Shown here: positions 1-37,365 of the stretch, one piece after another
How the letters are laid out: the number at the start of each line of letters is the position of its first letter
Position numbering within the stretch: position 1 is the stretch's first letter
Source of the DNA: Candidatus Nomurabacteria bacterium
GTDB taxonomy: Bacteria > Patescibacteriota > Minisyncoccia > Phycocordibacterales > UBA9973
Assembly (NCBI GenBank): GCA_016196605.1
Contig: JACPXJ010000002.1
Span: 1-37,365, forward strand
Reading direction: 5' to 3'
Length of the DNA stretch: 37,365 bases
Position numbers and translations under genes: made by a program
Notes under the pieces: model-generated
Databases searched by the model: none
What the model saw: the letters and a program-made list of their open reading frames with translations, nothing else
Told to the model about the DNA's origin: nothing

Positions 1-21
1 GTTTCCTTAAGGATTAAGGAA

Positions 22-312
22 TTAAACGAGTTCGATTTTTTTATCTAGAGCAGTGGCTATTTTACTAATAGTGGTAAAAGATAACCCTTGTCTCCCACTT
101 TCAAGCCGCGCTATGACTGATTGCGGCATATCTGCTTTTTTAGCAAGATTCTTCTGGGTCATTTTTTTAGCCAGCCGAGCTTGTTTTATCTGATGAACCA
201 TGCTTAGTCTGGCTACCTCTTTTTCATAGCCTTCCTTGAAGCCCTTTTGCTTCATTTGCTTTTTTAACACTTCTTCAAATGTATAAAATTTGTGTCCAGC
301 TATTATTTTCAT
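22..312 (-). CDS. XRE/HTH-family antitoxin-like transcriptional regulator
   Basis: HTH_3-type sequence (IKQARLAKKMTQKNLAKKADMPQSVIARLESGRQGLSFTTISKIATAL); second gene of a two-gene operon with a RelE/HigB-like protein. Confidence 0.85.
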   Translation of the reverse strand: MKIIAGHKFYTFEEVLKKQMKQKGFKEGYEKEVARLSMVHQIKQARLAKKMTQKNLAKKADMPQSVIARLESGRQGLSFTTISKIATALDKKIELV

Positions 313-629
313 ATATTTTGATTAAATTGAATAAAAGATTTATAAAATTTTGATGCTGATTCTATTTCTAATTTAGGAGTCTTGTTACTTTTCTTGATAA
401 ATATTCTTATAAAGTATATTTCGGATCGATGGATGAAGAAAATTAATCTATATTTTTTGACTTTTAATTCTTTTAAGATATTAGTCAGCTGTTTTACATA
501 AACTTCTTTAAATTTCTTATTACCTAAAAGATTTATCGCCCCGAGAATTTTGTTCTGTTCTTTCACTGAAAGAGCTTCAACAAATTCGAGAACATCATCC
601 ATGATGACAACACTAAACTTGGCATCCAT
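309..629 (-). CDS. RelE/HigB-like toxin (phage-derived Gp49-like family)
   Basis: Small basic protein with KYRLIFFIHRSEIYFIRIFIKKSNKTP motif; overlaps the downstream XRE antitoxin by 4 nt. Confidence 0.75.
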   Translation of the reverse strand: MDAKFSVVIMDDVLEFVEALSVKEQNKILGAINLLGNKKFKEVYVKQLTNILKELKVKKYRLIFFIHRSEIYFIRIFIKKSNKTPKLEIESASKFYKSFIQFNQNI

Positions 630-663
630 TACTTAATTATATTACAATCGCTCGACAAAATCG

Positions 664-685
664 AGTATAGCAAATTTGCTATACT
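664..685. promoter_or_regulatory. Perfect 22-bp palindrome upstream of the toxin-antitoxin operon (candidate autoregulatory operator)
   Basis: AGTATAGCAAATTTGCTATACT is self-complementary; 35 bp upstream of the toxin start at 629. Confidence 0.55.
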
Positions 686-724
686 GTTGTCAAGCTGGGT
701 TCTGTCTAGGTCTTGCTAGACGTT

Positions 725-2790
725 TTATTTCCTCCCCGCAATGATAGTCTCAGCAACGTTCTGAGGCACCATATCGTATCTAAAAAATTCCATGGTAAAT
801 GAAGCGCGGCCTTCGGTCATGGAGCGAAGTCCGGTCATGTAGCCGAACATTTCGGAAAGAGGCACGATCGCTTTGATGACTTTGTTCATACCGCGGTCTT
901 CCATGCCTTCGATCAGCGCGCGCTTGGAAGAAAGGTTGCCTGTTACGTCTCCCATGAATTTCTCGGGAGTAACGACCTCCACCTTCATCATCGGCTCGAG
1001 AATGACTGGGTTCGCTCTTTTGCACGCATCCTGCACGGCCATCGAGGCCGCGATCTTGAACGCCATTTCATTCGAGTCCACTTCGTGATAACTTCCGTCC
1101 CAAAGGTCTACCGACACGTTAACTATTTTGAATCCAGCCAAAACTCCCCGATCCAGGCCCTCCTTGAATCCTTTTTCACAAGGCGCGATATATTCCTGCG
1201 GGATGACACCTCCCTTAATAGAGTTGACGAACTCAAAACCAGGAGATCTCTTGGTATTCTTAGGCAAATATTCCAGTTCTTCTTTGGTAAGCACTTCCAT
1301 CGGCTTCACTTTGATCTTCACGTGGCCATAGTTTCCGCGTCCGCCGGACTGCTTGATGTACTTGCCTTCGGCTTCAGAACGGCCGTTGATCGTCTCACGA
1401 TATGCCACCTGTGGCTTGCCGACGTTTGCTTCCACGGTAAACTCGCGTTTCATGCGATCCACGATAATTTCAAGGTGCAGTTCACCCATGCCGGCAATAA
1501 TGGTCTCGCCGGTTTCCTGGTCAGTGCTTACTTTAAAAGTCGGATCCTCTTGAGCCAGCCTGTTCAAAGCCATGCCCATTTTTTCCTGATCCGCTTTAGT
1601 CTTTGGTTCGATGCGAAGAGATATGACCGGTTCCGGAAACACTATTCTATCCAAAATAATGGGATTTTCCTCATCACAAATAGTATCGGAAGTGATAGTA
1701 TCTTTGAGTCCGACCGCCGCCGCAATTTCTCCGGCAAAAACTTTTTTCACTTCTTCGCGGTCATTCGCATGCATTCGGAGTATTCGGCCGATGCGCTCTT
1801 TATTGCGGGTGCGCGGATTATAAATATAACTGCCAGCCGTTAAGGTTCCAGAATATACCCGGAAGAAAATAAGCTGACCGACGAATGGATCCGTGGCAAA
1901 ACTGCCTTGATGTCGATAGGTGAAGGCAGATAGTCTATGACAGCGTCGAGAATCAGCTGCACTCCTTTATTCTTGAGAGCGCTTCCTGCGAATACTGGAA
2001 AAATCTGGTTTGCAATTACGGCTTTGCGAAGAGTCTTTTTTAATACGTCAAAACTCGGAATCATGCCTTCCAAATATTCTGTCATCATGGCATCGTCCGT
2101 CTCCACTATTTTTTCTATAAGTTCCGAATGATATTTATCTGCTTCGGCTTTGAGCTCTTCCGGAATTTCCTTTTCAATAATTTTATTGCCCATGTCCCCT
2201 TCAAAGTAGTACGCTTTCATGCAGAGGAGGTCGATCACGCCTTCAAATTTATCTTCCAGCCCGATAGGAATTTGCACGCGCACGGCTCGCTTGGAAAGTC
2301 TATCCAATATAGTCGCATAAGAATGTTCAAAAGAGGCGCCTGTTCGGTCGAGCTTGTTTATGAAACAAACTCGGGGCACTTTCGCTTCATCGGCGTAACG
2401 CCAATTGGTTTCTGATTGCGGCTCTACGCCAGCCACACCGTCAAATACGACGACCGCGCCGTCGAGCACGCGTAGGGAACGCTTTACTTCCACAGTAAAA
2501 TCAATATGTCCGGGAGTGTCAATAATATTAAAACGATGCTTCTTAGTTTTGTCGGCTGGTGCGTAGGTCGGCGTCCAAAAACAAGTCACGGCGGCGGCGG
2601 TAATAGTGATACCTCGCTCTCGCTCCTGTTCCATCCAGTCGGTCGTCGTCTCCCCCTCGTGAACTTCGCCTATTTTATGTTTGACCCCGGTATAAAAAAG
2701 CACGCGCTCGGTCGTAGTCGTCTTGCCCGCATCGATGTGCGCTATGATTCCAAAATTTCTAACTTTTTCTAAGGGATAGTCTCGTTCCAT
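725..2790 (-). pseudogene. fusA: Elongation factor G, split into two reading frames (N-terminal 1840..2790, C-terminal 725..1774 extending upstream in frame to about 1905)
   Basis: N part has GTPase motifs ([25 protein letters not shown]); C part covers domains II-V. The frame changes near 1885-1912, where PIDIKA is followed in another frame by [22 protein letters not shown]. Confidence 0.9.
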
Positions 2791-2888
2791 AATTATTTAT
2801 TACTATTAAAAAATGCGCTTTTCGCGCTAAAAGTAATATATATTATTACCCCGCTTTTTGCAACAAAAGGATAGCGGGCAAAAAAGTA

Positions 2889-2923
2889 GGGCCGGGGCGA
2901 CTTGCGTCGCACCCCGATCCCTT
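2889..2923. terminator. Stem-loop between the 153-aa gene and fusA
   Basis: AGGG..GGGGCGAC-TTGC-GTCGCACCCC..CCCT inverted repeat. Confidence 0.5.
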
Positions 2924-2971
2924 CAGTGAAATAAGCAAGGATCAAGTTTACAGGTAGAGGGAAGACTGAAG

Positions 2972-3012
2972 GAAACTAAAAAACCTCGCGGTTCGTTAGA
3001 TTTTTTAGTTTC
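2972..3012. terminator. Bidirectional terminator-like hairpin
   Basis: 12-bp perfect arms GAAACTAAAAAA / TTTTTTAGTTTC just after the stop of 3017..3478. Confidence 0.6.
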
Positions 3013-3016
3013 GTGT

Positions 3017-3478
3017 TTATTTCCCAAATTTTTCTATTAGAGCATCGAAATTTTTTCCGCATTCTTCAAATTTTTCAAAAACCTCAGGACCAGTACCAAG
3101 ATTAGGGGCAACTGAATTATAAATTTCACTACCTTTGTTTGTTAATTCACTTAAAACAAACATCGCTCCTGGATTTCCCTTTGATCTTTCTGTAACATCT
3201 TTTTCAATCTGCGAATCAACCCCCGCCCCATCTTCTTGTGTTTCTGGTGAACGTTCTTTGGGCCAAGAAGTCTTCACACGGTTATACACCGCCCGAATAG
3301 ACTTCTCATAAAAAAGCGGGAAAACGTTTCCGTTTGCCTTATATACTTTTTCTTTATTAAGCTCCCACTCTTTCTGGCTTTTACTTGATTCCATTAAAGC
3401 AACTACGCCTTCTTCTCTTGTTAAGAGAGATCCGCCTTCTTGTTTTTTAGATGAAGGTGGAAAGATTTTCTCAAACAT
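3017..3478 (-). CDS. Uncharacterised protein, paralogous at its N-terminus to 4429..4650
   Basis: TREEGVVALMESSKSQKEWELNKEKVYKANGNVFPLFYEKSI resembles TRDGVIALIESSQSRRELSQGIEKVIEANGGTFPPFWKEASF; preceded by a consensus promoter. Confidence 0.75.
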   Translation of the reverse strand: MFEKIFPPSSKKQEGGSLLTREEGVVALMESSKSQKEWELNKEKVYKANGNVFPLFYEKSIRAVYNRVKTSWPKERSPETQEDGAGVDSQIEKDVTERSKGNPGAMFVLSELTNKGSEIYNSVAPNLGTGPEVFEKFEECGKNFDALIEKFGK

Positions 3479-3510
3479 AATTTTATTAGTTATTTACGAA
3501 TAATACTCAA

Positions 3511-3539
3511 ATTATACCCCCCCCGACGTACCATGTCAA
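3511..3539 (-). promoter_or_regulatory. sigma70-like promoter with G8 tract in the spacer
   Basis: Minus strand TTGACA-TGGTACGTCGGGGGGGG(17 nt)-TATAAT, upstream of the CDS start at 3478. Confidence 0.8.
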
Positions 3540-3577
3540 ACTAGAAGGTGCAAAACACGTCAAATGGTAAAATAGAA

Positions 3578-3603
3578 CATATATGCGCGATAGCGTAAAT
3601 ATG
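3578..3603. repeat. 26-bp direct repeat, copy 1 (3' side of the Cas2-like gene)
   Basis: CATATATGCGCGATAGCGTAAATATG; 23/26 identical to 4015-4040. Confidence 0.8.
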
Positions 3604-3615
3604 TAAAAGGAAATT

Positions 3616-3993
3616 TTACTTAAATACACTTTCCTTCCCTGTATAAGCTTTTGCTAGTTTGAATGTCTTTAAATGGTCCTGTAAGCCAATTTCTTTGACA
3701 TAATCAAGAAATTCTTTCGGGAGAGGAGATGGACCAACCCAGACGCTTCTTTGGATCATTATATAATCAAAGTTTTTTAACTGGCGACGAAACCAATCTC
3801 TTTCTTTTTTCTTTTCTTCAACTACGTCATACATCAAAATCAGATTTTTCGGAGAATCTTTTATAAACGGTGAGCAAAAAGCTGTATGGTAAAAATTTCG
3901 CTTCCTGTTCTTCTTCTTTACGCGCCTTCGATGACTGTCTCCAAAAACTGGCAGACCAAAAGCATTTACCCGCATCCCTTTGTAATAAGCCAT
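3616..3993 (-). CDS. Standalone Cas2-like / PaaX C-terminal-fold protein
   Basis: NLILMYDVVEEKKKERDWFRRQLKNFDYIMIQRSVWVGPSPLPKEFLDYVKEIGL resembles the ferredoxin-like fold of Cas2/PaaX-C; no cas1 or CRISPR array in the window. Confidence 0.6.
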   Translation of the reverse strand: MAYYKGMRVNAFGLPVFGDSHRRRVKKKNRKRNFYHTAFCSPFIKDSPKNLILMYDVVEEKKKERDWFRRQLKNFDYIMIQRSVWVGPSPLPKEFLDYVKEIGLQDHLKTFKLAKAYTGKESVFK

Positions 3994-4014
3994 CAGTTAA
4001 TTATACACCGAGCG

Positions 4015-4040
4015 CATATATACGCTATAGCGTAAATGTG
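4015..4040. repeat. 26-bp direct repeat, copy 2 (5' side of the Cas2-like gene), containing the palindrome ACGCTATAGCGT
   Basis: CATATATACGCTATAGCGTAAATGTG. Confidence 0.8.
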
Positions 4041-4071
4041 CATACTGAAGAATAAGTTATAGACAAAAAGC

Positions 4072-4103
4072 AGGGCTAGCGCGACCTCGGTCGCACTAGC
4101 CCT
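4072..4103. terminator. Stem-loop downstream of the small basic ORF
   Basis: AGGGCTAGCGCGAC-CTCG-GTCGCACTAGCCCT, 14-bp arms with one mismatch. Confidence 0.6.
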
Positions 4104-4114
4104 CTCTTGATGAC

Positions 4115-4249
4115 TCACAATCCATCTCGCGCATCTGCCACAGAGATCACCAACTTGGCTGCCCTCCGGATCTGTGCACGTTGAACTTTCTTCGACACAG
4201 CTACAAGCCGTTGTCTGCGAAGAATTTTCTCCTTGCTCGGATGTTTCAT
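4115..4249 (-). CDS. 44-aa Lys/Arg-rich small protein
   Basis: MKHPSKEKILRRQRLVAVSKKVQRAQIRRAAKLVISVADARDGL, with strong SD AAGGAGGT 4 nt before the ATG; followed by a stem-loop. Confidence 0.6.
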   Translation of the reverse strand: MKHPSKEKILRRQRLVAVSKKVQRAQIRRAAKLVISVADARDGL

Positions 4250-4428
4250 TTTTACCTCCTTCCTTTTTTGATAGTTAAGAACAAGTCCACTCCCTCTAAA
4301 CAAAAACACCGCCTAGAGGGCTGGTGTTCGAGTTGTAAGTTTGTTTTTGAGATTTTTACAGCACAAATATCAGCCTTCTAGAAATAGTGAGGCTGAGGAG
4401 GAGGGCTCCGAAATTAGATTGTTTTTTA

Positions 4429-4650
4429 TTATTGTACATTTGTGCGAAAAGACTTGAACTTCTCATCTAAATATTCTTTAAAACTAGCTTCTTTCCAAAA
4501 AGGTGGAAAGGTGCCGCCATTTGCTTCTATCACTTTCTCGATACCTTGAGACAGTTCTCTCCTGCTTTGGCTTGATTCTATCAAGGCAATCACACCATCT
4601 CTTGTCTTTAATTTATCTGTTTCTACTGATGTAGAAATTCTTTCCAACAT
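4429..4650 (-). CDS. Uncharacterised 73-aa protein, paralog of the N-terminus of 3017..3478
   Basis: Shared TR(E)DGV(I/V)AL(I/M)ESS(Q/K)S...ANG..FP.F pattern. Confidence 0.7.
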   Translation of the reverse strand: MLERISTSVETDKLKTRDGVIALIESSQSRRELSQGIEKVIEANGGTFPPFWKEASFKEYLDEKFKSFRTNVQ

Positions 4651-4674
4651 CTGTTCATTATACTCCTTAGGAGA

Positions 4675-5145
4675 TTACCACGCAAAATGCGCAAAAGCCT
4701 TGTTGGCTTCGGCCATCTTGTGGGTGTCTTCTTTCTTTTTGATTGCCGAACCCTCATTCTTTGAAGCTGCAATCAATTCATCGGCGAGCTTGATGTGCAT
4801 AGGCTTTCCCTTTCCACCCCTAGCAGCGTCGCGAATCCAGCGCATAGCGAGAGCCGTCTTTCTTTCTGCCCGGACTTCGATAGGTATCTGATAGTTGGCG
4901 CCGCCAATACGCTTGGAACGCACTTCGGTCGAAGGGCCGGCATTTTTCATCGCCAAATCAAAAATCTCCAGCGGATTTGGATTGCCGGTTTTTTCCTTGA
5001 TTACATCAAAAGCGGCATACATCACCTTGCGAGCGGTCTCCTTTTTGCCAGACCACATAATGTAGTTGATGAATTTCTCTAATTTTTGAGAATTATATAT
5101 AAAATCCGCGGCAACAATATTTTTATTTTTAACTTTTCTTCGCAT
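4675..5145 (-). CDS. rpsG: 30S ribosomal protein S7
   Basis: Recognisable uS7 sequence (RRKVKNKN..., PSTEVRSKRIGGANYQIPIEVRAERKTALAMRWI). Confidence 0.97.
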   Translation of the reverse strand: MRRKVKNKNIVAADFIYNSQKLEKFINYIMWSGKKETARKVMYAAFDVIKEKTGNPNPLEIFDLAMKNAGPSTEVRSKRIGGANYQIPIEVRAERKTALAMRWIRDAARGGKGKPMHIKLADELIAASKNEGSAIKKKEDTHKMAEANKAFAHFAW

Positions 5146-5165
5146 AGTTTTGTTTAAATTTATTT

Positions 5166-5200
5166 GCTAGTGCCTAGCGCCTAAAGCCTAATGCCTATTT
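5166..5200. repeat. Five tandem heptamers (minus-strand consensus TAGGCNN) between rpsL and rpsG
   Basis: GCTAGTG CCTAGCG CCTAAAG CCTAATG CCTATTT, exact 7-nt period; begins at the rpsL stop codon. Confidence 0.7.
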
Positions 5201-5617
5201 CTTGACTTCCTTTGGTTTCTTATTACCGTACATCGATCTGCCCTGTCGTCTCTTTTCGACTCCCTGCGTATCTAGAACTCCGCGAACGATATGGTATCGG
5301 ACTCCAATCAAGTCCTTCACGCGTCCTCCGCGAATCATAACCACAGAGTGCTCCTGCAGATTGTGTCCTTCCCCTGGAATATACGCAGTAACTTCCATAC
5401 CGTTGGTGAGACGCACACGAGCAATCTTTCGTAGAGCCGAGTTTGGTTTCTTCGGAGTTGTAGTCGTAACTTTAGTGCAAACTCCCCGCTTGAAAGGTGA
5501 AGAGAAAAATATCGGTCGGTTCTTTAAAACATTAAAACCGCGCGTCAAAGCCACCGTCTTGTCTTTCGGATGCGATTTAACTCTCGGTTTCTTGATTAAT
5601 TGATTGATTGTCGGCAT
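5195..5617 (-). CDS. rpsL: 30S ribosomal protein S12
   Basis: [11 protein letters not shown]...[58 protein letters not shown]. Confidence 0.98.
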
Positions 5618-5670
5618 ATGGAAACAAAATAGCCCGTTAGGACTATGTGGATAATATACTATTTGGCAAG

Positions 5671-6291
5671 CTAAAATGCAAGACCGGTAAAAAGACTGAA
5701 GAGGAACGCCAGTACCGGTATTAGATACTTAGAAAAGAGGACGATAAAGACAAGAAGCAATATCAGCGAATATCGCTCGTAATTGATGATGAAATTAAAG
5801 GCGGATTCAGGCAAGAAAGAGAAAAGTATCTTCGAGCCGTCGAGCGGCGGAATCGGAACAAGGTTGAATGTCGCCAAAGCCAGATTTACCACAACGATAA
5901 TAGAAGTTATGAAATAAAAACCGGCGGGCAAAGACGCATCGGAAGTAAAGCGAATGATTAGCCCGAATATAATCGCGATGGCAAAATTCGAAAGAACCCC
6001 CGCCGAAGCGACAGCCAGACTCCCCCATTTTCTATTGCTCAAATTGTCCGGATTATAAGGCACTGGCTTGGCCCAGCCGAATAAAAATGGGGAATGAGAC
6101 AAAACTAAAAGTACCGGCAGAAGCACGGATCCGAAAAAATCTAGATGCTTGATAGGATTTAAAGTGAGCCTCCCCTCGTTCCGCGCGGTATTGTCGCCAA
6201 AATATTCGGCCATAAAACCATGCGCCACTTCGTGAATAACGATCGACATAACTAATACAGCTATATAAAAAATGGCATTCGTTGCATCCAT
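5671..6291 (-). CDS. Site-2 protease family (M50) membrane metalloprotease
   Basis: HEVAHGF zinc motif, multiple TM segments, [11 protein letters not shown] motif; start at [11 protein letters not shown]. Confidence 0.9.
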
Positions 6292-6355
6292 GCAAACTTT
6301 ATGATACCATAAATCCGCAATGAAAATATGCGCCATAACTAAAAAAGGTTCGATC

Positions 6356-6568
6356 ATGGGAGGCGGTTACTCCAACAGAACCCGCGCCACCAAATTCAAC
6401 CCGACCGGCAAAGTCCGCAAATACCTCAATCTTCAAAAGAAGAGAGTTTTTATTCCTGAACTAAATAAATCCATCAGCATCAAAGTCTCCACTAAAGGCA
6501 TGCGCACAATGAAAAAAAACGGCGCTTACGCCACTCTCCTAAAAGCCGGATTAGTACAAGCTAGATAA
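6356..6568 (+). CDS. rpmB: 50S ribosomal protein L28
   Basis: MGGGYSNRTRATKFNPTGKVRKYLNLQKKRVFIPELNKSISIKVSTKGMRTMKKNG. Confidence 0.75.
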   Translation: MGGGYSNRTRATKFNPTGKVRKYLNLQKKRVFIPELNKSISIKVSTKGMRTMKKNGAYATLLKAGLVQAR

Positions 6569-6573
6569 CTCAA

Positions 6574-6610
6574 ACAAAAAAACCCCGCGAGAAACGGGGT
6601 TTTTTTGTTT
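6574..6610. terminator. Rho-independent terminator after rpmB
   Basis: AAAAAAACCCCGCGAGAAACGGGGTTTTTTTG. Confidence 0.85.
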
Positions 6611-7843
6611 TTATGCTGGCACAAAAGTCAGCGCTGTTCCCTTCTTGCCCGAGCGGCCAGTTCGGCCGATGCGATGTACGTAGGTGTCATACGTCTGGGG
6701 CACGTCGTAATTGATGACGTGGGTTACATCCGGAATATCTAGTCCTCTTGCAGCCACGTCCGTTGCTATCAAGATATTTATCTGATCTTTTTTGAAAGAA
6801 TCAAGAATACGGATACGTTCGCGGCTTCTTTTGTCGCCATGGATGCCGCCTACTTTGAATCCAAATGCATGAAGTTCTTTAGCTAGGGTGTCCACACTGT
6901 GTTTCATCTCGCGGAAAATGAGAACTTTATCGGACCCATCTTTCTTCAAAACTTCATGCAGTTTTTCCAATTTTTCTTCTTTGCTTCGCACACGTATAAC
7001 ATCCTGATCAATGTTTTTTGCTGTTTCTCCTGAAATTACAGAAATAAAAACCGGGTCTTTTAAATATTGTTTAGTGAGCTTTCTGATTTCTGGAGAAAGA
7101 GTCGCTGAAAAGAAAAGGGTCTGGCGCTCTTTTGCAGTTTTGCCTATGATATAGACCATATCGTCCCGGAATCCCATGTCGAGCATTCGATCCGCTTCGT
7201 CTAGGACGACGCTGCGGCAAGTAGACAAATCTAAAACTTTCTGGTCGATCAGGTCCCGCAAGCGCCCCGGCGTGCCGATCACGAATGAGACTCCGAGTTT
7301 TATCTCCCGGATCTGTCTCCCAATCGGCAATCCTCCGACGCAGGCGACAGAATACATTCCGAAGCCAAAAGCAAGATTCCTGAAATCACTCTCGATCTGG
7401 AGCGCAAGCTCGCGGGTTGGCGCCATGATAAGAACTTTTTCTTTCTTACTTTGTCCTTTAGTTTTAAAAATTTTATCAATAAGCGGCAAAAGGAATGCTG
7501 CAGTCTTGCCTGTGCCGGTGTTGGCCATGCCGAAAACATCCTTGCCGGAAAGAACCACCGGTATGGATTGATCCTGGATAGGCCGCGGATGAATATATCC
7601 GGCTTTCAAAATATTTGTATTAAGCTGGGGGTCAAAAGGAAAATCAGCAAAAATGTGCGTAGATACATAAGGCTTTTCTTCGGCATAAACGGCTTTTTTT
7701 ACGAAACGAGAAAAATCTATGCGCTCGCCGCCAAATCTTTTTTTGCCTCCGCTTTTTGGTTTACCGCGAAAGCTAGGCCGAGAATTATTAAATTTCCTTA
7801 CTCCTCCAAATTTCTTTGGAGGTTTAGAGTGACGTTTGTACAT
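6611..7843 (-). CDS. DEAD/DEAH-box RNA helicase
   Basis: ANTGTGKTAAFLLPL, APTRELALQ, VLDEADRMLDMGF, SAT, HRIGRTGRSGKKGTA. Confidence 0.97.
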   Translation of the reverse strand: MYKRHSKPPKKFGGVRKFNNSRPSFRGKPKSGGKKRFGGERIDFSRFVKKAVYAEEKPYVSTHIFADFPFDPQLNTNILKAGYIHPRPIQDQSIPVVLSGKDVFGMANTGTGKTAAFLLPLIDKIFKTKGQSKKEKVLIMAPTRELALQIESDFRNLAFGFGMYSVACVGGLPIGRQIREIKLGVSFVIGTPGRLRDLIDQKVLDLSTCRSVVLDEADRMLDMGFRDDMVYIIGKTAKERQTLFFSATLSPEIRKLTKQYLKDPVFISVISGETAKNIDQDVIRVRSKEEKLEKLHEVLKKDGSDKVLIFREMKHSVDTLAKELHAFGFKVGGIHGDKRSRERIRILDSFKKDQINILIATDVAARGLDIPDVTHVINYDVPQTYDTYVHRIGRTGRSGKKGTALTFVPA

Positions 7844-7953
7844 AATTGGTCACTCTCGTTTATTAATTAGTTGAGAATGATGCGATGAGTATAGCACTTT
7901 GCAACTTAATTGTCAATGTTACGTAAACTGGTGAAGAAAAGTATACTAAGAAT

Positions 7954-8913
7954 ATGAAATCTTATGAGTTCCACAAAAACCCAGATAAAGAATATCTGTC
8001 CTTGATGCAGCACATTATAGATAATGGAGTTGAAAGAAAAGAGAGAACTGGCATAGGCACAAAAAGTGTCTTTGGACATCAGATGCGTTTCGATCTTTCT
8101 CTTGGCTTCCCTCTCTTAACTACTAAGAAAGTTTTCATCAAGGCTATAATCCATGAGCTTTTGTGGTTTTTGACTGGCGACACTAATATCAAATACCTGG
8201 TAAGAAATGACGTAAAAATATGGAATGAGTGGGCCTTTCAAGTTTATTTAGAAAAAAATAAGCTGGATAAAAAATTAGCGCGTTACTCCAAAGAATGGGA
8301 AGAAAAATTGAACTGGTTTGTTGAACAAATCAAAACTGATGATAAGTTTGCAGATGACTGGGGAGAACTTGGACCCATTTACGGCAAGCAATGGAGAAAA
8401 TGGGAGACCCCGAAAGGAAAGACCATCGATCAAATCCAAAATGTAATTGATATGCTAAAAAATGACCCATCTTCTCGTCGGATTATAGTAAGCGGATGGA
8501 ATGTGGGGGAGATTTTCGATCTTATCCATGATCACAACCATGCTCCGCCCCCATGTCATTCACTTTTTCAATTTCATGTTCTTGATGGGAAATTGTCATG
8601 CCAGCTCTATCAGAGAAGCGCAGATTTTTTCTTGGGTGTTCCATTCAATATAGCTTCCTATGCTCTACTCACGATGATGATAGCGCAAGTAACAGGATAC
8701 AAACTGGGTCATTTTGTATGGACAGGAGGAGATATCCACTTATACTTAAATCATTTGGAACAAGCCAAAGAACAGATATCACGCGAGCCTAAAAATTCAC
8801 CGAAAATGAAAATAAATGCGGACGTAAAAAATATATTCGATTTTAAATTTGAAGATTTTATATTAGAAAACTACGCTCCGCATCCTTCTATAAAAGCATC
8901 CATAGCAGTTTAA
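7954..8913 (+). CDS. thyA: Thymidylate synthase
   Basis: [60 protein letters not shown]. Confidence 0.98.
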
Positions 8914-8917
8914 CAAC

Positions 8918-9415
8918 ATGATTACCTTAATCGCAGCCATTGGAAAAAATAATGAATTAGGGAAAAGCAATGATCTTGTTTGGAAACTGCCGGCGGACCA
9001 GAAACATTTTCGAGAAAGGACGACGGGACACACAATGATCATGGGTAGAAAAACTTTTGAGTCGCTGGGTCAGATTCTTCCCAACAGAAGACATATTGTA
9101 ATAACAAGAGATAAAAATTATTCCACCCGTGGCGTAGATGTAGCACATTCTCTAGAAGAAGCTGTAAAACGAGCAAGGACTCCCCTTGCTCAAGATGAGG
9201 AAATATTTATCATTGGCGGGGCAGAAATATTCAATCAAGCGATGGATACAGCAGACAGATTAGACATTACTCATATCGATGGAGAAGATAGAAATGCTGA
9301 CACTTTCTTCCCCGAAATTATTCCAATAGTCTGGAACGAGATATCACATGAAGAACATCAAAAAGACGAGAAAAATCCTTTTAATTATACTTTCTCTGTA
9401 TACGAAAGAATATAG
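8918..9415 (+). CDS. folA: Dihydrofolate reductase
   Basis: MITLIAAIGKNNELGKSNDLVWKLPADQKHFRERTTGHTMIMGRKTFESLG. Confidence 0.97.
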   Translation: MITLIAAIGKNNELGKSNDLVWKLPADQKHFRERTTGHTMIMGRKTFESLGQILPNRRHIVITRDKNYSTRGVDVAHSLEEAVKRARTPLAQDEEIFIIGGAEIFNQAMDTADRLDITHIDGEDRNADTFFPEIIPIVWNEISHEEHQKDEKNPFNYTFSVYERI

Positions 9416-9448
9416 TTTACTATACTGACGGTCGTCAGTTTAGTAAAC
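9415..9448. repeat. 34-bp palindrome spanning the folA stop, between convergent genes
   Basis: GTTTACTATACTGAC-GGTC-GTCAGTTTAGTAAAC, 15-bp arms with one mismatch. Confidence 0.75.
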
Positions 9449-9455
9449 AATCCTT

Positions 9456-9782
9456 TTAAGGATCTTCCGATGTTTTGATGCGGATAAAAATATCCTTGCC
9501 ATCCGGAGATTTTTCTTTTTTATATTTTCTTTTCCTGTTTTTTTCTACTTTTGACATAAGTTCCTTTTCTAGATCAAATCCAAGATTGTGAGACATGCCG
9601 AGCAAAAAAATCATCACATCAGCAAATTCTTCCGCAATACCATCTTGTCCTCTGTCGTATTTTGAAAATGCTTCGGACAGCTCTTCAAAAGCGCGGCAAA
9701 AATCCCTCGTTACGTCATTGCCAAAACCCTTTTCCTTTCTATTGTCCATTATGGACTTCTGAAGTTGCTTAAAATCAAGCAT
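9456..9782 (-). CDS. MazG-like nucleotide pyrophosphohydrolase
   Basis: EELSEAFSKYDRGQDGIAEEFADVMIFLLGMSHNLGFDLEKELMSKVEKNRKRKY. Confidence 0.85.
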   Translation of the reverse strand: MLDFKQLQKSIMDNRKEKGFGNDVTRDFCRAFEELSEAFSKYDRGQDGIAEEFADVMIFLLGMSHNLGFDLEKELMSKVEKNRKRKYKKEKSPDGKDIFIRIKTSEDP

Positions 9783-9785
9783 AAA

Positions 9786-10292
9786 TTATTGTCTGTCGTA
9801 TTTCTCGACTTGCTTATTTATAATTTCCAGCTTCATTCCGGCTTGTTTAAAAATTTCCTTGCTTCGCTTGGATGAGTGATAATCCTTGAGTGCAACTACT
9901 CTCACAATACCAGCATTGATTATGCTCTGGCTGCATTTATAACATGTAACCATTTTACAATATATAGTGGCACCCAAAACAGGAACACCGACTCTGGCAG
10001 CATTATTGATTGCATTCTGTTCCGCATGCGCAGTCCGAACACAATGTTGCGAGATTGTCCCATCCTCATTAGTCACAGTCTGCATCTCGTGACCGGCCTC
10101 ATCGCAGTCCGGCAGTCCAACCGGGGCGCCCACATATCCTGTCGCAAGAATTCTTTTGTCCTTAACAATAACTGATCCAGACCGTCCCCTGTCACAGGTC
10201 CCCCTTGACCCGATAAGTTCAATCATCTGCAGGAAGTATTCGTCCCACGAAGGCTTCTTGTGTTTTCCCAGTTTTGAAACAGGCTTATGCAT
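9786..10292 (-). CDS. dCMP deaminase family protein
   Basis: HAEQNAINNAARVGVPVLGATIYCKMVTCYKCSQSIINAGI. Confidence 0.92.
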   Translation of the reverse strand: MHKPVSKLGKHKKPSWDEYFLQMIELIGSRGTCDRGRSGSVIVKDKRILATGYVGAPVGLPDCDEAGHEMQTVTNEDGTISQHCVRTAHAEQNAINNAARVGVPVLGATIYCKMVTCYKCSQSIINAGIVRVVALKDYHSSKRSKEIFKQAGMKLEIINKQVEKYDRQ

Positions 10293-10311
10293 CTCTATTA
10301 ATATAACTTAA

Positions 10312-11376
10312 TTAATCTTTCTTTCCAAGAGCTTTGATAATTTTTAGATACATATCCTCCACAATCTTTCTTTGAGCTTTACCGGTAGTCACATAATGAT
10401 CCAGCCCGGGAGCGGCGTTTATTTCGATAATGTAATAACTACAGTCTTTAACATTTTTCGTGATATCCCCTTCTGTCACCATGATATCGACTCCGGCTAT
10501 TCGCAATCCCATATCCTTGGTTAAATTTATAGCAATCTTTCTGAAGCTCGGATGAATAATATTCGTAACGTCTTTAGCGTCGCCACCAGTAGAAAGATTG
10601 GCATTATCAAGCAAAAAAATTTGCTCGCCCTTCTCTAAAATACTCTTAAAAGTAAGCCCTGTTCTCTTTAATTTTAATTTGGTTCTCCTGTCATCAAAGT
10701 CAATTTTGGTATCCCGTCTTTCCTTCTCGAATTTTTCTTGCTTCTGTTTTAAAAGTGTAAAAATGGAATGCTTCCCATCTCCGGTCACCGAAAGAGGAAT
10801 GCGCTCATAAGCGGAAATTATTTTTCTATCCAAAACAACGATCCGATAATCGTGCCCCGGCAAATATCTTTCAATGATGGCAATTTTATCTATTTCAAAA
10901 ACTGATCGGGCGGCAGAAATTAACTCACTTTGGTTCTGCGCCAGAGAAACTTCCACACCCTGGCTTTGGCTATTTGGCTTTACAATCAAGGGGTAACCTA
11001 ATTTTTTTGCATATTTTATACCAGCGCCAATTTTTCGATCACTTCCTATTGCCTTGGCCCACGAATTTCTGAAAAAAGTCTTACCTTCGGCCACGGGGTA
11101 TCCGCGATGCCGCATGAAAAATTTCGCATAGTCTTTGTCTTTGGCAATGTCAGCTGAACCAACATGATTTAAGTCTAAAGTATAATAGCGCAGTGATCTC
11201 ACTACCCCATTTTTATAAATTATTTGCGCCGCAATCCCCCATTCCGGCTCGATGATGACCTTCGCGCCAATTTTTGGGGCAAGCTTTTTAACTAGTTTCG
11301 TCAAATATGGAAATTTATTTCCGCCTCTTCGGCGGATCGCCGTTGAGGCGATTTTATCTCTTATTTTTCTTTGCAT
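10312..11376 (-). CDS. ATP-grasp ligase, cyanophycin-synthetase/RimK-like
   Basis: KKLGYPLIVKPNSQSQGVEVSLA, IIERYLPGHDYRIVVLDRKIISAYERIPLSVTGDGKHSI, YIIEINAAPGLDHY. Confidence 0.8.
   Translation of the reverse strand: MQRKIRDKIASTAIRRRGGNKFPYLTKLVKKLAPKIGAKVIIEPEWGIAAQIIYKNGVVRSLRYYTLDLNHVGSADIAKDKDYAKFFMRHRGYPVAEGKTFFRNSWAKAIGSDRKIGAGIKYAKKLGYPLIVKPNSQSQGVEVSLAQNQSELISAARSVFEIDKIAIIERYLPGHDYRIVVLDRKIISAYERIPLSVTGDGKHSIFTLLKQKQEKFEKERRDTKIDFDDRRTKLKLKRTGLTFKSILEKGEQIFLLDNANLSTGGDAKDVTNIIHPSFRKIAINLTKDMGLRIAGVDIMVTEGDITKNVKDCSYYIIEINAAPGLDHYVTTGKAQRKIVEDMYLKIIKALGKKD
11325..11357. repeat. Related double mini-hairpin at the start of the ATP-grasp ORF
   Basis: CCGCCTCTTCGGCGGATCGCCGTTGAGGCG, encodes IASTAIRRRGG. 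Confidence 0.75.
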
Positions 11377-12088
11377 ATTTTTTTATATTTGCAAAAAGCG
11401 GTCCATACATGTCTTTTTTTTGATCAACAGATATTTCACCTCGTTTTGTCTTATCAGTAAAAACAACCGGCGCATCATAAATTATAGCAAGAGGTGTTTG
11501 TTCTTTTCCTTCACCCATAGTAAGCACTGCCGTAGCTGCCAAACTATCAGCCACATTAGTCTTGGACATTTTTAGAATCCTGCCGAAAATATCTTTCTTG
11601 CCTATGTAGTTTCGGACGCCTCGAAAACCAGCATAACCAACAGCCATGCCTACGGCACCGTTTCGGAGAGGCATAAATCCTGAGTCAGTTATTAAAACTC
11701 CTAAATTTCTTAAACGGAATTTTCTCATGAGCTTTTTCCTTAAAGTTTCCGCGCTTTTGTAACTATCTTTAGGGAGGCATGTTAATTTGCCGTTTCCGTT
11801 TGATTCGTCCACACCTGCAAACGCCATAACTATGTTATTTTTTATGGTAAATAAGATGTTGTTTTCAAGAATAAAATCGCTTTCTGTCTTTATAAGATTT
11901 GCTCTAGTTTTCTCTCCTTTATATCCTGCTACCCTCCCTTCAGAAAGGGAGACTATTTTAGAAGTTACAACCAAGATAGAATTTTCTCTTATTATTTTGA
12001 CGTATTTTAAAACAAAAGAAAATAAATCCTCATGTTCGCGGAATATTTTAGTTTTGATTGATTTGACTTGCATCCCGTTAGAAATCAC
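11354..12088 (-). CDS. Coenzyme F420-0:L-glutamate ligase-like (CofE-like) protein
   Basis: VVTSKIVSLSEGRV..., VLITDSGFMPLRNGAVGMAVGYAGFRGVRNYIGKKDIFGR, DSLAATAVLTMGEGKEQTPLAII; overlaps the ATP-grasp gene. Confidence 0.75.
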   Translation of the reverse strand: MISNGMQVKSIKTKIFREHEDLFSFVLKYVKIIRENSILVVTSKIVSLSEGRVAGYKGEKTRANLIKTESDFILENNILFTIKNNIVMAFAGVDESNGNGKLTCLPKDSYKSAETLRKKLMRKFRLRNLGVLITDSGFMPLRNGAVGMAVGYAGFRGVRNYIGKKDIFGRILKMSKTNVADSLAATAVLTMGEGKEQTPLAIIYDAPVVFTDKTKRGEISVDQKKDMYGPLFANIKKYAKKNKR

Positions 12089-12154
12089 ATCAGATACATT
12101 TTTTGATAATTTTGATAATTGCGAAGAGAAGTAAGAAAATTTCTAACGGGATGC
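12070..12154. repeat. 16-bp inverted repeat spanning a gene junction
   Basis: GCATCCCGTTAGAAAT (12070-12085) and ATTTCTAACGGGATGC (12139-12154), perfect reverse complements. Confidence 0.85.
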
Positions 12155-12793
12155 ATTACCTTTGCCTTTAAGGAGATAAATTCCAAGATATGAAAGCGGA
12201 GTATAGGCAAAACCCATCGCTACTTTAAAAAGCCACCACGGAATGATGATAGAAATTATGGTTGGGATTGAATAAACCCCCACAAAAGCAATCGACATGA
12301 AAATCACCGTGTCCAAGAACTGGGACCAGATATTGGATAGATTGGATCTAAGCCAGAATTTCTTTTCTCCGATTCTTTTCTTGAAAAAGAAAAATGAAAT
12401 GACATCCTGATATTCAGCGATAACAAAAGCTACCAGCGAAGCAATAGAAAAACGAGCAGATAATCCAAAAACTTGTTCATACCCCTCTTTTGCCCAAAGA
12501 CTTTTTTCCGCCCACGGCAACACCGCAGAAATAAGGGAGTAAAGAAGAAATAAAGCAATAGAGATGATTCCGGCCAGCACGAAATTCTTCGCCATTTTTT
12601 TTCCGTACACTTCTCCGATAACATCCGTCATGATGAAAACTATCGGAAAAGAAAAGACGGCAACCGAAAGATTCGTCTCAAAGAGAAAAGGCATCAGCTT
12701 TATCCCGAGAGTGTTCGCTGCAAAAAGAGAAGTGATATACAGAGTGAGACAAATCAGAATTTTTTTATAATCTCTCTCTGTAAGTGTCTGCAT
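12143..12793 (-). CDS. Queuosine precursor transporter (YhhQ/VUT family)
   Basis: Six-TM protein with FPIVFIMTDVIGEVYGKKMAKNFV and AEYQDVISFFFFKKRIGEKKFWLRSNLSNIWSQFLDTVIFMSIAF. Confidence 0.88.
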   Translation of the reverse strand: MQTLTERDYKKILICLTLYITSLFAANTLGIKLMPFLFETNLSVAVFSFPIVFIMTDVIGEVYGKKMAKNFVLAGIISIALFLLYSLISAVLPWAEKSLWAKEGYEQVFGLSARFSIASLVAFVIAEYQDVISFFFFKKRIGEKKFWLRSNLSNIWSQFLDTVIFMSIAFVGVYSIPTIISIIIPWWLFKVAMGFAYTPLSYLGIYLLKGKGNASR

Positions 12794-12794
12794 A

Positions 12795-13217
12795 CTATTT
12801 TACCTCAATGCCCATCGAACGAGCAGAGCCGGCAATGATATTGATAGCGCCTTCGTCGTCTTTAGAATTCAAATCCGGCATCTTTTTCTTGGCGATTTCA
12901 AGAGCTTGCGCGCGAGTAATTTTCCCAGCTTTTGTAGCGACATTTTTTCCGGAACCCTTTTCTACTCCGGCCGCTTTGAGAATAAGGCCTGAAACCGGAG
13001 GCGTTTTAATGATAAAATCATAAGTGCGGTCGTCATAGACAGTGATGGAAACTCCGACTTTTTCCCCTGCCATCTTTGCTGTGGCAGCATTGAATTTAGT
13101 CACGAAGTCTCCGATGTTAATTCCGGCTTGACCAAGCGCTGGTCCTAGTGGCGGCGCGGGAGTGGCCTTTGCGGCTTGAATTTGTAGCTTTATTTTTTTA
13201 GTAATTTTTTTAGCCAT
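12795..13217 (-). CDS. rplK: 50S ribosomal protein L11
   Basis: [39 protein letters not shown]. Confidence 0.98.
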
Positions 13218-13231
13218 TTGTGTAGATTAGC

Positions 13232-13777
13232 TTAAATTTTGCGGACTTGCAAGAAATCCAGCTCGACCGGTGTCTCGCGACCGAACATGGAAACAAGCAC
13301 TTTGATCTTGCCGCGTTCCTGATCAATAGAGTTAACTTTTCCCTCGAGATCCTTAAATGGACCATCAGTGATCAAGATACTTTCTCCTACCACCATGTCG
13401 ATATTATGTTTAGCTGTACCAGCGTCCATTTTCTTGAAAAGGAATTCAACCTCGTCAGACTTTAAAGGTACAGGATTGACCCCGGCGCCGACGAAGCCGG
13501 TCACTCTGGGAGTGTTGCGCACTACGTACCAAGAATCATCGGTCACGATCATATCTACCAAGACGTAGCCGGGGTAAATCTTCTCTTCCACCTCTACTCT
13601 TTTTCCTCCTTTAATTTTGATTTTCTTCTCGATCGGCACAATGACGTTGAAAATTTTATCGTTCATGCCGAGCGAATCAATACGCTGTTTCAAATTGCGC
13701 AGAACGACATTTTCGTATCCGGCATATGTATGGATAGCATACCAATTTCTAGCTCCCTGACTCTCCTGTTTAGACAT
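13232..13777 (-). CDS. nusG: Transcription termination/antitermination protein NusG
   Basis: NWYAIHTYAGYENVVLRNLKQRI...VVRNTPRVTGFVG...ITDGPFKDLEGKV. Confidence 0.97.
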   Translation of the reverse strand: MSKQESQGARNWYAIHTYAGYENVVLRNLKQRIDSLGMNDKIFNVIVPIEKKIKIKGGKRVEVEEKIYPGYVLVDMIVTDDSWYVVRNTPRVTGFVGAGVNPVPLKSDEVEFLFKKMDAGTAKHNIDMVVGESILITDGPFKDLEGKVNSIDQERGKIKVLVSMFGRETPVELDFLQVRKI

Positions 13778-13800
13778 TGTATGTAAATTATTAATTACGG

Positions 13801-13830
13801 ATTACGAATTTCAAATTGTTAATTCGTAAT
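13801..13830. repeat. Inverted repeat ATTACGAATT...AATTCGTAAT between nusG and secE
   Basis: 10-bp perfect arms, 10-nt loop; the ATTCGTAAT motif recurs at 32664-32679. Confidence 0.6.
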
Positions 13831-13832
13831 TT

Positions 13833-14015
13833 TTAATTGATAATTCGTTCCAGACCTCTCGAGAAAATAAAATCGAAAATACCTAAGTAATATGCCACTA
13901 TTACAGACAAAATGATAACAATTAAAGTATAGTAAAAAGTCTGGCTTTTGTTCGGCCAAATCACATGCTTTAATTCCGTCCTGGTTTCTTTTAAATATTC
14001 AGTGATTTTTGACAT
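13833..14015 (-). CDS. secE: Preprotein translocase subunit SecE
   Basis: YLKETRTELKHVIWPNKSQTFYYTLIVIILSVIVAYYLGIFDFIFSRGL, upstream of nusG. Confidence 0.93.
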   Translation of the reverse strand: MSKITEYLKETRTELKHVIWPNKSQTFYYTLIVIILSVIVAYYLGIFDFIFSRGLERIIN

Positions 14016-14115
14016 GGTTATAAAAATATAGTCGCTTACGCTCCTTATTTTTTATAAGAAAGCCCCTCGCAGGGCTCTTTTGAGACTACTCTTTTTCTAA
14101 AAAAAGTCAACAGAA

Positions 14116-14970
14116 TTACCTTATCTCATAAGTTATGGTCACATCCGAGCTGATAGTGTTCTCGCCCTTTGGAAGCTCGGCCGGAGCGGGAGCAGAACCT
14201 GCGCCCATCATGGAATCCTTGGCGTAATAAATAGGTCCCCCATAACCGCCGTCTTCGCTGAAGTTTGCTATCCTGCCCAATTTTACCCCCAAGTCCTTTG
14301 CCAGTGTTTCCGCCTTTTCTCTTGCATCTTCAATTGCCTTCTTTCTGGCCTCTGCTTTGAGAGCGTCTTCGTCATCTATTGCAAAATTGGGGCCGCTTAA
14401 ATTGGAAACGCCAGTCGCGCCGAGCCCCTGCATGATCGCGCTTGCATCATCCGTATTGCGGATTTTCACTGTAATGCTTTCGCTTGCGGTATAGCCAGTA
14501 ATTGTCTGCTTGCCGGGAGGGCAATAATACGGAGACGGCATGCTTGACTCGACTCCGGACCCGGACGATCCTAGCGGGATCGGCGGACATATGGCCTCTC
14601 TGTATTCATATTTTGGATAAAAGGAAGCATCGGACGTCTTGATGTCTTTGTCAGCCACGCCCTTGGCTTTTAACAAATCCAGCGCCTTTTTTTCAATAAC
14701 AGCCACTGCTTCCTGAGCATCTTTGACCGTTTTTGCATCTTTGCTTATAGTAAAATATACGCTTGCGATATCAGGAATGGCGGTAACTTCTCCATGTCCG
14801 GACAAAGTGATGGTATTCGCGTTCGAACTGCCCATCATGCCATAAGACCGGAATTCGGCCAACAATTTTACGGCAAAAAACAAAGAAAGCACCACTAAAA
14901 AGGCGAACAAGGCCTTGCACAAATTCTTTAAATATTGGCTCGGTATTTCCATCTTTTCATTATACTTCAA
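14116..14970 (-). CDS. SIMPL domain (DUF541) protein
   Basis: N-terminal TM, ITLSGHGEVTAIPDIASVYFTISKDAKTVKDAQEAV, KKAIEDAREKAETLAKDLGVKLGRI. Confidence 0.88.
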   Translation of the reverse strand: MKYNEKMEIPSQYLKNLCKALFAFLVVLSLFFAVKLLAEFRSYGMMGSSNANTITLSGHGEVTAIPDIASVYFTISKDAKTVKDAQEAVAVIEKKALDLLKAKGVADKDIKTSDASFYPKYEYREAICPPIPLGSSGSGVESSMPSPYYCPPGKQTITGYTASESITVKIRNTDDASAIMQGLGATGVSNLSGPNFAIDDEDALKAEARKKAIEDAREKAETLAKDLGVKLGRIANFSEDGGYGGPIYYAKDSMMGAGSAPAPAELPKGENTISSDVTITYEIR

Positions 14971-14977
14971 GATTTTG

Positions 14978-16045
14978 CTAAATCAAGTTTACTTCCAGAA
15001 TAAGCTCAATGTTAAACTTTTCTTTTACATCTGCAATAATTTTATTGGCCAAAGAGAGTATTTCTTCGCCAGTCGCTCCGCCATAATTTATCAGAACAAG
15101 CGCCTGCTTGTCATGCACACCCACATTGCCTGTTTTCTTCCCTTTCCATCCAGTTTGCTCGATAAGCCAGGCAACAGGAATTTTCACAAAAACGGAAGCC
15201 TTGCTTCCGTTTTCTTCATCATCCTTGAAATAAGGCATATCGGGATAATTTTTTAATAATTCCCTCAATTTTTCCTGATCTACAAAAACATTTTTAAAAA
15301 AACTGCCAGCATTGGGAATTATCGCCGGATCGGGAAGCTTGGTACGGCGAATATGTGAGACTGCAGAACTTACATCTTTCGAACTCTTAATTGCAATCTC
15401 ATTCTTTTCTAAATACTCCCGCAGAACTTTATAACTAAGGTTCTTCCGCTCAATTTTGCTCAATTTTAAAGTTATGGCGGAAATAAAATACTTATCCTTT
15501 AGTTCATTTTTGAAAATACTGTCGCGATAGCCAAAATTGCATTCTTCACTCCTGAAAATTCTTTTCTCTCCATTCTCTATGTTGTATGCTTCCACGTTTT
15601 CGAGCACATCTTTGAGTTCCGCTCCATACGCCCCGATATTCTGCATCGGCGCGGCGCCGACTGTTCCCGGAATGAGCGAAAGATTTTCGATGCCCCAGAG
15701 TCCGCGCTCTACGGCAAAATTAACCAGGTCGTGCCAGATCTCCCCTCCCATGCACCTTATTAAAATACTTTCGGGATCCTCATCAAGAATCTTTATACCC
15801 TTTAACTTATTCAAAATAACCAGACCGTCAAAGTCTTTGGTAAACAAAACATTGCTCCCTCCGCCTAAAAATAACTTTGGGATATTTTTTCCGCCATAGG
15901 CGGATCCGCCTCGGGCGGAGAATTCTTCCATGCCAAAAAGCTCTTTTAAATCATGCTCGTTCTCTATTTCAACAAAAAATTTCGCCTTTGCAGATATGCT
16001 AAAAGTATTTAGTTTAGACAGATTGTAATCATATTTAATTTTCAT
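14978..16045 (-). CDS. murB: UDP-N-acetylenolpyruvoylglucosamine reductase with two palindrome-encoded segments
   Basis: LFLGGGSNVLF, SLIPGTVGAAPMQNIGAYG, EECNFGYRDSIFK, NAGSFFKN, AWLIEQTGWKG; extra SARGGSAYGGK and ENGSKASVF segments. Confidence 0.96.
   Translation of the reverse strand: MKIKYDYNLSKLNTFSISAKAKFFVEIENEHDLKELFGMEEFSARGGSAYGGKNIPKLFLGGGSNVLFTKDFDGLVILNKLKGIKILDEDPESILIRCMGGEIWHDLVNFAVERGLWGIENLSLIPGTVGAAPMQNIGAYGAELKDVLENVEAYNIENGEKRIFRSEECNFGYRDSIFKNELKDKYFISAITLKLSKIERKNLSYKVLREYLEKNEIAIKSSKDVSSAVSHIRRTKLPDPAIIPNAGSFFKNVFVDQEKLRELLKNYPDMPYFKDDEENGSKASVFVKIPVAWLIEQTGWKGKKTGNVGVHDKQALVLINYGGATGEEILSLANKIIADVKEKFNIELILEVNLI
15189..15213. repeat. 25-bp palindrome within murB
   Basis: AAAACGGAAGC-CTT-GCTTCCGTTTT, 11-bp arms, encodes ENGSKASVF. 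Confidence 0.9.
15889..15921. repeat. Double mini-hairpin CCGCC..GGCGGATCCGCC..GGCGG within murB
   Basis: CCGCCATAGGCGGATCCGCCTCGGGCGG, encodes SARGGSAYGG. Confidence 0.85.
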
Positions 16046-16050
16046 TACAT

Positions 16051-17094
16051 TTATATCCTATCATATAATTCTCTCCTAATTTTTCCAGCTAATTTGTAAC
16101 TATTCCCATGTGAAATCAACCCTAGATAAGATTGGACTGTTTCCTGCTTTGGATTATTCCTTAAATTTTTCAACATTCGGTTCTTGGTAGTCGTCCGTAA
16201 AACTCGATGCTTTGGAAAATGCACCCAGCCGAGGAAATCAAGGCCGGAAGCAAAAGTTTTAATAAAAACTTTGTCGGGATGAAGTTGTAGCTTAAGTTTG
16301 TGTTCAAAAAAATCAGAAATTTTAGGGAGCAAATTTTCAAGATAATTTTTACTATCGCTTAGTATCGCAAAATCATCCGCATACCTGATATAATATTTTA
16401 CTTTCAATTCTCTTTTCATAAACTGATCAAATTCGTTCATGTAAATATTTACCAGAAGCTGGGAAGTTAAATTCCCTAACGGCAACCCCTTGCATATATC
16501 AGCCCCGCCGACGCTAAAGCTTTGGCGGGCAGGCATGGCGTAGGTATGCTTTGAATTGAAACTATCTATCACCTGTGAAAGCAGCCAGAGAACATCTTTG
16601 TCAAAGAGACACTTTGACAATATCGATTTCAAAATACTGTGGTCAATGCTCGCAAAGAATTTCCGAATATCGCATTTGAGCACCCAGCAGGTTTTGGTGT
16701 TGTTTTTTGAGACTTTTCTAGAGAAATCGCGAAATCTACTTATGGCTTTATGCGTTCCTTTGTTTATCCGGCAGGAATATGAGTCGTGAATGAATTTGGA
16801 ATCGAAATACGGATAAAGCTCTTGGTAAATTAAATGGTGAAGCAATCTATCTCTGACTAGTGCCTTATGTATCTGCCTCGGTTTCGGATCGGAAATATTA
16901 AAAGCATGATAACCGCCATGCGTGTAAGTTTTATTTTTCAAATCATTTTGTAGAGACAGAATATTATCCATCAGGTGCAGCTGAAATTCTTGAACGTCTT
17001 TTCTATTTCTTTTGTCGCGTAAAAATTCCTGCCAAGCTTTAAGCAGATTTTCTATGGTTATGATATTATCATATGTATGAACAAATCTTTTCAT
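16051..17094 (-). CDS. DGR reverse transcriptase
   Basis: LVRDRLLHHLIYQELYPYFDSKFIHDSYSCRINKGTHKAI, WVLKCDIRKFFASIDH, GLPLGNLTSQLLVNIYMNEFDQF, YIRYADDFAIL, GLDFLGW; about 350 aa without maturase or endonuclease domain. Confidence 0.95.
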   Translation of the reverse strand: MKRFVHTYDNIITIENLLKAWQEFLRDKRNRKDVQEFQLHLMDNILSLQNDLKNKTYTHGGYHAFNISDPKPRQIHKALVRDRLLHHLIYQELYPYFDSKFIHDSYSCRINKGTHKAISRFRDFSRKVSKNNTKTCWVLKCDIRKFFASIDHSILKSILSKCLFDKDVLWLLSQVIDSFNSKHTYAMPARQSFSVGGADICKGLPLGNLTSQLLVNIYMNEFDQFMKRELKVKYYIRYADDFAILSDSKNYLENLLPKISDFFEHKLKLQLHPDKVFIKTFASGLDFLGWVHFPKHRVLRTTTKNRMLKNLRNNPKQETVQSYLGLISHGNSYKLAGKIRRELYDRI

Positions 17095-17482
17095 GATTCC
17101 CGGACCCCCCCCCGCAGCGCCTTCAGCGCTTCTAAAAACAAAAACCGCCTACTTTATTTGGTTTAATATATACAACGATTTTCCTAAAGCCCATCGCTAT
17201 ACTCTGGGCGGAAAGATTGAGGATTACTTTCTTGGCCTCTTGGAAAATATTTTTATTTCTATATATCTGCCGCCGGAAACTAAAATCCCCCGCCTCATCT
17301 TGGCAATTTCCAAACTTGATGGAGTCAAATTCTTCCTGCAAATTGCCTGGGAAAACAAATGCGTTCCCAATGAGAAATATTCCCTTCTTTCAGAAAACTT
17401 GGATGAAATAGGCAGAATGCTCGGCGGCTGGAAAAAAGGCATAGAAAACAATTTGCAAAAGAAAACTCCTCCAAACAAATGA
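17093..17482 (+). CDS. avd: DGR accessory (Avd-like) helical-bundle protein; start uncertain
   Basis: YFIWFNIYNDFPKAHRYTLGGKIEDYFLGLLENIFISIYL...KFFLQIAWENKCVPNEKYSLLSENLDEIGRMLGGWKKGI; no clear SD and a C9 tract near the start. Confidence 0.8.
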   Translation: MIPGPPPAAPSALLKTKTAYFIWFNIYNDFPKAHRYTLGGKIEDYFLGLLENIFISIYLPPETKIPRLILAISKLDGVKFFLQIAWENKCVPNEKYSLLSENLDEIGRMLGGWKKGIENNLQKKTPPNK

Positions 17483-17497
17483 AGGAGAAACAGCGAG

Positions 17498-17611
17498 TTT
17501 CGGGGTTACGAAGCGATGCCGATACTTGGCATTCCAGACGTTGTCGTTTGAGAACGGATTCACGTTGACCTTGAGCTGACCATTGTCGTCGAAATTCACG
17601 TTGGCAACGAA
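17498..17611 (-). repeat. DGR template repeat (TR), 114 bp
   Basis: Ungapped alignment to 18015-18128 (offset 517); all 29 differences are at minus-strand adenines. Would encode FVANVNFDDNGQLKVNVNPFSNDNVWNAKYRHRFVTPK. Confidence 0.97.
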
Positions 17612-17946
17612 GAATTGTGCAGAAAGCCATCCATTCCACTGCCGACTCAAGCAATTCTTAATATATTATATATGATAGTCTAAGAAAATCGGGAGTCGTG
17701 CTGTATATTATTTGGGGCTTAAAAGCCCGCAAACTCACTGCACCAACTTTATATGTTTTTTATTTGTTAAAAACTAATTCACTCTTTCGCAAGATATAAT
17801 TACCCGACAAAATTCTCAAATCAATTTTTAAATAATCATGGCTTAGAGTCTTGACCCATAAGCATTACCCGATTACAGATTTAGTATAGCAAAATTAAAA
17901 AAATAAAGAACCAAAGAGTAAAAGTTTCAAAGTGTATAAATAGAAA

Positions 17947-17990
17947 AAGCCGCGCACACTTTCTCTGGTTAGAAAAAAGCGTGGCGGCTT
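17947..17990 (-). terminator. Terminator-like hairpin downstream of the DGR target gene
   Basis: AAGCCGC...GCGGCTT arms plus CAC/GTG; T5 tract on the minus strand after the stem. Confidence 0.65.
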
Positions 17991-18001
17991 TGTGATTGGA
18001 A

Positions 18002-18016
18002 AGTAGCAAAGCTACT
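18002..18016. promoter_or_regulatory. Short hairpin at the 3' boundary of the VR
   Basis: AGTAGC-AAA-GCTACT inverted repeat overlapping the target stop codon; position resembles the post-VR hairpins of characterised DGRs. Confidence 0.5.
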
Positions 18017-18623
18017 GCGGGGCGACGAAGCGACGCCGACACCAGGCATGCCAGACGCAGCCGCGAGAGAACGGAAACACGCGGACCCCGAGCCGACCAC
18101 CGCCGCCGAAAAACACGCTGGCAACGAAACCCCCTTCAAGCTCGAAGAATGTGGCATAACCGTCGGTACGGAGAGCATCCGGATGGTCGTCACAGAAGAT
18201 CAGAACTTGTTCCCGGTTCTGCCAGCGGCCGCGTCCTGCGCCCAGACTGCCGAAGACCTTGGCCCAGCTGCCGTTCACGATCTGCTCGTAAACGATGGCA
18301 TCTGTTGCCCTAGAGGATTTTTCCTCCGGCACAGCCTCTTCTCCGTAGACCCTGTCGCCGAAAACACCACTCCCCTTGAATTTTTTGGTGCCATGGGTGG
18401 CGGGAACGTGGAAGGTCGTCCTATCGAACAAACGGCGAAGGTAAACGACCGGCTCGGCTTTCGGACGTTTCCAATCGCCGAATTGCTCTTCCCGATCTTC
18501 TGGAGAGAGATTGTTGAACCGCTCCCATTGATCGAGTGTGATCTGGCGATCACGATACTTTTGCAGTGTGTCAATTTGCAGACCAGCCAACTTAGTGGCC
18601 GTATCCGCTTCGATGGTGTTCAT
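18012..18623 (-). CDS. DGR target (diversified) protein, 203 aa, C-terminal VR
   Basis: Start MNTIEADTATKLAGL with upstream AAAGGA; last 38 codons are the VR, FVASVFFGGGGRLGVRVFPFSRGCVWHAWCRRRFVAPQ, then stop. Confidence 0.92.
   Translation of the reverse strand: MNTIEADTATKLAGLQIDTLQKYRDRQITLDQWERFNNLSPEDREEQFGDWKRPKAEPVVYLRRLFDRTTFHVPATHGTKKFKGSGVFGDRVYGEEAVPEEKSSRATDAIVYEQIVNGSWAKVFGSLGAGRGRWQNREQVLIFCDDHPDALRTDGYATFFELEGGFVASVFFGGGGRLGVRVFPFSRGCVWHAWCRRRFVAPQ
18015..18128 (-). repeat. DGR variable repeat (VR), exactly 38 codons
   Basis: 29/32 TR adenines substituted (17 A>G, 7 A>T, 5 A>C on the coding strand), 0/82 other positions changed. Confidence 0.97.
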
Positions 18624-18768
18624 CGTTTTCCTTTTGTTTATGCAACGACGGAATGTCGTCACAAGTTTAAAGAAACACTTGTCAAACACTCGATGTTTGA
18701 CACTTTTATTTCCTAAAACCTGTGGCGAATCCGTCTTTATTTAAAGAGCTTATCTGTATATTGTACAC

Positions 18769-19332
18769 CTAATACCTTATTATGTCAATAGAACCGTTTT
18801 TATGCAATCTAATGACTTTTGACGCTTTGCCTGTAATTTCTCCAACGTCCACATATATATCAACAAGATTGCCAAAATATTTTCTTGCTTCTTTGATATT
18901 TTTAGCTGGAGCAGATGCTTCTGTGTTAGCTGAGGGCGCAATAAGCGGTCCGGTTTTTTTCAATAGTTCTTGCAAACTTTTGTTTCCGGGTATGCGAAAC
19001 GCTAATGTCTTTGCGCCTCTATGCAAGTACTCAAAGCTTTCATCTGCACAGTCTAAAACAAAGCTAATAGGCTCCACACTAGCTAGGACGGTCCTAGCTA
19101 GTGTTTTTTGTTGCTCAAATGTTGGGATTATTCCAAATTTTTCGAGCTCATCTAAATTCGCGATCAATATGATACAGGGTTTTTCCGGACTTCTTTTTCT
19201 TATTTTATAAATCCGCTCGACTGTGTCCTTGCCAAGCGCGCTCCCCACTATCCCATACAAGGTGTCAGTCGGCATGACTGCGACCCCGCCATTTTTTAGC
19301 TTCAGAATAGTTTTTTCGTCACTCCAGTCCAT
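18769..19332 (-). CDS. tsaC: L-threonylcarbamoyladenylate synthase (TsaC/Sua5/YrdC family)
   Basis: GGVAVMPTDTLYGIVGSALGKDTVERIYKIRKRSPEKPCIILI, LAFRIPGNKSLQELLKKTGPLIAPSANTEASAPA. Confidence 0.92.
   Translation of the reverse strand: MDWSDEKTILKLKNGGVAVMPTDTLYGIVGSALGKDTVERIYKIRKRSPEKPCIILIANLDELEKFGIIPTFEQQKTLARTVLASVEPISFVLDCADESFEYLHRGAKTLAFRIPGNKSLQELLKKTGPLIAPSANTEASAPAKNIKEARKYFGNLVDIYVDVGEITGKASKVIRLHKNGSIDIIRY
19076..19104. repeat. 29-bp perfect palindrome within tsaC
   Basis: ACACTAGCTAGGAC-G-GTCCTAGCTAGTGT (14-bp arms, 1-nt spacer), encodes TLARTVLAS. Confidence 0.9.
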
Positions 19333-19333
19333 T

Positions 19334-19864
19334 TTAAAGATTGCCTATTTCCCTCTCCAGCTTTCTTTCGATCTCTTCCTCGCTGACCGGCTTAAGCAAT
19401 TTATGCAATTCCGGATCGGCGGAGAGATTGACTCCTTGTTTTTCCAACAGAATCTCCATCATTTTCATGATTTTCGTTATTTCCTTTTCGGAAATAAGGT
19501 TAATCTGCAAATGAGTTTCCTCCCGCAAATCATCTATTTTAGCAGTGCGATTTTGGGAGATAAGCACAAAAATAGCCAGAATAATAGCTTCCAAGGAGAC
19601 AACCATGGTCAGAAGATTAAACGGAAAAGGGTCGAAGGCAGGAATGCCTCCTATCTTGCCAGTGTTAATGAGAATCCAAACCAAAAAAAATATCGAGTTT
19701 GCCGCCAGAAAAGCCATGCTTCCGAAGCGCGTTGTCATCCAGTCGGCTATGCGCTCGGAGCCAGTTCTCCTCGAATCGGCCTTGGCTTTGATGGTCTTGT
19801 ATATTTTTCTCTTTTGGTCTTCTTTTTTCCAAAAGAAAGAATTGGGAAGCAAATGGTCTCTCAT
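19334..19864 (-). CDS. DUF1003 family membrane protein
   Basis: RIADWMTTRFGSMAFLAANSIFFLVWILINTGKIGGIPAFDPFPFNLLTMVVSLEAIILAIFVLISQNR. Confidence 0.88.
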   Translation of the reverse strand: MRDHLLPNSFFWKKEDQKRKIYKTIKAKADSRRTGSERIADWMTTRFGSMAFLAANSIFFLVWILINTGKIGGIPAFDPFPFNLLTMVVSLEAIILAIFVLISQNRTAKIDDLREETHLQINLISEKEITKIMKMMEILLEKQGVNLSADPELHKLLKPVSEEEIERKLEREIGNL

Positions 19865-19868
19865 ACTG

Positions 19869-20264
19869 TTATTGTAACACGCGTTCTTCCGTTTTAAAGG
19901 AAATATATCCGAGCAAGCCGAGCTGAATCGCTGGTGAGAGCCCTACAGAAAGGAATGGTACGAGCGGCATTAAGCTATTGTATGCCCATCTTCCAGTTTT
20001 GAGCGCGTAATATTCAATAAAAATGGAAATAAGAAATAATGCGGGAATCATTACCCAACTTTGTTTTTTAAGTGAAGAGAAAAATAAAAATGGCAAAGCA
20101 ACCAAAGTTATCATAATCGCATCCGCCAAAGTAGCCCGGAGGAGAATAAATTGCGTAATTTCCCCGCCCATATAATTGTCATAGAGCAGAGAATGCAGAT
20201 TCTCCCAGATCAAATTCAAAATAAAGGCGATGGAAAATACAAAAAGTGTTTTTTTCATCCCCAT
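19869..20264 (-). CDS. Uncharacterised membrane protein
   Basis: Start moved to MGMKKTLFVF because the upstream ORF overlaps tRNA-His; four hydrophobic segments. Confidence 0.7.
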   Translation of the reverse strand: MGMKKTLFVFSIAFILNLIWENLHSLLYDNYMGGEITQFILLRATLADAIMITLVALPFLFFSSLKKQSWVMIPALFLISIFIEYYALKTGRWAYNSLMPLVPFLSVGLSPAIQLGLLGYISFKTEERVLQ

Positions 20265-20283
20265 AAGTATAGCAAATTTTTTG

Positions 20284-20356
20284 GGTATCCGAAGGGATTT
20301 GAACCCTTTCTTCACCCTCCACAGGGGTGCGTGCAAACCAATACACCACGGATACC
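20284..20356 (-). tRNA. tRNA-His (GTG)
   Basis: GGTATCCG...CACCC-CTGTGGA-GGGTG...AAGGG-TTCAAAT-CCCTT-CGGATACC; G-1:C73 pair consistent with tRNA-His. Confidence 0.93.
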
Positions 20357-20364
20357 ATATATCC

Positions 20365-20880
20365 TCATCTACCAATCAAGCGAAATAATTTTTTCCGCTC
20401 TTTTTCGTCATGATGGACAAGATAATGGCAATTGTGGCATAACCATTCTAGGTTTTCAAGTTTTTGGTTTTTCCTATTTTGATCAACATGATGTACGGCA
20501 AGAACCCGAAGATTATGTTGTCTGCATAATACACAGCGTTTTATTTTTTGACTGTTCAATAATTTTCTCCGATAAATTTGGGATCCATCTTTCCAATTCT
20601 TGTTCCTAACCCCTGAAAATACTTTATTGCGCCATCTTGTTTGGCATGATTTATCACAAAAAAATTTACCGCTTTTTGATTTTTGTATTTTTGAATGCAC
20701 AATAAACACATCCTTACCACACGTAAAACAACTAAACCTCCTTCGAGGTTTTATCATGCCCCAATGATGACAAATACGGGAGCAGTACAGACCCCATCCA
20801 CGTTTTAAGAAAGATGGTCTTGCATAAAATTTCTTATTGCAAATTTTACATTTTGTATTTGCTTTTAACATATTTTTCAA
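20365..20880 (-). CDS. HNH endonuclease-like zinc-binding protein
   Basis: KRCVLCRQHNLRVLAVHHVDQNRKNQKLENLEWLCHNCHYLVHHDE. Confidence 0.85.
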   Translation of the reverse strand: MKNMLKANTKCKICNKKFYARPSFLKRGWGLYCSRICHHWGMIKPRRRFSCFTCGKDVFIVHSKIQKSKSGKFFCDKSCQTRWRNKVFSGVRNKNWKDGSQIYRRKLLNSQKIKRCVLCRQHNLRVLAVHHVDQNRKNQKLENLEWLCHNCHYLVHHDEKERKKLFRLIGR

Positions 20881-21367
20881 ATTTCCTTTGGAAAATGTTG
20901 GTTATTTCTTCATCATGATGAACTAAAAAATGACAATTTTGGCAAAGCCATATCAGATTATTAAGTAAATTATTGTTTCTATTTTTATCAGCGTGATGAA
21001 CTATTAGAATCCTTTTATCATGGGTATGGCAGATAAAACACTCCGATTTTTTAATATATCTTTGTAATATTGTTTTATAGGAACTCTTGCCCCCTTTCCA
21101 ATTGGGATTTTTTTCTTCTCGCTGTGCTAAATTTAGATATCGCGTGGAGCATTGGCGACTGCAGAAAAATTTCTGACTCTTTGAGATCTTAATATTTTTA
21201 AGGGATTTGTAAGTTTTTTTTCCGCAAACAAAACAGTCGAAAATTTTTCCATTTTTTCTGCTTAAATACCCACACTTACTTGAGCAATAATGCTTCTCCG
21301 CTCTTTCTATTTGGAATTTTTTGCGTTCGAAACTTTTCTGGCAAAAATCGCAAAAAATAGTTTGCAC
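20846..21367 (-). CDS. HNH endonuclease-like protein, tandem paralog of the preceding ORF
   Basis: SECFICHTHDKRILIVHHADKNRNNNLLNNLIWLCQNCHFLVHHDE. Confidence 0.85.
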   Translation of the reverse strand: MQTIFCDFCQKSFERKKFQIERAEKHYCSSKCGYLSRKNGKIFDCFVCGKKTYKSLKNIKISKSQKFFCSRQCSTRYLNLAQREEKNPNWKGGKSSYKTILQRYIKKSECFICHTHDKRILIVHHADKNRNNNLLNNLIWLCQNCHFLVHHDEEITNIFQRKFEKYVKSKYKM

Positions 21368-21444
21368 ACCTATATTATATCATCTACAGTCTAAAACTGT
21401 AAACACAAAATCCTGTAGAAAAATCCACAAGCTTTTATACTACC

Positions 21445-24096
21445 TTATCTCGCTTTAAACAATTTAATATAGTACTCTTTATCAAAAAAATGGCTCTTGC
21501 TGCGCAATATGTACTTTGCGCTCTCAACAAGAATAATATTCAGAACGATCCAAAAAAGAATAAAAGGCAGCCACGAGAAAGGAAGTGGGGCGAGCTCAAA
21601 AATATTTCTAAGCGCTGGCAAAGTCATTGTCAGAACCAGAATCGTTACTGCAACAAGAATACTCCAGTTGAGTTTTTTATTAGAAAAAATTTTATAAGAG
21701 AAAAGCGGGCGATGCAGGCTCCGGAAAGAAAAAGAAATCGCCAGAATGTAGGAAGAGAAGCAGGCGAAAAAGACAGAGCGGGCAACAGGAAGGTCAAGAC
21801 CGATCTCCAATAGGAAATAGTAGAGAATAAACAAAAGAAGCGAGCTCAAGATCCCGACGCCAAAAATAAATATTTTTACACTTTTAGTAAATATGAGATT
21901 AGACCCAGTTATTTTTTTCTTTTCCTTATCCATATTCTCGTCAAAAGCGAATGCCAGCGCCGGCAAACTTCCGGTAAAGAGATTCACCCAGATTATCTGG
22001 AGCGCGGTAATGGGAAGCGGCAGGGCAAAAAGTAAAGCTCCGCCGATAACAAATACCTCATCAAAGGAATTCGACATAAGATACGTGAAGGCCTTCCGGA
22101 TATTGGCGAGAATTCTCCTGCCTTCATCGATCGCCATGCTGATAGTTTCAAAATTATCATCCAGGAGAACCATGTCGGATGCGGATTTGGCCACATCACT
22201 GCCGGACCCCAGCGCTATGCCGATATCCATTGCCTTGAGGGACGGCGCATCGTTTACTCCGTCTCCCGTCATAGCCACTATCTCTCCCAGCCGCTGATAC
22301 AGCCGGCCGATATGGAGCTTGTCTTCAGGCGTAACCCGAGCGAATATTTTTATTTTTGGAATGATGCCGAGGAGCTCTGCATCGGACAAGCTCTGTAGAT
22401 TCGCTCCGGAGAGCACTTCCTCTTCTTTAACCTCCCAATCCAAACTTTTTGCCACTGAAACAGCTGTTCCAAGCAGATCTCCGGTCACCAGAACCATTTT
22501 CATTCCATGCGATTCTATATTCTTTATCGCAAGAGGAACTCCTGGCCGAATAGGATCGTAAAAGACAAAAATTCCGAGAAAGTCAAGCTCGGCCGCATCT
22601 TCCACTTTGAAATTTCTCTTGTGTTTTTTGGGGATGGTGGCAAGGCCGATCAGCCGTTTGCCTTCGCGGCTGGTCTCTTCAATCCAGGATTCTATCCGCA
22701 AATATTCTTCTTTGCTAATTTTTGATCTAGAAAGCAGGATATCGGGCGCGCCCATAAATATATACTGCCCGTCTTTATCGCTAACGGAAAATTTATTGGT
22801 AGAATTAAATGGGAGAACTATGTGAGAAGTGAGAGAAGAAATAACGTTGAGCGGAATACCGTGCTGTCGGCAGGCTTTCGCAATGTTCACTTCGAAGGGC
22901 CGGCCCCGGAAAACCCATTTACTTGCATTTTCCTCCGGATTTTCAATCGAAACGTCGACATTAGAGAGGGACAGTTCAAGCAATTGTTTTTGCTCCGGAG
23001 AAAATGCCTTAAGCGATGCCTTTTCTCCATTCGCATCATGCCCCCCTAGGATTTTTTTTACTTCACTTATGCTCACCAGCCGCATATCCGCAAGCGTAAG
23101 CGTTCCTGTCTTATCCGTCATAATGAGAGTCGTTGATCCGAGAGTCTCGGACGCAGTGAGTTTCCTGACAATTCCCTTTTTGCCGGCAATTCGCTCGGAT
23201 CCCATTGCGAGAATCACAGTAAGAACTATCGGCAGCGCCTCCGGCACCGCTCCGACAGCGACTGCCGCCGAAAGAATGAGCATAGGAATAAGCGAAACGC
23301 CTCTAGTTACCCCTAAGATTAAAATGAGAAAAACAATGAAGCACACCACAAAGAAAATCAGCCATGCTAATCGCCCTACGCCCCTTTGCAGAGGAGTTTT
23401 TGTCCTCTTAGTTTTAGAAACTACGCTTGCAATTTTTCCAATTTCAGTTTCGTTGCCTGTACCGTATACGATTCCCGCGGCATAACCCTGCACCACCAAG
23501 CTCCCCGCGTGCGCGATATTCTTGCGCTCTGCCACAGGCGCGGTAAAAGCCGCTGTCTCGATACCCTTTTCTACAGGCGTAGACTCTCCGGTAAGTATCG
23601 CCTCATCCACGCTGAAATCGTTTACGGAAATTATGCGGGCATCAGCCGGCACCCGAGCGCCGTACGATAATTTTATTATGTCTCCGGGAACTAAAAGCAA
23701 AGAATCTATCTCTTGCTCAACGCCATTTCTGATTACTCTCGCCCGATCTTTTATATAAGTCGTGAGTTTATCCAGCGTGTTTTCAGCATGATACTCATGA
23801 TAAAAGCCCAGAAACACATTTAGAAGCACAGCCAGAACAATAATAATGGTCTCGGCCGTTTCGCCAAGAATAAAAGTAAGGGTGCCGGCGCCCACAAGCA
23901 GGAAGATAAGCGGACTTAAAAACTGTTTTAGAAATAAAGCTATGAAACTTATCTTTTCTTTTCCATGAAAAGTATTATTACCGTATTGGGCCAGGCGGGC
24001 AGAAGCTTCCTTATCGGTTATTCCGGCCAAGGTCGAACTCAATTCGGCAATAACCTCTTCTCCTTTTTTTGCCCAAGGTTGTTTAATTATCTCCAT
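21445..24096 (-). CDS. Cation-transporting P-type ATPase (Ca2+-type, P2)
   Basis: [46 protein letters not shown]; start set at MEIIKQPWAKKGEE. Confidence 0.93.
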   Translation of the reverse strand: MEIIKQPWAKKGEEVIAELSSTLAGITDKEASARLAQYGNNTFHGKEKISFIALFLKQFLSPLIFLLVGAGTLTFILGETAETIIIVLAVLLNVFLGFYHEYHAENTLDKLTTYIKDRARVIRNGVEQEIDSLLLVPGDIIKLSYGARVPADARIISVNDFSVDEAILTGESTPVEKGIETAAFTAPVAERKNIAHAGSLVVQGYAAGIVYGTGNETEIGKIASVVSKTKRTKTPLQRGVGRLAWLIFFVVCFIVFLILILGVTRGVSLIPMLILSAAVAVGAVPEALPIVLTVILAMGSERIAGKKGIVRKLTASETLGSTTLIMTDKTGTLTLADMRLVSISEVKKILGGHDANGEKASLKAFSPEQKQLLELSLSNVDVSIENPEENASKWVFRGRPFEVNIAKACRQHGIPLNVISSLTSHIVLPFNSTNKFSVSDKDGQYIFMGAPDILLSRSKISKEEYLRIESWIEETSREGKRLIGLATIPKKHKRNFKVEDAAELDFLGIFVFYDPIRPGVPLAIKNIESHGMKMVLVTGDLLGTAVSVAKSLDWEVKEEEVLSGANLQSLSDAELLGIIPKIKIFARVTPEDKLHIGRLYQRLGEIVAMTGDGVNDAPSLKAMDIGIALGSGSDVAKSASDMVLLDDNFETISMAIDEGRRILANIRKAFTYLMSNSFDEVFVIGGALLFALPLPITALQIIWVNLFTGSLPALAFAFDENMDKEKKKITGSNLIFTKSVKIFIFGVGILSSLLLFILYYFLLEIGLDLPVARSVFFACFSSYILAISFSFRSLHRPLFSYKIFSNKKLNWSILVAVTILVLTMTLPALRNIFELAPLPFSWLPFILFWIVLNIILVESAKYILRSKSHFFDKEYYIKLFKAR

Positions 24097-24509
24097 ATTA
24101 TTAAAATGAAAATAAGAAAACAAATAATCGCGGAAACAATACACCAAGAGCATCCTTTTTTCAAAATAAAAATCTGCACGCCTATAAGATACGCGGAAAA
24201 AAGAAGAGCAAGCAGAGAGACGAGGGCTGTTAAGCCGAGAAAAATATTGGGCAAAATTTGTCCTAAAAAAATAGAACCGAGATAAAAAACTGATATAAAA
24301 GCATAATAAATCATGCCAAAAATCTCTACTGGCACGCCGAAAAATCGGGAATAATCGCTGTGGACCACAGCATGGCAATCAAACCCAATCGGACAAATAA
24401 GAGGCATGTTTTTTACTTTATGGTTACGGATATGTTTGGCCACCATAAAACCGGCTATTCCTAAGACAAGAATTATTATCTGCGTCAAAATATCATTTGA
24501 AAATAGCAT
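24087..24509 (-). CDS. VKOR family protein (vitamin K epoxide reductase-like)
   Basis: CPIGFDCHAVVHSDYSRFFGVPVEIFGMIYYAF...GCSWCIVSAI. Confidence 0.9.
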   Translation of the reverse strand: MLFSNDILTQIIILVLGIAGFMVAKHIRNHKVKNMPLICPIGFDCHAVVHSDYSRFFGVPVEIFGMIYYAFISVFYLGSIFLGQILPNIFLGLTALVSLLALLFSAYLIGVQIFILKKGCSWCIVSAIICFLIFILIIWR

Positions 24510-24579
24510 GAGAAAATTATAGCATACAATGTGTGGCTCCCTTAAAGAAAAATTTCAAAAAGTAAAATCAATGTGTGAT

Positions 24580-25059
24580 TTATGGAAAATTAACAGCTAC
24601 GCAATACCAATATGCGTCGTTGTAGCAAGATAGATTAGTGTTAGGAATATTTTCCATGTGCTGAACGATTCTATACCCCTGACCGGACTTTTCACTTCTA
24701 TATTGTATTTTACATTCTCCCGTTATCGGATCGTCAATATAAGTAGTTAAGAATCCTTCATCAATTAGTGGTTTTAAGAATGTATTAGTTGGATCATTGT
24801 CTCCGCGGAAACCACCGCAATCCCTTCCCCATGTAGCAGTACTCCATTCCGGGTATCTGCCGTATTTATAATAATAAAATTCAAGAGCCGTTCCTATAGA
24901 TTTTAGTTCAGAAAGGCGACGCGCGTCTCGTGCTTTTACACGCGCAGTATTTAAACTGGCAAGAACAACTGACGATAAAATACCAATAATTGCAATAACA
25001 ACAAGGAGCTCTATCAGCGTAAATCCCTGGTTCTTTTTTTTGTTATATGATTTTATCAT
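24580..25059 (-). CDS. Type IV pilin-like / pseudopilin
   Basis: Class III prepilin motif QGFTLIELLVVIAIIGILSSVVLASLNTARVKARDARR. Confidence 0.92.
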   Translation of the reverse strand: MIKSYNKKKNQGFTLIELLVVIAIIGILSSVVLASLNTARVKARDARRLSELKSIGTALEFYYYKYGRYPEWSTATWGRDCGGFRGDNDPTNTFLKPLIDEGFLTTYIDDPITGECKIQYRSEKSGQGYRIVQHMENIPNTNLSCYNDAYWYCVAVNFP

Positions 25060-25319
25060 ATTGGAAACTCGCTCATTACTCTTTCAGGAGGTAAGTCCTG
25101 ACCACCTCCCAAAAAAAACAAAAACAGCGAAATAATAATCGCCGCCGCCGCAAACCCGATCAAAACATAATTCGCCTGTTTTTCATCTTTAATTGCTCCA
25201 CCAGAATATTTAATCACCCACTCTGTGATTTTTGGCGTTGCCGTTTGAAAAGATCGGGCAGAGTGTTGAAACTCTTCGCCCTCAAACACTATTTTCCCCG
25301 GTTCGTTGTTTTGGTCCAT
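25056..25319 (-). CDS. Small single-TM hypothetical protein
   Basis: ORF overlaps the pilin start by 4 nt; one hydrophobic segment. Confidence 0.6.
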   Translation of the reverse strand: MDQNNEPGKIVFEGEEFQHSARSFQTATPKITEWVIKYSGGAIKDEKQANYVLIGFAAAAIIISLFLFFLGGGQDLPPERVMSEFPI

Positions 25320-25449
25320 AACTTTCTAAAAATATTGTTGCAGTTTTGATTTTCCACAACTGTTTTAATTATATCACTTACGCCCCCTGCAAGAAAAAAG
25401 TGGACTATTTCAACAACTTATCCACCGAAAAAATCATTGAGTTCCTTAT

Positions 25450-25535
25450 TGGTGCGCGGGAGAGGAATCGCACCTCCACGCCCTTGCGGGCACTGCCACC
25501 TCAAGGCAGCTCGGCTACTGTTACGACACCCGCGC
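25450..25535 (-). tRNA. tRNA-Leu (GAG), CCA encoded
   Basis: GCGCGGG...CTGCC-TTGAGGT-GGCAG...long variable arm TGCCCGCAAGGGCGT...CCCGCGCACCA. Confidence 0.93.
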
Positions 25536-25559
25536 ATATTTAGTAGTATATCAGATTCA

Positions 25560-26030
25560 CTAAGCAGCTTTAACCTCTTCGGCTGGACCTTCTGATGCTT
25601 CTTCAGTCTCTAGATTAATTACCGAACGCATTTTTTTGCGGACATCTTTGATAGCTTTATCACGGATATAGTACAGCTTGGATCTGCGGGCCCTAGCTTT
25701 CTTGGTCACTTCAATTTTATCCACCATCGGAGAGTACAGCGGAAAAATTCTTTCCACTCCCACCCCGGACGCGATTTTTCTCACAGTGAAAGTGGCGCCG
25801 AGTTCTGTACCGTGCTTCCTTGCAAGGACAATGCCCTCAAAAGCCTGCAGTCGGTACTTTGGGGCTGATGGCTTCTTGGCTTCGCCCTTCTTGGCATCTT
25901 TTTTGTCAGCCGCTTTTTCCTCTAAAATCTTGGACCACACGATTATAGTGTCGCCTGCCTTAAAATCAAGCCGCTTGCGAGCCTCCATATCTACCGGACT
26001 CCATTTTATATTGCTTGTTATGACTGTCAT
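25560..26030 (-). CDS. rplS: 50S ribosomal protein L19
   Basis: [16 protein letters not shown]...[64 protein letters not shown]. Confidence 0.95.
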
Positions 26031-26119
26031 ATTAGTTCGTACACTTTAGCATAAAATATTTTTTGGGGCAAATTTAAAATAGACCAAATATCATAATAGA
26101 CACGGCCGTTGCTATTATA

Positions 26120-26839
26120 TTATCTTGTTAATTCTTTAAATTCTTTCGGCAACGATGACTCCACTTTGATAGTTTCTCCTTTTAGGTTCTTAAACTCGAT
26201 AGATTTAGCGTGAAGTGCAAGACGCTTAAAACCAGGAGGACACATACCCGCTGGATTATAAAGCGAATCGCAGGCGACTGGATGATTGATATATTTCATA
26301 TGGACGCGGATCTGATGTGTCCGGCCAGTTTTTGGCTTCACTTCCAAAAAAGTGAAGCTACCGATAATACTGATACCCTTCTGATTAACACTGATATCAG
26401 GGTCGATCTGTTTTTGATCAGTTTTTATCCGTAGGTGCTTTAGCACCCTGTATTCCGTAATCGCCTCCCGCATTTCTCCGCGCGCGCCGCGGCCAGCAAG
26501 ATACCGGCGGAAATCTCTTGGACTTCGTCCAATCGGCTTGTTGATCATTCCCCGATCATTTCGAAACGAACCGCTTACTATAGCGTTATAAATTTTCTTC
26601 ACAACTCTCTCTTGAAATTGCTTTTTGAGGGCCCCATGAGCTTTTTCATTTTTGGCTATGAGCATCACTCCTGAGGTTTCTCTATCCAAACGGTGCGCTA
26701 GTTCTGCTTTGGGATATTTTTTTCTAGCCCAGTCTAAAATTGTCCTGCCCTCTGCAATCTTGTCCGGATGAGCCAAAACACCCGAGGGCTTATCAATAGC
26801 CAAAATATCCTTGTCCTCGTATAAAACTTTGATTTTCAT
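26120..26839 (-). CDS. RluA-family pseudouridine synthase with an extra loop
   Basis: AHRLDRETSGVMLIAKN, IGRSPRDFRRY, FTFLEVKPKTGRTHQIRVHM. Confidence 0.95.
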   Translation of the reverse strand: MKIKVLYEDKDILAIDKPSGVLAHPDKIAEGRTILDWARKKYPKAELAHRLDRETSGVMLIAKNEKAHGALKKQFQERVVKKIYNAIVSGSFRNDRGMINKPIGRSPRDFRRYLAGRGARGEMREAITEYRVLKHLRIKTDQKQIDPDISVNQKGISIIGSFTFLEVKPKTGRTHQIRVHMKYINHPVACDSLYNPAGMCPPGFKRLALHAKSIEFKNLKGETIKVESSLPKEFKELTR

Positions 26840-28095
26840 AAGCTGTTGCGGCTAATAATATTTCCAATCTCCATCAACCTATCGTATTTACAAACTCTCT
26901 CCCCTCGCGCAAGCGAACCGGCTTTGATCCAATCGCACCCAAGTCCCACAGCGAGATCGGCGATAAACGTATCTGTCGTCTCACCCGACCGGTGAGATAT
27001 GAACGGCAGCCAACCCTGCTTTTTTGTCAATTGTATCGCTTCTATAGTTTCTGAAAGAGTGCCAATTTGATTTAATTTTATCAGTATCGAATTTACAGAT
27101 TTCTTTTCCACGGCAGTCTTTATCCTTTCTATATTTGTAACAGTCAAGTCGTCACCGACAATTTTTATCTTTTTACCCATTCTTTCAGTCATTTCAGTAA
27201 AACCCTGCCAATCATCCTCCGCTAGAGGGTCTTCAATAAAAACAATGGGATATATATCAACTAATTTTTCATACCAATCAATCATTTTTTTATTTGTATT
27301 TTTTTCTTCTACTCCGGATATCTTTAGCTCATATATGCCATTTTTGTAAAAACTAGAGGCAGCGGCATCTATTCCGATTTTGACTTGGTCAAAAGAATAG
27401 CCAGAATCTGCAATCGCCTGCCTAATAAGTTCAAAGGCTTCTTCGTTGGAGGTTAATTTTGGAGCAAATCCACCCTCATCTCCGACACTTACCGCATAAC
27501 CTTTAGTTTGCAATATTTTTTTTAAGGAATAAATGATTTCTGCCGCAGCTTCTATTTTTCTGGCAAAAGAATCAAGGCCGACCGGCGCGAGCATGAATTC
27601 CTGCAGGTCAAGTCCGCTGTCGGCATGCTCGCCCCCGTTTATTATGTTCAGCATGGGTTGCGGCAGATTGAAAATTTTATTGCCTGCAAGATTTCCCAGA
27701 TATTCGTAAAGCTCAATTTTCTTTTCTGCCGCGCAAGCTCTGGCAAAAGCTAAGGAAACTCCAAGAATGGCATTCGCGCCGAGCCGTGATTTATTTTCTG
27801 TCCCGTCTAGTTTTATAAGACTTTGATCAAGCGCTGACTGATTAAATTCTTTACCTTTTATGTGGCCATAAATTTCAGTATTCACGTTATCGATTGCCTT
27901 AAGCACCCCAAGTCCGTTATATCTGCCCTCATCATGATCGCGCAACTCGCAAGCTTCATGGACGCCAGCGCTTCTGCCGGAAGGTACGGACGCTCTGCCA
28001 GAAATAGCATTCTCTAGTTCACAAGAAACTTCTATCGTTGGCTCGCCACGCGAATCGATAATTTCCGCGGCTTTAATAGATATTATTTTTGACAT
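26836..28095 (-). CDS. eno: Enolase
   Basis: EIIDSRGEPTIEV, GDEGGFAPKL, FIEDPLAEDDW, SHRSGETTDTFIADLAVG. Confidence 0.98.
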   Translation of the reverse strand: MSKIISIKAAEIIDSRGEPTIEVSCELENAISGRASVPSGRSAGVHEACELRDHDEGRYNGLGVLKAIDNVNTEIYGHIKGKEFNQSALDQSLIKLDGTENKSRLGANAILGVSLAFARACAAEKKIELYEYLGNLAGNKIFNLPQPMLNIINGGEHADSGLDLQEFMLAPVGLDSFARKIEAAAEIIYSLKKILQTKGYAVSVGDEGGFAPKLTSNEEAFELIRQAIADSGYSFDQVKIGIDAAASSFYKNGIYELKISGVEEKNTNKKMIDWYEKLVDIYPIVFIEDPLAEDDWQGFTEMTERMGKKIKIVGDDLTVTNIERIKTAVEKKSVNSILIKLNQIGTLSETIEAIQLTKKQGWLPFISHRSGETTDTFIADLAVGLGCDWIKAGSLARGERVCKYDRLMEIGNIISRNSL

Positions 28096-28098
28096 ATC

Positions 28099-28902
28099 TT
28101 ATAAAGGATTAATTATGGCATGGCTGTCAATGTGCCGCTCAGCTTCAAGTACGATTTTCTTCATAACAATTATGGCTTCTACGGGATACTTGCCAGAAGC
28201 GGTTTCTTCAGAAAGCATGACGGCGTCGGACCCTTCTAAGATAGCATACGCCACATCAGTCACTTCTGCTCTAGTTGGCAATTTCTTTTCAACCATTGAA
28301 AGAAGCATCTGGGTCGCCACTATTACCGGCTTTCCGGATTTTTTACACATTTTAATTATCTTATCCTGAATAAAAGGCATCCTCTCAAGAGGCACTTCGT
28401 TCCCCAGGTCGCCTCTCGCGACCATGACTGCATCTGACGCATCAATAATCTCTCCTAGAAATTCTAGAGCCATCTTTCTTTCTATTTTTGCGATTATTTT
28501 TTGCTTTCCAGAAAATTGTTTTACGAAACTGCGGCATTTTTCTATGTCAGAAGCTCCCGTGACAAACGATACAGCAACGTATTCTATGCCGTGTTCCGCC
28601 GCAAACTTTAAAAACTCAATATCTTTGAGAGTAATAGCAGAAATATTCTTTTTTTCATATGTATGATCTCTTCCTTCTTGGATTCTTGGTCCGGGCAAAT
28701 CGGCGATTATCGGAATTCTCCGATTAAACCCCTTCGACAGTTCTCGAATAAGTTTTATTTCTTCTTTTCTTTTATCGAGATCACTCCATGAAAAATTCAT
28801 CCTTACCGCATCCAGATTATTTTCAATCATGGATTTAAGAATCTCCGGATGAGACGAAGCCGGGCCTATGGTAGCGATAATTTGCGCCTTTGAATTTTTC
28901 AT
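28099..28902 (-). CDS. pyk: Minimal pyruvate kinase-like TIM barrel (no B or C domain)
   Basis: ATIGPASSHPE, AVRMNFSW, AVMVARGDLGNEVPLERMPFIQDKII, MLLSMVEKKLPTRAEVTDVAYAILEGSDAVMLSEETASGKYP; only 267 aa. Confidence 0.85.
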   Translation of the reverse strand: MKNSKAQIIATIGPASSHPEILKSMIENNLDAVRMNFSWSDLDKRKEEIKLIRELSKGFNRRIPIIADLPGPRIQEGRDHTYEKKNISAITLKDIEFLKFAAEHGIEYVAVSFVTGASDIEKCRSFVKQFSGKQKIIAKIERKMALEFLGEIIDASDAVMVARGDLGNEVPLERMPFIQDKIIKMCKKSGKPVIVATQMLLSMVEKKLPTRAEVTDVAYAILEGSDAVMLSEETASGKYPVEAIIVMKKIVLEAERHIDSHAIINPL

Positions 28903-29531
28903 GCTGGCACTTGTGATTTAGTTTCTCTAACTTCTTTGTTTAGAATGTGCCCCTCGAGGTCCAAATCGTAAATGAAAAGCGCGCCAAACGGCATCTGAAA
29001 ATCCGCTATGCCGTCCTCAGATATATTTTCTATATATTTAACGAGCGCTCGAAGTGAATTCCCATGCGCCACAACAAGGACATTTTTTTCTTCCTTTAGG
29101 GCTGGCAATACTTTTTTAAGAAAAAAAGGAACGACTCTTTCATATACCATTTTAAGAGTCTCGCCATTTGGCACGGGATAATCCCAAGCTCGGCGCAACT
29201 TATTAAATTTTTCTTCGCCGAGAGATTTCTCTAAATCCCATTTATTCATACCGGTGTATTCTCCATAATCGCGTTCATTTAAAGCCGCAGAGTGAACGGT
29301 TGGCACTTTTTCTAAATTGCAGACATTGAGGATGCAGGATAAAGTCTCAATCGAACGCACTTCCATAGAAGCAAAAGCTTGGTCTATTTTAATATCTTTG
29401 ATAATCAAACCCATGTCCTCAGATTTCTTGAAGCCATATTCAGTCAAATGCGCATCATATTGGCCGGTCCAAAGGCCTAATTTGTTCCATTCTGATTCGT
29501 GATGCCTGGCGATGATGAGTTTGCCTTTCAT
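28899..29531 (-). CDS. gpmA: 2,3-bisphosphoglycerate-dependent phosphoglycerate mutase
   Basis: ARHHESEWNKLGLWTGQYDAHLTEYG, LNERDYGEYTGMNK, VAHGNSLRALVKYIE. Confidence 0.93.
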   Translation of the reverse strand: MKGKLIIARHHESEWNKLGLWTGQYDAHLTEYGFKKSEDMGLIIKDIKIDQAFASMEVRSIETLSCILNVCNLEKVPTVHSAALNERDYGEYTGMNKWDLEKSLGEEKFNKLRRAWDYPVPNGETLKMVYERVVPFFLKKVLPALKEEKNVLVVAHGNSLRALVKYIENISEDGIADFQMPFGALFIYDLDLEGHILNKEVRETKSQVPA

Positions 29532-29533
29532 AA

Positions 29534-30508
29534 TTATTTGTTCACTATATTTTTTGGTGTCTTTCCTTCGAGGAAATCAATAATGTTTTGAGCAGCTATT
29601 TCAGCCATTTGATTGCGTGCCTCAATGCTCGCCGAAGCAATATGCGGAGTGAGAATGACATTATCTAGTCGGAGCAGTCCCGGTGCGATGTCCGGCTCAA
29701 ATTCAAATACATCAAGAGCGGCGGCGCTAATAACTTTTTTTTGTAAGGCTTCTAAGAGATCTTTTTCATCTACCACCGCTCCGCGAGAAGTATTAATCAG
29801 GAAGCTAGCCGGCTTCATGAGTGAAAGATTGCTTTTGTTTATGAGATGTTTAGTTGAATCAAGCAAAGGAACATGCAAGCTGACCACATCCGATATTTTT
29901 AATATTTCTTCAACTGATTTCAGGTAGACGGCCCCATGCTCCTTTTCGATCCGCTCATTTCTTACAAGATCAGTATAGAGAATCTTCATACCCAAACCTT
30001 TGGAATAATATGCCACCCGCTCGCCAATCCTTCCGGCGCCGATGAGGCCAAGAGTTTTACCCAGAATGTCTGTGCCGATAAAATTCATAGCTCTCCAGCC
30101 TTTATACTTGCCTTGACGCACAAATTCGTCAGCTTCGACAATCCTGGCTGCGAGAGCAAGCATAAGAGCAATCGTATGTTCTGCTACAGCTTCAGAAGAC
30201 ATATCAGCAGGCGCATTGGCAATGTGTATGTTTCTCTTTTTCGCTTCCATAACATCGATATTGTCATAACCAGTAGCATAGTTGGCATACAATTTTATAC
30301 TCGGAACAGCATCGAAGACATGCCTATCTATTTTATCGGTTAAAAAACAAAGTACCGCATCATAGTCCTTATTTTTAAGAAATTTTATTAGTTTTCTCTG
30401 CGTGAGTATGGATTCTTTTGGGTTGCTATCTATTAAATACCCTTTATCTTTGAGCATTTTTATTCCTATTTCAGGAATTTTTCCAGTTATAAAAATACTT
30501 TTTGTCAT
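29534..30508 (-). CDS. D-2-hydroxyacid dehydrogenase (glyoxylate/hydroxypyruvate reductase-like)
   Basis: YATGYDNIDV, GKTLGLIGAGRIGERVAYYSKGLGMKILY, NTSRGAVVDEKDLLEAL, LTPHIASAS. Confidence 0.93.
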   Translation of the reverse strand: MTKSIFITGKIPEIGIKMLKDKGYLIDSNPKESILTQRKLIKFLKNKDYDAVLCFLTDKIDRHVFDAVPSIKLYANYATGYDNIDVMEAKKRNIHIANAPADMSSEAVAEHTIALMLALAARIVEADEFVRQGKYKGWRAMNFIGTDILGKTLGLIGAGRIGERVAYYSKGLGMKILYTDLVRNERIEKEHGAVYLKSVEEILKISDVVSLHVPLLDSTKHLINKSNLSLMKPASFLINTSRGAVVDEKDLLEALQKKVISAAALDVFEFEPDIAPGLLRLDNVILTPHIASASIEARNQMAEIAAQNIIDFLEGKTPKNIVNK

Positions 30509-30564
30509 GGACGCATTTTAACATTTATTAATGCCTATTGCATCAGCGCAAATACGGAAAAAAG

Positions 30565-30957
30565 TTAGCTGAAATTAATTACAAAATTATACATTCCCAT
30601 AGAGCATACTCCCTGTATCGGAACGCCTACCTTCGGTATGCCAAGATCGATTTCTGTTTCTCCAGTTTGAGGTAAAATCTTTTGGAATCCTATAGAACGA
30701 ATGACAAGCGACAGAGAACAATTATAAGTGCCGCTTGTTTTCATGATAAGTTTAGTTGGTATGCCTGCTTGAGCATCAGATATTTGTGGAAAATAGCCGC
30801 CTTGGGTGTTAATGGTAATATATTGGACACCGTCTTTTATTACTATGCTTTGTGGCTCCCCCGCGCCAGTACTATCTTTTCTTGAGCCACCTGTAAAAAT
30901 GATAACAGCAGTAGCGACAAGCGCGAGAGTGATTATGACTAATACGGTTTTGTTCAT
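30565..30957 (-). CDS. Membrane-anchored cupredoxin-like protein
   Basis: N-terminal TM, GYFPQISDAQAGIPTKLIMKTSGTYNCSLSLVI...VQGVCSMGM-type ending (QGVCSMGMYNFVINF). Confidence 0.75.
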   Translation of the reverse strand: MNKTVLVIITLALVATAVIIFTGGSRKDSTGAGEPQSIVIKDGVQYITINTQGGYFPQISDAQAGIPTKLIMKTSGTYNCSLSLVIRSIGFQKILPQTGETEIDLGIPKVGVPIQGVCSMGMYNFVINFS

Positions 30958-30976
30958 ATAAAGATTATATTAGAAA

Positions 30977-32017
30977 TTAAATGCTAAATAATGGACTAAT
31001 GATACCTATACCAGCCAACCCTGCCAGTAACGCAAATATGCCAAGTCCTATTACTACCACTCCGGCTGATTTAAAGAAAAGAGGCGCATGTTTCCCATGA
31101 GCGAAAGATGCTGACCCAAAGGAGAGCAATGCAAGCACCGGCAGAGTTCCGAGGGCAAAAGCGAACATAATGAGCATTCCAGTAATGAAAGACCCGCTCC
31201 CGATGGCCGCTATCTGCATTGATTGAGTAAATCCGCAAGGTAAGAAGAAAGTCCCGAACCCCACAACAAGCGGAGTGAGGGTTTTGTGCTCAATCTTCCT
31301 AAAAACAGAAGAAACCTTCTGAAAGATTCCGGCAGGCAATGCGATTTTATTTTTCATAAATACTCCAACTAAATTCAAACCAAGCATTAACATCACAATC
31401 GATGCCGCAATCCCAAGTATGGCTGTAAAAGTAAAATTAATGCCGATAGCGTTGCCGACCAACCCGAGAATTCCGCCCAAGATAGCAAAACTTGCCAGTC
31501 TTCCCGCGTGAAATAGCATGAAAGTTTTGGTATCGCTCTTATTTTCATCTTTGTTATCTTGTGATATTTTAGCTGAAAGCGATAATACTAATCCGCCAAC
31601 TATTGCCAAGCAACTTGAAACTGAGGCAATAAGGCCAATAATAAAACCGGTCGCCGAGGTTGTTTTGCCGCCAAGGCCAAAATTGAGAATACCTGACTTT
31701 TGCAGCATAAAGAACAGAATCAAAAACACAAGACCGATCGGTATGGCTTTCCAAATCACGTTATCTGCCTTAGCTAGGTCTTGCCTAGCTATTTTATCTA
31801 CTGAAAGAGTGTAGCCGTTTGACTTAATTTTTTCATTCAGAATGTCCGCAATTTCTTCAGGACTTTTTCCGCTTTCAGTTTCCACTTCGACAGTTTCTTT
31901 TTTTAAATCCACCCGGACGCTTTTTGTCAGATTCTCTTCTCTCAGAACATCTTCAATCAATATTTTGCATGAGGCGCAGTGGGTTCCAGAGACATGAAAT
32001 ATGTATGTTTTTAACAT
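30977..32017 (-). CDS. HMA domain fused to a DsbD/TauE-SafE-like membrane domain
   Basis: GTHCASCKILIEDVL metal-binding motif followed by about six TM helices with SCLAIVGGLVLSLSAK and FFLPCGFTQSMQ. Confidence 0.85.
   Translation of the reverse strand: MLKTYIFHVSGTHCASCKILIEDVLREENLTKSVRVDLKKETVEVETESGKSPEEIADILNEKIKSNGYTLSVDKIARQDLAKADNVIWKAIPIGLVFLILFFMLQKSGILNFGLGGKTTSATGFIIGLIASVSSCLAIVGGLVLSLSAKISQDNKDENKSDTKTFMLFHAGRLASFAILGGILGLVGNAIGINFTFTAILGIAASIVMLMLGLNLVGVFMKNKIALPAGIFQKVSSVFRKIEHKTLTPLVVGFGTFFLPCGFTQSMQIAAIGSGSFITGMLIMFAFALGTLPVLALLSFGSASFAHGKHAPLFFKSAGVVVIGLGIFALLAGLAGIGIISPLFSI
31772..31792. repeat. Palindrome TAGCTAGG-TCTTG-CCTAGCTA within the HMA-TauE gene
   Basis: 8-bp perfect arms; same core as the tsaC palindrome; encodes IARQDLA. 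Confidence 0.85.
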
Positions 32018-32125
32018 TGAACCTACAACTTATCATGAAAAATTGTTTTACGCAATCCGCTCTTTTAATTGTAATGACTTACGCTATAGCGTGATAATGT
32101 ACAATTTTTTTACGCTGTCAATAAT

Positions 32126-32656
32126 CTAAATAGCCGCTTTCTCTGGAGCTCTGTCATTATTTGTTTCGATAAATTCCTTAATCTTTGCTTCATCGATTGT
32201 TTCCAGCTTCAGAAGATAACCCCAGGACGTCAAAGCGACCGGCACATCAAGATCTTTCCGCGCCAGCATTATTTTCTTGCCGTCAGAACTTGTAAAAGCT
32301 TCTCTGATTTTGTCTATTTCGCTTTGTTCCAAGCCTTCCCTGTACCACACGACCGCCGCGCCATGTTCCATGCTGTGTAATATCAACTCGTCAGGGATAA
32401 ATTCAGTTTTCATCCCAGGCCCGGCCACACCTACCCAATGAGGTCCAGAAGTTGGAGGATTCGATTTATAGGGGGGATGTGTCTGATTGCGGCCCACATG
32501 TCCTGCGCCCTCATCAGGAATCTTTTCACCCAGCATCGGTTTGCTAAGTCTTACGCTGTTGTCCGCCACATTCTTGCTAGACAGCCATGTTCCAGCAACT
32601 ATAATAACTAATGTTAGCAACACAACTCCTATAATAATTTTGTGTTCGGTTTTCAT
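32126..32656 (-). CDS. DUF3105 family protein
   Basis: HPPYKSNPPTSGPHWVGVAGPG, LILHSMEHGAAVVWY. Confidence 0.85.
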   Translation of the reverse strand: MKTEHKIIIGVVLLTLVIIVAGTWLSSKNVADNSVRLSKPMLGEKIPDEGAGHVGRNQTHPPYKSNPPTSGPHWVGVAGPGMKTEFIPDELILHSMEHGAAVVWYREGLEQSEIDKIREAFTSSDGKKIMLARKDLDVPVALTSWGYLLKLETIDEAKIKEFIETNNDRAPEKAAI

Positions 32657-32696
32657 AATTTTTATTCGTAATTCGTAATTAATAATTCTTGATTAC

Positions 32697-33353
32697 TTAC
32701 GCTCCGCAACCAGTCCCTTCTGTTTTTGGAAACCAATAGCCATTTACTTTCTCTGCTTGCTTATACATATCTTCTTCTATTGCTCCCTGTGAAGCCATCA
32801 GTTCCATCAACCCTAGCATTGCCATCCCGTGGTTGCAATCGGGAAAGTAAGTTGAATTCTTGCAGCAGGGCCGGAAAATTTTTTTGGATACTTTTTCCAC
32901 CAGCGCCTGCTCTCTATCGGTGAGAGTTATCCATCTATGCATACTGTAATGATCCATTACGTTTCCTTTGGCTAAAGTCCAGCCACCGGTCGAAGCGAAT
33001 CTCTCCGCTCCGCCATATCTAGGGTCCATCATCGGGCCTTCTTTTAGAACAGGGTTGTCATTGCTTAACCCGAATGCCCAAAGCATGTTGAGCATCATTC
33101 CCGCATTTTCTTCCGTAATCGTAATATTACCCCCGTCATTATAGAACAATTCTTTATCCGCTTCACTGAGCCCTCCCCGGTTTTTATAAAGATTTTCGAA
33201 TTTTTCTCCATCAATTACTCCCGCTTCCACCATCTTTGCGCCCAGCCGTCCCCACTTGAGCGCAAATACCCGATCCACCGGCGCCAAACCGAGAGCGGTG
33301 ATTATCAAAACTATCAGCCCTCCATAAAGCGATTCTTTTATTATTTTTTTCAT
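32697..33353 (-). CDS. Uncharacterised exported protein with Cys/His-rich C-terminal part
   Basis: N-terminal signal/TM; IFRPCCKNSTYFPDCNHGMAMLGLMELMASQGAIEEDMYKQAEKVNGYWFP. Confidence 0.75.
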   Translation of the reverse strand: MKKIIKESLYGGLIVLIITALGLAPVDRVFALKWGRLGAKMVEAGVIDGEKFENLYKNRGGLSEADKELFYNDGGNITITEENAGMMLNMLWAFGLSNDNPVLKEGPMMDPRYGGAERFASTGGWTLAKGNVMDHYSMHRWITLTDREQALVEKVSKKIFRPCCKNSTYFPDCNHGMAMLGLMELMASQGAIEEDMYKQAEKVNGYWFPKTEGTGCGA

Positions 33354-33354
33354 A

Positions 33355-33480
33355 TTAGCAACAGTCTTTTAGCTTATTTTCTAATGTTTCTGCTTCTTTG
33401 TTTTCCGCTTTGCCTTTGTTTTTAATTCTTCTAATTCTTGAGAGTATTTTTTTAACAATCGATATTGTTATATAAATCAT
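33355..33480 (-). CDS. Small ORF (about 41 aa) with C-terminal DCC
   Basis: MIYITISIVKKILSRIRRIKNKGKAENKEAETLENKLKDCC fills the gap between neighbouring genes. Confidence 0.4.
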   Translation of the reverse strand: MIYITISIVKKILSRIRRIKNKGKAENKEAETLENKLKDCC

Positions 33481-33482
33481 AA

Positions 33483-34262
33483 TTATATGAAGAAGATTAA
33501 TACACCGATAATAATCATGGCAATTCCGGTCCATAGATGAAGTCCGCTTATATTCTCCCGTTTCCATGTTTCCACTTTTTCAACCATTTCTTTTTTGGCG
33601 GCAATAAATAAGACTGCCGCAAGCGGGATAATCAGGATCAGATTGTAGAGCAACAGATAGCCAAAACCGCTCATGTAAGTCACTTGGTCTTTCAGCAGTC
33701 CGATAATCATGAGGTACGGGCCGCCCATGCATGGGAACTGGCACAATCCAACTAGAATCCCAAGTCCGAATACTGCCGGACAGGATGCCTGATCCATCAG
33801 CTTGCCCATTGGTCCCTTGAGAAAAGTGGGAATTTTTAGCTTAACCGGAAATGCCGGAAAGAACCGGTTTATAAGGTTAACAACTCCGAATACTATGAGA
33901 ATTGTTGCTCCCAATTTCCCCATGAAATGCGGAGTGTTGAAGATGTGCAGAACTTTCAGAATTCCCAAACCTATCAGAAAATATGCTGTGAATATTCCGG
34001 CGATATACGTTCCGCCTAATTGAAGAATTTTTGTCCGGCTCATCTGTATCCCAAAGAGAAAAGCGATAGTGATGAGAAGAATGGAGAACGAGCACGGGTG
34101 CACGCTGTCTAAAACTGCCGATACTAAAAGAAGCGGCAAAAGCCAGGTACCTTCCCTGCTCAAGTCCCAGATAAATGAGGCCGTCCATGGGCTATTTTTC
34201 AGAATAATAATAGCGATTAAAGCGACAAGCAAAATACCAATCGTAATAATAATTTTTTTCAT
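33483..34262 (-). CDS. CcdA/DsbD-like thiol-disulfide transporter membrane protein
   Basis: DSVHPCSFSILLITIAFLFG and LGILVGLCQFPCMGGPYLMIIGLL. Confidence 0.88.
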   Translation of the reverse strand: MKKIIITIGILLVALIAIIILKNSPWTASFIWDLSREGTWLLPLLLVSAVLDSVHPCSFSILLITIAFLFGIQMSRTKILQLGGTYIAGIFTAYFLIGLGILKVLHIFNTPHFMGKLGATILIVFGVVNLINRFFPAFPVKLKIPTFLKGPMGKLMDQASCPAVFGLGILVGLCQFPCMGGPYLMIIGLLKDQVTYMSGFGYLLLYNLILIIPLAAVLFIAAKKEMVEKVETWKRENISGLHLWTGIAMIIIGVLIFFI

Positions 34263-34268
34263 GCAGTT

Positions 34269-34778
34269 TTAAGGAGTTACATTTGCTTTAACCTCGAATT
34301 GAAGCCTGTTCCCGCTCTCATCTTCGAGATAAATAAACCTATTAATCATCCCGACACCGGCCGGGCCATGGGCGTTCGGATCGTAAACAACTTCGATGCT
34401 TAAGGACCCCCCAGCTTTTACAATTTCATTCGCTCGGGTGGCACCTCCACCATGCCCCGGCATCCCAAAGGGACCCTTCTTTGTTCCATCCGCTCTGACG
34501 ATGTACGCATTCGTACACATACATGAAGTGCTTAAGCTGGATATTTTTATATTCTCATTGGAAGAATTATTCACGCTGAATACTTTGCTCACATTCCCAT
34601 TCTTCATCGAGATAGTTCCAAAATCATAGAAAGTCTCCGTGGGAGCAAAAATTCCTTCGATTCTTGCCGGATGCGATTTTGCGCTTAATTCTTCTTTTTC
34701 TGTATATTTGCTCCACCATACCAGGCTGGCTATCCCTATAACAATCACAATCAACGATATAATAGTCTTTTCGTTCAT
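34269..34778 (-). CDS. DUF1573 family exported protein
   Basis: FYDFGTISMKNGNVSKVFSVNNSSNENIKISSLSTSCMCTNAYI. Confidence 0.88.
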   Translation of the reverse strand: MNEKTIISLIVIVIGIASLVWWSKYTEKEELSAKSHPARIEGIFAPTETFYDFGTISMKNGNVSKVFSVNNSSNENIKISSLSTSCMCTNAYIVRADGTKKGPFGMPGHGGGATRANEIVKAGGSLSIEVVYDPNAHGPAGVGMINRFIYLEDESGNRLQFEVKANVTP

Positions 34779-34856
34779 AGATTTTAATTATTAACATAGT
34801 AAAAAATCCTTTTATGAGGATTTGAAAGACACAGCTAAAATTTTACGACAAAATAC

Positions 34857-35267
34857 TTAGCTGTGCCTTATATATGAAAAAGATGGGCTATTTTCCAAAA
34901 GCGAGAGCCATTTGGTTAGTTTATTCGGGTACGTGTATAATTTCTTATTGTATAAATAATATTGCCATTGATAAAAATATTGTTTCCATTTTAAAAAACT
35001 TTGTTTGTTTAAAAAATACAGGACTATTCCTAGAATAAGCAGGGAAAAAACATATAATGTAGAAAATGTCGAATTTGAAAACTGTTGCCATTCGTTTATA
35101 TGATCAAGACTGTTTTTACACACTGAAAAGCTGTTTTGAGTATAGGGGCAGTTGACCATAGGTGTTTCGACCGCGTGACTGAATTTGAACAGACCGAAAA
35201 CGCCTATAGCCATATAAGCAAATAAAACGAAAAAGCCAATAAATAATTTTAGATTATGCAACTTCAT
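34857..35267 (-). CDS. Hypothetical membrane protein
   Basis: Start at MKLHNLKLFIG; two hydrophobic segments; NCPYTQNSFSVC. Confidence 0.65.
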   Translation of the reverse strand: MKLHNLKLFIGFFVLFAYMAIGVFGLFKFSHAVETPMVNCPYTQNSFSVCKNSLDHINEWQQFSNSTFSTLYVFSLLILGIVLYFLNKQSFLKWKQYFYQWQYYLYNKKLYTYPNKLTKWLSLLENSPSFSYIRHS

Positions 35268-35268
35268 A

Positions 35269-35388
35269 TTATTTATTGATTTGTTTGAACAGCCAAATGC
35301 CAAGCAGAATCAGGTCAATCGTCACCATTATGGCAACAATAGAACCAAATCCTCCGCCCATCATTCCGCTGTACCCATATCCCATCAT
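35269..35388 (-). CDS. 39-aa Gly/Met-rich single-TM small protein (below the ORF-track threshold)
   Basis: MMGYGYSGMMGGGFGSIVAIMVTIDLILLGIWLFKQINK, located between copA and the next membrane gene. Confidence 0.65.
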   Translation of the reverse strand: MMGYGYSGMMGGGFGSIVAIMVTIDLILLGIWLFKQINK

Positions 35389-35438
35389 ATTAATTAATTA
35401 TCCTCTTATTTTATAAAAAGTAAAGCTGTTCTCGACCT

Positions 35439-37365
35439 TTATAATTTCTTTGCTTTAATTCGTAATGAATTAGATACCACCGACACCGAAGACATCGCCA
35501 TCGCAAAACCCGCGAATACCGGCGAAAGAAGCCAGCCGAATATCGGATAGAGGATTCCAGTTGCAAGTGGAATACCGACAATATTGTATATGAAAGCCCA
35601 GAAAAGATTCTGTTTGATCCCTCGCATGGTTATTTTAGAAAGTTTGATAGCTTTGGTAAGCTTTGAAATATCTCCGCCCAAAAGGGTAATTCCAGCTGAC
35701 TCTATAGCCACGTCTGTGCCAGTGCCCATGGCGATGCCTACATCAGCTTGCGCCAGCGCCGGAGCGTCATTAACTCCGTCTCCAGCCATTGCCACAATTC
35801 TGCCTTGCGATTGAAGTTCTTTTATCTTTTCTAATTTATCTTGCGGCATTACATGAGCGACTACATCATCAATGCCAACAAGTGATGCCATATATTTTGC
35901 GGCCTTCTCATCATCTCCGGTCAACATTATTACTTTAATGCCGAGTTTGTGAAGATCTTGCACCGCTTGCTTTGACTCTGCCTTTATTTCATCTGCCACC
36001 ATGACAAAACCCAGCACCTTTTCTTTGGTTGCGAGTAAGACTGGCGTCTTGCCTTCGCTGGTAAACCGCTCTATTTGTGAAACATCAAAAGGTAGTCCGA
36101 GATCATTTATCAATTTAATATTGCCGACAAAATATTCTGTATTGTTGATCAATCCTTTCAGCCCTTTGCCTTTTATGCTTTCAAAATTTGAAATATTTTC
36201 TAATTTAATTTTTCTCTCATCTGCATAACTTACAATTGCATGCGCGATGGGATGTTCTGATTTTTTTTCAAGAGAAGCCAGCACGGATATAAACGTGTCA
36301 ACCTGCCAGGTTGACACGTTTTGAATATTGACGAGTGTCGGCTTGCCTGCGGTGATAGTGCCTGTCTTGTCAACGATAACTGTATCTACTTTATGTAATT
36401 TCTCCAGTGTGGCCGCATCTTTGATCAAAATTCCTTCTCTTGCCCCTTTGCCGACACCTACGATAATGGCGGTAGGAGTGGCGAGGCCAAGTGCACACGG
36501 ACAGGCAATGACCAAAATTCCAACAAAAGAAACCAAGCCAAACGATAGGGCTTGTGAAAATCCGAGTAAACTGGAAAACAAAAGCCATATTCCGAGAGTT
36601 GCAAAAGCAATCACAAGCACGATCGGCACAAACACACTTGAGATTTTATCAGCCAGAGCTTGGATTGGCGCCTTGCTTCCTTGCGCCTCTTCCACCATCT
36701 TTATAATGTGGGCCAGCAGGGTTTCTGACCCAACTTTTGTCGCTTTGAATACAAATGAACCACTTGTATTCATTGTAGCGGCCACCACACCATCTCCCAA
36801 CTTTTTTTGAACTGGCATGGGTTCCCCAGTCACCATTGACTCATCAACGAATGATGATCCTTCGGTTATTATTCCATCAACAGGAATCTTTGCTCCGGGC
36901 TTCACTATAATTAAATCTCCATGCTCTACTTCATTGACTGAAATTTCTACTTCCCTGCCATCACGAACGACAAGAGCAGTTTTCGCTTGAAGATTAAGAA
37001 GTTTCTCAATTGCATCGCCGGTTTTTAATTTTGATTTGGCTTCTAAATATTTACCAAGCGCGATAAAAGTGATCACAATAATCGTAACGTCATAATACGT
37101 CGCATCAACATCTATAAACTGCTTAAGTGGTTCTTCAAACGCAGTCACCGCAAAACTGTAAAGATATGCCGTCAGGGTGCCTATCCCAATAAGCGTATCC
37201 ATATTTGCTTTGCCATAACGCAGAAAACGATAAAAACCAAGCAGATAAGGCTTCCCCACAATAAAAAGAACGTAGGTAGCCATCAAGGGCAGAAGATGGT
37301 GGAAGAATTCTTCTACAACTAGAGACATTTCGGGAATAATTTTATATTGCCCTAAAATTTCCCAG
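35439..37365 (-). CDS. copA: Copper-translocating P1B-type ATPase, 5' end beyond the window
   Basis: [69 protein letters not shown]; frame stays open to 37365. Confidence 0.95.
36291..36321. repeat. 31-bp perfect palindrome within copA
   Basis: AAACGTGTCAACCTG-C-CAGGTTGACACGTTT, 15-bp arms and 1-nt spacer, encodes [10 protein letters not shown]. Confidence 0.92.

Follow-up and report, generated by a model that had tools for sequence, protein, structure and literature searches.

The closest described system to the locus considered here is the DGR of Bordetella phage BPP-1, a cassette (mtd-avd-TR-brt) in which every gene is on the same strand, avd comes before the template repeat (TR), 144 nucleotides separate TR from the reverse transcriptase (RT) gene brt, and no run of seven or more G or C residues is found. 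A second point of reference is the Patescibacteria-restricted DGR clade 2 of Roux et al. 2021 (PMC8144416), which the present locus resembles in its CPR host, its chromosomal position and its targets, in which no domains are recognized; the main text of that paper mentions neither Avd, nor antisense orientation, nor repeat tracts. A third is provided by the contingency loci of Neisseria and Campylobacter, and by the inlA homopolymer of L. monocytogenes (PMC2831843), in which a simple-sequence repeat (SSR) with a unit that is not a multiple of three is placed in 5' coding sequence. The control of DGR activity is little known, and good variants are destroyed by a DGR in permanent operation.

The window (the whole stretch of DNA that was analysed, 37,365 nucleotides in length) corresponds to contig 27 in a genome of 617 kb. 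It contains a complete DGR, chromosomal in location, from a Parcubacterium close to Candidatus Nomurabacteria; among named genomes, the nearest relatives of its RT are found in Ca. Nomurabacteria and other Parcubacteria. The element itself is of a known kind, and corresponds to that of BPP-1 in its RT family, in the fold of its accessory protein (Avd), in a TR and variable repeat (VR) that differ at adenines only, and in the C-terminal position of VR. It departs from BPP-1 in the placement of avd, which lies antisense between TR and the RT gene, and in possessing both a hairpin after TR and an SSR tract in the 5' part of avd. The order of its genes is target gene with C-terminal VR (minus strand), TR (minus), avd (plus) and RT (minus), with the following features:

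18012 to 18623, minus strand: target gene, 203 amino acids when read from its likely ATG, no Pfam family; the reading frame can also be opened from a GTG at 18689
18015 to 18128, minus strand: VR, forming the final 38 codons of the target gene, with 29 of 32 adenines changed (alignment)
17498 to 17611, minus strand: TR (recomputed alignment and independent repeat finder)
17466 to 17487, minus strand: hairpin and T-run about 10 nucleotides after TR, overlapping, on the opposite strand, the stop codon of avd; terminator-like, or a structured end of the TR RNA
17093 to 17482, plus strand: avd, on the strand opposite to RT, TR and VR, with a start that overlaps the RT start codon (bAvd, 6.5e-13)
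16051 to 17094, minus strand: DGR reverse transcriptase, 347 amino acids, with YADD and GLPLGNLTSQ motifs (RVT_1, 3.3e-24; PDB 8ub7, 3.3e-40)

The top PDB match of the RT is the Bordetella DGR enzyme (8ub7), and L206 of the window protein, within its GLPLGNLTSQ motif, aligns with I181 of the Bordetella RT (bRT). The accessory protein was recognized both from its sequence (the bAvd match, accompanied by an NCBIfam DivGenRetAVD match of 5.6e-16 that falls below the cut-off) and from its fold: the model is a four-helix structure (pLDDT 90), disordered in the residues that precede the tract, which matches both Avd 4dwl (probability 1.00, TMt reaching 0.89) and, in the DGR ribonucleoprotein 8ub7, the Avd chains. 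The VR ends at the codon that immediately precedes the stop of the target gene. Domain and fold searches with the target protein yielded no significant match, and its AlphaFold model (pLDDT 77) gave no Foldseek match at E<=0.001; the order of its C-terminal elements (strand-helix-helix-four-strand) fits that of the C-type lectin (CLec) fold. By homology to BPP-1, the RT, partnered by Avd, would copy the TR RNA with misincorporation at adenines, and the resulting cDNA would then take the place of the 3'-terminal VR of the target gene, a scheme of which the A-only difference between TR and VR is the observed part. A search of the DGR region for known RNA families found none. About 10 nucleotides after TR, 74 of 80 loci have a hairpin with a T-run (mononucleotide shuffles predict 5), with 66 distinct stems among them; it probably serves to end the TR transcript. 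After VR, at 17949-17988, a long-looped inverted repeat with a T-run (GCCGC...GCGGC) was read by eye, and is likely to be a terminator of the target gene or a homing hairpin.

The original prediction, made from the sequence of the window, described nearly saturated and adenine-restricted change between TR and VR, and an ungapped alignment recomputed on the coding (minus) strand agreed with it exactly: 29 of 32 TR adenines are substituted in VR, and 0 of 82 other sites, so that no G, C or T of TR is altered. The changes consist of 17 A>G, 7 A>T and 5 A>C, altering 20 codons and, at the protein level, 18 of 38 residues, again as predicted; the three adenines of 32 that are kept were correctly placed in AAC>AGC, AAT>CAT and the last codon (AAA>CAG). 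Both of the AAG codons that had been noted in TR as possible sources of stops are present (having become GGG and TGG in VR), and the final AAA codon is likewise able to become a stop. The same pair was recovered by an independent repeat finder (76% over 111 nucleotides). Because all 29 changes hit adenine, which occupies only 32 of 114 sites, the specificity lies far beyond chance, and the assignment to adenine-specific mutagenic homing by a DGR was right, with RT, Avd, TR and C-terminal VR all found. No further VR of this TR was found across the genome.

A yardstick for the extent of change was obtained by scanning related loci for A-only repeat pairs, which gave 81 usable TR/VR pairs (the window and 80 others). 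The A-only pattern recurs in the 80 related pairs, with 20 non-A mismatches in 6998 sites over the entire set. The fraction of adenines changed in those 80 averages 51.6% (sd 12%, maximum 82%), and the window VR, at 91%, is the highest of the 81, the next two standing at 82%. The probability of at least 29 changes in 32 is 2.6e-6 under a binomial model and 1.6e-6 with trinucleotide-context rates (16.8 of 32 expected); the spread among loci exceeds the binomial (P 1e-5), and a beta-binomial model that allows for locus-to-locus variation gives 2.7e-4, with 0.02 cases expected in 81. Such near-saturation is quantitatively unusual, and against a yardstick of 52% of adenines changed and 56% A>G the value of 91% is a true outlier. 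Its spectrum is ordinary (G 59%, T 24% and C 17%, versus pooled values of G 56%, T 26% and C 18%; chi-square P 0.94), and A>G is dominant for bRT in E. coli as well (PMC12875486).

The adenine-specific homing of the original prediction thus stood, and its explanation of the saturation fared less evenly. Many successive rounds of homing, the first cause proposed, would accord with a VR that tops all 81 pairs; VR mutations are, however, overwritten each time that a DGR reactivates (PMC8867640), and because each homing event rewrites VR from an unmutated TR, the changed fraction is expected to settle at the per-round misincorporation rate (published for bRT as 31% in E. coli and 51% in vitro; PMC12875486), which makes an accumulation over rounds highly improbable. 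The saturation most likely reflects high per-round misincorporation, selection on the window VR, or both; an error-prone RT, the second cause proposed, is a possible one, and RT error rate and selection are inseparable here because there is a single VR. The changed fraction averages 59% in 12 loci whose RT is at least 70% identical versus about 50% in the remainder. RT identity to the window was rejected as a predictor of that fraction (Spearman 0.11, P 0.34), as was strong selection for change as a general cause, since silent adenine sites of the relatives change similarly (21 of 46, versus 1273 of 2411 for other adenine sites).

The frequency of stops, and the dependence of change on position, could also be read from the related pairs. 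AAG-derived stops occur and are rare: one of 67 AAG codons became TAG, internally and in frame, in the VR of locus L048, a natural DGR-made nonsense variant, and two AAA codons became stops, both of them the last codon of a VR. In AA-starting codons of the 80 pairs, the first adenine is changed in 67% of cases versus 43% at the second position, and the rates for trinucleotide contexts span 0.79 (GAA) to 0.11 (TAG).

The antisense placement of avd proved to be general in the lineage. Among 111 non-redundant loci with a placed Avd, 108 carry it antisense and adjoining the RT start and one carries it in sense, the other two comprising a mis-set RT start and an inverted RT. TR was also located in 87 of the 108 antisense loci, and avd lies between TR and RT there. 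Nine more loci that gave no Avd BLAST hit nevertheless possess an antisense reading frame of 125-145 amino acids; the three of these that were checked match bAvd, two of them above the Pfam cut-off. Across the lineage, avd lies head to head with RT and starts at or inside the RT start region. The gene displays a dN/dS of about 0.05-0.08, with dN well below dS in pairs of 12 near loci, and is thus under purifying selection in the loci compared. Two distant loci are arranged differently: in L051 (RT 36% identical) avd follows TR in sense, and in L053 (RT 33% identical) the RT is inverted relative to TR and VR.

At the junction of avd and RT lie two further features:

17105 to 17113, plus strand: C9 tract (G9 on the RT strand) in the 5' coding region of avd, 12 nucleotides past the ATG; the proposed switch, ON
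17116 to 17130, no strand assigned: inverted repeat AGCGC-CTTCA-GCGCT beside the tract, seen in the sequence

In the window, C9 gives the full Avd (129 amino acids), and lengths of 7, 8, 10 or 11 lead to a stop at codon 14-25, so that the window copy is in the ON frame. A census of 119 loci, conducted independently of Avd detection, found a junction tract in 100 of them (94 poly-G of at least 7, 4 GA, 1 GT and 1 TTGG), and none in control windows inside RT (0 of 119) or at -400 (0 of 118); the tract is absent in 15 of the 119. Poly-G/C tracts are 7-13 nucleotides long, the units of the non-G tracts are 2 or 4 nucleotides and never 3, and the Avd frame is open across the tract in 92 of 93 loci. 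They correspond to one attribute of a phase-variable gene, namely a hypermutable SSR, with a unit that is not a multiple of three, inside the 5' end of a reading frame. Elsewhere, G/C runs of at least 7 number 5 in 590 kb, and the only G9 runs of the 617 kb genome are at its two DGR junctions. Sister loci whose RTs are 90% identical differ in their tracts, with G9 and G13 in one pair and G9 and (TTGG)10 in another, in a comparison that uses one genome per species.

All of these loci derive from MAGs, in which the contig consensus at a homopolymer may err by one, and N runs occur at or beside the tract in two scaffolds (L109 and L123). That the tract and the scatter of its frames are assembly errors can nonetheless hardly be given any weight: across independent projects and assemblers the tract occupies one and the same position in 100 of the 119 loci and is not seen at others, and such errors would not produce a conserved ATG or the GA, GT and TTGG variants.

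Additional repeats were noted in the same genome and around the tract. A lone intergenic C8 lies at 3517-3524 of the window (G8 on the minus strand), and the genome contains three further G8 runs, one of them upstream of a transposase-like reading frame (L183); these were rejected as additional switches of the avd type, no Avd or RT adjoining the three examined. Inverted repeats similar to that at 17116-17130 are present in relatives, some changed on both arms (e.g. L027, L019, L020 and L168), and the repeat might favor slippage or regulate avd and RT.

The second DGR junction belongs to an RT with avd on contig C22, 79% identical to the window RT, also with G9 and in frame. The end of contig C23 (L038:5150-5425) and the start of C22 (L037:1-141) overlap by 141 nucleotides, such that a VR-type gene end directly meets a TR end; this join may represent either a VR/TR recombination that deleted the interval or a branch in the assembly. 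A third RT gene, on contig C18 (L039:4988-5909), is split by a frameshift and lacks a detectable avd, and on its sequence is a decayed DGR.

The frame of avd relative to its start codons was compared across 93 loci. An open ATG lies within 60 nucleotides upstream of the tract in all 93 (shuffles 37, sd 5), and the nearest such ATG is in frame with Avd in 27, +1 in 39 and +2 in 27, so that its frame depends on tract length. Avd is nonetheless intact in all 66 of the 66 out-of-frame loci; ON and OFF frames are thus scattered among relatives with the downstream reading frame preserved, as in SSR contingency loci. In 24 loci no in-frame ATG, GTG or TTG exists on either side of the tract, and in many a TTG or GTG between the tract and the Avd domain might act as a start. 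The upstream ATG is often the antisense of an N-terminal His codon of RT, and that codon is CAT in 71 cases and CAC in 1, compared with a ratio of 772:485 in the remainder of those RTs (P 1e-13). For other codons ending in C or T close to the RT start, any shift is weaker (Asp 89 versus 66%, Phe 83 versus 74%, Tyr none). The possibility that the upstream ATG simply follows from the RT His codon was ruled out by this codon bias and by loci that lack that His.

Two further accounts of the tract bear on these data. In the first, the tract would serve expression of RT, as a Shine-Dalgarno substitute or promoter spacing 5-40 nucleotides before the RT start, with Avd a bystander. In favor of this account, nearly all loci have the tract immediately before the RT ATG, and poly-G could pair with the anti-SD; the account leaves unexplained the conserved antisense ATG, the CAT bias, the open Avd frame in 92 of 93 loci and the GT and TTGG variants, and the distance from tract to RT start is highly variable, which together render it a decidedly unlikely account. 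In the second, the tract would be a programmed site at which RNA polymerase or the ribosome slips, each cell obtaining some Avd at any DNA length. Transcriptional slippage is possible at homopolymers, and two thirds of the loci are out of frame with an Avd that is intact and, where compared, conserved. However, one fixed frame would then be expected, and the frames are near uniform; furthermore, (GA)n, (GT)n and (TTGG)n substitute for poly-G at the same position, and these are classical replication-slippage repeats rather than usual polymerase-slippage sites. Programmed slippage is accordingly regarded as unlikely.

The conserved tract, the upstream ATG, the scattered frames, and the intact and conserved Avd of out-of-frame loci instead argue that Avd is phase-variable. 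The tract lies between the avd start codon and the four-helix domain, and replication slippage within it would shift the frame of Avd and reversibly toggle the protein, and presumably mutagenesis, in single cells. Slippage within populations and ON/OFF expression of avd are here inferred from sequence comparison, and a requirement for Avd in the DGRs of Parcubacteria is assumed from BPP-1. The fraction of VR adenines substituted does not differ with predicted state (ON 0.525, OFF 0.524), an equality that would follow if RT fidelity sets the fraction and that lends no functional support. The whole account, of a complete chromosomal DGR in which SSR slippage phase-varies avd, and presumably mutagenesis, and in which a hairpin ends the TR transcript, is held with good confidence; its extension across Parcubacteria, in which DGR hypermutation would be gated by a stochastic and reversible slipped-strand switch of an antisense avd whose start is overprinted on RT, is considered probable, with somewhat more reserve. 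No paper tying DGRs to SSRs or to slippage as a regulator was found in the literature searched, which did not extend to two DGR surveys; to our knowledge that literature has no description of a conserved antisense avd whose frame is set by an SSR, and an earlier mention of antisense avd is possible.

Known SSR contingency loci mainly control surface structures or DNA modification, whereas the tract described here would act on the cofactor of a mutagenic retroelement, and would thus be a switch on a mutator. If this is true, it would constitute a contingency locus governing a targeted mutator, for which tract polymorphism, and a link between VR diversity and the ON frame, are predicted. A minority of cells would diversify as the majority kept a good VR locked, and slippage at Avd would provide a large group of uncultured, ultra-small bacteria with a simple control.
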